Below are positions 1 through 64,000 of a DNA stretch of 64,000 bases, in pieces. A program made the position numbers and the translations under genes. The stretch is from Bacteroides mediterraneensis. GTDB lineage: Bacteria > Bacteroidota > Bacteroidia > Bacteroidales > Bacteroidaceae. Under the pieces are notes generated by a model, which saw nothing but the letters and a program-made list of their open reading frames with translations, made no database searches and was not told the DNA's origin. Position 1 is the first letter of the stretch; every line of letters begins with the position of its first letter. Location of the stretch: contig NZ_LT635783.1 in the NCBI RefSeq assembly GCF_900128455.1, positions 3,594,359-3,658,358 on the forward strand, in the 5' to 3' direction.

Positions 1-2501
1 TCGTTCAGCATCTGGCCTTCATAATAGGTGTTCAAAGAATTTGACGGGTTCGGATAACGGGTAATTTTCTGCTGTGCATCAGACATGTTGAATGATACGC
101 CATATTTGAAATCACCAATCTGGTCACGCCATCCCAGTTCAATTTCAAAACCGTAAGATTTCATATCACAGTTATTTACCTTGGGAACAGTGGCGCCCAG
201 CAATGAAGACAATTCAGGAGCCGGACCTACCATGTCCAAAGTCTTGCGAACGAAGTACCCGACGCTACCCGTCAAACGGTTGTTCAGCAATGCAAAATCA
301 AGACCCAAGTCCCAAGACTGGATGGTTTCCCATGTCATCAAAGAGCTTACCAGTCCCGGATTGGAAGAATAGCTGGGCAAAGAGCCGTTTACAATCCAGG
401 AATAATTTGTTCCTACCGGCATAGACTGATAGAACGGATACCAGTCGTCGGTATTCGTATTACCAAGCTGTCCCCACGAAGCTCTCAGCTTCAACGTAGA
501 AATGGTACTCTTTTCACCGAACTTCTCGAAGAAACCTTCACGTGCTATGTTCCATCCCAGAGAGAATGAAGGGAAGAAGCCCCATCTCTTATCTCCGACA
601 AAACGGGAAGAGCCGTCATAACGGCCGTTAATTTCTGCCATATAACGATCTTTGTATGCATAGTTGATACGGCCAAAGAAACCGGCCACCGCATTATGCG
701 CATATCCACCAGTTGCAATATCTGCATCAACGGCAGTATTCAGCGTGGGAACTTCCGGTGAAATCAAACCGTCACGCTGTCCTGTAATACTACGGGTCGA
801 ATATTTTTCAGCATTGAAACCAAGCAGGACCTTAAAGTAATGACCGCTCTTGAATGTTTTTGAATAGTCCGTATAAATATTGGTGGCATAGTAATTTTCT
901 TTGTAACCATACTCATTTACCCGGCTTTGTCCTGGAGAGTAAGTTCCGTCTCCCATTCCCCAAGCCATAGGCTGCTGGTTACCGTTTACGTCCCAGTAAT
1001 AAACAGGGAGTACCTCCCAATGCTCAAAATCGGATTGGGTACGAATGGTTCCCTCCAGATTGATGTGCCAGTCTTTGATAGGTTCAAATACAACCGCCAA
1101 CTGGTTGGTATAAAAATCCTTGTTTTTGGTCTGCAAACCGCCATTTTCCATCTGTTCGATTTCACTTTCATTCATGGGAAAGCCATTCGGGTCGTATGCA
1201 GGCTGGATAGGCCATTTACGGGCTACATTGTGGAAGAACAAACCACTCATATAAGACGGACGTCCATAATCTTCCCGGGTCCAACGGGTGGTATAAGTCA
1301 ATCTGGCCCAGCTGGCAAGCTGTGTAGTGATTTTTCCATTCAGTGTATAACGGTTCATGTAATCCTCACCATGACGCAACAAACCGTTTTGTCCCAAGAA
1401 GTTTCCACTCAATACATACTGGGTCTTTTCATTACCTCCACTTACACTGAGGTTATGCTCCTGGGAAGGAACCCAGCTCTTATAAAATTCCTTAAACCAG
1501 TCCACATTATCATAAGCGCCTTCGTTCCACTTGGCCCATACATTACCATTAGCGACAGTTGACTGTGTCAGTTTGCCCTCCATGTAATCTTTAATATTCT
1601 GCATATACGCATCATTAAAGATAGGAGCATTACCGTCATTCACATTGGCTGCATTGAACATGGTGGCAAAGTCATAAGAATTGGCCATTTTCGGAATGCC
1701 GATACCGTCATTGAAACGAACGTTTCCAGAATAATTTACGTGAGTTTTTCCAGCTTTACCGTTCTTGGTTGTAATCAGGATAACACCGAATGCAGCACGT
1801 GCACCATAAATTGAAGAAGAAGAGGCATCCTTCAACACAGAAATGTTTTCAATATCGTTGGGGTTCAATGTATTCATATCACCTTCCACCCCATCAATAA
1901 GTACCAGAGGTGACGCACTTGAACCGGAACCCAAAGTACCTGTACCACGGATATTGAAGTTCATGGTCGCATCCAATGAACCACCGCTACTGCTTACAGA
2001 CATATTCAAGCCGGGAATCTGTCCTTGCAAAGCCTGCGACACATTAGAAACAGGACGTGAAGCCAACGCTTCTGAATCAACCATGGATACGGCACCTGTT
2101 ACATTGACCTTCTTCTGTGTACCATAACCAACGACTACCACTTCATCCAGAATCTGTGAATCATCTTTCAAGGTAATTTCAAGATTCTGGCCATTCCATA
2201 CAATTTCCTGAGTCTTATATCCCACAAAAGAAATCTGGATGATATCCCCTTTTTTCACGCCAGATAAAGAAAAATCTCCATCTAACCCCGTAATCGTACC
2301 GTTGGCAGTACCCTTTACTACCACAGAAGCTCCGATTACGGTTTCCCCTGCAGCATCTTTTACGACGCCAGTACAAGTTGACTGCTGCTGTACGCTCCGA
2401 GTCTCATCAACTTCAGGTACAGCCACTGCATACGCTGCTCCCGTAGAAGATATTCCTGCCAGAGCCAGCAACATACTGACTGATTTCATTTTTTTCAACA
2501 T
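1..2501 (-). CDS. SusC-family TonB-dependent receptor, 3' end outside window
   Basis: Outer-membrane TonB-dependent importer of the SusC/RagA family; these pair with a SusD-like lipoprotein to take up glycans or peptides. The frame is open from ATG 2501 to the window edge (833 codons), so the barrel end is missing. Visible: N-terminal signal peptide (MLKKMKSVSMLLALAG), a carboxypeptidase-regulatory-like domain around residues 40-115 containing GTITGLDGDFSL, the family hallmark LDEVVVVGYGTQKK, then the plug with NPNDIENISVLKDAS and IYGARAAFGVILITTK, and an aromatic-rich barrel. The substrate cannot be told. Its SusD partner would lie left of the window. An IS1380-type element sits upstream of its promoter. 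The family call is secure. Confidence 0.95.
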   Translation of the reverse strand, partial: MLKKMKSVSMLLALAGISSTGAAYAVAVPEVDETRSVQQQSTCTGVVKDAAGETVIGASVVVKGTANGTITGLDGDFSLSGVKKGDIIQISFVGYKTQEIVWNGQNLEITLKDDSQILDEVVVVGYGTQKKVNVTGAVSMVDSEALASRPVSNVSQALQGQIPGLNMSVSSSGGSLDATMNFNIRGTGTLGSGSSASPLVLIDGVEGDMNTLNPNDIENISVLKDASSSSIYGARAAFGVILITTKNGKAGKTHVNYSGNVRFNDGIGIPKMANSYDFATMFNAANVNDGNAPIFNDAYMQNIKDYMEGKLTQSTVANGNVWAKWNEGAYDNVDWFKEFYKSWVPSQEHNLSVSGGNEKTQYVLSGNFLGQNGLLRHGEDYMNRYTLNGKITTQLASWARLTYTTRWTREDYGRPSYMSGLFFHNVARKWPIQPAYDPNGFPMNESEIEQMENGGLQTKNKDFYTNQLAVVFEPIKDWHINLEGTIRTQSDFEHWEVLPVYYWDVNGNQQPMAWGMGDGTYSPGQSRVNEYGYKENYYATNIYTDYSKTFKSGHYFKVLLGFNAEKYSTRSITGQRDGLISPEVPTLNTAVDADIATGGYAHNAVAGFFGRINYAYKDRYMAEINGRYDGSSRFVGDKRWGFFPSFSLGWNIAREGFFEKFGEKSTISTLKLRASWGQLGNTNTDDWYPFYQSMPVGTNYSWIVNGSLPSYSSNPGLVSSLMTWETIQSWDLGLDFALLNNRLTGSVGYFVRKTLDMVGPAPELSSLLGATVPKVNNCDMKSYGFEIELGWRDQIGDFKYGVSFNMSDAQQKITRYPNPSNSLNTYYEGQMLN

Positions 2502-2605
2502 AATCCAATGTTTTAAGTTAGTATTTAAAGTCTAGGAATCATCCCTTTAGTTCTTGCTTTATATATTAGAAACGAATATTTTCACATTTTTATTCATACA
2601 GGTCG

Positions 2606-2613
2606 CAAAGGTA
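2606..2613 (-). promoter_or_regulatory. Putative -7 box for the SusC-family gene
   Basis: Reads TACCTTTG on the minus strand, matching the Bacteroides -7 consensus TAnnTTTG, about 105 nt upstream of the ATG at 2501. No TTTG box is seen 19-21 nt further up, as expected for an activator-dependent promoter. Confidence 0.5.
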
Positions 2614-2674
2614 AATCTTTTTTTAAAGCAATCCTAAATTCCGCAGCATTTTAGTTTAACTTATTTTATAAGTA

Positions 2675-2699
2675 CCTGAGCAACAAAAAGTTGCTCAGG
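2675..2699. repeat. Perfect hairpin at the probable left end of the IS
   Basis: CCTGAGCAAC and GTTGCTCAGG flank a five-A loop, a perfect 10-bp stem. It lies 70 nt before the transposase start and may shield the transposase from outside transcription or form part of the terminus. Confidence 0.75.
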
Positions 2700-2768
2700 A
2701 TTTTGCCATGTCAGATTTTTCACCTATCTTAGTGTTGCAAATCAAAATATGTATCAAACCCGACAGAC

Positions 2769-4055
2769 ATGGCAAAGGTAGCAATAAAATCTGAGAAACT
2801 CTCTCCTTTTGGAGGAATTTTTTCAATAATGGAGCAATTTGACTCCAATCTCTCATCTGTAATCGACTCAACCCTCGGTATGAGATGTAGGCTGTATGGT
2901 TATCAATACAGCGAAATCATCCGTTCGCTTATGAGCGTTTATTTCTGTGGCGGCTCATGCATAGAGGATGTCACCACTCATCTGATGTACCACCTCTCGC
3001 TTCATCCGACATTTCGCACATGCAGTGCCGACACGATTCTCAGAGCCATAAAGGAACTGACCCAGGATAACATTTCCTACACATCCGACACTGGCAAGAC
3101 CTACGACTTCAACACGGCAGACATGCTGAATACACTGCTCCTCAATTGCCTATTGTCCACAGGGCAGCTGAAAGAGGGCGAGGGGTATGACGTTGACTTC
3201 GACCACCAGTTCATAGAGGCTGAGAAGTTTGATGCGAAACCCACATACAAGAAGTTTCTCGGGTACCGTCCAGGTGTGGCTGTCATTGGCGACATGATTG
3301 TCGGCATAGAGAACAGCGACGGCAACACTAACGTTCGTTTCCACCAGAAGGACACGTTGAGGAGATTCTTTGAGAGGATTGAACAGAAAGGATTGACAGT
3401 CAATCGTTTCAGGGCAGATTGCGGATCCTGCTCAGAGGAAATTGTGGAAGAGGTCGGAAAGCATTGCATGACTTTCTATATCCGCGCCAACCGCTGCGGT
3501 TCGCTCTACGATGACATCTTTGCACTCAGAGGGTGGAAGAGAGAGGAACTGGGCGGCATTGAGTTTGAACTGAACTCCATTCTTGTTGAGAAATGGAAAG
3601 GGAGGGCATACCGTCTTGTAATCCAAAGGCAGAAGCGAATTGACGGTGAGATTGACCTGTGGGAAGGCGAATACACCTACCGCTGCATCCTTACAAATGA
3701 CTACGAGTCTTCCGAGAAAGAGATTGTCAAATTCTATAACCTCCGTGGAGGGAAGGAACGCATCTTCGATGAAATGAATAACGGATTCGGCTGGAACAGG
3801 CTTCCAAAATCCTTCATGGGAGAAAACACGGTGTTTCTTCTGCTTACGGCACTCATACGCAACTTCTATAAATTCATCATGGCGAGGCTTGACGTGAAGA
3901 GGTTCGGACTCAAAGCAACAAGCCGCATCAAGGCGTTTGTCTTCAAGTTCATCTCTGTGCCAGCCAAATGGGGCAGGACATCAAGGCAGTATGTGCTGAA
4001 TATCTATTCATGCAACAACGCTTATGCTGATGTGTTCCAGAATGACTTTGGATAA
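2769..4055 (+). CDS. IS1380-family transposase
   Basis: DDE-type transposase of 428 aa, the normal length for Bacteroides IS1380 members. The N-terminus (MAKVAIKSEKLSPFGGIFSI) and the following stretch RCRLYGYQYSEIIRSLMSVY are characteristic. Candidate catalytic residues include the Asp pairs around DVDFDHQFIEAEKFD (about 140-155) and FRADCGSCSEEIVE (about 215). The DDE triad was not assigned residue by residue. The frame is uninterrupted from ATG 2769 to TAA 4055, so the enzyme may be active. It is transcribed divergently from the neighbouring SusC-family gene. Confidence 0.9.
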   Translation: MAKVAIKSEKLSPFGGIFSIMEQFDSNLSSVIDSTLGMRCRLYGYQYSEIIRSLMSVYFCGGSCIEDVTTHLMYHLSLHPTFRTCSADTILRAIKELTQDNISYTSDTGKTYDFNTADMLNTLLLNCLLSTGQLKEGEGYDVDFDHQFIEAEKFDAKPTYKKFLGYRPGVAVIGDMIVGIENSDGNTNVRFHQKDTLRRFFERIEQKGLTVNRFRADCGSCSEEIVEEVGKHCMTFYIRANRCGSLYDDIFALRGWKREELGGIEFELNSILVEKWKGRAYRLVIQRQKRIDGEIDLWEGEYTYRCILTNDYESSEKEIVKFYNLRGGKERIFDEMNNGFGWNRLPKSFMGENTVFLLLTALIRNFYKFIMARLDVKRFGLKATSRIKAFVFKFISVPAKWGRTSRQYVLNIYSCNNAYADVFQNDFG

Positions 4056-4378
4056 CACCGACAACTTATGGTCGTGACTTTGCGTATTGCCTCAAGTCGC
4101 ATGGTGGGGTAAGGGGCGTTTATATGTCTTTATGGTGACATTCGATGCACTGTGCCCCCTTTTTACTAACGATGCAGATTATTTTCGCTTCTGTATCATA
4201 TAGGCGCGTAGTTGCGGATTTGAGGGCAATCAAATATTTCAAATATTTTTCAGGAAATAAATAAAAAAGGAATGGATGATTTCGAAAAGTGTGAAAAAGG
4301 TGCTGAATTTTATAATGAATCTCCACTCTTACCTATCAGTTTTACAAGTGGCAGTACATGCACTTCAACACCTGTAAA
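4056..4378. other. Gene-free stretch: IS right flank and spacer
   Basis: Holds the presumed right part of the IS1380 element up to about 4254, then A/T-rich spacer. Short open frames here (for example 68 codons on the minus strand at 4120-4326) show no recognisable motif or promoter. I see no RNA gene. Confidence 0.5.
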
Positions 4379-4461
4379 AAAACGCAAGGACGTTTTAGTC
4401 CAAACGCACTTGCGTTTTAAGTAAAACGTCGAAGAGTTTTCCCTCAAACGCACTTGCGTTT
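4379..4461. repeat. Interleaved AAACGCA/TGCGTTT palindromes
   Basis: Two identical 16-bp palindromes, AAACGCACTTGCGTTT, lie at 4402-4417 and 4446-4461 (44 bp apart), and a related AAAACG/CGTTTT pair at 4379-4396. They follow the 3' end of the araC-type gene. One pairing gives a terminator; the repetition also resembles operator sites. Confidence 0.7.
4381..4416 (-). terminator. Intrinsic terminator after the AraC-family gene
   Basis: On the minus strand AACGCAAG pairs with CTTGCGTT over a 20-nt loop and is followed by seven T. It lies about 90 nt past the araC-type stop codon. Confidence 0.55.
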
Positions 4462-4503
4462 TTCAAGAAATACCAATATATTGATAAACAAGGTTTTACA
4501 AAT

Positions 4504-5391
4504 CTACATTCCAGACCTTTCTTCCTCTTCACAACGATAATGCAAAGGAGAAAGTCCAGTCTCTTTCTTGAAGAAAGTCCCGAAAGCGGAAGCATTGGGA
4601 AAATGAAATTCATCCGATATTTCCTGAATCGTTTTGTGGGAATTTTTCAGCAAGAGCATACTCCGGCGAATGATGGCCCGAAACACCAGTTCCTGTACCG
4701 TATATCCGCACACGGACTTTGACAAGGCTGAAAGATATTTGGGAGTCAGACAAAGCTTGTCGGCATAAAACGCCACTCCTCTCTCCTCCTTGTAGTATTT
4801 CTCCACCAGCCGAATCAGCTGGATAAAGGTGTCAATCTTGTGTCCGGCAGCCTTGTTCTCTTCCATCAACCGCCGGCTGTAAATGGCACAGAGCCGATAG
4901 GTCAGGGCCAGCAGCAACAGTTTCCGTTCATGATTTCCGAAAGGATTATCCGCGACATGCCGGTAACGGCTAATCAGTGTGATATAACGGGCAATGTCTT
5001 CTTCCTCCCCTGTGGCCCATACATAACAAGGTTCCGGAGTCAGTGTGGCATACAAATGCATGGCTACTACGGAACTGCCCAACAGTTCCCGGATAGAATC
5101 TACCCGATAGAACAAAATATCCACACGCAAGTCGTCCGTACATGTCCCTGCACAGAATTCCGTGGATTCGGACAAGAAAACCGTCTCTCCGGCTTTCGCC
5201 GTAAAAGGTTTCCGGTCCAAAGTAAACTGAAAACTCCCCTGCTCACAGACCACCAGTCCCAGATAATCCATCCGGAAAGTTTTCTGCAATATAGCTGGGA
5301 AAGCCTCCACCACGCCTCCCGAGCAACAAATATCCCTTCGTTCCACCAATGCCTGGTTCAAGCGCATTAAACGTTCTGTTTGTGTAGCCAT
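4504..5391 (-). CDS. AraC-family transcriptional regulator
   Basis: DNA-binding activator or repressor of 295 aa. The N-terminal ~170 residues look like a cupin-type sensor domain (FTAKAGETVFLSESTEFCAG). The C-terminal ~100 residues form the double helix-turn-helix of AraC/XylS proteins: LCLTPKYLSALSKSVCGYTV, then TIQEISDEFHFPNASAFGTF with FFKKETGLSPLHYR. It lies downstream of the efflux operon in the same direction but is separated from it by a strong terminator at 5438-5513, so it probably has its own transcript. The efflux genes are a plausible target by proximity only. Confidence 0.93.
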   Translation of the reverse strand: MATQTERLMRLNQALVERRDICCSGGVVEAFPAILQKTFRMDYLGLVVCEQGSFQFTLDRKPFTAKAGETVFLSESTEFCAGTCTDDLRVDILFYRVDSIRELLGSSVVAMHLYATLTPEPCYVWATGEEEDIARYITLISRYRHVADNPFGNHERKLLLLALTYRLCAIYSRRLMEENKAAGHKIDTFIQLIRLVEKYYKEERGVAFYADKLCLTPKYLSALSKSVCGYTVQELVFRAIIRRSMLLLKNSHKTIQEISDEFHFPNASAFGTFFKKETGLSPLHYRCEEEERSGM

Positions 5392-5437
5392 AATATCGGT
5401 TCAAGTTATTTTTACCTGCACGAAGATACACAAAAAA

Positions 5438-5513
5438 GCGTCACGGCAGAGGCTTCCAGAAATATTCCCCGCCGAAAATCTAGATTAAGAAACGAAAGAC
5501 CTCTCCGTGACGC
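5438..5513 (-). terminator. Intrinsic terminator of the efflux operon
   Basis: GCGTCACGG-AGAGG pairs with CCTCT-CCGTGACGC (one bulged base) and is followed on the minus strand by TTTTTTG. It sits between the MFS stop and the araC-type start. Confidence 0.85.
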
Positions 5514-5523
5514 ATGACTACCT

Positions 5524-7176
5524 TCAAGAAACAGGAATACTGTCCAGCTTCCTTTTCTTCCAGGGGATAAGCAGGAAAAAGACCGCACAGCCCAGACAAC
5601 CGTAGAAAGTCCAGCCGGACATCTCCTTGACCGCCGACAGCGTGGCTTGCACCTGTACAGTTCCCTTTGCCGACATAGCCGCCATCTGTTCGGCTTCCTG
5701 TCCGCTCTTACCCTGATACTGCATGCCTTGTACCGTCTGCACATAGGAAGCCGACACTTCCGGATTCAGCCGGTCGCGATTCTGTGCGAAACAGGTGACA
5801 TAATGCTGCTGACGGTGCTGCATCACGTTCGTATAAAGTGCCGTACCGATGCCGGGGCCCAGCACCATCCGCACGGTAAGCATAATACAAATCCAGGTAG
5901 AGAGATACTTATAGGGCATCCGCTGGTTGGCATACACTGCCGTCAGCGAATACAACAGCATCATTCCCGTAGCCCGGATGACGACCGGATACTTCATCCG
6001 CTCATACAAGCCGGCAGTCTGCACCTCAAAGTACATGAACAGGGCCGAAAGTCCAATCAATACGAAACCCAACGAGAACAAGTATTTCAAATGTACTCCC
6101 TTACGTCCCAGCATGACAGCAATGACACAGCCGATGAAATATCCCGCCATGCTCCAGTTGTTCAGGGCCGCATTCTGCCAGTTGTCTATTTTCATCCCCA
6201 CCCCGGTAAACACATTCACGAACAAGGCGCTGGAATTGAAAACCATCAACAGCAGGAACAACAAGATTCCTATCCGGATGGAACGCAGCTGAAAGATGTC
6301 CATCAAGAAATACGGAGAATGCTGTTTCTTTTCCATATACACAAAGAGAGCCGTAAAGCACACGGCACTCCCCGTAGCCCAGCAGATAGAAGGGTCATCG
6401 TACCAGTCGAGTACCTTGCCATACACCAGCACGTAAATCACCGAAGCACACATCAGACAGAAAATCACCACACTCCCGAATTTCCGGAAAGTGATGGGAA
6501 AACGGCGCGACACGTAGGTATGGTAGGGCATGGTGACAAACACCACCAGTATGGAAAGCAGCAACGCCCCCATCATGAAATAATAGACGTACTGCCATTC
6601 ATATTCGTATGCCAGCCAAGCGGTCAGCGAAGTGCCCAGCTGTCCGAGAATCATAAAAAACAGGTAAATAGTCGGCATGCTGACGCTTTTCTCGCCATCC
6701 AGCCTGTCCCACCCATCTGCATCCACAGGGTCATTTCCCGGCGTAATGTTGCGGGTGGCTTCCATCCCGAACGCATACTTAATCAGCGTAAACAGATTGA
6801 CCATCATCAGCACCATCCGCAGAAATCCCATTACCACACTACAGACAGCCAGCACATAAATGCTATCGGTCTTGGCGCAGACGTAGCTCAGCAGGTAAAG
6901 CAAAGAAAAACCAACGATGCACATCATCTTTTCCCGACGGAGGCACACCAGCTCGTAGAAGAAGGGCGAAAAGGCAGCCATTCCTACAGAGGTGAGAAAA
7001 CCGACAAACTGAATATGTTCCGACTGGATGCCCAGTCCACTGAGCATTTCCCCACTATTGGCGGTATAAACCCCACTTGCCGTCAGAATCGGCACAAAAA
7101 GCAGGACCAGAATCAGGATGCCCAGCGGTTTGGGTACCCAGTTATAGAACGGATAATTTTTAGGACAGGAAGGCAT
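5524..7176 (-). CDS. MFS transporter, inner-membrane pump of a tripartite efflux system
   Basis: 550-aa integral membrane protein with about 14 hydrophobic segments, the layout of DHA2/EmrB-type drug exporters. It probably uses the proton gradient to expel drugs or bile-type compounds through the HlyD-like and TolC-like partners encoded just upstream. Start ATG 7176 gives a short cytoplasmic lead and then TM1 (PLGILILVLLFVPILTASGV). A hydrophilic insert of about 30 residues near position 138-165 (GNDPVDADGWDRLDGEKS) splits two membrane segments and is unusual. Gap to the hlyD-like gene is 37 nt. The substrate cannot be told from sequence. Confidence 0.88.
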   Translation of the reverse strand: MPSCPKNYPFYNWVPKPLGILILVLLFVPILTASGVYTANSGEMLSGLGIQSEHIQFVGFLTSVGMAAFSPFFYELVCLRREKMMCIVGFSLLYLLSYVCAKTDSIYVLAVCSVVMGFLRMVLMMVNLFTLIKYAFGMEATRNITPGNDPVDADGWDRLDGEKSVSMPTIYLFFMILGQLGTSLTAWLAYEYEWQYVYYFMMGALLLSILVVFVTMPYHTYVSRRFPITFRKFGSVVIFCLMCASVIYVLVYGKVLDWYDDPSICWATGSAVCFTALFVYMEKKQHSPYFLMDIFQLRSIRIGILLFLLLMVFNSSALFVNVFTGVGMKIDNWQNAALNNWSMAGYFIGCVIAVMLGRKGVHLKYLFSLGFVLIGLSALFMYFEVQTAGLYERMKYPVVIRATGMMLLYSLTAVYANQRMPYKYLSTWICIMLTVRMVLGPGIGTALYTNVMQHRQQHYVTCFAQNRDRLNPEVSASYVQTVQGMQYQGKSGQEAEQMAAMSAKGTVQVQATLSAVKEMSGWTFYGCLGCAVFFLLIPWKKRKLDSIPVS

Positions 7177-7213
7177 AATTCTTCTTTTAAAGAAATCCTT
7201 GAAAACGTGATAC

Positions 7214-8290
7214 TCACAATTTGGCCTTGACGACCACCATCATACCGGCAGCCAGACGGGCATTGTCTTCCTCGGACAAGTCCGTGAAATCAATGCGCAC
7301 CGGAATACGCTGCTGAATCTTGACAAAGTTGCCGGCAGAATTGTCGGTAGGTACCAACGAATACTTGGCACCAGTAGCTCCGGAGATGGCCGTAATCTTT
7401 CCGGTAAACTCCCGGCCACTGAGGGCATCGACAGCAATCCGTACTTCCTGCCCCAGCTTCAGATTTTCCACCTGTGTTTCCTTGTAATTGGCCACTATCC
7501 ACTTCTGACTGTCCGGAAGAATGTACGTCACACTTTGTCCGGCAGTGATGTACTGCCCTTCTTCCAAGGCCCGTCGCCCCAGTTTCCCGTCACAAGGAGC
7601 CAGCACCACGGTATAGGAGAGATTCAGGCGGGCCATCTCCAAAGCCGCCTTCGCCCGCTGTATGGCAGCCTCTGTACTCTCCTTCCGGTTAGATACCTCC
7701 TTGATACCCGACATAGCCGCCCGCTGCTGACGTCGGGTTGCTTCCAGCTTCTTGCGGGTAGCCTCGTATTCCGTTTCAATCTGTTCCAGCTGAATCGGAG
7801 TAGCCGCATTGCGCTTTACCAGATTCTCGTAACGCTGACGGTCTTTCTCCAGCTTGGCCAGACGGATTTCAATTTCGGCAATCGAAGCCTCATAGACCGA
7901 AGCCGTGGTCTGCGTGGTCTGCAAGGTGGCATCCATCACGGTAGCTCCTGCCATCGCATCTTTCAGCGCGGCTTCTGCCTCCATCATCCGAATCCGGTAC
8001 TCCCGGTCGTCCAACACCAGGAGCGTATCTCCTTTATGCACTTGCTGATGCTCGGTAAAATAAATTTTCTTGATGTATCCCGATGCTCTCAGGTTTACCG
8101 GAGAGATATATTGTTCCACCTGTGCGTCGTTGCTCGTTTCCGTATGCTTGAAGTCCAGAAACATGCAGACCACTTCGACCACTCCCCACAAAAGGAGAAC
8201 GATTCCCAAAAGACTGGCCAGTAGCTGGCGACGACGTTGTTTTTTCAATTTCAAGGCTTTTTCCTGAAGCGTATGATTTGTAGTTTTCAT
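7214..8290 (-). CDS. HlyD/EmrA-type membrane fusion protein
   Basis: 358-aa periplasmic adaptor joining an inner-membrane pump to an outer-membrane channel. One N-terminal membrane anchor (LLASLLGIVLLLWGVVEVVC, about 22-41). Then a biotinyl-lipoyl-like half (VNLRASGYIKKIYFTEHQQV), a long alpha-hairpin coiled coil (about 100-210, rich in E/K/R/Q), the second lipoyl half (VLAPCDGKLGRRALEEGQYI) and a beta-barrel region with VRIAVDALSGREFTGKI. It lies 23 nt after the tolC-like gene and 37 nt before the MFS gene, so the three are one operon. Confidence 0.93.
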   Translation of the reverse strand: MKTTNHTLQEKALKLKKQRRRQLLASLLGIVLLLWGVVEVVCMFLDFKHTETSNDAQVEQYISPVNLRASGYIKKIYFTEHQQVHKGDTLLVLDDREYRIRMMEAEAALKDAMAGATVMDATLQTTQTTASVYEASIAEIEIRLAKLEKDRQRYENLVKRNAATPIQLEQIETEYEATRKKLEATRRQQRAAMSGIKEVSNRKESTEAAIQRAKAALEMARLNLSYTVVLAPCDGKLGRRALEEGQYITAGQSVTYILPDSQKWIVANYKETQVENLKLGQEVRIAVDALSGREFTGKITAISGATGAKYSLVPTDNSAGNFVKIQQRIPVRIDFTDLSEEDNARLAAGMMVVVKAKL

Positions 8291-8313
8291 ATACGATGCA
8301 TATTAAAAGTGAA

Positions 8314-9651
8314 TCAATGAGTGGTATTTGTCTGAAACAGGCGGTCCAGTTGCCCTGTCAGTTTCAGCAAGGTCAGGTTGGCCACCTGATAGTTGTAGTG
8401 TGCACTGAGGTAATTGTTCTGTGCCTCGCTCATGCGCATTTCATCCTGAAGAACCTCCGTCATGGAAGCGATGCCCTCCCGGTAGCGGTCGGTCGTCACC
8501 TGATAGACCTCTTCGGCCAGCAGGTAATTGTCTTTCTGCTTCTGGAAATTACGCTGGTTGTTCATCAGGTCGTTCGTGGCATTCAGATACTGCGTCTCCA
8601 TATTCTTCCGCATATTCTCGTAGTTCAGCCGGGCGTTCTCCTCATCAATCCGGGCCTTCCGGATACGCGCCCGCTTGTCCAACCCGTCGAAAATCGGCAC
8701 ACGGAGAGTCAGCCCCAACCCGCTGGACGGATACCAGTGGTTGGAGGGGCCGGAATGAAACCAGTGAAGGGCCTTGTCGGTGTATGCCGAATACATCCAG
8801 CTCCCTGTCAGGCTCAGCGAAGGAAGATAACCTTGACGAATCAAATCTTTCTGCTGTCCGGCCAGTTTCTCCTGCGACTCCAGCAGCTGCAATTCATACA
8901 AGTCGCTGCGCAGCCCGGTCAAGGAGACCGACTCCACCTGCTCCGGATTCACCGGCGTCAAGGCAATCTCCTCTTCTGCCGGATAATCCATCACGTATTT
9001 CAACAGGTTCAATTGCTGCACCAGCATCGACTTCGCATTGTCATACTGCACCTGCAGGTTCTCCAGATTGATATTGACCCGCTTCACGTCCACCTCCATG
9101 GCCATACCGTTGTCGAAGAACGCCTGGGTAATGTCGCGCAACTCCTGCAACCGCACCCGGTTTTCCTGAATCAGGGCCAGCTGTTCCACCGTGTTCTGCC
9201 CCAGGTAATACATCTTGCTGATTTGCAGAATCAAGTCCTCCCGGGCCTTTTCGTACGACAAGCGGTTCAGCTCATTCATCGTACGGGCAATGTCAATGGC
9301 GGTGTACACCGTCTGGTTGTAAAGTGGCATCTGCAACTGCAAACCTGCCGACGCATTGTATTGCAGCGTCTTGGTCACGTTGTAGGGATTGCCGTATGCC
9401 GAACCGTCGGTAACTGATACGGGAGGATTAAAGTTATCGTTAAACCCGGCTACCGCACTGACTTGCGGCAACAACTTCGCCCGATTCTCGCTGAGCAGAT
9501 GCTTGGCTTTCCGCAGCTCATTGCGGCTGCCTGCCAACGAGAGATTGTTCTCGATGCCTATTCTCAGGCATTCTTCCAACGTGAGTGTGCGCTGTGCCAA
9601 GACAGGGAACCACGTGAACAAGGAAGTTAAAATGACTACTAATTGCTTCAT
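8314..9651 (-). CDS. TolC-family outer-membrane efflux protein
   Basis: 445-aa outer-membrane channel of the tripartite pump. Signal peptide MKQLVVILTSLFTWFPVLAQ, then TLTLEECLRIGIENNLSLAG, typical of the family. Two repeated halves of long coiled-coil helices follow (for example YENMRKNMETQYLNATNDLM and YNYQVANLTLLKLTGQLDRL). The frame is open to 9678, but the Met at 9651 starts the signal peptide, and the upstream Met overlaps the promoter -7 box at 9676-9683, so 9651 is chosen. First gene of the efflux operon. Confidence 0.93.
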   Translation of the reverse strand: MKQLVVILTSLFTWFPVLAQRTLTLEECLRIGIENNLSLAGSRNELRKAKHLLSENRAKLLPQVSAVAGFNDNFNPPVSVTDGSAYGNPYNVTKTLQYNASAGLQLQMPLYNQTVYTAIDIARTMNELNRLSYEKAREDLILQISKMYYLGQNTVEQLALIQENRVRLQELRDITQAFFDNGMAMEVDVKRVNINLENLQVQYDNAKSMLVQQLNLLKYVMDYPAEEEIALTPVNPEQVESVSLTGLRSDLYELQLLESQEKLAGQQKDLIRQGYLPSLSLTGSWMYSAYTDKALHWFHSGPSNHWYPSSGLGLTLRVPIFDGLDKRARIRKARIDEENARLNYENMRKNMETQYLNATNDLMNNQRNFQKQKDNYLLAEEVYQVTTDRYREGIASMTEVLQDEMRMSEAQNNYLSAHYNYQVANLTLLKLTGQLDRLFQTNTTH

Positions 9652-9675
9652 GTTTTTTCGTTTCTTAATCTGAAG

Positions 9676-9683
9676 CAAAGATA
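9676..9683 (-). promoter_or_regulatory. Putative -7 box of the efflux operon
   Basis: TATCTTTG on the minus strand, 24 nt before the chosen tolC-like start. No clear -33 TTTG. Confidence 0.5.
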
Positions 9684-9758
9684 GTCTGTCAGCTACTTAC
9701 GCGATTATTCAGAAAAGGAGAGGGACTGTTCAGATTTTCCTTTTTATCGATTATCTAT

Positions 9759-9800
9759 AAAAAAAGACTCATCGGCAGGCAGATACTCCCCCAATGAGTC
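9759..9800 (-). terminator. Intrinsic terminator after the TlpA-like gene
   Basis: On the minus strand GACTCAT pairs with ATGAGTC, with further pairing inside the loop, followed by a run of T. It lies 22 nt after the stop at 9822. Confidence 0.75.
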
Positions 9801-9821
9801 GCAGATAAATTATATACCAGA

Positions 9822-10982
9822 TTATCTCATTATTTCATCCAGATATTCGTAGAACTCTCCGTCTTCCCCTACGACTCTCTTCTGGATATTTCCCTGACGG
9901 TCAATTACAATCTTAGTCGGATAACCTGATACTCCATACATCACCGCCACATCCGGTTGTCCGGCATTCCGGACGTTCACCCAAGGTATTCCATGTGCCG
10001 CCACCGCCTGTTTCCATTTTTCTTCCGTATCATTGCAATCTATGCCCACAAACACCACTTTATGTTTGTACTTGCGGTAAGCTTTTTTCATATCGGGCAA
10101 TCCTTTGATACACCATCCGCACCAACTTCCCCAAAAATCCAATATCACATATTTTCCTTTCGCAGAGGAAAGTGAAAAATCGTTTCCTTGAATATCTTTC
10201 AACGTGAAATCGGGGGCAGGCATTCCTTCCTTAACCTTCTCCAACGCTTGCTGACGGGCCTTCCCTTTTTCACATTCCGACTGGATGGTCTGATACAGAG
10301 GCTGCATCACTCCGGTACGAACGTTCTCTGAAAGCATTTTCAGCAAAGAATCCACCACTTCCAGGTCCAAAGGCGTCTGTGCCAACAGGAAAACAGACAA
10401 ATCTTGATTCGGATGCCGGCGAATATAGTCTGTGGAGACTTGAGTCATCGACCGTTCCCAGCCTTCGGCTGGCGCATACACCCGACGAATGGAATCTTCT
10501 GCAATCCCTTTCTGCTCCATCTCCCGACAAACGTCTCTCAGGGAATCCAGCTTGTGTTCATACACCTTTTTCTGTGTTAGGAGTTGGCTATAAGTATCAT
10601 AAAAGGCATCACCACCCAGCGTATAGCCATCCAACGAACCATTTACCACTACCTTCTTGCCTGGAAGAAGTACGAAAGAAATGGCATCCATCGAGATAGC
10701 CGGAATACGTCCCTGCGCATCAGGAACCAAGGACGGTTTTTCCATAATCACCACCTGCTTCAGCACCGAATTTCCCAGCTGAAGTGCGAACTTTCCGTCT
10801 TTCAGAGGGACTGTATCTGTTACAATCTGGGGGCGGGACAACGGATTAATTGCAAACGAACGCACCAGCAACGTATCACTTTGTATGCCCGTCAATGTAC
10901 CTGTCAAATTATACTGGGGAGAAGAAGTACAAGCTGCCAATAAACAACTGCACCATACTGCAAAACTTAAATATTTTTTCAT
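9822..10982 (-). CDS. TlpA-like thiol-disulfide lipoprotein (DUF4369-type N-terminus)
   Basis: 386-aa predicted periplasmic lipoprotein. The signal peptide ends in a lipobox (MKKYLSFAVWCSCLLAACTS). The N-terminal part (QYNLTGTLTGIQSDTLLVRS) resembles the DUF4369 domain often fused to thioredoxins in Bacteroidetes. The C-terminal thioredoxin fold has the redox motif WGSWCGWC, and its start (MPAPDFTLKDIQGNDFSL) is the usual AhpC/TSA-Redoxin entry. Likely role: reducing periplasmic disulfides. The frame extends to 11069, but the internal Met at 10982 begins the signal peptide and a -7 box lies at 11010-11017. Monocistronic by its own promoter and terminator. Confidence 0.9.
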   Translation of the reverse strand: MKKYLSFAVWCSCLLAACTSSPQYNLTGTLTGIQSDTLLVRSFAINPLSRPQIVTDTVPLKDGKFALQLGNSVLKQVVIMEKPSLVPDAQGRIPAISMDAISFVLLPGKKVVVNGSLDGYTLGGDAFYDTYSQLLTQKKVYEHKLDSLRDVCREMEQKGIAEDSIRRVYAPAEGWERSMTQVSTDYIRRHPNQDLSVFLLAQTPLDLEVVDSLLKMLSENVRTGVMQPLYQTIQSECEKGKARQQALEKVKEGMPAPDFTLKDIQGNDFSLSSAKGKYVILDFWGSWCGWCIKGLPDMKKAYRKYKHKVVFVGIDCNDTEEKWKQAVAAHGIPWVNVRNAGQPDVAVMYGVSGYPTKIVIDRQGNIQKRVVGEDGEFYEYLDEIMR

Positions 10983-11009
10983 CGTATTCAGATTTAATTT
11001 TTGTGCGGA

Positions 11010-11017
11010 CAAATATA
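11010..11017 (-). promoter_or_regulatory. Putative -7 box of the TlpA-like gene
   Basis: TATATTTG on the minus strand, 27 nt before ATG 10982. Its -33 region lies inside the inverted repeat at 11021-11057. Confidence 0.5.
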
Positions 11018-11020
11018 CAA

Positions 11021-11057
11021 CAAAATCCGGACTCCAATTTCTGAAATCCGGATTTTG
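11021..11057. repeat. Inverted repeat between mutL and the TlpA-like gene
   Basis: CAAAATCCGGA and TCCGGATTTTG, a perfect 11-bp stem with a 15-nt loop. It may terminate mutL transcripts, though it lacks a strong T run, or act as an operator over the TlpA promoter. Confidence 0.7.
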
Positions 11058-11080
11058 CCAGAAAAACAAGTTCTATTATC

Positions 11081-13147
11081 TTATTTGAACATCTTTTCCA
11101 AGTCTTCTTCTTTCAATACCGCCAACACAGTCTTCCCGTCGGGCGTATAGTTCGGAGTAGATACGGCAAACAAGTCATCTACCAGTCTGTTCATTTCTTC
11201 ATCGGTCAGAATCTGCCCCGGTACGATAGCGGCGGCTTTTGCCAAAGAAAGTGCCAGCATGCTCTGCACTTCCTCCTTCACCTTACAGCCTTTCTCAATA
11301 GCCGTATGCACCATATCCGTCACCAGCTTCTCGGGATTCAGTCCTTCGATACCCGCCGGAATCCCGTTGATGGCGTAAGTGCCTCCTCCCAGACTGCTAA
11401 GTTCAAAGCCCAATGCATTCAGGTCGTCCATAAATTCTTCCAGCACCGGAACTTCAGACGGCGAGAAATGTACCATATCCGGAAAAAGCATCCGCTGGGA
11501 CGCATTTTTCCGGTTTTCTATCTGCGCCATATAGCGGTCGAAAAGAATCCGGACATGGGCCCGTTGCTGGTTGATAATCATCAATCCGGACTTTACGGAA
11601 GTCAGGATAAAGCTTCCTTTATATTGGTAATGACGCATGGAATTTTCCAGAGGAAGCCGATCTTTTTCTTCCTCTGCCACCATCGGCGAAACATTTTCCC
11701 CTTGAGGGGCCTCTTCCCATCCGGCAGGTTCAGCATACGACGGTCCGGACTCTTCTTCAGGCTGGATGTCCGACTGCCCGGAGGGATTGTGCTCCAGACC
11801 TTCAAAAAGAGGTTCCCATTCCACCCGGTTCTTATGGGCACCGAAAGAAGGCGTATAATTCCCACTCCGTCCAAAATCCGGCATCGCATCCTTACGGTTC
11901 ATGGAAGAACGCACAGGAGTTTCTCTTTCACCGGAGGAAGGTCTCCATTCCGGTTCTTGCCCGAGGTCAGAAGAAATGCCTGTACCTCTTCCCGAAGCCG
12001 ATGAATAGGCAGAAGGAGGTACAGCCGAGGTATTGAACGGATTGTAAGAAGGGTCGAAACTGGTAGGTGGAGGTGCCACACTATAAGGCGAATTTTCAAA
12101 GGCCGGGATATCCGGCATCCCTTCCGTATCGAAGTCGATGGAAGGTACGGCATTGAAACGGCCCAAGGTTTCCTTCACGGCTGCAGAAAGTATCTGCCAT
12201 ACGGCCTGCTCATTTTCAAACTTGATTTCCGTCTTGGTTGGATGAATATTCACATCGATATCCGAGGGAGCAACCTCAAAATAAATGAAATAAGAAACCT
12301 GCTCTCCCACAGGTATCAGGTTGTCGTACGCACTGGCTACAGCCTTATGGAAATAAGGATGACGCATATAACGTCCGTTCACGAAAAAGAACTGACGGGC
12401 TCCTTTCTTACGGGCAGATTCCGGACGACCGATATATCCATGGATTTTCACCATCGTAGTATTGATGTCCAAAGAAAGAAGCTCCTGATTCAGTTTCTTT
12501 CCAAACACCCCCATGATACGTTGGCGCAAAGGAATGGCCGGCAAATTCAACATTTCCGTACCGTTATGACTCAAGACGAACGAGACGTCCGGATTCACCA
12601 AGGCAATCCGTTCGAATTCGGTCACAATATTACTCAGCTCCGTCTGGTTTGATTTCAGGAATTTCCGACGAGCCGGTACATTGAAAAACAAATTCTTGAC
12701 AGAAAAATCACTTCCTTGCTGGCAAGCTACCGCTTCCTGTTTTTCCACCTGAGAACCGGAAATCTGAATATAGGTCCCCAGTCCGTCTCCGTTACAGCAG
12801 GTTTTCAGTTCCACCTGTGCTACAGCCGCAATGGAAGCCAAGGCCTCACCACGGAAACCCATCGTATGAAGGGCAAACAAATCGGCAGCCTCACGGATTT
12901 TAGAAGTGGCATGACGCTCAAAAGCCATTCGGGCATCCGTTTCCGACATGCCTTTTCCATCATCAATCACCCGAATACAAGTCTTTCCCGCGTCGGTCAC
13001 CAGCACTTCAATATTCTTTGCACCGGCATCTACGGCGTTTTCCACCAATTCCTTTATGACAGACGCAGGACGTTGTATCACCTCGCCGGCCGCAATTTGG
13101 TTAGCCACCGAATCGGGCAACAAACGAATTACATCTCCCGAGGTCAT
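11081..13147 (-). CDS. mutL: DNA mismatch repair protein MutL
   Basis: 688-aa mismatch-repair ATPase that couples MutS recognition to strand removal. The N-terminal GHKL ATPase is intact: [35 protein letters not shown] and [14 protein letters not shown] long low-complexity linker follows (about 335-480, rich in P, S, G, Y). The C-terminal dimerisation domain is present, but the endonuclease motif DQHA(x)2E(x)4E is replaced by [12 protein letters not shown], and the usual CPHGRP-type motif reads NYTPDGKT. So nuclease activity is doubtful. Start ATG 13147 overlaps the stop of the small upstream gene by 4 bp (ATGA), implying translational coupling. Confidence 0.96.
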
Positions 13148-13440
13148 AATGTAAATTCTCCTGTAATCAGATAATGTAAAATATAAAGCAAGACAACAAT
13201 GGCCACAAACATGACCCCATAACTCAGAGGTTTACGCCCGCTTTCCTTGCGGCGTTTCAGGTAAGTCGTTCCTTCCACGAACTTTCCGCGAATGTCTTCC
13301 GGCTTAAATTCTTTGGGAGGAAGCATTCCTAGTTCGCGCTTCGCAGTTTCTTCTATTTTCTGCAGCTTCTCCTTGCGTTCATCCACGTAAATATATTCGT
13401 GGTGATAGCCGCGAGGCTTTCTCATTGTAAACATTCCCAT
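13144..13440 (-). CDS. Small conserved membrane protein, function unknown
   Basis: 98 aa. Charged N-terminal half ([20 protein letters not shown]) and one C-terminal transmembrane segment ([20 protein letters not shown], about 72-91). The true start may be the Met at residue 6 ([16 protein letters not shown]). It sits 3 nt after the OstA-like gene and overlaps mutL by 4 bp, so it is cotranscribed with both. I do not recognise a function; the tight coupling suggests a real gene. Confidence 0.8.
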
Positions 13441-13443
13441 ATT

Positions 13444-15177
13444 TTATTCCTCCTTCTTATTCTCAAACAAACGGGCATTCGGCAAGACTACCGGACCACG
13501 CACATTCTTCTTCAACTGGTCTTCCACCCTTTTCCCTCGCCAATTGAAAATATCGGCTTTATTCAGAGGGCGGATATAATCGAACCAGACGAAATTTTCC
13601 AGACGGTCTTTTCCGCCCGGAATCTGCGACATCGGATACAGCACACCGTTCGATTTCGGACTCATCACCATCCGTTCAATCTTCCGGTCTTGCAGATAAA
13701 TTTCCAGCTTACTGGTTTCCGACACATTCATTCCAATCAATGTACTGTCGGAATCCATCGGATAATATACCACGCGTACAGAACCTATCACTTCTGTCTT
13801 GCGCATGTCTCCACCCTCGAAATAGGATTTCATCTCCTTTCCTGTCACCTGATTGTAAAGCACAGAATCGATTTGCTCGACCGAAAGTGCCTGCCCGATA
13901 ATGTGCGACCAGTCAATGGTACTGTCATTCATATAGACTTTGATCACCTCACCCAAGAGCTGCTGGTTCTTATTCCAGATAATGGGATCGCGATACATGG
14001 TCAGACAGCTGTCTACCGTAGAAAACACCAATGAATCGGCCGTACCCTGCACATCCGTACGATAAAAACGGACTTTATGGAAAGCACGCATTTCGCGGAA
14101 CATGGAATCCGTATTGATATGGAAAGTTTCCATCAAAAGCGTATCAGCATGCAAAAACAGACTGTCTCCCTGTGAATAGTCAATAGCTACGGCGCTATCG
14201 GTAGCAAAAGCATATCCCGTTTTCTCGTTGTAGAAGCCATACTCACCTGTCATCATATTCCGGTTGATAGTATCCGTCATCACCATCCGGCTGAATGCTT
14301 CTCCTATGCCCGTATTACGGTCATAAAAAAGCGAATCTCCGGTCAGTTGCTTGCCTTGGTTGGTCAGGACAGAACGATTGTACAAATCGGCCTTCCCAGT
14401 TACCGTATTATAAATACCTTTTTCAGAATAAATATGATTGGCATCGCTCCAGATATCTGAAGGCCCCACAATATCGGCTATCTTCGAAGCCGTGTTATAA
14501 CGCAAGGTATCCGAAGTCAGTGTAAATTGCGGATTGACCAGTTTCACATTGTAATTGAATACGGATTGCTTGGTCTGCGGACTGTATTCTCCCCACTCCG
14601 AAGTCAGTACATTCTGTTCATCCATCAACGTACCCCCGTCAAAGAAATAGCCCAGATTGTACACCCGGTCATAATTCAGACTATCCGTCAGCAAGGTAGT
14701 CGTACGGTTCTCCATACGTACATTGCAGCGCATCTCCGCTATCTGAGTCAGTCCGTCATAGTACAAACGATCACCATAGAGAAACAAGGTATCCCCCTGT
14801 ACCATCTTCACATTGCCAAAAGCCTCAAAGCTGCTGATTTTATCATAATAGCATGCACTGTCGCAATACATGTACACACTGTCATGACGAAACTCCACAT
14901 TGCCGGTCACAATCTGGGCATCCGGATGCTGGGCATCCTTCCGCAACAAATCGGAATGCAACAAATAGACCTTGCTTTTGGCCACCGGACGTTTAGAATC
15001 TTCCTTCTTCTGTGAGGGTTTCGCCGAAGCCTGCGTTTTTTCCTGCTTTACCGGATGCTGAGGAACAGAAAGTCCTCCCTGAGCGGAAAGGCTCAGTATG
15101 GTCAAACAAAATGCTATGACCGGAAGAAGACGATGCATCCTTACGCGGCCTGATTTTTTATCTGTTTCCTGTTTCAT
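13444..15177 (-). CDS. OstA-like (LptA/LptD N-domain-like) envelope protein
   Basis: 577-aa exported protein with a signal-like N-terminus (LLPVIAFCLTILSLSAQGG). The body is repeated beta-jellyroll of the OstA/LptA kind, with recurring units such as NVEFRHDSVYMYCDSACYYD, GDRLYYDG, LTSDTLRYNT and LTGDSLFYDRNTG. In this family the fold carries lipopolysaccharide across the periplasm, so a role in LPS transport is likely but the specific job is inferred. It has no LptD barrel. Gaps: 15 nt after surA and 3 nt before the small membrane protein. lptB lies elsewhere in the window (27362). Confidence 0.85.
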   Translation of the reverse strand: MKQETDKKSGRVRMHRLLPVIAFCLTILSLSAQGGLSVPQHPVKQEKTQASAKPSQKKEDSKRPVAKSKVYLLHSDLLRKDAQHPDAQIVTGNVEFRHDSVYMYCDSACYYDKISSFEAFGNVKMVQGDTLFLYGDRLYYDGLTQIAEMRCNVRMENRTTTLLTDSLNYDRVYNLGYFFDGGTLMDEQNVLTSEWGEYSPQTKQSVFNYNVKLVNPQFTLTSDTLRYNTASKIADIVGPSDIWSDANHIYSEKGIYNTVTGKADLYNRSVLTNQGKQLTGDSLFYDRNTGIGEAFSRMVMTDTINRNMMTGEYGFYNEKTGYAFATDSAVAIDYSQGDSLFLHADTLLMETFHINTDSMFREMRAFHKVRFYRTDVQGTADSLVFSTVDSCLTMYRDPIIWNKNQQLLGEVIKVYMNDSTIDWSHIIGQALSVEQIDSVLYNQVTGKEMKSYFEGGDMRKTEVIGSVRVVYYPMDSDSTLIGMNVSETSKLEIYLQDRKIERMVMSPKSNGVLYPMSQIPGGKDRLENFVWFDYIRPLNKADIFNWRGKRVEDQLKKNVRGPVVLPNARLFENKKEE

Positions 15178-15192
15178 GTGCAGGTAGTCTCA

Positions 15193-16566
15193 TCACTGTT
15201 TAATCCATCCCGGATATTTAAAATCACATTTACGCCAAGACGGATTGATTCGTACGTATGTATTTTTCTGTTTCTCTACAATCCACTTCTGCAGTTTTTC
15301 TTCACTACGGTTGGCAGTTACAATATCTTTCAGACGCTGATAGTCTTCCGAAATTGTGGCTTTGTGTCCATCAATACGGTTTTTCAACTTGACGATAGCA
15401 CACACTTCCTTACCTTTGGCATTGATCATGGTAAACGGCTGAGAAACCTCTCCAATTTGCATACCTTCTACGGTTTTGGCCACTTCCTGTGAAACCAATC
15501 CGGCCAGCTGCTGCATCTCGAAACGGGAAGTAGAAGTCTGAGGGTTGGCCAGCAAACCGTGGTTGTTACGTGTTTCCTTATCCTGGGATACCCATATAGC
15601 AGCCTCATCAAACGTCACTTTTCCTTTACGGATGTCATTTGCCAAGGTATCCAGTTTATTCAGTTCTGCTTCAATTTCCTTTTCATCCACACGGGGCTTA
15701 ATCAAGATATGACGGTAGCTCACACGGTCACCACGCTTTTCAATCAGTTGGGCAATGTGATAACCATATTCTGTCTGGAATACTTTCGAAATTTTCTTGG
15801 GGTCTGTCAGGTTGAACACCACATTGGCAAATTCCGGAGTCAGCTCTCCACGCCCTGTAAAACCATATTCACCTCCACGACGGGCAGAACCCGGGTCTTC
15901 AGAATACATACGCGCCAAAGTAGAAAAGGTCGTCTCCCCCTTATTGATACGCTCCGTAAAATCACGCAATTCTTTCTTTACCCGTTCAATTTCTTCTTCC
16001 TTAATCTTAGGTTCACGTGTAATAATCTGTACTTCCACCTGTGTAGGTACAAACGGAATACTATCCTGCGGCAGACGACTGAAATAGTTTCGCACTTCTG
16101 CCGGAGTCAGTTTGATATCTCCCACAATTTTCTTCTGCATTTCCTGTACGGTCAGTCCGTCACGAATATTCTCACGCAACATCTCCCGAATCTGAGTAGA
16201 AGTCTTATTATAATATTCCTCCAGTTTTTCCTTTGAACCAATCTGTTCGGTAAGCCAAGCAATTCGTGACTCCACTTGCTGAAGCACTTCCTGATCACTG
16301 ACTTCGATACTATCTATCTCTGCCTGATGAAGGAACAGTTTCTGCACAGCCAGTTCTTCCGGTATCACGCAATAAGGGTCACCATCAAAACGGCGTCCTT
16401 CATACTGGGCATTCAAACGTTCATTTTCTACATCCGATTTAAGAATGGCTTCATCGCCGACAACCCACACCACTTCGTCAATCACGTTATCTTGTGCCAT
16501 CGTGGGAACTGTTCCAGTCAAGGCAAATAAGAAAGCCAAGACGCCAGTCATAATCAATTTATTCAT
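15193..16566 (-). CDS. surA: SurA-type periplasmic chaperone/peptidyl-prolyl isomerase
   Basis: 457 aa. Signal peptide MNKLIMTGVLAFLFALTGTV...MAQ, N-terminal SurA helical domain (about 25-170), then two parvulin domains, the first with SEDPGSARRGGEYGFTGRGE and the second with SYRHILIKPRVDEKEIEAEL and WVSQDKETRNNHG. SurA helps outer-membrane proteins fold after export. It lies between another parvulin gene (60 nt upstream) and the OstA-like gene (15 nt downstream), an arrangement that groups outer-membrane biogenesis factors. Confidence 0.93.
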   Translation of the reverse strand: MNKLIMTGVLAFLFALTGTVPTMAQDNVIDEVVWVVGDEAILKSDVENERLNAQYEGRRFDGDPYCVIPEELAVQKLFLHQAEIDSIEVSDQEVLQQVESRIAWLTEQIGSKEKLEEYYNKTSTQIREMLRENIRDGLTVQEMQKKIVGDIKLTPAEVRNYFSRLPQDSIPFVPTQVEVQIITREPKIKEEEIERVKKELRDFTERINKGETTFSTLARMYSEDPGSARRGGEYGFTGRGELTPEFANVVFNLTDPKKISKVFQTEYGYHIAQLIEKRGDRVSYRHILIKPRVDEKEIEAELNKLDTLANDIRKGKVTFDEAAIWVSQDKETRNNHGLLANPQTSTSRFEMQQLAGLVSQEVAKTVEGMQIGEVSQPFTMINAKGKEVCAIVKLKNRIDGHKATISEDYQRLKDIVTANRSEEKLQKWIVEKQKNTYVRINPSWRKCDFKYPGWIKQ

Positions 16567-16626
16567 TTTCTGTCTATTTGATTTGTTTGGTCCATTACAT
16601 TACAAAGGACGAAGATACGGCATTAA

Positions 16627-17892
16627 TTACTTTTTTCCGCTACAATTAACGGTTTTTAAAATGTCTTGGTTTATTTCAATTCTGAAACGTTGCTGCAATT
16701 CTTCCAACCGTGATTTTTCCATTGACAAACGATAATCACGCTGCACTTCAGCACGTACATCCGTAAAGTCTTCCGGACCTTTCTTCAAACGTTTTCCCAA
16801 GACAAATGTATAAGGCAAATCCGTACGAGGCGTAAAGTGTCCGCATTTAAAAGCCAGCTTATCCACATAAGGATTACTTCCTATCTGAAACAATCCAACC
16901 TCTACCTCTGCTTTCAGACTTGCATCCTCCTTCGAGAAGGCATCAATCTTCTCTTTCCATTCGTTCAAGGGAAGTTTTTTCAACTTCTTCTTCAGTTTAG
17001 AAGCAGCTTTTTTATTTAAACAATACACTACACCGCCTTTAAAATGAGGAAGTTCCCATGCATATTCCTTTTTATGAGCCTCAAAATAATCCTCCAACTC
17101 TTTATTGCCGACATTACCTGAAGGCGCCACCACATGACGTTTGTCCCAATAAGCTGCCAGCAGGCCCTCAGTGATTTGCTTCCACTCGATATTATCAGGT
17201 TCCGACTCCTCTTTTGGAATATTGGCCACCTCAGCCTTAGATGCAGGATAGTCTTCTTGCTTACAATCCAGCAGGCTAACCACATGAATACCCAACGGAG
17301 AGAAAAACGGCGCGGAAAAGTCATTTTTTTTCAGGGCGTCCAACTGCTCCGAGAATTCTTTTACCAGACAAACCTCCGGAATCCATTCCCCATCTGCATA
17401 AGGAGAAGACGCACTCGCCTCTGAAGAATAATTGCGTGCCAAGGCCTCAAAATCAGCCCCCTCTTTCAAAGCCGCATATACTGAATCCATGCGCTGCCTT
17501 GCCTGACGTTCTTGTATTGCCGACACATGCTGCGGCAACAGGATAGATATCTGACGAAATTTCACCCACTTCATGGGAACAGATTTCAGCACGCGCGACT
17601 CTCTCTCTCTACCCATCTCATTTTGCAGGACACTGCACTGCAAACGAAAATCAGGCAACGTATCCCATCCTTGCTTTTTGGCATCGGCCACTTTCAGCTT
17701 ATAATACAAGAAATGCGGCAAGAAATGCTCGGTTGAAATACCATTCACCGCATGTATCCGCGCGTAATAATGTGCAAACTCCTCCACAGAAGTTGCTTCT
17801 CCGTCAATCCGAAACACAACTTCTCGCTCTTCCGCATAAGAAGTCACTCCCACACACATCAGATACAAGCATAATAATACGAGTCGACACAT
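16627..17892 (-). CDS. Parvulin-type peptidyl-prolyl isomerase, exported
   Basis: 421 aa from the Met at 17892, which begins a signal peptide (MCRLVLLCLYLMCVGVTSYA). The frame is open to 17955, but that part runs into the guaB terminator. One clear parvulin domain, about 130-230, carries ARNYSSEASASSPYADGEW and FSAPFFSPLGIHVVSLLDCK. A second, degenerate C-terminal region contains FKCGHFTPRTDLPYTFVLGK. Probably a periplasmic folding factor paralogous to SurA next door; the sequence is more diverged, so substrate range is unknown. Confidence 0.85.
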   Translation of the reverse strand: MCRLVLLCLYLMCVGVTSYAEEREVVFRIDGEATSVEEFAHYYARIHAVNGISTEHFLPHFLYYKLKVADAKKQGWDTLPDFRLQCSVLQNEMGRERESRVLKSVPMKWVKFRQISILLPQHVSAIQERQARQRMDSVYAALKEGADFEALARNYSSEASASSPYADGEWIPEVCLVKEFSEQLDALKKNDFSAPFFSPLGIHVVSLLDCKQEDYPASKAEVANIPKEESEPDNIEWKQITEGLLAAYWDKRHVVAPSGNVGNKELEDYFEAHKKEYAWELPHFKGGVVYCLNKKAASKLKKKLKKLPLNEWKEKIDAFSKEDASLKAEVEVGLFQIGSNPYVDKLAFKCGHFTPRTDLPYTFVLGKRLKKGPEDFTDVRAEVQRDYRLSMEKSRLEELQQRFRIEINQDILKTVNCSGKK

Positions 17893-17922
17893 GGCTAACC
17901 TTAAAATTTCATCAAACAAAAA

Positions 17923-17983
17923 AATCATTCCAGCCGTCAGGCAAGTCTGCCTCACACAAACTTTCCTGACGTTTAGAATGATT
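17923..17983 (-). terminator. Intrinsic terminator of guaB
   Basis: AATCATTC/GAATGATT (8 bp) encloses CGTCAGG/CCTGACG (7 bp) and is followed on the minus strand by seven T. It separates guaB from the parvulin-surA group. Confidence 0.85.
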
Positions 17984-18018
17984 ATCTATAATATAAATAA
18001 AGTCAAAGACTGTTTTTA

Positions 18019-19500
<1,482 letters not shown>

Positions 19501-19524
19501 TTATGCTTTAGATTTTATTGCGTG

Positions 19525-19532
19525 CAAATATA
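19525..19532 (-). promoter_or_regulatory. Putative -7 box of guaB
   Basis: TATATTTG on the minus strand. The -33 region has T-rich sequence but no exact TTTG. Confidence 0.5.
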
Positions 19533-19601
19533 CGAATTTTATTCAGAATAAAACGGACGATTAACATCTTTTTAAAAAGGAAGCTTTCGTGCGAAAAAAC
19601 A

Positions 19602-19632
19602 ATCGGCCGGTGTGAGATATTACACACCGACC
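19602..19632 (-). terminator. Intrinsic terminator of recQ
   Basis: CGGTGTG/CACACCG stem extended by TCGG/CCGA with a small mismatch, 8-nt loop, followed on the minus strand by TTGTTTTTTC. It lies 36 nt past the recQ stop. Confidence 0.75.
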
Positions 19633-19667
19633 GACAGCAAATATCAAAAAAAATCTTCCGTCAAAAA

Positions 19668-21851
19668 TCAATTGGCCATTTCTGAGATAAACTTGATACG
19701 CACCAAGCGAATTTCGTCCTCCGTATAGTCGTCACCCAATTCATCCATGGCATCATCAATCTTATCGGTGGTCGATTCCTTGAAATAATCATAAATATCC
19801 TGCATGTGGTCCTCGTCCATGATTTCCTCCAGGAAATAATCAATATTCAGTTTGGTACCTGAATAAACGATGGCCTCAATCTCATCCAACAGTTCGCTGA
19901 ATTCGATTCCCTTTGCCACTGCAATGTCATCCAATGCCACCTTACGGTCAATGCTCTGAATAATGGAAACCTTCAGCTTTGACTTGTTGGCCACCGTACG
20001 TACCCTCAAATCTTCCGGACGGTCGATTTCATTCTCGTCACAATGCTTTTTGATCAGTTCGCAGAATTCCTGACCATAACGTTTGGCCTTTCCGGCTCCA
20101 ACTCCCGGGATATTCTGCAGCTCTTCCAGAGTCACCGGGTAAATTGTAGCCATTGCTTCAAGAGAAGGATCCTGGAATATTACGTATGGAGGAACATCCA
20201 ATTTCTTCGACATCTTCTTACGCAAATCTTTCAGCATGGAATACAATACCGGATCGACCGCACAAGAAGCTCCACTCCGCATCGGAGTTTCTTCCACTTC
20301 CTCCTCATCAAAATCCGCATCTTCTACTATTTTGAATGACTTCGGCTTTTTCAGAAACTTATGTCCTTCCGGTGTCACCTTCAACAGACCGTAGTTTTCC
20401 ACATCCTTTGCCAGGTAACCTGCAATGAGAGCCTGCCGAATGACTGCATTCCACAACCGTTCTTCTTCTCCCATCCCAGAGCCAAACACTTCCAAATCTT
20501 CATGCTTGTGCGCAAGTACTTCGGATGTTTCCTTACCTAACAATATATCAATTATATAATCTTGCTTAAAGTTTTCTTTTACGGCAATGATCGTTTCAAT
20601 CACTGCACACAATGAATCCTGAGCCTCCACTTGTTTCTTTGGATTTAAACAGTTATCACAATTACCACAATTATCTTCCGTATATTCTTCACCAAAATAA
20701 TGCAACAATATTTTCCTCCGGCACACTGAAGATTCTGCGTATGCCGCCGTTTCCTGCAATAGCTGACGTCCGATTTCCTGTTCCGAGATGGGTTTCCCCT
20801 GCATGAACTTTTCCAGTTTCTGCAAATCCTTGTTCGAATAGAACGTGATGCACTGCCCTTCGCCTCCGTCACGTCCGGCCCGACCCGTTTCCTGGTAATA
20901 GCCTTCCAGACTCTTCGGCACATCATAATGGATGACAAACCGCACATCCGGTTTGTCTATTCCCATTCCAAAGGCAATCGTAGCCACAATCACATCAATA
21001 TCCTCTTTCAAAAAAGCATCCTGATTGGCATTACGGGTAGCAGAATCCATTCCTGCATGATAAGCACGCGCTTTAATGCCATTGGCCTGCAGTATTTCCG
21101 TCAGCTCTTCCACCTTCTTACGGCTCAAGCAATAAATAATACCCGACTTCCCTTCATTCTGTTTGATGAATTTGATGATATCCTTGTCCACATTCGCCGT
21201 CTTGGCACGTACCTCATAGTACAGGTTCGGACGATTGAAGGAAGATTTGAACTCTACGGCATCGGTCATCCCCAGATTCTTCTGGATATCCATTTTCACC
21301 TTTGGAGTAGCCGTTGCTGTCAAAGCAATTACCGGAGCTTTCCCGATTTCGTTGATAATCGGACGAATCCGGCGATATTCCGGACGAAAATCATGTCCCC
21401 ATTCCGAGATACAATGTGCTTCATCCACCGCATAAAACGAAATCTTCACATGCCGCAGGAAATCCACATTCTCCTCTTTTGTTAAAGATTCAGGTGCCAC
21501 ATACAGCAATTTTGTCTTCCCGGCCAGGATATCCGATTTTACCTGATCCGTAGCCGACTTGGTCAGTGAAGAATTGATAAAATGGGCTATTCCATCCTCT
21601 TCACTAAAATTGCGCATGGCATCCACCTGATTCTTCATCAAAGCGATCAGCGGCGAAATCACAATAGCAGTTCCATCCATCAGCAAAGAAGGAAGCTGAT
21701 AGCATAACGACTTTCCCCCTCCTGTAGGCATTAATACAAATGTATCCTTTCCAGATAATAAGTTCCGAATAATCGCCTCTTGGTTCCCCTTAAAAGTATC
21801 GAATCCAAAATACTTTTTGAGTGCTGCTGATAAACTGATATTTTCCGCCAT
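19668..21851 (-). CDS. recQ: ATP-dependent DNA helicase RecQ
   Basis: 727-aa 3'-5' helicase for recombination and replication-fork repair. Walker A in MPTGGGKSLCYQLPSLL, DEAH box in AVDEAHCISEWGHDFRPEYR, helicase C-domain with QETGRAGRDGGEGQ. The zinc-binding cysteines of the RQC region are in CRRKILLHYFG and CGNCDNCLNPKK. The HRDC domain (LEELQNIPGVGAGKAKRYGQ, about 570-620) is followed by an additional C-terminal helical domain of about 100 residues that recurs in Bacteroidetes RecQ. It has its own canonical promoter in the 143-nt gap after clpX. Confidence 0.97.
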   Translation of the reverse strand: MAENISLSAALKKYFGFDTFKGNQEAIIRNLLSGKDTFVLMPTGGGKSLCYQLPSLLMDGTAIVISPLIALMKNQVDAMRNFSEEDGIAHFINSSLTKSATDQVKSDILAGKTKLLYVAPESLTKEENVDFLRHVKISFYAVDEAHCISEWGHDFRPEYRRIRPIINEIGKAPVIALTATATPKVKMDIQKNLGMTDAVEFKSSFNRPNLYYEVRAKTANVDKDIIKFIKQNEGKSGIIYCLSRKKVEELTEILQANGIKARAYHAGMDSATRNANQDAFLKEDIDVIVATIAFGMGIDKPDVRFVIHYDVPKSLEGYYQETGRAGRDGGEGQCITFYSNKDLQKLEKFMQGKPISEQEIGRQLLQETAAYAESSVCRRKILLHYFGEEYTEDNCGNCDNCLNPKKQVEAQDSLCAVIETIIAVKENFKQDYIIDILLGKETSEVLAHKHEDLEVFGSGMGEEERLWNAVIRQALIAGYLAKDVENYGLLKVTPEGHKFLKKPKSFKIVEDADFDEEEVEETPMRSGASCAVDPVLYSMLKDLRKKMSKKLDVPPYVIFQDPSLEAMATIYPVTLEELQNIPGVGAGKAKRYGQEFCELIKKHCDENEIDRPEDLRVRTVANKSKLKVSIIQSIDRKVALDDIAVAKGIEFSELLDEIEAIVYSGTKLNIDYFLEEIMDEDHMQDIYDYFKESTTDKIDDAMDELGDDYTEDEIRLVRIKFISEMAN

Positions 21852-21905
21852 TGTCCTTTGGATTTAGATGTTTGTTGATTGTAAAAATATTGTCTCCGTA
21901 TGTAA

Positions 21906-21938
21906 CAAAGTTATAAACAACTTTCCATATTACACAAA
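21906..21938 (-). promoter_or_regulatory. Canonical promoter of recQ
   Basis: On the minus strand TTTG, 21-nt spacer, TAACTTTG: an exact Bacteroides -33/-7 pair. The -7 box is 54 nt before the recQ ATG. Confidence 0.7.
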
Positions 21939-21994
21939 TATTTCAGTGAATATTTCATCGGAAATTCTTTTTTTCTCACTAAAAATCTCTCTTT

Positions 21995-23245
21995 TTATGC
22001 CATTTGCAAACGAGATAGGTTAGCTTTCCCCATCTGTTGCTTGGCATAATCCAATGTTACGACAAAGCGTTCCACATGCTGTGAGGGTATTTCAAACATG
22101 ACATCATTCATAATGGTCTCCACGATAGAACGCAGTCCCCGAGCTCCCAATTTATACTCGATGGCCTTGTCTACAATATATTCAAACACCTCCGGTTCAA
22201 ACTCCAGCTTTACACCGTCCATTTCAAACAACTTGATATACTGTTTGATGATTGAGTTCTTGGGTTCTGTAAGAATATTACGCAAAGCCGTACGGTCCAA
22301 CGGGTTCAAATAAGTGAGCACCGGCAGACGGCCAATGATTTCCGGAATCAGACCGAACGATTTCAAGTCCTGGGGAGCAATGTATTGCATCAGATTGCCC
22401 CTGTCTATTTTCACCGCCTCCTTTGCCGCACTATAACCCACCACGTTGGTGTTCAGACGCTGTGCAATCTTCCGTTCAATACCGTCGAAAGCACCTCCAC
22501 AAATGAACAGGATATTCTTGGTATTGACCGGAATCATCTTCTGGTCTGGATGCTTGCGTCCCCCCTGAGGCGGCACATTCACTACGGAACCTTCCAGAAG
22601 CTTCAACAAGCCCTGCTGCACTCCCTCACCACTCACATCACGCGTAATCGACGGATTGTCTCCCTTACGGGCAATCTTATCTATCTCATCAATAAACACA
22701 ATCCCTCTTTCTGCTTCTTCCACATTGTAATCGGCTACCTGAAGCAGACGGGTCAGGATACTCTCGATATCCTCTCCCACATACCCGGCTTCGGTCAGCA
22801 CCGTAGCGTCTACAATCGTAAACGGCACATGAAGCAGTTTCGCAATGGTTCTTGCCAGTAAAGTTTTTCCGGTACCCGTACTTCCCACCATGATGATGTT
22901 CGACTTTTCAATCTCCACCTCATTCTTGTCTTTCGGCTGAAGCAAACGTTTGTAGTGGTTATACACTGCCACCGCCAGATAACGCTTGGCGTCATCTTGT
23001 CCGATGACATACTGGTCCAGAAAGTCCTTGATGTCCTTCGGTTTGGGAAGTTCCGACAAGTTCAATTCAGGACCTCCCTTACCCTGCTGATGCATCGCCT
23101 CCTTCACTATCTCGTGTGCCTGTTCCGCACAACTGTCGCAAATACATCCGTTGACTCCTGTAATCAGGAAGCCCACTTCATCCTCTGTGCGACCACAAAA
23201 GCTGCATCGTCTCTTCGCATTTCTTGAAGTCTTTTTATCTTCCAA
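21995..23245 (-). CDS. clpX: ATP-dependent Clp protease ATPase subunit ClpX
   Basis: 416-aa AAA+ unfoldase that feeds substrates to ClpP. N-terminal zinc-binding domain with [10 protein letters not shown] and [13 protein letters not shown]. Walker [14 protein letters not shown], Walker [14 protein letters not shown], sensor-2 region [18 protein letters not shown]. Directly follows clpP by 33 nt in the conserved order tig-clpP-clpX, so the three are probably one transcript from the tig promoter. Confidence 0.98.
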
Positions 23246-23278
23246 AGTCTATCTAGTTTTGAATTAAATTCTCCTTAA

Positions 23279-23953
23279 TTATAGTGAAGGCTTACGTGAA
23301 AGCACTTCATCAATCATACCATATTCCTTTGCCTCAGAAGCTGTCATCCAATAATCACGGTCAGAATCGGCCCAAACCTTGTCAAAATCCGTGTGAGAAT
23401 GGTCTGCAATAATAGTGTACAATTCTTTCTTCAACTTCTGAATCTCACGAGCCGTAATCTCAATATCCGAGGCCTGTCCTTGAGCTCCTCCCATCGGCTG
23501 GTGAATCATCACGCGTGAGTGAGTCAACGCCGAACGTTTACCTTCTTTACCTGCCACCAGCAACACAGCTGCCATGGAAGCGGCCATACCGGTACAAATC
23601 GTCGCCACATCGCTACTGATGAATTGCATGGTATCATAGATGCCCAGACCGGCATATACAGAACCACCCGGAGAGTTGATGTAAATGGAAATATCCTTTC
23701 CTGAATCCACTGAATCCAGATACAACAGCTGTGCCTGCAACGTATTGGCCGTATAGTCATCAATCTGGGTGCCCAGGAAAATGATACGGTCCATCATCAG
23801 ACGGGAAAACACGTCCAACTGCGTCACGTTCAACTGACGTTCTTCCAAGATATACGGATTCAAATATCCTGCCTGCGACTTAATGACGTCATCAAGCACC
23901 ATACTGTTCATTCCGAGATGCTTGGTAGCATATTTTCTAAAATCATCCATCAT
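23279..23953 (-). CDS. clpP: ATP-dependent Clp protease proteolytic subunit
   Basis: 224-aa serine protease forming the proteolytic chamber for ClpX. Catalytic Ser in ICTGMAASMAAVLLVAGKEG and His in HSRVMIHQPMGGAQGQASDI; the Asp lies in the DSDRDYWMTASEAKEYGMID region. The frame extends to 24013, but the extra residues are not family-like; the start is one of two adjacent ATGs (23953 or 23950) preceding DDFRKYATKHLGMNS. It lies between tig and clpX. Confidence 0.97.
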   Translation of the reverse strand: MMDDFRKYATKHLGMNSMVLDDVIKSQAGYLNPYILEERQLNVTQLDVFSRLMMDRIIFLGTQIDDYTANTLQAQLLYLDSVDSGKDISIYINSPGGSVYAGLGIYDTMQFISSDVATICTGMAASMAAVLLVAGKEGKRSALTHSRVMIHQPMGGAQGQASDIEITAREIQKLKKELYTIIADHSHTDFDKVWADSDRDYWMTASEAKEYGMIDEVLSRKPSL

Positions 23954-24106
23954 AATTTCTAAAATTAAATGATAATAAAAGAGGCTTCTAACCTCCTTCT
24001 TCCGAAAAAACAAAAGTACAAAACACTTCCGTCTTACAGAAGAGGTCCCGTTAAAAGCCTCCTTTTTTAAACTATTTTAGCAGTCAATTCTGAATGCTAA
24101 AATGAT

Positions 24107-25453
24107 TTATTGAAACATCTTGTTGAATTCTTCTGCAGAAACAGCCTTATGATTCAATGTAACCTGACCTTTCAGGATTTCAGAAAGTTTCGCTTCAATG
24201 ACACGGTTCACCAAAGCTTCTACACTTTCACGTTTCTTCAACATTTCCTTAGAATAGTTTTCCAACAATTCATCGGGTACATTAATCATACCGTACTGGG
24301 CAAACTGAGCACGAGTAGCTTCTTTTGCCATGTTGGTGATATCAGCCTGTTCAACCTTAATGTTGTTAGCTGCCACCAGTTTTTCCTTAATCAGGTGCCA
24401 AGTCAATTCGTCCAAGCTCTTTTCGTAGTTTTCAGAAACGAATTCTTCACCTTTATCCTTGTTGTTTTCCAGCATGATACGCTTCATCAGTTCATCTGCA
24501 AACTGCAATTTACCCACTTTTTCAGCCAGATAAGTACGTACATCCAGCAAGAACTTGTAATCGCTGTCTGATTCAAACTGTTTTGCAATCACTTCCTTAA
24601 TCTGAGCGCGGAATTCTTCTTCGTTGTGAGCTTTTCCTTCACCCAGAACCTGATCGAACAGTTCCTGATTCAGGTCGCCCGGAATCATACGAGTGATTTC
24701 TTCAATCTGGAAGCTGAAGTTGCCTTTGTAGTTAGCCACTTCTTCTTTCTTGATCTTCAACAGAGAAGCCAATTCTGCTTCGTTATTGTCAAAAGCAACC
24801 GACGGATTGAATACCAATACCGTGTTTACTTTCGCACCGTTGAAAATAGCTTTCTGTTCGTCGTTCTTCATGTAAGTAGGCATCATTACCGCACCTTCTA
24901 CCTGAAGACCGTTTTCTTTTGTATTGCCGTTTTCGTCCAGCTCAGCCAACAAACCTTTCAGCATGTCGTTGTCCTGGTAATCTTCTACTTTGTCATATTT
25001 AGCAGTACGCTGAGTGTACATCTTCACCTGCTGGTCTACCATTTCATCCGTTACGTTGATGTCATAGTAGTCAATTGTATCATTGTTAGACAATTCCACG
25101 TTGAATTCAGGAGCCAAAGCGATGTCGAAAGAGAATTCAAAGTTTTCATCTGTTTCGAAGTTTGCGTTGTTTTCCTTCGGCAGCGGAGTACCCAACATAT
25201 TTACTTTGTTGTCACGGATGTATTCGCCTACTTTTTCCTGCAACAGTTTGTCTACTTCTTCCAGCAATACAGAAGTTCCATACTGTTTCTTAATCAATCC
25301 CATAGGAACCATTCCCTTACGGAATCCCGGCATATTTACTCTCTGACGAAGCGTTTTCAGTGCTTTTTCAACCTTTTCCTGATAATCAGCTTTTTCAATC
25401 TGGACAGTAAGTACAGCACTTACATTGTCTACATTTTGCAATGAAATATTCAT
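24107..25453 (-). CDS. tig: Trigger factor
   Basis: 448-aa ribosome-associated chaperone. The N-terminal ribosome-binding domain shows MPGFRKGMVPMGLIKKQYGT, close to the family GFRxGKxP signature. The middle PPIase (FKBP-like) domain is diverged (about 150-240), and the long helical C-terminal arms end in LNHKAVSAEEFNKMFQ. First gene of tig-clpP-clpX, with a canonical promoter directly upstream. Confidence 0.96.
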   Translation of the reverse strand: MNISLQNVDNVSAVLTVQIEKADYQEKVEKALKTLRQRVNMPGFRKGMVPMGLIKKQYGTSVLLEEVDKLLQEKVGEYIRDNKVNMLGTPLPKENNANFETDENFEFSFDIALAPEFNVELSNNDTIDYYDINVTDEMVDQQVKMYTQRTAKYDKVEDYQDNDMLKGLLAELDENGNTKENGLQVEGAVMMPTYMKNDEQKAIFNGAKVNTVLVFNPSVAFDNNEAELASLLKIKKEEVANYKGNFSFQIEEITRMIPGDLNQELFDQVLGEGKAHNEEEFRAQIKEVIAKQFESDSDYKFLLDVRTYLAEKVGKLQFADELMKRIMLENNKDKGEEFVSENYEKSLDELTWHLIKEKLVAANNIKVEQADITNMAKEATRAQFAQYGMINVPDELLENYSKEMLKKRESVEALVNRVIEAKLSEILKGQVTLNHKAVSAEEFNKMFQ

Positions 25454-25506
25454 TTCCGACTTATTTATTTAATTATTAATTATTTCGTTCGAATCAAAAG
25501 TGGTTG

Positions 25507-25538
25507 CAAAAATAATGTTTAATCTTTCAATAACCAAA
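25507..25538 (-). promoter_or_regulatory. Canonical promoter of tig-clpP-clpX
   Basis: TTTG, 20-nt spacer, TATTTTTG on the minus strand; exact Bacteroides consensus. The -7 box is 53 nt before the tig ATG. Confidence 0.75.
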
Positions 25539-25635
25539 CCGACAAGCTAAAAAATATTTACGGGCAACGAATCCAGCCACTTGCAGAAATTTCAGGAGCT
25601 CCGTTATCTTCCCCTTCCAATATCCTCTTCTCCAT

Positions 25636-25678
25636 AAAAAAAGACGGCAGAAAGTTTCATCCTCCCGCCGTCTTTTTT
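25636..25678 (-). terminator. Intrinsic terminator after the mlaF-like gene
   Basis: AAGACGGC/GCCGTCTT stem flanked by A and T runs, 18-nt loop. It lies 30 nt past the ABC ATPase stop and separates it from tig. Confidence 0.88.
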
Positions 25679-25708
25679 ACAAGTATTTCTTTACTTTTCC
25701 AACGCCAA

Positions 25709-26482
25709 CTAAAGTTTTTGCGTCTTGTTATTCTCTTCTTTTTTCACCTTCTGCAACAAATCGGAAGCAAATATAAAGTTGTTCAAGCGTTCGTTCGTCG
25801 CATTGAAAACCTCATCTTTCGTTCCCTCCCATTCTTTGTGACCCTGATAGATATACAAAATACTGTCACCGATTCCCATCACCGAGTTCATATCATGCGT
25901 ATTGATGATGGTAGTCATGTTATATTCCGTGGTAATGCTGTGAATCAAATCATCAATAACCAATGACGTCTTGGGGTCAAGCCCGGAGTTCGGCTCGTCG
26001 CAAAACAGGTATTTGGGTTGCAAAGCGATGGCACGGGCTATGGCCACACGTTTTTGCATACCCCCACTGATTTCGCCCGGATATTTAGACTGGGCATCAA
26101 TCAAATTCACACGGTCCAGACAGAACCGCGCACGCTTCACCCGCTCCCGATACGTGTCATTTGAAAACATATCCAACGGGAACATCACATTTTCCAGTAC
26201 TGACAAGGAGTCGAACAAGGCAGCACTCTGAAAAATCATCCCCATCTCCCGTCGTAAGGCTTTCTTTTCTTTCTTTCCCATATCCAGCAGGTTACGGCCG
26301 TCATACAGAATTTCTCCACACTCCGGGGTAAGCAATCCCACGATACACTTCATCAGCACCGTCTTACCGGAACCGCTCTGCCCGATAATCAGGTTCGTTT
26401 TCCCGCTATCAAACGAGAAATCAATATTTTCAAGGACCGTACGCCCCTCAAACGACTTACATATAGACTTTAATTGTATCAT
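25709..26482 (-). CDS. ABC transporter ATPase, MlaF type
   Basis: 257-aa ATPase for retrograde or anterograde phospholipid transport between membranes. Walker A GQSGSGKTVLMK, Q-loop MGMIFQSAALFDSLSVLENV, signature EISGGMQKRVAIARAIA, Walker B YLFCDEPNSGLDPKTS, H-loop INTHDMNSV. The SGGMQKRV signature is typical of MlaF/Ttg2A. It overlaps the permease gene upstream by 4 bp, so the pair is translationally coupled. Confidence 0.92.
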   Translation of the reverse strand: MIQLKSICKSFEGRTVLENIDFSFDSGKTNLIIGQSGSGKTVLMKCIVGLLTPECGEILYDGRNLLDMGKKEKKALRREMGMIFQSAALFDSLSVLENVMFPLDMFSNDTYRERVKRARFCLDRVNLIDAQSKYPGEISGGMQKRVAIARAIALQPKYLFCDEPNSGLDPKTSLVIDDLIHSITTEYNMTTIINTHDMNSVMGIGDSILYIYQGHKEWEGTKDEVFNATNERLNNFIFASDLLQKVKKEENNKTQKL

Positions 26483-27222
26483 CCCATCAATAATTGTGTA
26501 AGTATTAAATCTGAAAACAAAATCAAGACACTGCTTGATACCACCGAATCCGTACTGGCTTTACCCACTGCAATGGAACCGCCTTCCACCGTATAACCAA
26601 AATAGGCCGATACGCTGGCTATAATGAAGGCAAAAAACAAGGATTTAATGAAGCTGCACCAGATATACCACTCCACAAAACTATATTGCAAACCATATTC
26701 CAAGTCCGTGGCATTCATGATTCCGGCAAACCAAGCCGTACAAAATGCGCCAATGATACCCGCAAAAATACTGAATATCACCAAGAAAGGAATCATGGTC
26801 ATCAGCCCCAAAATTTTGGGAAGAATCAGATAGGATGCAGAGTTCACCCCCATAATCTCAAGGGCGTCAATCTGTTGTGTCACCCGCATCGTACCAATCT
26901 CAGAGGCAATGTTCGAACCGACTTTACCCGCCAGAATCAAACACATGATGGAAGAAGAAAATTCCAGCAACAAAATCTCACGCGTAGTATATCCCACCAC
27001 AAAACGTGGCATCCAGGGACTTTCAATATTCAGTTTTATCTGGATACAAATCACGGCACCAATAAAGAAAGAAATCAGCAACACAATGCCGATGGAATTG
27101 ATGCCCAGCTGTACCATTTCATTCCGGTATTGCTTTAAATACATCCGGATACGCTCCGGTCGGGAAAAGACACGCCCCATCAACATGAGGTACTTTCCCA
27201 GATTCGTGATAGGCTTTATCAT
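26479..27222 (-). CDS. ABC transporter permease, MlaE type
   Basis: 247-aa integral membrane protein of the MlaE/YrbE family. Hallmark region GKVGSNIASEIGTMRVTQQIDALEIMG, read here in pieces as GKVGSNIASEIGTMRVTQQI and DALEIMGVNSASYLILPKIL. About 5-6 membrane segments. It works with the MlaF-like ATPase (4-bp overlap) and usually an MCE-domain protein, which is not in the window. Divergent from lptB. Confidence 0.92.
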   Translation of the reverse strand: MIKPITNLGKYLMLMGRVFSRPERIRMYLKQYRNEMVQLGINSIGIVLLISFFIGAVICIQIKLNIESPWMPRFVVGYTTREILLLEFSSSIMCLILAGKVGSNIASEIGTMRVTQQIDALEIMGVNSASYLILPKILGLMTMIPFLVIFSIFAGIIGAFCTAWFAGIMNATDLEYGLQYSFVEWYIWCSFIKSLFFAFIIASVSAYFGYTVEGGSIAVGKASTDSVVSSSVLILFSDLILTQLLMG

Positions 27223-27244
27223 ACTGTTACAATCATATTTGGTA

Positions 27245-27252
27245 CAAAAGTA
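27245..27252 (-). promoter_or_regulatory. Putative -7 box of the mlaE-mlaF pair
   Basis: TACTTTTG on the minus strand, 23 nt before the mlaE-like ATG. Confidence 0.5.
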
Positions 27253-27326
27253 CTGCTTTTTAGCTATATTATGATAAAAGACGGGAGGATTTTCGAATTA
27301 AGAACCACAGAAGCCAAGATTTTTAC

Positions 27327-27334
27327 TACTTTTG
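27327..27334 (+). promoter_or_regulatory. Putative -7 box of lptB
   Basis: TACTTTTG, 27 nt before the lptB ATG. No clear -33 box. Confidence 0.5.
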
Positions 27335-27361
27335 CACGACTGAACAGCAAACAGAAAAACA

Positions 27362-28180
27362 ATGGCAGCGCAAGAAAATCAAGAATCTACAGCCGAAAAG
27401 TTTGAATTGCCTTCCGACGGAAGAATGGTGCTCCGTACCGAAAATCTGGTAAAGAAATACGGAAAGCGAACGGTGGTAAGCCATGTTTCCATCAACGTGA
27501 AACAAGGGGAAATTGTGGGATTACTTGGCCCCAACGGAGCCGGAAAGACCACTTCCTTTTATATGACCACCGGACTGATTGTCCCCAACGAAGGACATAT
27601 CTACCTGAACGATAAGGACATCACCTCCTATCCCGTATACAAACGGGCCCAAAACGGAATCGGTTATCTGGCACAGGAAGCTTCCGTATTCCGCAAGATG
27701 AGTGTGGAAGACAACATTGCCTCTGTGCTGGAACTGACCAACAAATCGCCCGAATACCAGAAAGAGAAGCTGGAAAGTCTGATTGCCGAGTTCCGGCTTC
27801 AGAAGGTCCGCAAGAATTTGGGCGACCAGCTTTCCGGAGGTGAACGCCGCCGTACGGAAATCGCACGTTGCCTGGCCATCGACCCGAAATTCATCATGCT
27901 CGACGAACCGTTTGCCGGAGTCGACCCGATTGCGGTAGAGGATATCCAGCACATTGTCTGGAAACTGAAAGACAAGAACATCGGCATCCTGATTACCGAC
28001 CACAACGTACAGGAAACATTGAGTATTACCGACCGCGCCTACCTGCTGTTTGAAGGAAAGATTCTGTTCCAGGGTACGCCGGAAGAACTGGCCGAAAACA
28101 AGATTGTACGCGAGAAATACTTGAGCAACAGCTTCGTGCTGCGAAGAAAGGATTTCCAGCTGAAAGAAATCAGAGAATAA
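27362..28180 (+). CDS. lptB: LPS export ABC transporter ATPase LptB
   Basis: 272-aa cytoplasmic ATPase that powers lipopolysaccharide extraction from the inner membrane. Walker [16 protein letters not shown], signature [17 protein letters not shown], Walker [22 protein letters not shown]-loop [25 protein letters not shown] is diagnostic of LptB. About 20 residues longer at the N-terminus than the E. coli protein. Transcribed alone; convergent with susE across a shared terminator. Confidence 0.95.
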
Positions 28181-28227
28181 GGACAAATGCTATAACCGTA
28201 AGGATATTCCTGTCCTTCCAAAAAGAG

Positions 28228-28261
28228 ATACCCCCGCCACCAATTTCCGTGACAGGGGTAT
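28228..28261. terminator. Bidirectional terminator between lptB and susE
   Basis: ATACCCC/GGGGTAT stem with inner CAC/GTG pairing. T-rich on the plus side (TTTTC) and, on the minus strand, followed by CTCTTTTT. Confidence 0.75.
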
Positions 28262-28283
28262 TTTCATATCAAGATATTCAGTC

Positions 28284-29447
28284 CTAGTCGAGGGATCCGA
28301 TTCCCTCCGTAAAGTTCAACGAAATCTTTTGTCCCGGATTGGCAGTCAGGGAGTATTCCGCTCCCAAATCCGTCCATCCGTTATTCACTGCATTGTTTTC
28401 ACGATAGAATATGGTGGCACCGTCCTTCAGTGTAAATTCAAGCCGCCACCAGTCTGTATCTGCCTTGATACACATGCGAACTTCACCCGTTGCGGTCAAA
28501 GCAGGGGAAACAAAGCTGCCATCCTTATCTTCCGGTACAGAGAACATATAGGCATCGTTATAGTTCCAGTCACCCACTGTATTGCCCAACACATACACAT
28601 TCGGCTTGTAAAAATTCAAGGTGTACTGATAATCCTCTCCATTCACTTCCGCCACCAGATACACAATGTACCAGCCTCCTTTACTTACCTTGATATTATC
28701 GCCGCTGTCAGACAGTCCGGCTCCGGCATTATCCTTAAACTGCCGAATCTTGGAATAACCATTCCAATCCTGTTCAAACTTGCCGAACTTGAACTCTGCG
28801 CCCGCATCAAAATAAACCATGCTCCAGAATTCTCCAGCCAATCCGTTCACGCTCACCATCGGTTTCCACGTTGCCCAAGCTGTTCCGATACTAGAACCTA
28901 CCAGATACATTTCCTCGGGAGGCGCTATCGTAGAGACCACTTCTCCCAGTTTCACTTGGCTGACTTTAACCACATTCGATACCGAACTGCCCAGTTCACT
29001 GCCGGTAATAAATGCTGTAAGCCGGAAATATACCGGAGTCACCGTACCGATATACGCATCTGCTTCCGGATTGGCCTGTTTCCACAAATCCACTACAGCC
29101 GTATTCAATTCCGCAGGCTTCAAAGCAATGGAAGTGGAAGTATAAGTTGTCGACAGAGTCTTGTAATTCGCCTCGGTTCCTTCTGCGCCATCCATAAAAG
29201 ATTCATTCAGTGAAACCTGTACACTGTAAGTCGTAGCCGCTGTAAAGCCATAGGCAGGCTGCACACAATTCAAGACAATCGTATCCTGACCCGCTCCTAA
29301 ATCATACACATTGTCCTCCGGAGTCTCCAATACAAAAGTCTCTGCTTCATGTAATGTCGGATTGTCGTCGCGGTCTGTATTACAAGCCGTCAATAACGGG
29401 AGTCCGCATCCGACTAACAACAAAATGGGAAATAATATCTTTTTCAT
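28284..29447 (-). CDS. susE: SusE-type starch-binding outer-membrane lipoprotein
   Basis: 387 aa, the length expected for SusE. Surface lipoprotein that holds starch next to SusCD. Signal peptide and lipobox in MKKILFPILLLVGCGLPLLT followed by AC. An N-terminal Ig-like domain (ETPEDNVYDLGAGQDTIVLN) precedes two C-terminal carbohydrate-binding domains (YLVGSSIGTAWATWKPMVSV and VYVLGNTVGDWNYNDAYMFS). The frame is open to 29480, but 29447 starts the signal peptide. It lies 19 nt after susD and is the last gene of the locus here, where a susF and susG would follow in B. thetaiotaomicron. Confidence 0.9.
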   Translation of the reverse strand: MKKILFPILLLVGCGLPLLTACNTDRDDNPTLHEAETFVLETPEDNVYDLGAGQDTIVLNCVQPAYGFTAATTYSVQVSLNESFMDGAEGTEANYKTLSTTYTSTSIALKPAELNTAVVDLWKQANPEADAYIGTVTPVYFRLTAFITGSELGSSVSNVVKVSQVKLGEVVSTIAPPEEMYLVGSSIGTAWATWKPMVSVNGLAGEFWSMVYFDAGAEFKFGKFEQDWNGYSKIRQFKDNAGAGLSDSGDNIKVSKGGWYIVYLVAEVNGEDYQYTLNFYKPNVYVLGNTVGDWNYNDAYMFSVPEDKDGSFVSPALTATGEVRMCIKADTDWWRLEFTLKDGATIFYRENNAVNNGWTDLGAEYSLTANPGQKISLNFTEGIGSLD

Positions 29448-29466
29448 GTTACTTGCTTCTAATAGA

Positions 29467-31134
29467 TTAATAACCTTCATTCTGGTGCATGTTCGTATTG
29501 TTGTTCAAGTCTGTAGCAGGAATCGGATAGACATTGTAAATGTCACTGACCGACTTGCCTTCTTTCACGCCCCCTTTCCAGTCCCACAAATACTTGTCGG
29601 TGGTAAAGCAGTCGAAACGCACCAAGTCACTGCGGCGACGGCCTTCCAGATAGAATTCACGCGACCATTCATCCAACAAATACATCTCGGTAATCTCGTT
29701 CAAGGCAGGCTGCTTGACACACCCGCGTTTCGCACGCACAGTCTTGATATCTTCCCATGCCAGACTCTTTTGGTTCAAGCGATAGTTTGCTTCCGCACGG
29801 GTCAGATACGCTTCTGCCAATCGGAACAACGGGATATCCGTATCCGGATATTCGGTATGGCTGGTAGAAGCTCCATCCGAACGGATGTTCTGCCATTTCA
29901 CAACAGACAATCCACTCTGAAAACCGGTGATGGATTTCGGGTCCATTGTCCTGCGTCCGCCACCTGCACCCGAATAGAACATGGCACGGTCATCACCCGC
30001 TGCCTGAATCATATCCTGTGTCCGCACGCCATACTGTGCATCCCAAGCATCAATGGCCTCATCGTTGGCAAAATCGCTCTGTCCGGGTACTTCCACATCT
30101 TCCGGAATCATTGGCACTTCGCCTTCCTTAAAGAATTTATATACCAGCGCATTGCGGGCAATCAGACACGACCATCCGTTAGTAGTTCCCATGTGGGGCA
30201 TTCCTCCCGTACGTGTGCCACAAATCAAATAGGTGGAACCACCATAGTTTCGGGTCTTCATACCGTCCTGACGAATGGGAAGAATGATTTCCTTCATAGC
30301 CTTTTCATTCTGGTCGTTGTCGGCCATGAACATCAGCTTATAGTCATCACACAATTCATAATATCCGCTATTGATCACTTTATCCGCATACGTCTTGGCA
30401 TCTTCATAATCTGCCGTACCGGTGTAAACCTCTGCATTCAAATAGACACGGGCCCTCAACAGCCAGTTGGCTGCTTTGTCTGCACGTCCGAAAGGAGCCT
30501 GACCCGGTTCATACATGTCCGCTTCACATTCATCCAATTCTTTCTGGATATAGTCATACAAGTCCTTTCCTGTTATCTCTACCGGAAGTTCATTATCAAA
30601 ATGTTCCTTGAAAGGTGCCTTTCCAAACAAGTCCAGGAAATAAGAATAGTGCAAGGCACGCAAGAAACGCACCTCCGCACGCTGGCGAAGGGATTCTTCA
30701 TCCGTTTTATCGGCAATCTGGTCCAAGAAGAAATTCATCTGGGTAATGTCATAACCCAAACGCACATACACCCATTCCGTCCGCTGACTGGAAGAATTCC
30801 ACGCAATGCTGGTAAACTGAGAAATATCCACGTTGTCCTGCCATACCCATACACATTCGTCGGTAGGCAATTCCTGGCAATTAAAGATGGTACGATAGAA
30901 TCCGGACTCCCCTTCATCCTGTCCATCCAGGTCGGGAGTACCTGCCAGACCTTTCTGTCCTGTCAGACCCAGCAAGGCATACTGCTTGACAAAAGCCCCC
31001 TCCTGATCAAAGCTGGAAGAACTTTGCGGGTCAATGGAACTGATATCCAAGTCATTGATGCACGATACATTTCCCAATGAAACGGCTACTATCAATGCCG
31101 CTGAAAATATATGTTTCAAATAGCTAGTTTTCAT
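29467..31134 (-). CDS. susD: SusD starch-binding outer-membrane lipoprotein
   Basis: 555 aa from Met 31134. SusD caps the SusC channel and binds starch helices. The N-terminus MKTSYLKHIFSAALIVAVSL and lipobox Cys (NVSCINDLD) fit the known SusD start better than the Met six codons upstream (31152). TPR-type helices follow. Stretches such as FGRADKAANWLLRARVYLNA, QEGAFVKQYALLGLTGQKGL and IPLFRLAEAYLTRAEANYRL closely resemble B. thetaiotaomicron SusD. Gap to susC is 21 nt and to susE 19 nt, so one operon. Confidence 0.95.
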   Translation of the reverse strand: MKTSYLKHIFSAALIVAVSLGNVSCINDLDISSIDPQSSSSFDQEGAFVKQYALLGLTGQKGLAGTPDLDGQDEGESGFYRTIFNCQELPTDECVWVWQDNVDISQFTSIAWNSSSQRTEWVYVRLGYDITQMNFFLDQIADKTDEESLRQRAEVRFLRALHYSYFLDLFGKAPFKEHFDNELPVEITGKDLYDYIQKELDECEADMYEPGQAPFGRADKAANWLLRARVYLNAEVYTGTADYEDAKTYADKVINSGYYELCDDYKLMFMADNDQNEKAMKEIILPIRQDGMKTRNYGGSTYLICGTRTGGMPHMGTTNGWSCLIARNALVYKFFKEGEVPMIPEDVEVPGQSDFANDEAIDAWDAQYGVRTQDMIQAAGDDRAMFYSGAGGGRRTMDPKSITGFQSGLSVVKWQNIRSDGASTSHTEYPDTDIPLFRLAEAYLTRAEANYRLNQKSLAWEDIKTVRAKRGCVKQPALNEITEMYLLDEWSREFYLEGRRRSDLVRFDCFTTDKYLWDWKGGVKEGKSVSDIYNVYPIPATDLNNNTNMHQNEGY

Positions 31135-31155
31135 ACGTCTTAATGTTTTCATAAA

Positions 31156-34100
31156 TTAGAATTGTAAATTAACTCCCAGCAGGAACGTGAAGGCACGCGG
31201 ATAAGGATTAGAGTCAATGCCACTCTGCACTTCCGGATCCAGTCCCTTGTACTTGGTGATAATAAACGGATTCTGAGCCGTTGCATACACGCGTCCGCCA
31301 ATGCCTTTATAGGCCGAGGTCTTGAACAGGTTCTTAAACGAATACCCCAATGTAATGTTGTCACAACGCAGGAAAGAAGCATTCTGTACAAAATAGTCGC
31401 TCATGTAATAATCTCCTTTTCCTGTAAAGCCCAGTGCGATGGCTTCCGGGGTCGTATTCGAATACGCTGTATTGGAGAACAATCCCGAGCTGCTCACGTT
31501 CGCTTTTCCAGCCAGAAAGTCGTAATACACATAGTTATTCAGGCTGCTGCGCAAAGAAAAGCTGAAATCCCAATCTTTATAAGTCATCTTCGAAGTAAGT
31601 CCCATCATGAAATCGGCTGCCGGTTTCTTGTAGATATACTTATCAGAGCTGTTGATGATGCCATCCCCATTGCGGTCGACAAACATATTCTCAATCGGAT
31701 TACCGTTTTCATCATATACCTGCTGGTACACATAGAAAGAGTTAGCCGCATAACCCACCTTGTTGACCTGTACCTTCGTATTGTTACCACGGGAGATGCT
31801 GTTACCTGTTTCTACGTAATAGTCTGCATCATCTCCACCGGTCAGCTTGGTAATCTCATTATGGTTCCAGGTAAAGTTATAGGTCACGTCCCACATAAAG
31901 TCTTTCGTAACCACCGGTTTCACGTTAAAGGCAAATTCCACACCGTAATTTTTCAGCGAACCGATATTCTGCAACATTTGTGCATTGAAGTTTGTACCCA
32001 CCGGAATCTTCACACTGTTCAGCAAATCGTTTGTCTCACGATAATACCCGTCCACATTACCACTGATACGTCCGTTGAGGAATCCGAAATCCAATCCGGC
32101 ATTATAGGTTGTGGTCTGCTCCCACTTCAAGTTCGTATTGAAGGCATTGGCACGCGAAGTATGATAATATGTATCTCCAAACGGATACTGTGCATAATCG
32201 TCACTCACCACATACAGCGGCATGTAGGCAAAATCCGAACTTACATCCTGCTGTCCGGTGATACCCCATCCCAACCGAAGCTTCAGGTCAGACAGGAAAT
32301 TGACATCTTTCAAGAAGTTTTCTTCTTTCATCTTCCAAGCCAGAGCCAGAGAGGGGAAAGTACCCCAGCGGTTTCCGTCAGCAAAACGGGAAGAACCATC
32401 CCAGCGCATGGTGAAGGTAAACAGATAACGGTCTAACAACGTATAGTTCAAACGTCCGAAGTAAGAAACCAACGTATTGCGGGTAGCATACGCCGTCTGT
32501 TCCTTCAACACGGCATCATGAATATCTCCGGTATAAGGATCCACTCCATTCCCGATGGTAAATCCATTCCGGTGGAAATGCTGTTCCTCCCCGCCGGCCA
32601 TGATATCAAAGGTATGTGCACCCAATGTCTTGATATATTGTGCATATACGTTATACGACAAATTGTATTTGTATTCAGTCACAGCCGAAGTATTCCCATA
32701 ATAGTTGTAAGAGAATGAATAGGGTGAATAAATGGTAGTCTGCGTACCATCTGCATATTCACCACCCAAACTGGCATGCAAATGCAGGTCGGGCAAGAAA
32801 TGGAATTTATAATCCACTTCCACATTCCCTACGAAATCGTTGCTGTTGGCACTGTCGTCTTTCTGTTCCAAGGCTGCCACCGGATTCTGCGGCGTATTCT
32901 TATTTGCCGTATACCGCCAGTCCGGATCCGAAAAATCAGAAGTAGACTGTGCATTCTGATAATAACCTCCAAACACGTCATACATGCTGTCACCGCCATA
33001 TACCGGACGAGTAGGATCCATGGAAAGTGCACCTCCAATAGCGGCTCCGGCATCTGCATACCGGTTCTTTCCATTCATGTATTTGGCCGTTACATTCACC
33101 TTCAAATGGTCGTCGAAGAAAGAAGGAGCCAGATTAACCGATGCGGTAAAACGCTGGAAATTGGACGTCTTCAGAATACCATTGTTATAACTGTATCCCA
33201 ATGAAACACGATATGGAAGATTCTTCAGTCCTCCGTTGATAGACACATGATGGTCGGTACTGATGGCCGGACGGAAGATTTCATCTTGCCAGTCGGTATT
33301 GGCCGTACCCAGCGATGCCGGCAACTCATCGCCAAAAATCTGCTGGGCGTATGCCCGGTATTCGTCTCCATTCAGTACATCGTATTTCTTCTGAATGGTG
33401 GATACGGAAACCGAACCATTGTAGCTGACTTTCGGAGCCTGACCGTTCTTTCCTTTTTTCGTAGTGATAATGATGACACCATTGGAAGCACGGGAACCAT
33501 AAATGGCTGTAGCCGAAGCATCTTTCAACACCGTAAACGTTTCAATATCTTCCGGGTTCACCATGGAGAGACCGTTCGACATACCCTTGACACCGCTGTT
33601 ATCGATGGCCAGTCCGTCAATCACAATCAGCGGATCGTTGCTGGCATTCAGGGAAGAACCTCCACGGATACGAATCTGCGCACCTCCACCCGGAGTTCCG
33701 TCATTGGAAATCACACTCACACCGGCTACCTTTCCGGTCAACATATCCTGCGCATTGGTGGTAATACCCTTACTCAGTTCATCCGGCTTGATGGCTGTTA
33801 CTGACCCGGTGGCGTCATTTTTCTTCACCGAACCATAACCGATGACCACCACATCATCCAACACTTCCGTATCATCCTGAAGCGTCACATTCATGGTAGC
33901 CGCTGCAGGAAGTTCCTGCGTCTTATATCCGATAAAGGAAATGACAATCACATCCCCTTTCTTGGCTTCCAGTGTAAAATTACCATCCAAATCCGTAATC
34001 GTACCCACGGTAGTTCCCTTCACCAGCACATTGGCTCCGATGACTCCCATACCGGCGTTGTCTTTGACTACTCCTTTCACGATAAGGCCTTGTGCAAAAG

Positions 34101-34173
34101 CCTGTACGGAAAGTAAAATTCCGACTATCCATACAGACAGGAATTTACTCGCATTGTTCAATTTTATTTCCAT
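31156..34173 (-). CDS. susC: SusC TonB-dependent starch-oligosaccharide transporter
   Basis: 1005 aa, close to the usual ~1008 of SusC. 22-strand outer-membrane barrel importing malto-oligosaccharides with SusD. Signal peptide (FLSVWIVGILLSVQAFAQ), carboxypeptidase-like domain (GTTVGTITDLDGNFTLEA), TonB-box-like EVLDDVVVIGYGSVKKNDAT, plug (MVNPEDIETFTVLKDASATA), and a C-terminal beta signal ending AFTFLLGVNLQF. Downstream of susB by 76 nt and upstream of susD, as in the classical locus. Confidence 0.97.
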   Translation of the reverse strand: MEIKLNNASKFLSVWIVGILLSVQAFAQGLIVKGVVKDNAGMGVIGANVLVKGTTVGTITDLDGNFTLEAKKGDVIVISFIGYKTQELPAAATMNVTLQDDTEVLDDVVVIGYGSVKKNDATGSVTAIKPDELSKGITTNAQDMLTGKVAGVSVISNDGTPGGGAQIRIRGGSSLNASNDPLIVIDGLAIDNSGVKGMSNGLSMVNPEDIETFTVLKDASATAIYGSRASNGVIIITTKKGKNGQAPKVSYNGSVSVSTIQKKYDVLNGDEYRAYAQQIFGDELPASLGTANTDWQDEIFRPAISTDHHVSINGGLKNLPYRVSLGYSYNNGILKTSNFQRFTASVNLAPSFFDDHLKVNVTAKYMNGKNRYADAGAAIGGALSMDPTRPVYGGDSMYDVFGGYYQNAQSTSDFSDPDWRYTANKNTPQNPVAALEQKDDSANSNDFVGNVEVDYKFHFLPDLHLHASLGGEYADGTQTTIYSPYSFSYNYYGNTSAVTEYKYNLSYNVYAQYIKTLGAHTFDIMAGGEEQHFHRNGFTIGNGVDPYTGDIHDAVLKEQTAYATRNTLVSYFGRLNYTLLDRYLFTFTMRWDGSSRFADGNRWGTFPSLALAWKMKEENFLKDVNFLSDLKLRLGWGITGQQDVSSDFAYMPLYVVSDDYAQYPFGDTYYHTSRANAFNTNLKWEQTTTYNAGLDFGFLNGRISGNVDGYYRETNDLLNSVKIPVGTNFNAQMLQNIGSLKNYGVEFAFNVKPVVTKDFMWDVTYNFTWNHNEITKLTGGDDADYYVETGNSISRGNNTKVQVNKVGYAANSFYVYQQVYDENGNPIENMFVDRNGDGIINSSDKYIYKKPAADFMMGLTSKMTYKDWDFSFSLRSSLNNYVYYDFLAGKANVSSSGLFSNTAYSNTTPEAIALGFTGKGDYYMSDYFVQNASFLRCDNITLGYSFKNLFKTSAYKGIGGRVYATAQNPFIITKYKGLDPEVQSGIDSNPYPRAFTFLLGVNLQF

Positions 34174-34249
34174 ATTATTAAATTAAAGTGTTACCTAAAT
34201 TCGGGGTTCAAATACCTATTGAAAACCACAATCTTTTCCTTATTGTTTC

Positions 34250-36445
<2,196 letters not shown>

Positions 36446-36483
36446 TTAATTTAATTGGATTTATGTTTTTCAATTACCGGAAG

Positions 36484-36491
36484 CAAAATTA
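36484..36491 (-). promoter_or_regulatory. Putative -7 box of susB
   Basis: TAATTTTG on the minus strand, 54 nt before the susB ATG, without a -33 box, consistent with activation by SusR. Confidence 0.4.
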
Positions 36492-36606
36492 GGCTTCCTC
36501 CTCAATTTTTATATTCGTAAACAGAAAAATAGAAATCCATAAAATATTTAATCATCTATAAATAAATCACTTAACTGAAAAACAAAAGGCTAAAAATAGA
36601 AATACA

Positions 36607-38481
<1,875 letters not shown>

Positions 38482-38487
38482 TCATCA

Positions 38488-38495
38488 CAAAAATA
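38488..38495 (-). promoter_or_regulatory. Putative -7 box of susA
   Basis: TATTTTTG on the minus strand, 28 nt before the susA ATG. The 177-nt divergent region holding it is A/T-rich and is the likely SusR control region. Confidence 0.45.
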
Positions 38496-38637
38496 GATTC
38501 CTGAAAAAAGATTTCTTATCTTTGGAAGCAAAATATAAATACATACAGAATATAATCAACTGATTTGCAATATAATAACAAAAATATTAGTAATTAAAAT
38601 ATAAATTAGATAATACGTCCTATTCAACCTTAAGGCT

Positions 38638-40233
38638 ATGAGAATACGATTTTTCCTTCTACTTCTCGTATTGGGAAGCGGCTTGCAAACCACTGTTTGC
38701 GCGCAAACCTCCAACGAGCGGATATTGGCACAACTTGACAAAGTCATCGCTCAAAAAGAAAAATACCGGAACGAACGGGAAGCCACCATTTTTCAGATGA
38801 AGCAACACCTGAATTATGCCACAGACCCCAATGAACAATACAAAATCTGCGGCACCCTGTTCAACCTGTACCTTCACTACCAGGCCGACTCTGCCTGCCA
38901 TTATCTTCGTCGGAAGATACATTACAATTCCTTGCAACCACAGCCTGAAAGGAATATCGAAATCATCATCAACCGGGCAGAAGTAGCAGGAGTCATGGGA
39001 ATGTACAATGAGGCCTTGGAAGAACTACAGACCCTCAATCCACACCAGTTAGACTCCCTCAACCAAAAATATTACTATTTCACCATCAGAGCCTGCTACG
39101 GATGGATGGCCGACAACACCGTCGACAAATCCGTCAAAGAAAAATACCTGGAAAAGACAGGACTCTACCGGGATTCCCTTCTAGAGATTCTTCCCCAAAG
39201 CAACAACCGCCAGATTATTCTGGCAGAAAAACTGATTCTGGAAGGACACCCGGACAAAGCCATTCCGCTCTTGAACAAAGTACTCACCTCTTCACTGAGT
39301 ATGCAAGATAAGGCATACGTGTACTATACCCTTTCACTGGCGTATGAAGCAAAGAAAGACATGGACATGGAGATTTACTATCTGGCGCAGACTGCCTTAA
39401 CCGACCTAACCTCTTCTACAAGGGAATATGCCGCCTTGCAAAAACTGGCCCGGCTGGTCTATCTGAAAGGTAATCCAGAAAGAGCATACACCTACGTCAG
39501 CTGTTCGATGAAAGACGCCGTGGCCTGTAACGCCCGCTTGCGTTTTCTGGAAGTCACCGAATTCTATCCCATCATTGACAAAGCCTACTCAGACAAGAAA
39601 GCCCAGGAAAAACGATTGGGATGGATTCTGATGGTCAGCATCAGTTCATTGGCCATCTCGCTGATTGTACTGGCATTCTATTTATACAATGGGATGAAGA
39701 AACTGGCTTTCATGAGACGAGACTTGTCGAAAACCAACAACGAACTGGTGGCGGTCAACAAACAACTGCAGCAAACAGGAAAAATCAAAGAGGTCTATAT
39801 CGCACGCTATCTGGACCGTTGTGTCAGCTACCTGGACAAGCTGGAGCAATACCGGCGTTCCCTCGAAAAACTAGCCATGGCTTCCCGCATCGAAGAACTG
39901 TTCAAGGCCATCCGTTCGGAACAATTCCTGCGCGAAGAGCGCAAGAATTTCTACAACGAGTTTGATAAATCATTCCTGGAACTGTTTCCCCACTTCATCC
40001 GCGATTTCAACAATTTGCTTACCGAAGAAGGAAAGATTGAACCCAAACCGGGCGAGATACTGAACACCGAGCTCCGCATCTTTGCACTTATCCGGCTGGG
40101 AGTGACCGATGCCAACCGGATTGCTCATTTCCTAGGCTATTCTCTGGCCACGGTCTACAACTACCGTAGTAAGATACGCAACCGAGCCAAGGGAGACAAG
40201 GAGAACTTTGAGCAGGAAGTGATGAACCTGTAA
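38638..40233 (+). CDS. susR: SusR, membrane-bound maltose-responsive activator
   Basis: 531 aa. N-terminal signal peptide (RFFLLLLVLGSGLQTTVCAQ) and a periplasmic TPR-like helical region (about 25-315). One membrane span (ILMVSISSLAISLIVLAFYL, about 326-345) follows, then a cytoplasmic coiled coil (NNELVAVNKQLQQTGKIKEV). The C-terminus holds a helix-turn-helix (RIFALIRLGVTDANRIAHFL, then GYSLATVYNYRSKIRNRAKG). This is the architecture of SusR (DUF6377-type) proteins. Position divergent to susA supports the call. It should activate susA and susB-E when malto-oligosaccharides are sensed. Confidence 0.92.
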   Translation: MRIRFFLLLLVLGSGLQTTVCAQTSNERILAQLDKVIAQKEKYRNEREATIFQMKQHLNYATDPNEQYKICGTLFNLYLHYQADSACHYLRRKIHYNSLQPQPERNIEIIINRAEVAGVMGMYNEALEELQTLNPHQLDSLNQKYYYFTIRACYGWMADNTVDKSVKEKYLEKTGLYRDSLLEILPQSNNRQIILAEKLILEGHPDKAIPLLNKVLTSSLSMQDKAYVYYTLSLAYEAKKDMDMEIYYLAQTALTDLTSSTREYAALQKLARLVYLKGNPERAYTYVSCSMKDAVACNARLRFLEVTEFYPIIDKAYSDKKAQEKRLGWILMVSISSLAISLIVLAFYLYNGMKKLAFMRRDLSKTNNELVAVNKQLQQTGKIKEVYIARYLDRCVSYLDKLEQYRRSLEKLAMASRIEELFKAIRSEQFLREERKNFYNEFDKSFLELFPHFIRDFNNLLTEEGKIEPKPGEILNTELRIFALIRLGVTDANRIAHFLGYSLATVYNYRSKIRNRAKGDKENFEQEVMNL

Positions 40234-40295
40234 ACGCAAAATTCCCCACCCAATTCTTGCTTTTCCCTTTAATTATAACTACCTTCACCAAAGAG

Positions 40296-40391
40296 ATTTC
40301 TCTGTTTCACACTGTGGGATACAAAAACCACAGTGTGGAATACATATTTCACAGTGTGAAATATGTATTCCACACAATGAAACAGAGAAAT
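40296..40391. repeat. Nested palindromic element upstream of the HU-like gene
   Basis: Three inverted repeats are packed into 96 bp. The outer pair is ATTTCTCTGTTTCA/TGAAACAGAGAAAT (40296-40309 and 40378-40391). Inside it lies CACACTGTGG/CCACAGTGTG (40308-40317 and 40328-40337). The third is a perfect 20-bp stem with a 3-nt loop at 40333-40375. The motif TGTATYCCACA occurs three times. No T run follows, so it is not a simple terminator. A similar motif recurs at 48461-48511. Confidence 0.85.
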
Positions 40392-40442
40392 TACCGAAGG
40401 AAAAGAAAGAATTCGTTTAAACCTTTAAATTTATAACCAACG

Positions 40443-41081
40443 ATGGCGGCAACTTACACCATGCAGGAGATGAAAGACCTGCACAACGAGGAGGAAACCC
40501 TTCTCTATCCGAGAATGATTATCAAAGGCCAATGCAGCACCGAAGACCTGGTGAATGACATAGCCAAACAAAGCAGCTACAGCGCGGGCGAAATAAAAGG
40601 CATGCTGATGGCCTTACACGAAGCCATGACCCGCGAAATGGCACGAGGCTACTCGGTCAAACTCGACCAAATCGGCACCTTCACTCCCTCCTTGGGACTG
40701 GCAAAAGGCAAGGAGGCTGAACTCCCCGAAGGAGATACCCGCCGCAATGCCCGCAGCATCCGCATCCGGAACATCAATTTCCGGGCCGACAAGGAACTGA
40801 TTCAAAAGACGAGCCTGCACTGTACGCTCGAAAGAGAAAATGGCACGTCCCGACTGAAAACCTCCCGGCACAGCAGTGAGAAACGACTGAAAATGGCACA
40901 GAGCTTTCTGCAGAAGCATCCCTACCTTACGGTAGCCGACTATATGGAACTGACCGGACTGAGCCATACGACCGCGGCCCGCGAACTGCAAACCTGGAGC
41001 CGTACGCCCGACACGGGCATACAAGCCAAAGGACAGCGCACGCATCGGGTGTATGTGGCCGTTTCTCCTGAAGAAAAGTAA
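40443..41081 (+). CDS. HU-family DNA-binding protein with C-terminal helical domain
   Basis: 212 aa. The first ~125 residues resemble the HU/IHF fold found in Bacteroidetes (GEIKGMLMALHEAMTREMAR, VKLDQIGTFTPSLGLAKGKE). The last ~65 residues form a likely helix-turn-helix (YLTVADYMELTGLSHTTAAR) with a short basic tail. Probable nucleoid-associated or regulatory DNA binder. Start ATG 40443 follows the palindromic element by 51 nt. A promoter for the next gene lies just after it, so it is probably monocistronic. Confidence 0.8.
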   Translation: MAATYTMQEMKDLHNEEETLLYPRMIIKGQCSTEDLVNDIAKQSSYSAGEIKGMLMALHEAMTREMARGYSVKLDQIGTFTPSLGLAKGKEAELPEGDTRRNARSIRIRNINFRADKELIQKTSLHCTLERENGTSRLKTSRHSSEKRLKMAQSFLQKHPYLTVADYMELTGLSHTTAARELQTWSRTPDTGIQAKGQRTHRVYVAVSPEEK

Positions 41082-41122
41082 GGAGGACAAAGCCGGAAAG
41101 CAGCAGATAAAGAGTTTTTTTA

Positions 41123-41130
41123 TACCTTTG
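41123..41130 (+). promoter_or_regulatory. Putative -7 box of the cyclophilin operon
   Basis: TACCTTTG, 20 nt before ATG 41151. It marks the start of the cyclophilin-peptidase-MATE-kinase-regulator operon. Confidence 0.55.
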
Positions 41131-41150
41131 CAAAACCATTCTTTTTTGAC

Positions 41151-41990
41151 ATGAAAAGATTTGCTATTTTATTCACACTGATGGCCTGCTGCCTGATGGC
41201 ATGCACGGGCAATCAAAAAAAGACAACCGATATGGAAACTGGAAACGAAACACTTGTACGTCTGGAAACGACCATGGGCAACATCACGGTCAAACTGTAT
41301 AACGAAACACCCAAGCACCGCGACAACTTCATCAAGCTGGTCAAGGAGGGCACTTACGACAGCACGCTTTTTCACCGTGTCATCAAGAACTTCATGATTC
41401 AGGCCGGCGACCCGCAGAGCAAAACGGCCACCGATACGACTACATTGGGCAACGGTGACGTGGGTTATACGCTTCCGGCAGAATTCAACCCGAAATTCTT
41501 CCACAAGAAGGGGGCACTGGCTGCAGCCCGTCTGGGAGACGACGTGAATCCGAAAAAAGAATCTTCCGGCTGCCAGTTCTACATCGTGACCGGACGGAAG
41601 TTTTCGGAGGCACAGATGATCAGCATGGAAAACCAGTTGAACGACGCCCGCCTGGAGAACGTGTTCAACGAACTGGCCCGTAAGCACATGAAGGAAATCT
41701 ACAAGATGCGGAAAGCCGGCGACAACGACGGCCTGCTGGAACTGCAGGACAGTCTGGAAACGCAGGCACGGGCTATCGTGGCCAAGGAACCGGCCTTGAA
41801 GTTCAGCCGTGAACAGATTGCGGCCTACACCACCGTGGGAGGAGCACCTCACCTGGACGGAGCTTACACCGTATTTGGGGAAGTGACCGACGGAATGGAC
41901 GTAGTGGACAAGATTCAGGCAGTCAAGACCAACCGGGCCGACCGTCCGGAAACTGATGTTCGTATCCTGAAAGCAACCGTGATTGAATAA
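41151..41990 (+). CDS. Cyclophilin-type peptidyl-prolyl isomerase lipoprotein
   Basis: 279 aa. Lipoprotein signal MKRFAILFTLMACCLMACTG. Cyclophilin core: YDSTLFHRVIKNFMIQAGDP, KKGALAAARLGDDVNPKKES, SSGCQFYIVTGRKFSE, and GAYTVFGEVTDGMDVVDKIQ. A helical insert of about 75 residues (about 160-235, NQLNDARLENVFNELARKHM) splits the core, as in many Bacteroidetes homologues. Role: proline isomerisation in the periplasm. It heads a five-gene operon, 12 nt before the peptidase gene. Confidence 0.92.
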   Translation: MKRFAILFTLMACCLMACTGNQKKTTDMETGNETLVRLETTMGNITVKLYNETPKHRDNFIKLVKEGTYDSTLFHRVIKNFMIQAGDPQSKTATDTTTLGNGDVGYTLPAEFNPKFFHKKGALAAARLGDDVNPKKESSGCQFYIVTGRKFSEAQMISMENQLNDARLENVFNELARKHMKEIYKMRKAGDNDGLLELQDSLETQARAIVAKEPALKFSREQIAAYTTVGGAPHLDGAYTVFGEVTDGMDVVDKIQAVKTNRADRPETDVRILKATVIE

Positions 41991-42002
41991 CCTGACACCC
42001 GC

Positions 42003-43241
42003 ATGATTCAAGTAAACCGTTATACACTGGACAACGGGCTGCGGATTGTACACAATGAGGACGACTCTACCCAAATGGTCGCCCTCAACCTGCTGTACGA
42101 CGTGGGAGCCCGCGATGAAGACCCGTCGCACACGGGCTTTGCCCATCTGTTCGAGCATCTGATGTTCGGAGGCTCCCTTCATATCCCTGATTATGACACG
42201 CCGGTACAAAATGCCGGAGGGGAAAACAATGCCTGGACCAACAACGACATGACGAATTATTACATCACCCTGCCGTTCCAAAACGTGGAAACGGGGTTCT
42301 GGCTGGAAAGCGACCGCATGCTCAGTCTGGACTTCAGCCCGAAAAGTCTGGAGGTGCAACGGCAGGTAGTCATTGAAGAGTTCAAACAGCGCAACTTGAA
42401 TCAGCCGTACGGCGACGCTTCGCATCTGCTAAGGGAACTGGCTTACGAATCGCATCCTTACCGCTGGCCGACCATCGGCAAGGAGATTGCACACATTGCC
42501 CATGCCACACTGGAAGAGGTGAAAGACTTCTTCTATCGTTTCTATGCCCCCAACAATGCCATCCTGGCCGTAACGGGGCACATCACTTTCGAGGAAACCA
42601 TCCGACTGGCGCAGAAATGGTTCGGTCCGATTCCGGCCCGGAAAATTCCTCCCCGCCAGCTTCCGAAAGAGCAGCCGCAAACGGCCATCCGCCGCAAGAC
42701 GGTGGAACGGAAAGTCCCCGTGGATGCCATTTACATGGCTTTCCACATGTCCAACCGCATGCACCCGGATTATTATGTGTACGACATGATTACGGATATC
42801 CTCTCCAACGGACGTTCTTCCCGTTTCGTACAGTCGCTGGTGCAGGAACAGAAATTGTTCACTTCCATCGATGCCTATATCTCGGGCAGTCTGGACGAGG
42901 GATTGCTCCACATCACCGGAAAACCTGCCGCAGGAATTTCGCTGGAACAGGCCGAAGAAGCCATCTGGAAGGAACTGGAAAAGATGAAGACCGTACCCGT
43001 CAGCGAACAAGAACTGGAAAAGGTGAAAAACCGCTACGAGAGTGAGCAGATTTTCAACAACATCAACTATTTGAACGTGGCCACCAACCTGGCTTTCTTC
43101 GAACTGACAGGAAAGGCCGAAGACATCAACGACGAAGTGAACAAATACCGCGCGGTAACCGCTCCGCAAATTCAGGCGGTTTCCGCCAAATGTTTTGTAC
43201 CCGAAAACTGCAGCATTCTTTATTACAAGGCAATTCCATGA
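42003..43241 (+). CDS. M16-family zinc metallopeptidase
   Basis: 412 aa. Inverted zinc motif HxxEH in GFAHLFEHLMFGG, with the distal Glu in the NAWTNNDMTNYY to VQRQVVIEEFKQR region. Two-domain pitrilysin/processing-peptidase-like protein; C-terminal domain has ITDILSNGRSSRFVQSLVQE. No signal peptide, so probably cytoplasmic. Its stop overlaps the MATE start by 4 bp (ATGA), so expression is coupled. Confidence 0.93.
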   Translation: MIQVNRYTLDNGLRIVHNEDDSTQMVALNLLYDVGARDEDPSHTGFAHLFEHLMFGGSLHIPDYDTPVQNAGGENNAWTNNDMTNYYITLPFQNVETGFWLESDRMLSLDFSPKSLEVQRQVVIEEFKQRNLNQPYGDASHLLRELAYESHPYRWPTIGKEIAHIAHATLEEVKDFFYRFYAPNNAILAVTGHITFEETIRLAQKWFGPIPARKIPPRQLPKEQPQTAIRRKTVERKVPVDAIYMAFHMSNRMHPDYYVYDMITDILSNGRSSRFVQSLVQEQKLFTSIDAYISGSLDEGLLHITGKPAAGISLEQAEEAIWKELEKMKTVPVSEQELEKVKNRYESEQIFNNINYLNVATNLAFFELTGKAEDINDEVNKYRAVTAPQIQAVSAKCFVPENCSILYYKAIP

Positions 43242-44563
43242 AAAAATCCAACTACCGGGCGCTTCTCTGGCTGGGCATCCCCATTGTCATCGGACAAATC
43301 GGGGTCATCGTACTGGGTTTTGCCGATACCTTGATGATTGGCCACCACAGTACGCAGGAGCTGGCCGCCGCCAGTTTCGTGAACAACATGTTCAACCTGG
43401 CCATCATTTTCAGCACGGGATTCAGTTACGGGCTGACACCCATCGTGGGAAGCCTTTTCGGACAGCACCACCATGAAGCAGCCGGAAGGGCGCTGAAGAA
43501 CAGTCTGGCAGCCAACACCTTGCTGGCGGTCATCGTCTGCCTGGTCATGGGACTGCTCTATTGGAACCTGGAACACCTCGGCCAGCCGGAGGAACTGATT
43601 CCGGTAATGCGCCCCTATTATCTGGTACTCCTTTCCTCCCTGCCTTTCGTGCTATGGTTCAACGGTTTCAAACAGTTTACCGACGGCATTACCGACACGC
43701 GCATTTCCATGTGGATTCTGCTGGGTGGCAACGTGCTGAACATCGTGGGGAACTACCTGCTGATTTACGGGAAAGCAGGCTTGCCGGAACTGGGGCTGTT
43801 GGGGGCCGGTATCGCGACCCTGACCTCACGTATCCTGATGGTGGTGGCCTACCTGGTTCTTTTCTTCGGCACTTCCCGCTACGAAGTATTCAAAAAAGGA
43901 TTTACCCAAGGACATATCAACAAGACTGATTTCGGACAACTGAACAAGTTGGGATGGCCCATTGCCGGACAGATGGGCATGGAAACCGCCTCATTCAGCC
44001 TCAGCGCCATCATGGTGGGCTGGCTGGGCAGTACGGCACTGGCATCCTATCAGATTATGATGGCCGTATCGCAGGTTTGCTTCATGATGTACTACGGCAT
44101 GGGAGCCGCCGTATCCGTACGCATCAGCTATTTCTTCGGACAAAAAGACTTGGAAAATGTACGCCGCACGGCCCGTGCGGGCTTCCATATCATTCTGGCG
44201 ATGATTGTGCTGACCGGTATTCCCATTTTCCTGCTCCGCCACCACATCGGAGGCTGGTTTACAGACGATGCGGCCGTAAGCCTCATGGTAGCCCAGGTCA
44301 TCATCCCCTTCCTGCTCTACCAGTTTGGCGACGGCCTGCAAATCAATTTCGCCAATGCCCTGAGAGGAATTGCCGACGTACGTCCCATGATGCTGTTCTC
44401 GTTCATCGCCTACTTCCTGATTTCGCTGCCGGCCGGCTATTTCTTCGGATTTGTCTGCCAGTGGGGTGTGACGGGAATCTGGGCCGCCTTTCCTTTCGGA
44501 CTCACCAGTGCCGGAATCATGTATTACCTGCGTTTCAGATACAAAACCAAACAACCCTGTTAA
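43238..44563 (+). CDS. MATE-family efflux transporter
   Basis: 441 aa from Met 43238, which overlaps the peptidase stop (ATGA); the longer frame from 43190 lies inside the peptidase gene. About 12 membrane segments in two halves. Family features: LIGIPIVIGQIGVIVLGF-like TM1 (here LGIPIVIGQIGVIVLGFADT), FADTLMIGHHS, and in the second half GWPIAGQMGMETASFSLSAI. Exports cationic drugs or metabolites by sodium or proton antiport. Only 3 nt before the histidine kinase. Confidence 0.93.
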   Translation: MKKSNYRALLWLGIPIVIGQIGVIVLGFADTLMIGHHSTQELAAASFVNNMFNLAIIFSTGFSYGLTPIVGSLFGQHHHEAAGRALKNSLAANTLLAVIVCLVMGLLYWNLEHLGQPEELIPVMRPYYLVLLSSLPFVLWFNGFKQFTDGITDTRISMWILLGGNVLNIVGNYLLIYGKAGLPELGLLGAGIATLTSRILMVVAYLVLFFGTSRYEVFKKGFTQGHINKTDFGQLNKLGWPIAGQMGMETASFSLSAIMVGWLGSTALASYQIMMAVSQVCFMMYYGMGAAVSVRISYFFGQKDLENVRRTARAGFHIILAMIVLTGIPIFLLRHHIGGWFTDDAAVSLMVAQVIIPFLLYQFGDGLQINFANALRGIADVRPMMLFSFIAYFLISLPAGYFFGFVCQWGVTGIWAAFPFGLTSAGIMYYLRFRYKTKQPC

Positions 44564-44566
44564 ACC

Positions 44567-47080
44567 ATGTTTTCCACTTCTTCCAAAATCGTACTCGGCT
44601 ACATCGTACTGGTCGGGCTGCTGATGGGAGCCTTTACCTACACCATCCAGCAGATGAACCTGCTCACCACTCCCTCCAACCTGAACGAACAGCTGGACCA
44701 TCGCCGCCACATCACCCACCGCATCATCAGCCAGCTGTATGATGCGGAAATCATCGGACAGACCCTGCGTACCGGCAAACTGAATGAATACTATCATTAT
44801 CTGGAGGCCATGAAAGAAGTGAATGCATCCATCGATACCTTGGAAATCATTCTGACCGACACCTTGCAGCAGGCCCGTCTGGATACGGTGAGGAGTCTGC
44901 TGCGCCACAAACAATGGAATATGTATGCCGTGCTGGAGGCCATGCGGAACACGCCGACCGACCAGATTTATCAGGAACAGCTGGACAGCCTGATTGCCCA
45001 GCAGGATTCCTTGCTCAGCACACCTCACATACGGAGAAAAGTCATCACGCACCACAATTCCTACACTATCCATCATAAAAAGAAAGGATTCTTCAAACGC
45101 CTGGCCGACGTATTCGCCCCGGGAAAGGAGGACTCTACCCAAGTGAGCAACGTGATACAAGAAGAATATACCGATACACTCGATGAGGTATATAACCCCA
45201 TCGACACCATCAGCAGCATGATTACGGGCATCCAGCACAAGGTGTTCCAGACCCGGCAGAGAGAAACTGAAATGCTGAACGCACAAATCAACAGCCTCCG
45301 CGTCATTGGAAGCGGCCTCAGCCAGCGCGTCAACCAGCTGCTGGAGAACATTGAACAGGATGAACAGGAAGCAGCCCGCATCAAGCTGATGCAAGAGGAA
45401 GAGATACGGAAAGAGGCAGCCGAAACCATGGCGAAAATTGCCATTGCGGCCTTCATTCTGGTACTGGTGTTCTCCATCGTCATCGCTCGAGATATCACCC
45501 GCAACAACCACTACCGGAGAGAACTGGAGAAGGCCAAACTGTATGCCGAGAACTTGCTGGTGGCCCGCGAGAAACTGATGCTGACCATCACACACGATAT
45601 CAAGGCTCCGGCCGGCTCCATCATCGGCTACATCGATCTTCTCATCCGGCTGGTTCACGACCGGAGACAGCAGTTCTACCTGTCGAACATGAAAAGCTCG
45701 GCCCAGCACCTGCTGGCTCTCGTCACCTCCCTACTCGACTACCATCGGCTGGAAGCCGGAAAAATGGATCTGCACCCGGTGGCCTTCAGTCCCCACGAAT
45801 TGCTGACCGACATCTACCACAGCTTTCTGCCTCTCGCCGAGAAAAAACAACTCCAATTGACTTTCGACGACAAGCTTCCGGAGTCACTTACCTTGGAAGG
45901 GGACCCTTTCCGCATCCGACAGATTGTGGAGAACCTGCTGTCGAACGCCCTGAAGTTTACGGCAACCGGAAAAATCACGCTGGAAACAGAATACCATGGC
46001 AACCAGTTTGTGTTCCGTGTTTCGGATACGGGTTGCGGCATGACCGCCAAAGAACAGGAACGGATTTTCAAGGAATTCACCCGTCTGCGCAGCGCCCAGG
46101 GACAGGAAGGCTTCGGACTGGGACTTTCCATCACGCACAAGCTGGTGGAACTGCTGCTGGGAAAAATCGAGATTGAAAGTACTCCGGGCAAAGGCAGTAC
46201 CTTCCAGGTATCCATGCCCTTGCCTTCCATCGCCTCCAAGACCGTTCAAGAAACGACAGAGGTGCCGCTCACCCTACCGGAAACCTTGTTGCGGGTACTC
46301 ATCATTGATGACGACCGGATACAGATGCATCTCACGGAAGCCATGCTCCACAACGTCGCGGAGGAAGTGAAAGGACTAAAAGTGGAAACCGTCTGCTGTG
46401 AACATCCGGAAGAGCTTGTGGCCCAGCTACAGGCACACACCTTCCACCTGCTGTTCACTGACATCCAGATGCCGGCGATGAACGGATTCGAACTTCTCAA
46501 ACATCTCCGCAGCCTGTCGCTGCCGCAAGCCCAGTCCATCCCGGTCATTGCCATTACAGCCCGCGGAGATATGGACGAAAACGATTTCCGTCAGAAAGGA
46601 TTTGCCGGCATGCTGCAAAAGCCTTTCAACCAGTCGGATCTGAAAACGGTATTGAAGGCTGTGTTGTTCGGGGAAGAAACGAATCCGGACACAGTCTGCC
46701 AAGAAATCCCTCAGGAAAAACAGACAACGGAAGGAACGTACAACTTTTCTCCATTGACTGCCTTTTCGGAGGATGACCCTGAAGCAGCCAGAGAAATCCT
46801 CCGGACATTCGCACAGGAAACCCGCAAGAACCTGGAAAAGATACAGGTTGCCCTGCAAGCGGAAGACATGGAAACCTTGTGCGCCGTGGCGCATAAGATG
46901 TTGCCTACCTTCCTCATGATTGAGGCCAGACAGGCAGTTCCTTCCCTTCAATGGCTGGAACAACAGAGGGGCACACACACTTATTCACCCGAAGCCGCAC
47001 GGGCTGCAAGCCTTATAGTGGAAGAAACACAAAAAATCCTTGAGTGTAAAATATTGAAGGATGCGGAAAGGGTATCGTAA
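44567..47080 (+). CDS. Hybrid histidine kinase with receiver and HPt domains
   Basis: 837 aa. TM1 about 7-27 (IVLGYIVLVGLLMGAFTYTI), then a periplasmic sensor of about 260 residues with coiled-coil character. TM2 about 287-306 (MAKIAIAAFILVLVFSIVIA). HisKA with LTITHDIKAPAGS (His343); HATPase with IVENLLSNALKFTATGKI, VSDTGCGM and GFGLGLSITHKLVE. A receiver domain (LLRVLIIDDDRIQM, acceptor Asp in LLFTDIQMPAMNGFE) is followed by a C-terminal HPt domain (CAVAHKMLPTFLMIEA). So it can run a full phosphorelay and most likely phosphorylates the NtrC-type regulator 38 nt downstream. Confidence 0.95.
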   Translation: MFSTSSKIVLGYIVLVGLLMGAFTYTIQQMNLLTTPSNLNEQLDHRRHITHRIISQLYDAEIIGQTLRTGKLNEYYHYLEAMKEVNASIDTLEIILTDTLQQARLDTVRSLLRHKQWNMYAVLEAMRNTPTDQIYQEQLDSLIAQQDSLLSTPHIRRKVITHHNSYTIHHKKKGFFKRLADVFAPGKEDSTQVSNVIQEEYTDTLDEVYNPIDTISSMITGIQHKVFQTRQRETEMLNAQINSLRVIGSGLSQRVNQLLENIEQDEQEAARIKLMQEEEIRKEAAETMAKIAIAAFILVLVFSIVIARDITRNNHYRRELEKAKLYAENLLVAREKLMLTITHDIKAPAGSIIGYIDLLIRLVHDRRQQFYLSNMKSSAQHLLALVTSLLDYHRLEAGKMDLHPVAFSPHELLTDIYHSFLPLAEKKQLQLTFDDKLPESLTLEGDPFRIRQIVENLLSNALKFTATGKITLETEYHGNQFVFRVSDTGCGMTAKEQERIFKEFTRLRSAQGQEGFGLGLSITHKLVELLLGKIEIESTPGKGSTFQVSMPLPSIASKTVQETTEVPLTLPETLLRVLIIDDDRIQMHLTEAMLHNVAEEVKGLKVETVCCEHPEELVAQLQAHTFHLLFTDIQMPAMNGFELLKHLRSLSLPQAQSIPVIAITARGDMDENDFRQKGFAGMLQKPFNQSDLKTVLKAVLFGEETNPDTVCQEIPQEKQTTEGTYNFSPLTAFSEDDPEAAREILRTFAQETRKNLEKIQVALQAEDMETLCAVAHKMLPTFLMIEARQAVPSLQWLEQQRGTHTYSPEAARAASLIVEETQKILECKILKDAERVS

Positions 47081-47118
47081 AAAAGATTATCTTTGTAAAA
47101 GCTATTAAATAAAAAAAC

Positions 47119-48471
47119 ATGGTTCCGTCTATATTAATCGTTGAAGATGACTTAACATTCTCTACCATGCTAAAAACTTGGCTGGGGAAAAAAGGGTTTG
47201 AAGTGGAAACTGCGAGCACACAGGCAAAAGCGCGCAAGCAACTCGGTACGCGTAGTTTTGACCTGATTCTGTCCGACTTGCGTCTCCCTGACCAAGACGG
47301 GATGAATCTGCTTTCCTGGTTACGGGAACAGCAGAATGAGGTTCCTTTCATCATCATGACCAGCTATGCAGAAATACAAAGTGCCGTACGGGCCATGAAA
47401 GAAGGAGCTACGGACTATATCTCCAAACCGGTACAGCCCGATGAACTACTGAAAAAAATCAGAGAAGCCATCCAACCGGAAAAACCGTCTTCCCCTTCTG
47501 AGAAGAAAACGGTCTCTCCGACCGCCCACAGCTTTCTGGAAGGAGAAAGTGAAGAGGCCCGGAAACTTTACAATTATGTCAGCCTGGTAGCCCCTACCCA
47601 AATGTCTGTACTCATCAACGGAGCCAGCGGAACCGGTAAGGAATATGTGGCTCACCGTATCCACCAGCTCAGCAAACGTGCGGACAAACCTTTCATCGCC
47701 ATTGACTGCGGCTCCATTCCCAAGGACTTGGCGGCTTCCGAATTCTTCGGACACGTGAAAGGCTCGTTCACCGGTGCCTTGAATGACAAAGTGGGAGCTT
47801 TTGAGGAAGCCAACGGCGGAACTCTTTTCCTCGACGAAATCGGAAACCTGAGCTATGAGGTACAGGTACAGCTGTTGCGTGCCCTGCAAGAACGGCGCAT
47901 CCGCCGTATCGGTTCTACCAAAGAAATAGAGGTCGATGTCCGATTGGTCAGTGCAACCAATGAGAATCTGAAAGAAGCCATCGCAAAGGGAAATTTCAGG
48001 GAAGACTTGTATCACCGTATCAACGAGTTCACCTTGCAAATGCCAGCCCTAAAAGAACGTCAGGAAGACATTCTGCTGTTTGCCAATTTCTTTCTGGACC
48101 AGGCTAACCGTGAACTGGAACGTACATTAATCGGATTCGATGCACAAGCCAGCGAGGCCTTGCAAAAATATCCGTGGCCGGGCAACTTACGCCAGCTGAA
48201 GAATGTGGTCAAACGGGCTACCCTGCTGGCCCAAGGTGACTTCATTACCCTCAAAGATTTAGGAGAGGAAATCAGCGAAAGGAAAATACAGGAAAACGAC
48301 GGCCTGAAAACAGAAGAATCGTTCATGCTGCACGATGAAGAAACGGAAAAGCAACGCATCTTGAAGGCTTTGCAACAAACCGGACACAACAAGTCGAAGG
48401 CTGCCGCCTTACTGGGTATTGACCGGAAAACCTTATACAACAAGCTGAAACTTTATCAGATTCCACAATAA
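47119..48471 (+). CDS. Sigma-54-dependent (NtrC-family) response regulator
   Basis: 450 aa. Receiver domain with acidic pocket ED(10)D(11), phospho-acceptor Asp53 in LILSDLRLPDQDG and Lys103. AAA+ domain with Walker A GASGTGKE (168-175), the sigma-54 contact loop GSFTGA (215-220, a common variant of GAFTGA), Walker B GGTLFLDEIGNL, and arginine finger region FREDLYHRINEFTLQMPALK. C-terminal Fis-type helix-turn-helix (HNKSKAAALLGIDRKTLYNK). All motifs needed for activating RpoN promoters are intact. A matching -24/-12 promoter and repeat boxes lie directly after the gene. Confidence 0.96.
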   Translation: MVPSILIVEDDLTFSTMLKTWLGKKGFEVETASTQAKARKQLGTRSFDLILSDLRLPDQDGMNLLSWLREQQNEVPFIIMTSYAEIQSAVRAMKEGATDYISKPVQPDELLKKIREAIQPEKPSSPSEKKTVSPTAHSFLEGESEEARKLYNYVSLVAPTQMSVLINGASGTGKEYVAHRIHQLSKRADKPFIAIDCGSIPKDLAASEFFGHVKGSFTGALNDKVGAFEEANGGTLFLDEIGNLSYEVQVQLLRALQERRIRRIGSTKEIEVDVRLVSATNENLKEAIAKGNFREDLYHRINEFTLQMPALKERQEDILLFANFFLDQANRELERTLIGFDAQASEALQKYPWPGNLRQLKNVVKRATLLAQGDFITLKDLGEEISERKIQENDGLKTEESFMLHDEETEKQRILKALQQTGHNKSKAAALLGIDRKTLYNKLKLYQIPQ

Positions 48472-48511
48472 ACGTGTGGAATATTTCCACACGTTCCACA
48501 CTTATTCCACA
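48461..48511 (+). promoter_or_regulatory. Clustered TTCCACA boxes, probable activator binding sites
   Basis: TTCCACA occurs at 48461, 48485, 48494 and 48505, and its reverse TGTGGAA at 48475. Two of them form a perfect palindrome with 11-bp arms and a 3-bp centre at 48471-48495. The palindrome centre is about 97 bp upstream of the predicted start of transcription, a normal distance for NtrC-type enhancer sites. The first box is inside the end of the regulator gene. Confidence 0.65.
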
Positions 48512-48552
48512 GCGTTTGGTTTCTAAACCCCTTCTACAAGGCTTCTGGCGGT

Positions 48553-48568
48553 TTGGCACGGGTTTTGT
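48553..48568 (+). promoter_or_regulatory. Candidate sigma-54 (-24/-12) promoter
   Basis: TTGGCACG, four bases, TTGT. The -24 part matches the RpoN consensus YTGGCACG exactly and the spacing is right; the -12 part has T for C in TTGC. Predicted transcription start is near 48580. Confidence 0.65.
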
Positions 48569-48579
48569 GTTACATTCTA

Positions 48580-48767
48580 CAAATAAACAAAACAATGAAC
48601 AACCCAAACAAACTAGGCTAAACCCAACCCCATAGAATAAAGTTCTGAGATTGTTTACCTCAATTTAATTGAACTCTCAATTATTTTACAATCTCATGAT
48701 AAAATGAAGATGCCTATGTGTTAAGAGAAGGGGACGCTGTGAAGCGTTTACCTTCTTGTCTTTTTTT
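48580..48767 (+). ncRNA. Predicted sigma-54-driven small RNA (about 188 nt)
   Basis: The stretch between the -24/-12 promoter and an intrinsic terminator holds no plus-strand gene. Only tiny frames are present (for example eight codons from ATG 48595). The 5' 65 nt are A/C-rich and look unstructured. Then comes a stem TGAGATTGT/ACAATCTCA (48646-48654 with 48688-48696) enclosing a small TCAAT/ATTGA hairpin, and the terminator hairpin at 48726-48756. This layout is that of a trans-acting small RNA; a leader peptide transcript or a 3' regulatory RNA are alternatives. Confidence 0.5.
48726..48767 (+). terminator. Intrinsic terminator of the predicted small RNA
   Basis: AGAAGGGGACGCT pairs with AGCGTTT-CCTTCT (one bulged A, GTGA loop) and runs into TGTCTTTTTTT. 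The T run overlaps the stop codon of the convergent pseudouridine synthase gene. Confidence 0.8.
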
Positions 48768-49437
48768 ATACCATCCCAAAACCTTTCCAGAGATTTCCTT
48801 CGGGAAGAGGAGCTACCAGTTCGATGGGTTCCTTGGACACCGGATGGATAAACCGTACCCTGCGGGCATGCAAACAGATACTTCCATCGGGGTTGGAGCG
48901 CGGAAAACCGTATTTCAAATCGCCTTTGATAGGGCATCCCATCTTGGCCAGCTGACACCGTATCTGATGATGACGTCCGGTCTTCAGGTCTACTTCCAGC
49001 AGATAATAATTTTCCGAACGGCCTATCAGGCGGTAATGAAGGACTGCTTTCTTAGAGTTCTTCACCTCCTTATCGTAAGCGTACGATTTATTCTGTTTTT
49101 CGTTTCTGACCAGATAGTGCACCAGTTCTCCTTCCGTTTCCTTGGGTGCCTGCTTCACAATGGCCCAATAGGTCTTCTTCACCTCCCCGTTGCGGAACAT
49201 TTCGTTCAGACGGCTCAAGGCCTTGCTCGTCTTGGCAAATACCACCAGCCCACTTACCGGACGGTCCAACCGGTGTGTCACTCCCAGGAACACATTGCCC
49301 GGCTTGGCATATTTTTCCTTCAAATATTGCTTCACGGTTTCCGACAAAGGCACGTCGCCTGTCTTATCACCCTGCACTATTTCTGAAGCAGTCTTATTGA
49401 CTACTATGATGTGATTATCTTCGTAAACTACTGTCAT
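48766..49437 (-). CDS. RluA-family 23S rRNA/tRNA pseudouridine synthase
   Basis: 223 aa from Met 49437 (MTVVYEDNHIIVVNK), the usual family start. The frame extends to 49500, but that part is the fabG terminator. Catalytic Asp in VTHRLDRPVSGLVVFAKT. Other conserved stretches: KTYWAIV, LLEVDLKTGRHHQIRCQLA, GDLKYGF, CLHARRVRFIHP. No S4 domain, so a short RluA-type enzyme; exact target base unknown. Convergent with the predicted small RNA. Confidence 0.93.
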   Translation of the reverse strand: MTVVYEDNHIIVVNKTASEIVQGDKTGDVPLSETVKQYLKEKYAKPGNVFLGVTHRLDRPVSGLVVFAKTSKALSRLNEMFRNGEVKKTYWAIVKQAPKETEGELVHYLVRNEKQNKSYAYDKEVKNSKKAVLHYRLIGRSENYYLLEVDLKTGRHHQIRCQLAKMGCPIKGDLKYGFPRSNPDGSICLHARRVRFIHPVSKEPIELVAPLPEGNLWKGFGMV

Positions 49438-49448
49438 ATACAAAAAAA

Positions 49449-49499
49449 TGAAGAACAGGAAATGAAAGAAAGCAGCTTCCCCCGATTCCCTATTCTTCA
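49449..49499 (-). terminator. Intrinsic terminator of tetR-fabG
   Basis: TGAAGAA/TTCTTCA outer stem with further GGGAA/TTTCC pairing, followed on the minus strand by seven T. It lies 22 nt past the fabG stop. Confidence 0.75.
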
Positions 49500-49521
49500 C
49501 TCTCTATTATTATGGTTTGTA

Positions 49522-50268
49522 TTACATGTTCATACCACCGTCAACCTGGATAACCTGTCCTGAAACGTATGAAGACATGTCGGAAGCCAGGAACAAAGCG
49601 ATGTTGGCCACATCTTCCGGTGTACCGCCACGACGCAAAGGAATACGTTTGTTCCATTCAGCCTTCACTTCGTCAGACAATTTCGCAGTCATGTCGGTGA
49701 TGATGAAGCCCGGTGCAATGGCATTGGCACGGATACCGCGTGAACCCAACTCCTGTGCGATAGATTTAGCCAAGCCAATCAGACCAGCCTTGGAAGCAGA
49801 ATAGTTGCACTGTCCGGCATTACCGTGTACGCCTACTACAGAAGCCATGTTGATGATGTTGCCATGTTTCTGACGCATCATAATCGGAGTGCAAGCGTGG
49901 ATGAAGTTAAATGCAGATTTCAAGTTCACAGTCAGCACTGCATCCCACTGTGATTCGCTCATACGCATCATCAGACCGTCTTTCGTGATACCGGCATTGT
50001 TCACCAGAATATCGATAGAACCGAAATCATTGTGAATCTGTTCCACTACCTTTGCGGTATCTTCAAAACTTGCCGCGTTGGAAGCATAACCTTTTACCTT
50101 TACACCATAAGCAGCAATTTCTTTCTCTGTATTCTGACCGTTCTCATCGATAACCAAGTCTGTGAAGGCGATGTTTGCTCCTTCAGCAGCAAACTTCAAT
50201 GCAATAGCTTTACCGATACCACGTGCGGCACCTGTAATAATGGCTGTCTTTCCAGTTAATAATCCCAT
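49522..50268 (-). CDS. fabG: 3-oxoacyl-[ACP] reductase FabG
   Basis: 248-aa short-chain dehydrogenase that reduces beta-ketoacyl-ACP with NADPH in fatty-acid synthesis. Rossmann motif TGAARGIGKAIA, NNAGITKDGLMMRM, catalytic Ser in NMASVVGVHGNAGQ, Tyr and Lys in YSASKAGLIGL. C-terminus SSYVSGQVIQVDGGMNM is typical of FabG. Cotranscribed after the tetR gene (29-nt gap) and ends at a strong terminator. Confidence 0.95.
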   Translation of the reverse strand: MGLLTGKTAIITGAARGIGKAIALKFAAEGANIAFTDLVIDENGQNTEKEIAAYGVKVKGYASNAASFEDTAKVVEQIHNDFGSIDILVNNAGITKDGLMMRMSESQWDAVLTVNLKSAFNFIHACTPIMMRQKHGNIINMASVVGVHGNAGQCNYSASKAGLIGLAKSIAQELGSRGIRANAIAPGFIITDMTAKLSDEVKAEWNKRIPLRRGGTPEDVANIALFLASDMSSYVSGQVIQVDGGMNM

Positions 50269-50297
50269 TTTCTTTATTTTTTAATTAAACGATATGA

Positions 50298-50894
50298 TTA
50301 TTTTTCTTTCTCTTTACACCCCAATGCGCCGAACACAATCTTCGACACATAGCGCCATCCCGTTTCATCATCCAGTTCCTCACCGATTTGACCGCGGATG
50401 TAGGGCACTTCAATTCCTTTTATGCAATAATGCAAGATGTCGGCCGTAATCTCCACATTGTCTATGTCAAAGAGATTCGCCTCCTTCCCTTCCCGCAGAA
50501 TACGACGGAACAAGACCACCTCTTTCCGGTCAAAATCTTTCCGCATGGCCTCTACTCTCCAGATATCCCGGAAAAAATCGGCCCTCAACGTACCGTTACG
50601 ATATACCACCATCTTGATGGCATCCAGATGCGTCATAATCAGTTCCAGAATTTTCTGGTCCGGAGAAATCGGTTTGGTTGCTGTCTTCTCCAGCTGGTCG
50701 GAAAGCATTTCCAGTTCAGACTCCACTACTGCCATGTAGATTTGCTCCTTACTTTTAAAATAAGTATAAAGCGTGCGCCGTCCTTTCTTCGAAGCCTGGG
50801 CAATGTCGTTCATTGTCGTATCTTCCACTCCCTTCTTCGCAAAAAGTTGCCGGGCTACATCTACCAGTTTAGCTCTCGTCTTTAATACTGTCAT
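50298..50894 (-). CDS. TetR-family transcriptional regulator
   Basis: 198 aa. N-terminal helix-turn-helix of the TetR type (GVEDTTMNDIAQASKKGRRT then LYTYFKSKEQIYMAVVESEL). The C-terminal ligand-binding domain is unrecognised. A canonical promoter lies upstream and fabG follows, so it may control lipid synthesis in response to an acyl ligand; that is inference from context. Confidence 0.92.
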   Translation of the reverse strand: MTVLKTRAKLVDVARQLFAKKGVEDTTMNDIAQASKKGRRTLYTYFKSKEQIYMAVVESELEMLSDQLEKTATKPISPDQKILELIMTHLDAIKMVVYRNGTLRADFFRDIWRVEAMRKDFDRKEVVLFRRILREGKEANLFDIDNVEITADILHYCIKGIEVPYIRGQIGEELDDETGWRYVSKIVFGALGCKEKEK

Positions 50895-50927
50895 CTCTCT
50901 TTATTGCACAACTCATAAAAAACTGAG

Positions 50928-50959
50928 CAAAAGTACTGTTTTTCTTGATACTACACAAA
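50928..50959 (-). promoter_or_regulatory. Canonical promoter of tetR-fabG
   Basis: TTTG, 20-nt spacer, TACTTTTG on the minus strand, 34 nt before the tetR-type ATG. Confidence 0.75.
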
Positions 50960-51078
50960 TATAAGGTCCCAAATTCACCCGAAAAGCCCGCTTCTCCTCT
51001 TTTTTCGTACCAAAAAACGGCCAACATTATTTATTATTCTAAATAAAGATAAAGTTTTCTATATTTCTTTCATAAATA

Positions 51079-51110
51079 TTTGCTTTTATAAAACTAAGTC
51101 CGTACCTTTG
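51079..51110 (+). promoter_or_regulatory. Canonical promoter of the tRNA-fMet genes
   Basis: TTTG, 20-nt spacer, TACCTTTG; exact consensus, 22 nt before the first tRNA. Confidence 0.8.
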
Positions 51111-51132
51111 CACCGCATTTAAGAAAAAACAT

Positions 51133-51205
<73 letters not shown>

Positions 51206-51219
51206 CTAAAAGCGAATAT

Positions 51220-51295
<76 letters not shown>

Positions 51296-51299
51296 AGTA

Positions 51300-51331
51300 G
51301 AGGCTGTCTCAAAATGAATTGAGATGGCCTC
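51300..51331. repeat. Left end of the IS1182 element, self-complementary
   Basis: GAGGC-TG-TCTCAA and TTGAGA-TG-GCCTC can fold on themselves around a 6-nt loop, so the terminus is itself a hairpin. The right end (53068-53105) has the same design. Confidence 0.75.
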
Positions 51332-51444
51332 TGTCGTTTCATATCAGACTGAAGTCGTTTGGATTTTTCTCAAAAAAAGGAATTTACAAGTTTCTTTCTA
51401 CAGATTTCATCGCTTTAAACGGTTTTTTCTTGGTCAGAAGCCTC

Positions 51445-52956
51445 CTAAGAGGCTACTTTTGCAAGATTATGCGCTATGGCCAGCAGGCCAAATTCAATTT
51501 CCACCTTCTTCAGTCCACGGAGATGGAACCTCTTGAAGTGCTTGTTGTTCTTGAGGTTTCCAAATACGGCTTCCACATCCTGCGGCCGCTGGCTCCGGTA
51601 TTTAAGACCTTCCGCAGAAAGGAGTTTCTCACGTTCCCTTTCCTTGATTTTCCTCAGCCTGTGGTTTACCTGCACAATCCTTTCCGACCGGCTTCTGTGA
51701 CACCGGCATCTTAACGGGCAGCCCTTGCAGTTCCGGGCCCTGTACCTTGAGATGGTCTGTACAAAACCGTTGTCCGTCGTCCGCTTTACATCGGAGAGTC
51801 TTTTCATCCTCTGTCCCATCGGACAGTACATCCCGTCGGTTTCTTCATTATAGTAAAAGTTGGCAGACAGGAACGGGTCATTCCTGAAGCTCCTTTTCTG
51901 TTCCTTGTGGAAATAGCTGTACTTTATGAAGGTTTCAATGCCATGCCTGAAGGCGTACAGGTAGTTCTCCTCGCTTCCGTATCCGGCGTCACAGACGGAC
52001 ACGTCAGGATATCTGCCGTACAGGGAATGGAAGTCTTCCATGTGCAGGGGATAGGTGGAGGTGTCACCGGCACACTGGTGGAGGGTATAGTTCAGGATGA
52101 ACTGTCTGTTGGTACTGACCTGCGGGTTGTATCCGGGCTTGAGCTGCCCGTTCCTCATGTGGTCCTCCTTCATCCGCATGAACGTGGCGTCGGGGTCTGT
52201 CTTGGAGTAGCTGTTGCGCCCATCGAGAATCTTTCCCTGGGATTCATATTTCTTCAGCTGTTCGGGCCATGCCTTCCTCACGCGCCGAACCTTGGCCTTC
52301 ACTTTCCGGTCCGCATCCGTTCCCTCCAAGGCTTCATGTATCTGCTCCAGCGCCCTTTCCACCTTCTCGGGGGTGATGTCCTGGTAAGTGACGGGAGCGG
52401 AGTCGCGCAACTCCTGCTTGGTGACGGACTCGGCGTACCGCCATATTTCCTCAAGCTGTTCCGCGATTCTGGAGATGCGGGTGTGGATGGACTTGCCCCA
52501 GACGAACGTATAACGGTTGGCGTTTGCTTCCATCTTCGTCCCGTCGGTGCAGGCCACGTCCAGACTTACAAAGCCCTCCGCCACGAGGAACTTCACGATG
52601 GTGGCGAAGACGGTCTTGAGCACATCCTTCAGCCGACTGCTGCGGAAACGGTTGATGGTGTTGTGGTCAGGAGTCACATTGCCGGTCAGCCACATGAAGC
52701 GGATGTCATTGCGGCAAAACTCTTCGATGCGGCGGCTGGAATAGATGTTGCGCAGATAGGCATATACCAGAATCTGCAGCATCATGCGGGGATGGTAGGC
52801 CGGACAGCCTTTGACGGAGTACTTGCGGTAAAGTTCTTCCAGGCTGATCTGTTCAATGATACGGTGAACAACCCGGACCGGGTCGTTCTGGGGAATAAAA
52901 TCGCCTAAACACGGAGGTAAAAGCAGATTATCGTTGGAGGTATAGTTTTTAAACAT
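51445..52956 (-). CDS. IS1182-family transposase
   Basis: 503-aa DDE transposase. The N-terminal domain begins LLPPCLGDFIPQNDPVRVVH and contains YHPRMMLQILVYAYLRNIYS and TPDHNTINRFR. The catalytic region includes VACTDGTKMEANANRYTFVW, and the C-terminal part has MYCPMGQRMK, a Cys cluster CKGCPLRCRCHRSRS and VEAVFGNLKNNKHFKRFHLR. The full-length frame is intact, so the element may still move. Confidence 0.95.
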   Translation of the reverse strand: MFKNYTSNDNLLLPPCLGDFIPQNDPVRVVHRIIEQISLEELYRKYSVKGCPAYHPRMMLQILVYAYLRNIYSSRRIEEFCRNDIRFMWLTGNVTPDHNTINRFRSSRLKDVLKTVFATIVKFLVAEGFVSLDVACTDGTKMEANANRYTFVWGKSIHTRISRIAEQLEEIWRYAESVTKQELRDSAPVTYQDITPEKVERALEQIHEALEGTDADRKVKAKVRRVRKAWPEQLKKYESQGKILDGRNSYSKTDPDATFMRMKEDHMRNGQLKPGYNPQVSTNRQFILNYTLHQCAGDTSTYPLHMEDFHSLYGRYPDVSVCDAGYGSEENYLYAFRHGIETFIKYSYFHKEQKRSFRNDPFLSANFYYNEETDGMYCPMGQRMKRLSDVKRTTDNGFVQTISRYRARNCKGCPLRCRCHRSRSERIVQVNHRLRKIKEREREKLLSAEGLKYRSQRPQDVEAVFGNLKNNKHFKRFHLRGLKKVEIEFGLLAIAHNLAKVAS

Positions 52957-53162
52957 TATCTTTGGGATATATTGCTTGATTCCCTAAGATACAAAAAATT
53001 AGGGAGACGGGCAAGTCCTGACTGAGCGAAGTTGGGGCTTGCCCGATTTTTTTTGCAGACACAAAAAAGGCCATCTCAAATTATATTTCAATTTGAGACA
53101 GCCTCATTTTTTATACCCTAATATACCCTAAAAAAGGTATTTCCTCTTATCCATCTTCCCCC

Positions 53163-53170
53163 TACCTTTG
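53163..53170 (+). promoter_or_regulatory. Putative -7 box of cysK
   Basis: TACCTTTG, 18 nt before the ATG at 53189 and 57 bp from the IS end. The -33 region has no exact TTTG. Confidence 0.5.
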
Positions 53171-53188
53171 CAGAAAAAAGAAAAAACT

Positions 53189-54136
53189 ATGGAACGAATC
53201 AAGAAACAACTTACAGAACTTATCGGGCATACTCCTTTACTGGAACTCGCACGTATCGGAAAAGCACACGATGCCCAGGCACGTATCATCGCCAAACTGG
53301 AATATTTCAACCCGGGCGGCAGCGTAAAAGACCGTATCGCCTTGGCCATGATTGAAGATGCCGAACAACGAGGCCTTCTGAAGCCTGGAGCGGTCATCAT
53401 TGAACCAACCAGCGGAAATACAGGAGTCGGACTGGCCTGGGTAGCAGGGGTGAAAGGATACAAAACCATTCTCACCATGCCCGAAACCATGAGTGTAGAG
53501 CGACAGAACCTGCTGAAGGCTATGGGAGCCCAACTGGTACTGACTCCTGGAAACAAAGGTATGCGCGGAGCCATCGAGAAAGCGAATGAATTGCGCGACA
53601 ACACGCCGGGAGCCGTCATCCTGCAGCAATTTGAGAACCCAGCCAATCCGCGTACGCACGTATCTACCACCGCACAAGAAATCTGGGAGGATACCGATGG
53701 AAAAGTGGATGTGTTTATTGCCGGGGTAGGCACAGGCGGTACCGTAAGTGGAGTCGGTGAAGGACTGAAGCAGCATAATCCACATATTGAAATCATTGCT
53801 GTAGAGCCGGACGCATCGGCTGTACTCTCAGGCGACAAACCGGGCATGCACAAGATACAGGGAATCGGAGCCGGATTTATTCCTAAAACCTTCAATCCCA
53901 AAGTGGTGGACAAGATTATCCGTGTAGCCGACGACGATGCCATCCGCACAGGACGCGAACTGTCTCTAAAAGAAGGACTGTTGACGGGTATTTCCGCCGG
54001 AGCAGCCACCTTCGCCGCCTTACAGGTAGCCTCACAACCTGAATATGCAGGAAAAAACATTGTCGTACTACTGCCCGACACGGGAGAACGATATTTATCG
54101 ACCGCCTTGTTCGCATTCGAAGAATATCCGCTCTAA
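53189..54136 (+). CDS. cysK: Cysteine synthase A (O-acetylserine sulfhydrylase)
   Basis: 315 aa from Met 53189 (MERIKKQLTELIGHTPLLEL); the upstream Met of the longer frame overlaps the promoter. PLP-dependent synthesis of cysteine from O-acetylserine and sulfide. PLP Lys in NPGGSVKDRIALAMI, substrate loop IEPTSGNTGVGLAW, phosphate-binding GVGTGGTVSGVGEGL, and LLTGISAGAATFAAL near the end. Convergent with the NarL-type regulator, 16 nt apart. Confidence 0.96.
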   Translation: MERIKKQLTELIGHTPLLELARIGKAHDAQARIIAKLEYFNPGGSVKDRIALAMIEDAEQRGLLKPGAVIIEPTSGNTGVGLAWVAGVKGYKTILTMPETMSVERQNLLKAMGAQLVLTPGNKGMRGAIEKANELRDNTPGAVILQQFENPANPRTHVSTTAQEIWEDTDGKVDVFIAGVGTGGTVSGVGEGLKQHNPHIEIIAVEPDASAVLSGDKPGMHKIQGIGAGFIPKTFNPKVVDKIIRVADDDAIRTGRELSLKEGLLTGISAGAATFAALQVASQPEYAGKNIVVLLPDTGERYLSTALFAFEEYPL

Positions 54137-54152
54137 AAACACAATCAAACCA

Positions 54153-54797
54153 TCAGATACAATATTCTACCGGATTGACAATGCCTGCACGAAGCGCATA
54201 CCGAATCGCTTCGTGCGCATTGTTCACCTGTAGCTTGCGAAAGATGTTCTTCCGGTGAGTGGCCACCGTGTACACACTCGAAAAACGTTCTGCCGCAATC
54301 TCTTTGGTACCCTTCCCCAAAGCCATCGCCCGCAAGATTTCTTTCTCTGTCTGTGTCAAAGGAGATACCTTTTCTACCTCTCTCTTTCCAACCTCCCCCA
54401 ACAAGTCTTGCGCCTTCCGGCAAACAAACTGGCGACCAACGGATACACTTTCCCAACACTGCTTGACTTCCTCCCAAGCCGCATCTTTCATCAACACATG
54501 AAACACTGACCCGGCCCACAGCATACGGCGTACAAAATCCATTCCCAGCTGCTCACTGAACAAAATAAAATTAGCCTCCGGAAAGCGCTCATGCAATACC
54601 AACAACTGACTCACCGTACAATCAAGCAGCGTGTAATCCAAGACTACGCAAGCAGTGGGAATCTCCTTCAGGCATTTTGCCAGATGCTTCCAATCGGGCA
54701 CCTCCACACATATACACTTCGGAAACAGCTCCAACGCAATGGCTTTCATCCCATAGCGAGTGATATCCTGATTATCTGCCAGAATCAATGTTTGCAT
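54153..54797 (-). CDS. NarL/LuxR-type response regulator, orphan
   Basis: 214 aa from Met 54797 (MQTLILADNQDITRYGMKAI). The longer frame to 54944 runs through a tRNA-Val gene and its terminator and is rejected. N-terminal receiver domain (DN pair in ADNQ, acceptor Asp in CVVLDYTLLD, Lys in VLMKDA). C-terminal LuxR helix-turn-helix (LTQTEKEILRAMALGKGTKE, then SVYTVATHRKNIFRKLQVNN). No kinase is adjacent. The receiver is short and somewhat diverged, so phosphorylation is not certain. Confidence 0.88.
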   Translation of the reverse strand: MQTLILADNQDITRYGMKAIALELFPKCICVEVPDWKHLAKCLKEIPTACVVLDYTLLDCTVSQLLVLHERFPEANFILFSEQLGMDFVRRMLWAGSVFHVLMKDAAWEEVKQCWESVSVGRQFVCRKAQDLLGEVGKREVEKVSPLTQTEKEILRAMALGKGTKEIAAERFSSVYTVATHRKNIFRKLQVNNAHEAIRYALRAGIVNPVEYCI

Positions 54798-54822
54798 ATA
54801 TACAAAAGGAATTAAAAAAAGA

Positions 54823-54846
54823 AAGCCTCGCAACATTGCGAAGCTT
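54823..54846 (-). terminator. Terminator of the tRNA-Val array
   Basis: AAGCTTCGC pairs with GCGAGGCTT (one mismatch, 6-nt loop), followed on the minus strand by TCTTTTTTT. It lies 4 nt after the last tRNA. Confidence 0.8.
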
Positions 54847-54850
54847 GACG

Positions 54851-54925
54851 TGGGCGTTGACGGATTCGAACCGCCGACCCTCTGCTTGTAAGGCAGATGC
54901 TCTGAACCAGCTGAGCTAAACGCCC
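54851..54925 (-). tRNA. tRNA-Val (TAC), copy 4 of the array
   Basis: Full cloverleaf with anticodon loop CTTACAA (anticodon TAC), T-loop TTCGAAT, acceptor GGGCGTT/AACGCCC. CCA is not encoded. Confidence 0.96.
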
Positions 54926-54955
54926 AATAAGGGAAAGTTGACAATTAATTCGGTG

Positions 54956-55030
54956 TGGGCGTTGACGGATTCGAACCGCCGACCCTCTGCTTGTAAGGCA
55001 GATGCTCTGAACCAGCTGAGCTAAACGCCC
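54956..55030 (-). tRNA. tRNA-Val (TAC), copy 3 of the array
   Basis: Identical to the neighbouring copies over 75 nt; separated from them by about 23-30 nt of unrelated spacer. CCA not encoded. Confidence 0.96.
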
Positions 55031-55053
55031 GAATAATCTTTCTTTTTGGGAAG

Positions 55054-55128
55054 TGGGCGTTGACGGATTCGAACCGCCGACCCTCTGCTTGTAAGGCAGA
55101 TGCTCTGAACCAGCTGAGCTAAACGCCC
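55054..55128 (-). tRNA. tRNA-Val (TAC), copy 2 of the array
   Basis: Identical 75-nt cloverleaf, anticodon TAC. CCA not encoded. Confidence 0.96.
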
Positions 55129-55167
55129 CAAAAAGAAAAAGCAATGATTTACGAGAAATTCGTTGAG

Positions 55168-55242
55168 TGGGCGTTGACGGATTCGAACCGCCGACCCTCT
55201 GCTTGTAAGGCAGATGCTCTGAACCAGCTGAGCTAAACGCCC
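55168..55242 (-). tRNA. tRNA-Val (TAC), copy 1 of the array
   Basis: Identical 75-nt cloverleaf, anticodon TAC; first transcribed copy, 27 nt after the promoter -7 box. CCA not encoded. Confidence 0.96.
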
Positions 55243-55268
55243 GATAGTCTCGTTCTCAATTGCGGTTG

Positions 55269-55299
55269 CAAAGGTACAACTAAATTTGTAACCTGCAAA
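55269..55299 (-). promoter_or_regulatory. Canonical promoter of the tRNA-Val array
   Basis: TTTG, 19-nt spacer, TACCTTTG on the minus strand; exact consensus. Confidence 0.8.
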
Positions 55300-55414
55300 C
55301 TTTTGGTTCATTTTTTTGGTAAAAAGTGGAAAAAGAGAAGCAGTAAAGGCGGAAAATTCCATTTTAAAGGGAAAATTCGCCAGAAAGAACCGAAACAAAT
55401 TGAATTATTGTACG

Positions 55415-55422
55415 TACCTTTG
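55415..55422 (+). promoter_or_regulatory. Putative -7 box of folP-cdaA
   Basis: TACCTTTG, 25 nt before ATG 55448. No clear -33 box. Confidence 0.5.
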
Positions 55423-55447
55423 CAAGGCAGAAACGGATAAAAAGCTC

Positions 55448-56302
55448 ATGGAAGAAACATTTGCAAAATACATCAATGTCAAAGGAGAATTGCTGGACTT
55501 ATCCCAGCCTAAGGTGATGGGAATCCTCAATGTCACTCCGGATTCTTTTTACGCAAACAGCCGGAAGCAAACCGAAAAAGACATTCTCTGCCGAGTTCAC
55601 CAGATTCTGGACGAGGGAGGCACTTTCATTGACATGGGAGCTTATTCTTCACGTCCGGATGCGGCAGACGTCTCTCCGGAAGAAGAAATGCAGCGGCTGC
55701 GACAAGGACTGGCAATCATTCAACGGGAATGCCCTGAGGCCGCTGTTTCAATTGATACTTTCCGAGCCGATGTAGCCAAGATGTGTGTGGAAGAATATGG
55801 CGCCGCTCTTATCAACGACATTTCTGCAGGAGATTTGGACCCGGAAATGTTTCCTACCCTTGCCCGGTTGAAGGTTCCCTACATCCTGATGCACATGCAG
55901 GGGAATCCACAAAACATGCAACACGCTCCCCACTACGACAATCCGGTAAAAGAGATTATCCGTTACTTTGCCGAAAAGATAGAAAAACTGCGGGTGTTAG
56001 GCGTAAAAGACCTGATTATTGACCCCGGATTCGGTTTCGGGAAAACCCTGCAACATAATTACGAAATACTGCACAAACTGGAAGAATTCCAAATATTCCA
56101 ACTGCCTGTACTTGTCGGAGTATCCCGCAAATCAATGGTTTACAAGCTGGTGGGAGGAGGTCCTGAAGATGCACTGAATGGAACGACCGCCTTACATGCC
56201 ATTGCTTTAATGAAAGGAGCCCAAATACTTAGAGTACACGACGTGAAAGCCGCAGTGGAAACCGTCCGTATTTTCAATGCACTGAATGAACCACAATATT
56301 AA
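55448..56302 (+). CDS. folP: Dihydropteroate synthase
   Basis: 284 aa from Met 55448; the open frame begins at 55316, but that part is upstream of the promoter. Condenses p-aminobenzoate with hydroxymethyl-dihydropterin diphosphate in folate synthesis; target of sulfonamides. Signature 1 VMGILNVTPDSFYANS, signature 2 GGTFIDMGAYSSRPDA (usually GADIIDIGGESTRPG), INDISAGDLDPEMF, DPGFGFGKTLQHNY and VGVSRKSMVYKLVG. Followed after 30 nt by cdaA. Confidence 0.95.
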   Translation: MEETFAKYINVKGELLDLSQPKVMGILNVTPDSFYANSRKQTEKDILCRVHQILDEGGTFIDMGAYSSRPDAADVSPEEEMQRLRQGLAIIQRECPEAAVSIDTFRADVAKMCVEEYGAALINDISAGDLDPEMFPTLARLKVPYILMHMQGNPQNMQHAPHYDNPVKEIIRYFAEKIEKLRVLGVKDLIIDPGFGFGKTLQHNYEILHKLEEFQIFQLPVLVGVSRKSMVYKLVGGGPEDALNGTTALHAIALMKGAQILRVHDVKAAVETVRIFNALNEPQY

Positions 56303-56332
56303 ACACACATTCACCTAAACATTTTACAGATT

Positions 56333-57112
56333 ATGCCTTTCGATATCTACATACTTAGTTTCAAGGATATACTTGATATACTACTGGTAGCCTTTCTGTT
56401 GTACAAGACCTACAAGCTGATGAAATCGTCGGGCTCCATCAATATTTTCATTGGGATTCTGGTATTTATCATCATTTGGATGATTGTATCGCAGGTACTC
56501 CAAATGCGGCTGCTGGGCTCCATCTTCGACAAGCTGGTCAGCGTGGGCGTCATCGCACTCATCGTCCTGTTTCAGGATGAGATACGTCACTTCCTGCTTT
56601 CCCTTGGCTCCAGACACCGCAGCAACAGTTTGTTCCGCTTTCTGAAAGGAAACAAGAAAAGCGAAACGGAACGGGAGGACATCATGCCCATCGTCATGGC
56701 CTGCCTGAACATGAGTAAAGGCAAAGTAGGGGCCTTGATTGTGATTGAAAAAGATTTTCCACTGGACGATATCGTACGCACAGGCGATGTGATTGATGCC
56801 AACATCAACCAGCGGCTGATTGAAAATATATTCTTCAAGAACAGTCCGCTCCACGACGGGGCCATGATTATCAGCCACAAACGGATAAAGGCAGCCGGAT
56901 GTATCCTGCCGGTATCCCACAACTTGGAAATCCCCAAAGAATTAGGACTCCGCCACCGTGCAGCACTGGGTGTTTCACAAGAAACGGATGCCATGGCCAT
57001 CATCGTATCGGAAGAGACGGGAGGTATCTCCATAGCCTACCACGGACAATTCCACCTGAAACTTACTGCCGAGGAACTGGAACGCATGCTGACTTCTGAC
57101 AGCAACCAATAA
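56333..57112 (+). CDS. cdaA: Diadenylate cyclase CdaA (DisA_N domain)
   Basis: 259-aa membrane enzyme making cyclic di-AMP from two ATP. Three N-terminal membrane segments (about 10-80; FIGILVFIIIWMIVSQVLQM among them). The DAC domain carries the catalytic DGA in NSPLHDGAMIISHKRI and RHR in LGLRHRAALGVS, and IVSEETGGISIAYHG. Downstream of folP, as in other Bacteroidetes; the usual CdaR partner is not adjacent. Convergent with the GNAT gene at 7 nt. Confidence 0.95.
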   Translation: MPFDIYILSFKDILDILLVAFLLYKTYKLMKSSGSINIFIGILVFIIIWMIVSQVLQMRLLGSIFDKLVSVGVIALIVLFQDEIRHFLLSLGSRHRSNSLFRFLKGNKKSETEREDIMPIVMACLNMSKGKVGALIVIEKDFPLDDIVRTGDVIDANINQRLIENIFFKNSPLHDGAMIISHKRIKAAGCILPVSHNLEIPKELGLRHRAALGVSQETDAMAIIVSEETGGISIAYHGQFHLKLTAEELERMLTSDSNQ

Positions 57113-57119
57113 TCGGCCC

Positions 57120-58145
57120 TTAATTCAGCATCAAACTCATATATGGATGTTTTCCATCAAACAGCAGGCGAGTCAATTCTTCAATGGAGAGTACACGGTA
57201 TTCACGTTCTTCCATCCGTCCGTTAATATAACATCCATCTTCGATATTATGCCAGCCATTATTCTCGGGGATAGCCTCATCACCTTCTACCTTTATATAA
57301 AGATTTTCGTGAAATTTCTTGGCCAATAAACGGAACATTGCTTCCACATGGATAATTCGTGCCATCCCCAGCCCATAAAACACCTCCCCTTCTCGGCCCA
57401 AGCATTCTGCCTGAGGTCGATGATAATGAGACAGCAAATAATCTACCAACACCTGTTTCACTTCTTTCTCCGTACTAACCAATTCCGTAATCTTCAATAG
57501 ACTTTCATCTGGAACACAAAAGCACAGCCCCTGCAAAACGTTATCTCGGTAAGCCCCCCACAAAGCACCGCCACTCAAATGCAAATCGGTTAATATAATG
57601 TGGAAATCTTCCCAGTCATGTTGTATGTAAGCCTCCTGAGACGACTGGAAATGATAAAAAAAACGATAAGCATCGTTGCACAGAGCACTTCCTGGGGTGA
57701 TTTCAACTATTTTCAACAGGGGGGAAAAGTTATCAACAGATAGAGAATAAGCTGTTAATAACTTTTTCGTCTGTGAGAAACAGGTCGCATATCCTGAACA
57801 AGCATAATACCCCTTCAACCATTCCTCCGCCGGAATCAAGGTGGAAAACATAATCCCTTCCCGATACATCCGACGGTGTGCCTCTGCCAATAGATGACGC
57901 ATCACGCCTTTGTTGCGGTAAGACGGTTCCGTACAAGCTCCAGAAATATACGCGACAGGCATCTCCATTCCTTCGTAAGTCAGCAAATAAGGGATACGCT
58001 GCAAAGCAGCAATAACCCGACCGTCCGTTTCCACATAACTGTTCAGGTCATCGGCATACCGCTTCCGAAAATAAAAATCAATGAATTCATCCGTATCATG
58101 GAAACACTGTTTCCAGAGGATCTTGACTTGTTCCTTTATTGTCAT
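57120..58145 (-). CDS. GNAT-family N-acetyltransferase
   Basis: 341 aa. Acetyl-CoA-binding region in the N-terminal half: VAYISGACTEPSYRNKGVMR, then HLLAEAHRRMYREGIMFSTL. A second degenerate half gives an overall length like Eis-type or other two-lobed GNAT proteins. Substrate unknown. Its start overlaps the stop of the upstream DUF2156 gene by 4 bp (ATGA), so the two are translated together. Confidence 0.85.
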   Translation of the reverse strand: MTIKEQVKILWKQCFHDTDEFIDFYFRKRYADDLNSYVETDGRVIAALQRIPYLLTYEGMEMPVAYISGACTEPSYRNKGVMRHLLAEAHRRMYREGIMFSTLIPAEEWLKGYYACSGYATCFSQTKKLLTAYSLSVDNFSPLLKIVEITPGSALCNDAYRFFYHFQSSQEAYIQHDWEDFHIILTDLHLSGGALWGAYRDNVLQGLCFCVPDESLLKITELVSTEKEVKQVLVDYLLSHYHRPQAECLGREGEVFYGLGMARIIHVEAMFRLLAKKFHENLYIKVEGDEAIPENNGWHNIEDGCYINGRMEEREYRVLSIEELTRLLFDGKHPYMSLMLN

Positions 58146-59032
58146 TTCAATTCTGCCACATATTTTTCGAGAAGCACCTCCGGATGATACGACAATTTCG
58201 CCCTGCGGAGCCCTTCCAAGCCCAGATCCTCTTCCCGATTGATATAAGTATACTGTTCCGGGATATGATTGGCAAACTCATAATTAATCATAGCGTATGC
58301 CCCCTCAATCTCCGTATTAGCCTTTTCCACACACGTATCAAAAGTCTCGTGGTTAATGGGAGCTCCAAAAGTAAAGGCCGCAATCTTGCCATCCACATAA
58401 AGTACCCCACCTTGTATATCCAGCTGTTCCATGTGTTGCAAAGCCGCTGTCATCGAGCGACGCTCGTCTTGCAAAGCCTGATTCTCGGCACAATCGTTCG
58501 CCTTACACCACTCCGTTTCCAGTTGCAGACATTCCGGAATCAGTTCCGGAGTCAGAAGTTTGTATTCATAATCCGGATAAGCCGCCTTGAACTTGTTAAT
58601 GTGATTTCGTTTGGGCTGGTATTTCTTTCCACGCAAGGTAGCCAGGTCAGTCCGTAAATACACATAATCAAAATAGTCTCGGTCGGCCACAAAATCAAAC
58701 TGAAAAGGAAAAGCCGATTCCAGTTCCGCACGCATCCCGACGCATACACCCAACAAGCGGAAAGGAGCTCCCAAGCTGCGTGCATCTGCCATCAGTTCTT
58801 CCAGTATGGAACGTATATTACCCTCTCCTACCGGCATCATGTAGGCCAGCTGATTGTCGGCATAAAAGCGAAACAGCAAGAAACCGTCCTTCTCCGCAAT
58901 CTCCGTACGATACAAGAAACGCCAGCTATACAAATTAGAAAATGACAGGTCACAGTTACGACGCCAGCTGCGCAACGTATATTTCTGGACCATGTCCTTA
59001 TCGTCTAGTTCAATAGGTTTAAATGTGATCAT
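58142..59032 (-). CDS. DUF2156 protein (phosphatidylglycerol lysyltransferase C-domain-like)
   Basis: 296 aa from Met 59032 (MITFKPIELDDKDMVQKYTL); the longer frame to 59113 lacks family resemblance. The fold is a double GNAT as in the cytoplasmic half of MprF: SFSNLYSWRFLYRTEIAEKD, RGKKYQPKRNHINKFKAAYP, and EIEGAYAMINYEFANHIPEQ. In MprF this domain moves an aminoacyl group from tRNA to a lipid, but this protein has no membrane part. Its substrate is unknown. Coupled to the GNAT gene. Confidence 0.82.
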   Translation of the reverse strand: MITFKPIELDDKDMVQKYTLRSWRRNCDLSFSNLYSWRFLYRTEIAEKDGFLLFRFYADNQLAYMMPVGEGNIRSILEELMADARSLGAPFRLLGVCVGMRAELESAFPFQFDFVADRDYFDYVYLRTDLATLRGKKYQPKRNHINKFKAAYPDYEYKLLTPELIPECLQLETEWCKANDCAENQALQDERRSMTAALQHMEQLDIQGGVLYVDGKIAAFTFGAPINHETFDTCVEKANTEIEGAYAMINYEFANHIPEQYTYINREEDLGLEGLRRAKLSYHPEVLLEKYVAELK

Positions 59033-59147
59033 AACAAATTGGATTCCTTGATTGAGGGAACAAATATAATTCATTCTGCCAAAAGAACAAATTGTCTGTC
59101 CCCTGATACACATCCCATCAAGGACAATAAACCTTTTGTAACTCCCT

Positions 59148-59843
59148 TTAATACAATCCGAGCAAATGTAAGATTGTCGGCGAAAGCAAGGCCGTCAAGA
59201 TTCCGTTCAACGTCAATCCCAAGCTGGCGTATGCACCGTACTTTCCACTTACCTCCATGGCACGTGAGGTACCTACCGCATGGCTAGCCGTACCCATAGA
59301 CAATCCCTGGGCAATCGGGCTGGCCACACGTCCCACCTGCAAAAGCTTAAAGCCACAAATCGCCCCAAACAGTCCCACAACAATCACAACTGCCGCTGTC
59401 AGAGAAGGGATTCCTCCCACGGCATTCGAAACTTCCATAGCAATCGGAGTGGTTACCGACTTCGGAGCCAAAGACATAATCACCTCGGGAGAAGCACCTA
59501 AAAGTTTGGCTATAATGGTGACAGACACCAGCCCTACCACACATCCGGCCAACTGGGAAACCAAAATCGGCATCAGCTGCTTCTTAATCATTCGCAACTG
59601 CAAATACAAAGGAACGCCCAATGCCACAACCGCCGGCTTCAACCAAAATTCCACAAGATAACCCGCTTCTGAATAAGTCTTATAAGAAACGCCTGTACAT
59701 TCCAAAAAGCAAATCAGCAACGCAATCGCCACCAAAATGGGATTCAACAACACCCAACCTGTTTTTTTCTGCAACAATTTTGACAAGAAATAAAAGCCAA
59801 ATGTGATGGCCAGCAGAAAGAATTTATTTTCGAAAAAATCCAT
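59148..59843 (-). CDS. LrgB/CidB-family membrane protein
   Basis: 231 aa from Met 59843 (MDFFENKFFLLAITFGFYFL), about 7 membrane segments. Family stretches: SLAPKSVTTPIAMEVSNAVG and MGTASHAVGTSRAMEVSGKY. In other bacteria the LrgAB/CidAB pair affects murein hydrolase activity, pyruvate uptake and cell death. Its start overlaps the LrgA-like gene by 20 bp, so the pair is coupled. Confidence 0.92.
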   Translation of the reverse strand: MDFFENKFFLLAITFGFYFLSKLLQKKTGWVLLNPILVAIALLICFLECTGVSYKTYSEAGYLVEFWLKPAVVALGVPLYLQLRMIKKQLMPILVSQLAGCVVGLVSVTIIAKLLGASPEVIMSLAPKSVTTPIAMEVSNAVGGIPSLTAAVVIVVGLFGAICGFKLLQVGRVASPIAQGLSMGTASHAVGTSRAMEVSGKYGAYASLGLTLNGILTALLSPTILHLLGLY

Positions 59844-60174
59844 ACTTACGCACCAATTGATGAACCCAACCTGTAACAACTAACACTAACACCGTACTAA
59901 CCAACGTAGCAATCACAATTGGCCAGAACTGAGCCGTAATAATGTCGAAGTAAAGCATCAATGCCACTCCCGACGGCACGAAGAAAAAGCCTAGATTAGC
60001 AACCAGAAAATTAGTTAGACCTTGCACCCACTCCAGCTTTATCCAACCTAGCTGAAGGAATAAAGTCAGCAACAGCATACCGATAATGCTCGAAGGCAAT
60101 TTCACACCTGTCAAATACACAATCAGTTCACCCAATGCCAGACATCCAAAAAGAATAGAACACTGTCGAATCAT
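59824..60174 (-). CDS. LrgA/CidA-family membrane protein
   Basis: 116 aa, four membrane segments; YLTGVKLPSSIIGMLLLTLF and FLVANLGFFFVPSGVALMLY are family features. Holin-like partner of the LrgB-like protein. ATG 60174 is followed directly by IRQCSILFGCLALGELIVYL. Confidence 0.92.
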   Translation of the reverse strand: MIRQCSILFGCLALGELIVYLTGVKLPSSIIGMLLLTLFLQLGWIKLEWVQGLTNFLVANLGFFFVPSGVALMLYFDIITAQFWPIVIATLVSTVLVLVVTGWVHQLVRKYGFFRK

Positions 60175-60342
60175 TTTTACCTTAAATTTAATATATTGAA
60201 AACCGGCGCAAATTTACATAATCGGAAAAACCGATATACCTAAAAACCTATTTTTATTCTACCCAACAAGAAGAGTGACGGTTTTTGCATACTTTAAAGC
60301 AAAAAAAAACCTCTTTTGCAAACTAGATATTACAAAAATAGC

Positions 60343-60350
60343 TATTTTTG
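60343..60350 (+). promoter_or_regulatory. Putative -7 box of pta
   Basis: TATTTTTG, 64 nt before the ATG at 60415. A TTTG at 60315 is 24 nt away, longer than usual. Confidence 0.4.
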
Positions 60351-60414
60351 CAGTGGATAAAGGAAGATATCCGTTACCGCACACAACAAGCATTTACTAT
60401 TTAACATATAAATC

Positions 60415-61425
60415 ATGGATTTAATCAGTGAAATCGTTGAACGCGCTAAAGCAAATAAACAGCGCATCGTGCTTCCGGAAGGAACAGAAGAACGTACTTT
60501 GAAGGCTGCCAATCAGGTATTGACAGACGGTGTAGCAGACCTGATTCTGTTGGGCAATCCCGATGAAATCATGAGCCTGGCAAAAGAATGGGGATTAGGT
60601 AACATTCACAAAGCTACCATCATCGATCCGGAAAACCATCCGAAGAAAGAAGAATACGCACAACTACTTTGCGAACTTCGTAAGAAAAAAGGCATGACCA
60701 TCGAAGAAGCCCGCAAACTGGTTTTGAATCCGCTTTACTTAGGCTGTCTGATTATCAAATCAGGAGATGCAGACGGACAGCTGGCCGGTGCCCGCAACAC
60801 TACAGGCGATGTACTCCGTCCGGCATTACAGATTATCAAGACAGCTCCGGGTATCACTTGCGTTTCAGGTGCCATGCTGTTACTGACACACGCTCCTGAA
60901 TGTGGTGACAACGGTATCCTGGTAATGGGCGACGTAGCTGTCACTCCGGTTCCTGACGCCAACCAGCTGGCACAGATTGCTATCTGTACCGCACGTACAG
61001 CCCAGTCTGTAGCCGGTCTCGATCCACGTGTAGCCATGCTGAGTTTCTCTACCAAAGGTTCTGCCAAACATGAAGTGGTAGACAAAGTGGTAGAAGCCCT
61101 GAAAATTGCCAAAGAAATGGATCCGTCTCTGAAGATTGACGGAGAGCTGCAGGCCGATGCCGCACTGGTTCCGAAGGTAGGTGCCAGCAAAGCTCCGGGT
61201 TCAGAAATCGCCGGAAAAGCCAATGTACTGGTTGTTCCATGTCTGGAAGTCGGAAACATCTCTTACAAGCTGGTAGAACGTCTGGGACATGCCACTGCTG
61301 TAGGCCCGATTCTGCAAGGTATTGCCCGTCCGGTCAACGATTTGTCTCGCGGATGCAGCGTGGACGACGTATATAAGATGATTGCCATTACAGCCAACCA
61401 GGCCATCGCAGCCAAAGCTCAGTAA
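60415..61425 (+). CDS. pta: Phosphate acetyltransferase
   Basis: 336 aa, the short (catalytic-domain only) form. Converts acetyl-CoA and phosphate to acetyl phosphate. Features: NKQRIVLPEGTEERTLKAAN, DADGQLAGARNTTGDVLRPA (read here as GDADGQLAGARNTTGDVLRP), LSFSTKGSAKHEVVDKV and GCSVDDVYKMIAITANQAIA. Followed after a hairpin by ackA, the next step to acetate and ATP. Confidence 0.97.
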   Translation: MDLISEIVERAKANKQRIVLPEGTEERTLKAANQVLTDGVADLILLGNPDEIMSLAKEWGLGNIHKATIIDPENHPKKEEYAQLLCELRKKKGMTIEEARKLVLNPLYLGCLIIKSGDADGQLAGARNTTGDVLRPALQIIKTAPGITCVSGAMLLLTHAPECGDNGILVMGDVAVTPVPDANQLAQIAICTARTAQSVAGLDPRVAMLSFSTKGSAKHEVVDKVVEALKIAKEMDPSLKIDGELQADAALVPKVGASKAPGSEIAGKANVLVVPCLEVGNISYKLVERLGHATAVGPILQGIARPVNDLSRGCSVDDVYKMIAITANQAIAAKAQ

Positions 61426-61447
61426 TCATCCACGTTTATCAATATTC

Positions 61448-61484
61448 CATAATGCCACTCCCCTTCTCACAGAGTGGCATTATG
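61448..61484 (+). terminator. Hairpin between pta and ackA
   Basis: CATAATGCCACTC/GAGTGGCATTATG, perfect 13-bp stem with an 11-nt loop, followed by ATTTTC. The T run is weak, so it may be a partial terminator or an mRNA-stability hairpin. Confidence 0.65.
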
Positions 61485-61518
61485 ATTTTCATCATTCATA
61501 AAAAACAATTCCAACTAT

Positions 61519-62718
61519 ATGAAAGTATTAGTACTCAACTGCGGTAGCTCTTCAATCAAGTACAAATTGTTTGAAATGACTACAAAAGAAGTCCTCGCTC
61601 AAGGAGGCATCGAAAAAATCGGCCTTCCGGGCTCTTTCCTGAAACTGACTCTGCCGAACGGCGAAAAGAAAATCCTCGAAAAAGACGTTCCGGAACACAC
61701 TACCGGCGTACAATTCATCTTCGATACACTGACCAATCCTGAATACGGGGCAGTAAAGAACCTGCATGAAATCAAGGCCGTAGGTCACCGCGTACTGCAT
61801 GGAGGAACCAAGTTCAGCGGTTCTGTACTGATTGACGATGCCGTAATTGCAGCCGTAGAAGAATGCTGCGACCTGGGCCCGCTTCACAACCCAGCCAACC
61901 TGAAAGGTATCTATGCCGTTCAGAAACTGTTGCCGGAAGTGCCGCAGGTAGCCGTGTTCGATACAGCTTTCCATCAAACTATGCCAGACTATGCATACCT
62001 TTATGCCATTCCTTACAGCTATTATGAGAAATACGGTATCCGCCGCTATGGTTTCCACGGAACTTCTCACCGCTATGTATCCAAGCGCGTATGTGAATTC
62101 CTGGGTATCCCGCAGGAAGGTAGCCGTATCATCACCTGCCACATCGGTAACGGTGGTTCCATCGCTGCTGTAAAAGACGGAAAATGCATCGATACCAGCA
62201 TGGGACTGACCCCGCTGGAAGGCTTGATGATGGGTACTCGCAGCGGAGACATCGACGGAGGCGCTATCACTTACATTATGAAAAAAGAAGGTCTGACTCC
62301 CGACGAAATGTCTACCCTGCTGAACAAGAAGAGTGGTGTGCTGGGTATGTTCGAAAAATCAAGCGATATGCGTGAACTGGAAGATGCCGTAGCCAGAGGC
62401 GAAGAACGTGCCATCCTGACTGAAAACATGTATTTCTACCGCATCACCAAATACATCGGTGCATACGCTGCTGCCATGGGAGGTGTCGACGTCATCCTGT
62501 TCACAGGTGGTGTAGGTGAAAACCAGGCTACGGCCCGTGCTGGTGTCTGCAAGACTTTGGGCTTCCTGGGCGTAGAAATCGACCCGGAAAGAAACAAAGT
62601 ACGCAGCAAAGAAGCTATCATCTCTACTGATAACTCCAAAGTAAAAGTTGTAGTTATCCCGACCGATGAAGAGCTGATGATTGCTACCGATACAGTCAAC
62701 ATCCTGAACAACAAATAA
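61519..62718 (+). CDS. ackA: Acetate kinase
   Basis: 399 aa, usual length. Makes ATP and acetate from acetyl phosphate. ASKHA-fold motifs: VLVLNCGSSSIKYKLFEM, FDTAFHQTMPDYAYLYAIPY, RRYGFHGTSHRYVSKR, HIGNGGSIAAVKDGKCIDTS, and DVILFTGGVGENQATAR. Acts with pta in the main energy-yielding branch of fermentation. Confidence 0.98.
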   Translation: MKVLVLNCGSSSIKYKLFEMTTKEVLAQGGIEKIGLPGSFLKLTLPNGEKKILEKDVPEHTTGVQFIFDTLTNPEYGAVKNLHEIKAVGHRVLHGGTKFSGSVLIDDAVIAAVEECCDLGPLHNPANLKGIYAVQKLLPEVPQVAVFDTAFHQTMPDYAYLYAIPYSYYEKYGIRRYGFHGTSHRYVSKRVCEFLGIPQEGSRIITCHIGNGGSIAAVKDGKCIDTSMGLTPLEGLMMGTRSGDIDGGAITYIMKKEGLTPDEMSTLLNKKSGVLGMFEKSSDMRELEDAVARGEERAILTENMYFYRITKYIGAYAAAMGGVDVILFTGGVGENQATARAGVCKTLGFLGVEIDPERNKVRSKEAIISTDNSKVKVVVIPTDEELMIATDTVNILNNK

Positions 62719-62743
62719 TCCGCAGGAATCCTAAAAGAGTTAA

Positions 62744-62835
62744 AAGAGGATACCCCCTGACAGGAATTCACTATCTTTGCCGAGGAAACGAAAGCAAGGA
62801 AAAGGAACCCTGCAAGGAGTATCCTCTTCTTTTTG
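62744..62835 (+). repeat. Long-range inverted repeat spanning the kdgK promoter
   Basis: AAGAGGATAC (62744-62753) and GTATCCTCTT (62819-62828) form a perfect 10-bp stem enclosing a 65-nt loop that contains the kdgK -7 box. A TTCTTTTT tract follows the right arm. It could terminate ackA transcripts. Confidence 0.6.
62772..62779 (+). promoter_or_regulatory. Putative -7 box of kdgK
   Basis: TATCTTTG, 97 nt before ATG 62869, so a leader of about 80 nt is expected. No -33 TTTG. Confidence 0.5.
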
Positions 62836-62868
62836 CTCCGCTTTCAGTTAAAATAAAAACATCCCACT

Positions 62869-63909
62869 ATGAGCAAAAAGATTGTAACATTTGGAGAAAT
62901 CATGCTCCGTCTCACCACCCCCGACAACCTGCGTATTCAACAAAGCCACGACTTCCTCGTCAATTATGGAGGAAGTGAAGCCAACGTAGCCATTTCCATT
63001 GCCAATTTCGGCGGAGAAGTGGAATACATCACACGTCTGCCGGACAACGCATTGGGAGAAACTTGTATTGCAGAACTCCGTTCACATAACATCGGTACGA
63101 AGCACATTCTTTTCGGCGGACACCGACTTGGAACTTATTACATGGAAAAGGCTGCTGCCATGCGTAACTCCAACGTCATCTACGACCGCGAGAATTCGGC
63201 TTTTTCCGAACTGAAACCTGGCATGATTAACTGGCGGGAAATCTTCAAGGATGCCGCCATCTTCCACTGGTCCGGAATCGATGCCGCACTGACTCCAGGT
63301 TTGGCCGACGTTTGCAAAGAAGCCATCGACATTGCCAAAGAAATGGGATTGACCATCTCTTACGACATCAACTACCGCAAAAACCTGTGGAACTACGGAA
63401 AGAGCGCACAAGAAGTACTGCGCCCGCTGATGACCAGCAGCGACATCATGTTCGGAAGTGAAGGCGAATATGCCCTCGTGACCGGCATACCGGCTCCCGG
63501 CTTCAAAGCCACCAAAAGCGGTGAAAAATATGACACGGCTGCCTACGAGAAATTCTGCCAAGGCATCAGCCAGCAAATTCCGAACTGCAAGTACATCTAT
63601 ATTGCCCTGCGCAACGTCATGAGTTCCGAGCACCACACATTTGCCGGTGTACTCTACGCCAACGGTGAAATGAAATACAGTCGTGTATTCGACATCGACA
63701 ATGTCATCGACTGTGTAGGAGTAGGTGACGCCTTCTGCGGCGCCATGCTGTATGCACAGAATGCGTTTGATGACAACCAGAAGCGCGTAGATTTCTCAAC
63801 AGCCGCTTCCGTATTGAAAAATACCATTGCCGGAGACTACAATATGGTCAAGGTATCCGAAGTGGAAGGCCTGCTTGCCCGTCAGGAAAGCGGAGAAGTG
63901 GCCCGATAA
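62869..63909 (+). CDS. kdgK: 2-dehydro-3-deoxygluconokinase (PfkB family)
   Basis: 346-aa sugar kinase phosphorylating KDG from hexuronate breakdown. N-terminal MSKKIVTFGEIMLRLTTPDN with substrate-side GGSEANVAISIANFGG. The C-terminal PfkB signature VIDCVGVGDAFCGAMLYAQ contains the catalytic Asp in GVGDAF (more often GAGDAF). FGSEGEYALVTG is also typical of KdgK. A KDPG aldolase gene might be expected downstream, beyond the window. KdgK rather than ribokinase is inferred from the N-terminal half. Confidence 0.88.
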   Translation: MSKKIVTFGEIMLRLTTPDNLRIQQSHDFLVNYGGSEANVAISIANFGGEVEYITRLPDNALGETCIAELRSHNIGTKHILFGGHRLGTYYMEKAAAMRNSNVIYDRENSAFSELKPGMINWREIFKDAAIFHWSGIDAALTPGLADVCKEAIDIAKEMGLTISYDINYRKNLWNYGKSAQEVLRPLMTSSDIMFGSEGEYALVTGIPAPGFKATKSGEKYDTAAYEKFCQGISQQIPNCKYIYIALRNVMSSEHHTFAGVLYANGEMKYSRVFDIDNVIDCVGVGDAFCGAMLYAQNAFDDNQKRVDFSTAASVLKNTIAGDYNMVKVSEVEGLLARQESGEVAR

Positions 63910-63928
63910 AAAACATACCGGCCCCTAT

Positions 63929-63981
63929 AAGCCACAGGCGGTGACAAGAATATTCTCAGCTCTTGTCACCGCCTGTGGCTT
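63929..63981 (+). terminator. Strong hairpin after kdgK
   Basis: Perfect 21-bp stem (63929-63949 with 63961-63981, arms containing GCCACAGGCGGTGACAAGA), 11-nt loop, followed by TTTCTC. Confidence 0.85.
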
Positions 63982-64000
63982 TTTCTCTTCATCGCGAATC

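Follow-up and report, generated by a model that had tools for sequence, protein, structure and literature searches.

Background and comparison with described systems

The Qrr small RNAs are driven by the NtrC-type activator LuxO together with sigma-54; CbrB is likewise NtrC-type, and CrcZ-like RNAs titrate an Hfq/Crc-type protein via repeated A-rich motifs. In the 3′ UTR-derived or dual-function small RNAs, such as CpxQ, MicL and SgrS, the conserved seed is part of an mRNA that encodes an envelope protein and is regulated by stress. The excerpted literature describes the CbrA/CbrB-CrcZ system of Pseudomonas and Azotobacter as an RpoN-dependent small RNA encoded beside the gene for its two-component regulator (PMC6292655). 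In another source, also in excerpt, the NtrC-type activator GlrR, for which repeats are listed, drives GlmY and GlmZ with sigma-54, and ZraR activates the sigma-54 promoter of a periplasmic protein gene beside zraSR (PMC4987338). Two of the Bacteroidales small RNAs, GibS and BatR, are described in the available portions of the reports as base-pairing at translation initiation regions (PMC7366714, PMC10861873).

The locus studied here lies in a 64,000-nucleotide stretch of Bacteroides mediterraneensis DNA, hereafter the window. As far as the excerpted description of CbrA/CbrB-CrcZ goes, it shares with that system a two-component system and a (here predicted) RpoN-dependent small RNA adjoining the regulator gene. 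However, CrcZ antagonises Hfq-Crc in carbon control, whereas shared boxes and complementarity point the window RNA to an efflux mRNA, and the A/C-rich 5′ part, the segment that might be likened to the CrcZ-like A-rich motifs, is not conserved. GlrR-GlmY/GlmZ and LuxO-Qrr display the same regulator and sigma-factor logic, but in another phylum and with other RNAs; the region gave no Rfam match at the gathering threshold, nor up to an E-value of 1. ZraSR-ZraP, in its excerpted account, is similar to the ORF-type loci related to the window's, but the window's own clade has lost the protein and retained an RNA; no ZraP-type Pfam match was obtained among the seven exported proteins scanned. GibS, BatR, the FopS family and MasB are, like the window RNA, Bacteroidales small RNAs, but in the available portions of that literature GibS and FopS have sigma-ABfr or PM2 promoters and BatR a -7 box, whereas the window RNA has a sigma-54-type promoter. 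The same portions, which leave out the MasB promoter, name no RpoN-dependent small RNA, and an exact sigma-ABfr promoter (TTTG-N16-24-TAnnTTTG) was not found in 48471-48640. Unlike CpxQ, MicL and SgrS, the slot at the window locus has lost its ORF in whole clades, with the promoter and RNA persisting. Searches of open-licence papers brought up no description of this RNA-pump system. If correct, it would add a sigma-54 small RNA with a predicted target to the Bacteroidota, a post-transcriptional control on a gut commensal's efflux pump, and a natural series of mRNA-to-small-RNA conversions at a single locus, making it testable how regulatory RNAs arise from coding genes.

Architecture of the locus

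The features are collected in Table 1. The sensor kinase additionally shows a sub-threshold Pfam match to Hpt (23.9 bits versus a cut-off of 24.6). The regulator combines the hallmarks of the NtrC family, namely a Sigma54_activat domain, a GAFTGA-type loop and a Fis-type HTH; across 81 regulators the loop reads GSFTGA in 67 and GAFTGA in 13, and none was found in one. The host genome has a single rpoN-type gene (Sigma54_DBD), so that both parts of a sigma-54 unit, the -24/-12 element and RpoN, are present.

Table 1. Coordinates of genes, control elements and RNA segments at the window locus
Feature	Position	Strand	Basis or remark
Hybrid sensor kinase, likely phosphorelay input	44567..47080	+	Pfam HisKA, HATPase_c, Response_reg above cut-off
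NtrC-type response regulator	47119..48471	+	Pfam: receiver, sigma-54 AAA+ domain, Fis-type HTH; loop GSFTGA
Putative enhancer	48461..48511	+	Four TTCCACA, one TGTGGAA; partly palindromic 48471-48495
Sigma-54-type -24/-12 promoter TTGGCACG-N4-TTGT	48553..48568	+	Pattern search, conservation
Predicted small RNA, ~185 nt	48580..48768	+	Start from -12 position, end from T-run
Conserved unpaired block 1, AACCCAACCCCATAGAATAA	48621..48640	+	Three alignments
Hairpin 1 (GAGATTGT ... ACAATCTC)	48647..48695	+	Variable sequence, pairing preserved
Invariant block 2, GAAGATGCCTATGTGTT, proposed seed	48706..48722	+	AGATGCC complementary to GGCATCT in efflux mRNA leader
Intrinsic terminator, conserved GTGA(C) loop	48723..48767	+	Two-sided changes in pairs
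Convergent RluA-family pseudouridine synthase	48766..49500	-	Pfam and NCBIfam

An initial annotation, made from the letters alone, had pointed out the TTCCACA boxes, a palindrome with 11-bp arms, a promoter-like element, a strong terminator and a convergent gene, and each of these was recovered. Direct reading and a pattern search place the boxes at 48461, 48485, 48494 and 48505 on the plus strand and at 48475 on the minus strand, their centres lying 46-90 bp 5′ of the -24 element; the palindrome, AACGTGTGGAA-TAT-TTCCACACGTT, touches the regulator stop codon. The heptamer itself is common, with 29 copies in the 64-kb window against 12.5 expected; the cluster of five copies in 51 bp is unique to this site within the window. 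Across 39 parsed modules, drawn from loci up to L053 and holding 103 forward and 33 reverse boxes, the spacings are mostly 9-12 or 19-24 bp, i.e., helix-phased repeated upstream sites to which the regulator is predicted to bind.

The promoter-like element reads TTGGCACGGGTTTTGT and is the sole match in the window even with one mismatch allowed. By itself the motif says little, because 40 of 100 shuffled controls hold at least one match (0.48 expected); the call gains its strength from conservation, the element being present in 30 of the 31 genus loci with the RNA and replaced by a variant, TGGAAC, in the other (L100). With T48568 placed at -12, the RNA is predicted to start near 48580. The terminator comprises an ACGCT-GTGA-AGCGT hairpin within a longer stem, followed by T7, and its end coincides with the stop codon of the RluA-type gene. 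This gene lies 3′ of the RNA in 30 of 31 RNA-bearing loci; it is a frequent neighbour, outside the system. At one locus (L112), there is no RluA-type gene within 1.8 kb, up to the contig end.

Conservation and distribution of the RNA

The RNA folds with a minimum free energy of -38.2 kcal/mol (z -2.96), and its covariance model scores at least 89 bits in 32 of 61 genus genomes, with a single hit per genome. Its size and the sequence of its hairpin vary between genomes; all 17 nt of block 2 are unchanged in 28 of 28 distinct sequences. Two-sided changes affect 7/7 modelled pairs of hairpin 1 in the alignment fitted to the model and 4/7 in the MAFFT alignment, the corresponding figures for the terminator being 9/13 and 5/13. 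For both helices together, in the fitted alignment, they affect 16 of 20 pairs, and 94.8% of cells are paired, versus at most 60.5% in slid controls. These patterns support selection at the RNA level on block 2 and the helices. An RNAalifold structure that pairs the invariant positions of block 2 was rejected because those pairs never vary. Read from its sequence, the element is a conserved structured RNA with its own promoter and terminator and without an ORF; no conserved ORF fitting it was found among the compared loci.

The 31 genus loci with the RNA have at least two boxes in 29 cases and an adjoining regulator in 29. The covariance search suggested by the initial annotation thus finds the RNA conserved alongside boxes, promoter and regulator (29-30 of 31 loci), and the annotation's central proposal, a sigma-54-driven small RNA beside an NtrC-type regulator, is supported as the best reading of the comparison. 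At L004 the promoter lies 1.7 kb from the regulator, with boxes, promoter and RNA still together. A regulator retained without these elements, which had been named as telling against the proposal, does occur at two Phocaeicola-like loci, L013 (2.7 kb downstream covered) and L014, which show neither module nor RNA in the flanking DNA covered. Also counting against it, no module was found in the available flanking DNA at L020, L022, L043, L045 and L049 or at the Tannerellaceae-type loci L041, L044, L051 and L053-L056. Modules are likewise absent at L057-L081, the loci with regulator orthologues from Flavobacteriia and their relatives.

A shared control signature with an RND efflux operon

The combination of boxes and a sigma-54 promoter recurs at a second place in the genome, 5′ of an RND efflux operon. 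Of the 65 genomic TGGCAY-N5-TTGY sites, only two have more than one box hexamer upstream: that of the window locus, with five boxes, and that of the RND adaptor gene, where TCCACA/TGTGGA hexamers number three. The adaptor belongs to the RND_mfp family (TIGR01730, 277.9 bits versus 94.9) and is followed by an AcrB-type ORF (PF00873 on its first 77 codons). A close adaptor orthologue is absent from 14 of 40 genus genomes; the sigma-54 promoter precedes the adaptor gene in 26 of 26 close orthologues and a box hexamer lies upstream in 24 of the 26, as counted by eye. Since the same signature precedes both, the RNA and the pump look co-regulated, and in gut Phocaeicola the regulator probably switches on both the small RNA and a multidrug-type efflux pump.

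Complementarity to the pump leader

The AGAUGCC of block 2 is complementary to GGCAUCU in the leader of the pump mRNA, where GGCATC is the commonest, and in this sense most conserved, hexamer (22 of 26 leaders). The segment matching a likely target is the 3′ block, and not the A/C-rich 5′ end that the initial annotation had favoured for pairing. Pairing was scored as the best ungapped helix around the conserved segment, a post hoc statistic devised after the match was seen, with a hand-entered stacking table and rough G-U values. The background was 320 start regions with uncurated ORF calls, taken from the window and from 20 stretches (20 kb each) of its genome, and not from Bacteroides. For Phocaeicola, 21 genome-matched pairs were scored; they come from the 26 genomes in which the adaptor has a close orthologue, limited to those for which an RNA locus was available and used. 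For Bacteroides, the 20 pairs are genomes found by both underlying searches; one parse of the Bacteroides loci left out seven of 30.

In Phocaeicola, 15 of 21 pairs have a predicted 7-8 bp duplex, ranking 2-12 among 321 start regions; the window's own pair ranks 11 of 321 and is not the top one, and of the six remaining pairs two still have 6 bp. The homologous slot in Bacteroides holds a different RNA, which is complementary to the pump leader over 11-16 bp in 16 of the 20 pairs, a count that overstates the independent cases since close relatives are not independent; these 16 score -15.8 or lower, eight rank first, and four of the 20 fail. The duplex site varies there, lying near -37 or -18 of the leader, just before the AUG or over it. 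Complementarity is thus conserved in both genera, short in Phocaeicola, and points to a predicted regulation of the pump mRNA. An earlier test folded whole Bacteroides RNAs against the leader with ViennaRNA duplexfold; its long duplexes, interrupted by loops, were difficult to interpret, and the ungapped helix took its place. Of 20 RNAs, 17 were parsed and scored: nine had z of -1.9 or lower, and four of six theta-like pairs were at -1.6 or weaker (G814, G832, G848 and G824 at 0.9, -0.6, 0.0 and -1.6). GGCATC, lying about 15 nt or less from the predicted pump mRNA start, could instead be an initial-transcription signal.

In genome-wide searches, the block 2 complement with three mismatches allowed occurs at 77 places versus 44 for a reversed control; of 30 examined, four lie near a possible start, none convincingly. 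Block 1 was also tried as a seed (TGGGGTTGGGT, one mismatch) and rejected, with 36 places versus 34 for the reversed control and no convincing translation start among 30 examined. Block 1 is nearly as conserved as the seed, and the pump-pairing model leaves it unaccounted for.

Ancestry of the slot

The statement of the initial annotation that the transcript lacks a coding target holds in the window's clade, but in sister lineages the same promoter precedes an ORF for a small exported protein at the slot, with a PepSY-like Pfam match below the cut-off (20.2 versus 28.3 bits). In the regulator tree the RNA-only loci form one clade (100/98) among ORF-bearing lineages. The ORF-type relatives retain AAGATGCC and a related terminator, and their GATGCC is kept after the stop codon, in another frame. 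Judged by this comparison, the slot ORF has been lost independently in two lineages, Bacteroides and the clade of the window.

Proposed circuit and alternatives

We propose, with a probability of about 0.62, that a kinase and an NtrC-type regulator control a sigma-54 small RNA co-induced with an RND pump, that this RNA pairs via block 2 with the pump leader, and that its slot was ancestrally coding. To go by their domains, the phosphorelay would activate the regulator, which, as the shared boxes and promoters suggest, would bind the phased TTCCACA boxes and drive RNA polymerase-sigma-54 at the promoters of both the RNA and the RND operon. The AGAUGCC of the RNA would then pair within the 5′ portion of the leader of the efflux mRNA, as indicated by the conserved complementarity and independently by Bacteroides, and thereby tune pump synthesis. 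Complementarity itself does not tell the sign of regulation; repression seems likelier because, among the 20 Bacteroides pairs, six have a duplex that extends over the start codon, and the circuit would therefore be an incoherent feed-forward loop capping or delaying pump output.

It is conceivable, though rather unlikely, that the RNA is a sigma-54 regulatory RNA whose target is not the pump, the C-rich block 1 and block 2 pairing with other mRNAs or binding a protein, as in CrcZ. The nearly invariant block 1, which has no partner in the pump leader, and the shortness of the Phocaeicola match would fit this, but the invariant block is complementary to precisely the commonest hexamer of the pump leader and an unrelated Bacteroides RNA matches the same mRNA more strongly. 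A mainly local action, as terminator, as antisense to the convergent RluA-type gene or as insulation, appears very improbable: the nearly constant neighbour and the terminator ending at its stop codon speak for it, yet block 1, hairpin 1 and block 2 are needless for a terminator, the RNA ends without overlapping the RluA-type gene, and at L107 the only RluA-type match is about 1.5 kb away.

We give hardly any credence to the RNA being a small mRNA, with either a tiny ORF in block 2 (MKMPMC or MPMC) or an ORF ending in NPTP across block 1. Indeed, ATGAAGATGCCTATGTGTTAA reads M-K-M-P-M-C-stop in most sequences, but the MKMPMC AUG is lost in three of 28 and the stop displaced in one, all 17 nt including wobble positions are fixed, and the ORF-type relatives have GATGCC in a different frame past a stop codon. 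Likewise, eight of 31 loci have an ORF of at least 8 codons ending in NPTP, block 1 reading AAC-CCA-ACC-CCA-TAG, but their N-termini and starts are unlike (ATG in two of the eight) and the other 23 loci lack it. Equally far-fetched is a functionless, decaying remnant of a lost mRNA, with selection only on the regulator's own promoter region; loss of the ORF in the window's clade and the variable size and hairpin sequence are what it would lead one to expect, but against it stand the invariance of block 2 and the compensatory changes in the two helices, which hold over genomes with regulators 73-92% identical to that of the window.

Returning to the RNA as a co-induced regulator of the pump, the slot would ancestrally have coded for the small exported protein, and the window's clade would have dropped the ORF and kept the promoter, the 3′ seed and the terminator. 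A broader interpretation, to which we give even odds, is that the transcript of this slot already regulated the co-induced RND pump by base pairing, and that for this reason the slot repeatedly changed, in Bacteroidales, from giving an mRNA for a small exported protein to giving a small RNA only. The ORF would be separable from the seed, the Bacteroides seed lying in former signal-peptide codons and kept after the start codon was gone and the Phocaeicola seed lying in the 3′ UTR, and the site in the pump leader would move but stay.

Locus anatomy and conservation of the promoter module

Sequence reading and pattern searches placed all the elements described in the initial annotation downstream of the NtrC-type regulator where it had put them: the TTCCACA boxes, the palindrome, the TTGGCACG-N4-TTGT element, the terminator and the convergent next gene (see table). 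Between the regulator stop codon and the RluA-type gene there are four forward and one reverse copies of TTCCACA, and a strong intrinsic terminator lies about 160 nt 3′ of the TTGGCACG-N4-TTGT element. A hybrid kinase gene, with domains including a receiver and an Hpt just below threshold, precedes the regulator gene, and the genome has one rpoN-type gene. Within the Phocaeicola-like Bacteroidaceae, the regulator tree places Bacteroides mediterraneensis (93% over 447 columns) as the nearest named relative.

Features of the regulator locus, other parts of the window and the distant pump operon (C1, coordinates of the contig, of which the window covers 3594359-3658358; otherwise window coordinates)
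Feature	Position	Strand	Remark
NtrC-type response regulator	47119-48471	+	receiver, Sigma54_activat, Fis-type HTH
11-bp-arm palindrome	48471-48495		
TTGGCACG-N4-TTGT element (-24/-12)	48553-48568		
Predicted small RNA	48580-48768	+	
Block 1	48621-48640		AACCCAACCCCATAGAATAA
Hairpin 1	48647-48695		
Block 2	48706-48722		proposed seed
Terminator	48723-48767		
RluA-type gene	48766-49500	-	convergent
Tandem tRNA genes, two	51133-51292		region 51094-51342
Tandem tRNA genes, four	54851-55242		
Lipoprotein-like ORF locus L085, TTCCACA pair	C1 164509-164536		upstream of the ORF
RND adaptor gene	C1 1071782-1072975		RND_mfp 277.9 bits, cut-off 94.9

A module was taken to be a -24/-12 element preceded within 260 bp by two or more boxes. 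Of 80 regulator orthologues, 37 have one downstream of the regulator, as does the window. These loci belong to Phocaeicola, Bacteroides, Paraprevotella, Alloprevotella, Xylanibacter, Muribaculaceae, Alistipes and other Bacteroidaceae; L021 and L035 also carry a module, with a wider gap. By the same criterion none was found in the 25 loci L057-L081 (mostly Flavobacteriia) or in Tannerellaceae-type loci, and some relatives, including the Phocaeicola-like L013 and L014, keep the regulator with no module in the DNA examined. A scan of whole loci on both strands added a single match, inside L028. Parsing gave 39 modules with 103 forward and 33 reverse boxes. Most boxes lie 50-125 bp upstream of the -24 element, in a few modules 130-290 bp, and most spacings are 9-12 or 19-24 bp, which corresponds to roughly one or two turns of the helix. 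At one locus (L004) the promoter is 1.7 kb away from the regulator, yet the boxes and the RNA accompany it.

A predicted RNA with conserved structure in the window's genus

Alignments A1 and A2 and covariance model R1 were built from eleven loci, and model R2 from 31 sequences. R1 matched 68 of 399 family genomes at E 0.01, and all 25 matches above 80 bits fall within the window's genus; an order-wide search of 393 genomes returned two strong matches only, both from this genus and one being the window's own genome. With R2, 48 of the 61 genus genomes match: 32 score at least 89 bits, seven 41-51 and nine 30-35, the last looking like chance. The other 13 give no match. Four of the seven intermediate matches were read and are ORF-type loci, where the transcription unit encodes a protein. 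Boxes, promoter and regulator stay with the RNA: of the 31 strong loci read, 29 have at least two boxes and 29 the regulator upstream, while 30 have the RluA-type gene downstream and 30 the promoter (L100 has TGGAAC at -24). Rfam yielded no match to the RNA up to E 1.

Across 28 distinct sequences GAAGATGCCTATGTGTT, in block 2, never varies and ACCCAACCCCAT hardly does. The sequence of hairpin 1 changes but its pairing is kept, with two-sided changes in all seven modelled pairs; the terminator has them in 9 of 13. Paired cells amount to 94.8%, against at most 60.5% in slid controls, in an alignment fitted to the model; an unfitted MAFFT alignment of 11 sequences gives 91.7% against at most 61.6%, with two-sided change in 9 of 20 pairs. 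The AUG of an MKMPMC mini-ORF is absent from 3 of the 28 sequences and its stop is displaced in one, while the 17 nt of block 2 stay fixed. Other ORFs of at least 8 codons are lineage-specific, and an NPTP-ending ORF crosses block 1 in 8 of 31 loci, with unlike starts. Block 1 itself, for which the searches turned up no partner, is conserved nearly as well as the proposed seed; in many species, though not all, its CAUAG might base-pair with the CUAUG in block 2.

A probably co-regulated RND pump and its predicted pairing with the RNA

TGGCAY-N5-TTGY occurs at 65 sites in the genome, and the reversed pattern at 30. Intergenic sites are found ahead of DnaK-, ClpB-, HtpG-, Hsp20-like and ABC/FtsX-like genes (names given by the look of the sequence rather than family search), in line with the sigma-54 dependence of grpE and groES stated for B. 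thetaiotaomicron (PMC12316311). These sites (L130, L134, L187, L188, L195, L214) are without TTCCACA clusters, which suggests other enhancer-binding regulators. More than one box hexamer occurs upstream at just two of the 65, the window's own and that of an RND adaptor gene, next to which lies an ORF whose start resembles AcrB. Close adaptor orthologues occur in 26 of 40 genus genomes, all 26 with a -24/-12 element before the ATG and 24, counted by eye, with TGTGGA or TCCACA upstream of it. Thus, on sequence grounds, the regulator probably also controls this efflux operon. At L085, in the same genome, the TTCCACA pair upstream of the lipoprotein-like ORF has no sigma-54-type element marked in the stretch examined.

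Block 2 gives duplexfold z-scores of -1.2 to -2.4 with the pump mRNA in 14 of 19 genome-matched pairs because its AGAUGCC is complementary to GGCAUCU; the 5′ part with block 1 gives no general signal in such pairs. GGCATC is the commonest leader hexamer (22 of 26; the next non-overlapping one, ATTAAC, has 11). The rest of the leader has diverged; GGCATC sits between about +2 and +15 of the predicted transcript. By our own arithmetic, a given hexamer complements some hexamer of a 17-mer by chance in about 0.3% of cases. When 23 windows of 28 nt from the RNA were compared with the leader, the three with AGATGCC ranked 9-16 of 321 start regions and the others 25 at best. Fifteen of 21 pairs have the 7-8 bp duplex as their best helix (ranks 2-12; in one the site is shifted by one base), two keep 6 bp and four lack such a best helix; the window's own pair ranks 11 of 321. 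In the two ORF-type genomes tested there is an 8-bp match (AAGATGCC with GGCATCTT) at rank 2.

An independent comparison in Bacteroides

At the homologous slot Bacteroides has a predicted transcript that differs greatly in sequence. In it CTGTTTATGTTTGTTTGTG is conserved, and a 3′ element, GCCGAAnAAnAGTAAGCACACTA, is accompanied by a terminator. In the genus to which G149 belongs, a model of this element finds matches in 78 of 119 genomes, and the regulator lies upstream in 21 of the 23 loci parsed out of 30, within the stretch examined. Of 24 adaptor loci, 18 carry a -24/-12 element no more than 110 nt from the ATG, and ACAAAC/CAAACA is commonest in those leaders (13 of 18). When each RNA was set against the pump leader of its own genome, 16 of 20 pairs gave a helix of -15.8 kcal/mol or better that involves the conserved segment or its edge. 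These helices rank 1-12 of 321, with eight in first place, and 0-3 of 100 dinucleotide shuffles equal them; the genomes are non-independent and the background start regions come from another genus. Pairing fails in G828, G840, G827 and G839. The site covers the start codon in six, e.g., TTTATGTTTGTTTGT with ACAAACAAGCATGAA, and otherwise lies just before it (one), near -37 (six), near -18 (two) or, in G829, best near -31. A match kept at such differing positions would be hard to explain by shared descent alone. Five leaders (L314, L315, L319, L321, L324) contain a further site, ACAGGG, that complements CCCUGU on the upstream edge of the same RNA's main seed; one continuous duplex cannot hold both pairings.

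Ancestry of the slot

The initial annotation's view that the transcript has no coding target does not extend beyond the window's clade: in relatives the same promoter precedes an ORF for a small exported-looking protein, the first ORF 3′ of the promoter wherever one was found outside the RNA clade. It is PepSY-like in Phocaeicola faecalis-type loci and one Muribaculaceae locus (mutual identity 29%); elsewhere the protein is a lipoprotein-like coiled coil about 300 aa long or a low-complexity protein rich in acidic residues or proline. These proteins differ greatly among genera (L018, L019, L023, L024, L030, L040, L042, L048, L050, L052), their kinds including lipoprotein-like coiled coils, NDTVTTDS-type repeats and proline/glutamate-rich forms, as if export and regulation alone were kept.

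The 11 RNA-type rows group as one clade (100/98) of the regulator tree. Their nearest ORF-type rows are Phocaeicola, by a weakly supported join, and other ORF-type rows surround them. The ORF type retains AAAGATGCC and a related terminator 3′ of the stop codon. Of 14 Bacteroides loci, five (L015, L016, L025, L030, L038) carry an in-frame start ahead of the signal-peptide codons, eight have none yet retain TTATGTTTGTTTGTG, and L026 has lost the segment; in some of the eight an internal ATG could open unlike frames. The non-coding Bacteroides rows require at least three changes on the tree, and ORF loss appears more plausible than repeated gain, the direction being a reading of the sequences.

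Proposed working and known systems

Alongside the observed anatomy, conservation, covariation and complementarity, we infer the cellular steps of signal, transcription and pump regulation as follows. Some signal would act through the phosphorelay on the regulator, which would activate sigma-54 transcription of both the RNA and the RND operon; the RNA would then pair with the leader of the pump mRNA and repress the pump, giving an incoherent feed-forward loop. Repression is favored by those Bacteroides duplexes that cover the AUG; in Phocaeicola, pairing could still mean activation or 5′-end protection. The nearest known case is CbrAB-CrcZ by architecture (PMC6292655) and ZraSR-ZraP by the ORF-type relatives (PMC4987338). 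A search for the words rpoN and sigma54 found neither in the Bacteroides sRNA papers PMC7366714, PMC10994844 and PMC10861873; a further one, PMC11697453, also served the comparison.

Elsewhere in the window, the tandem tRNA genes have equal scores, and an ORF of 82 aa on the strand opposite the first pair is probably spurious. Among the compared loci, L022, a Roseburia-titled record with a Bacteroidaceae-like regulator locus, is probably a binning error.
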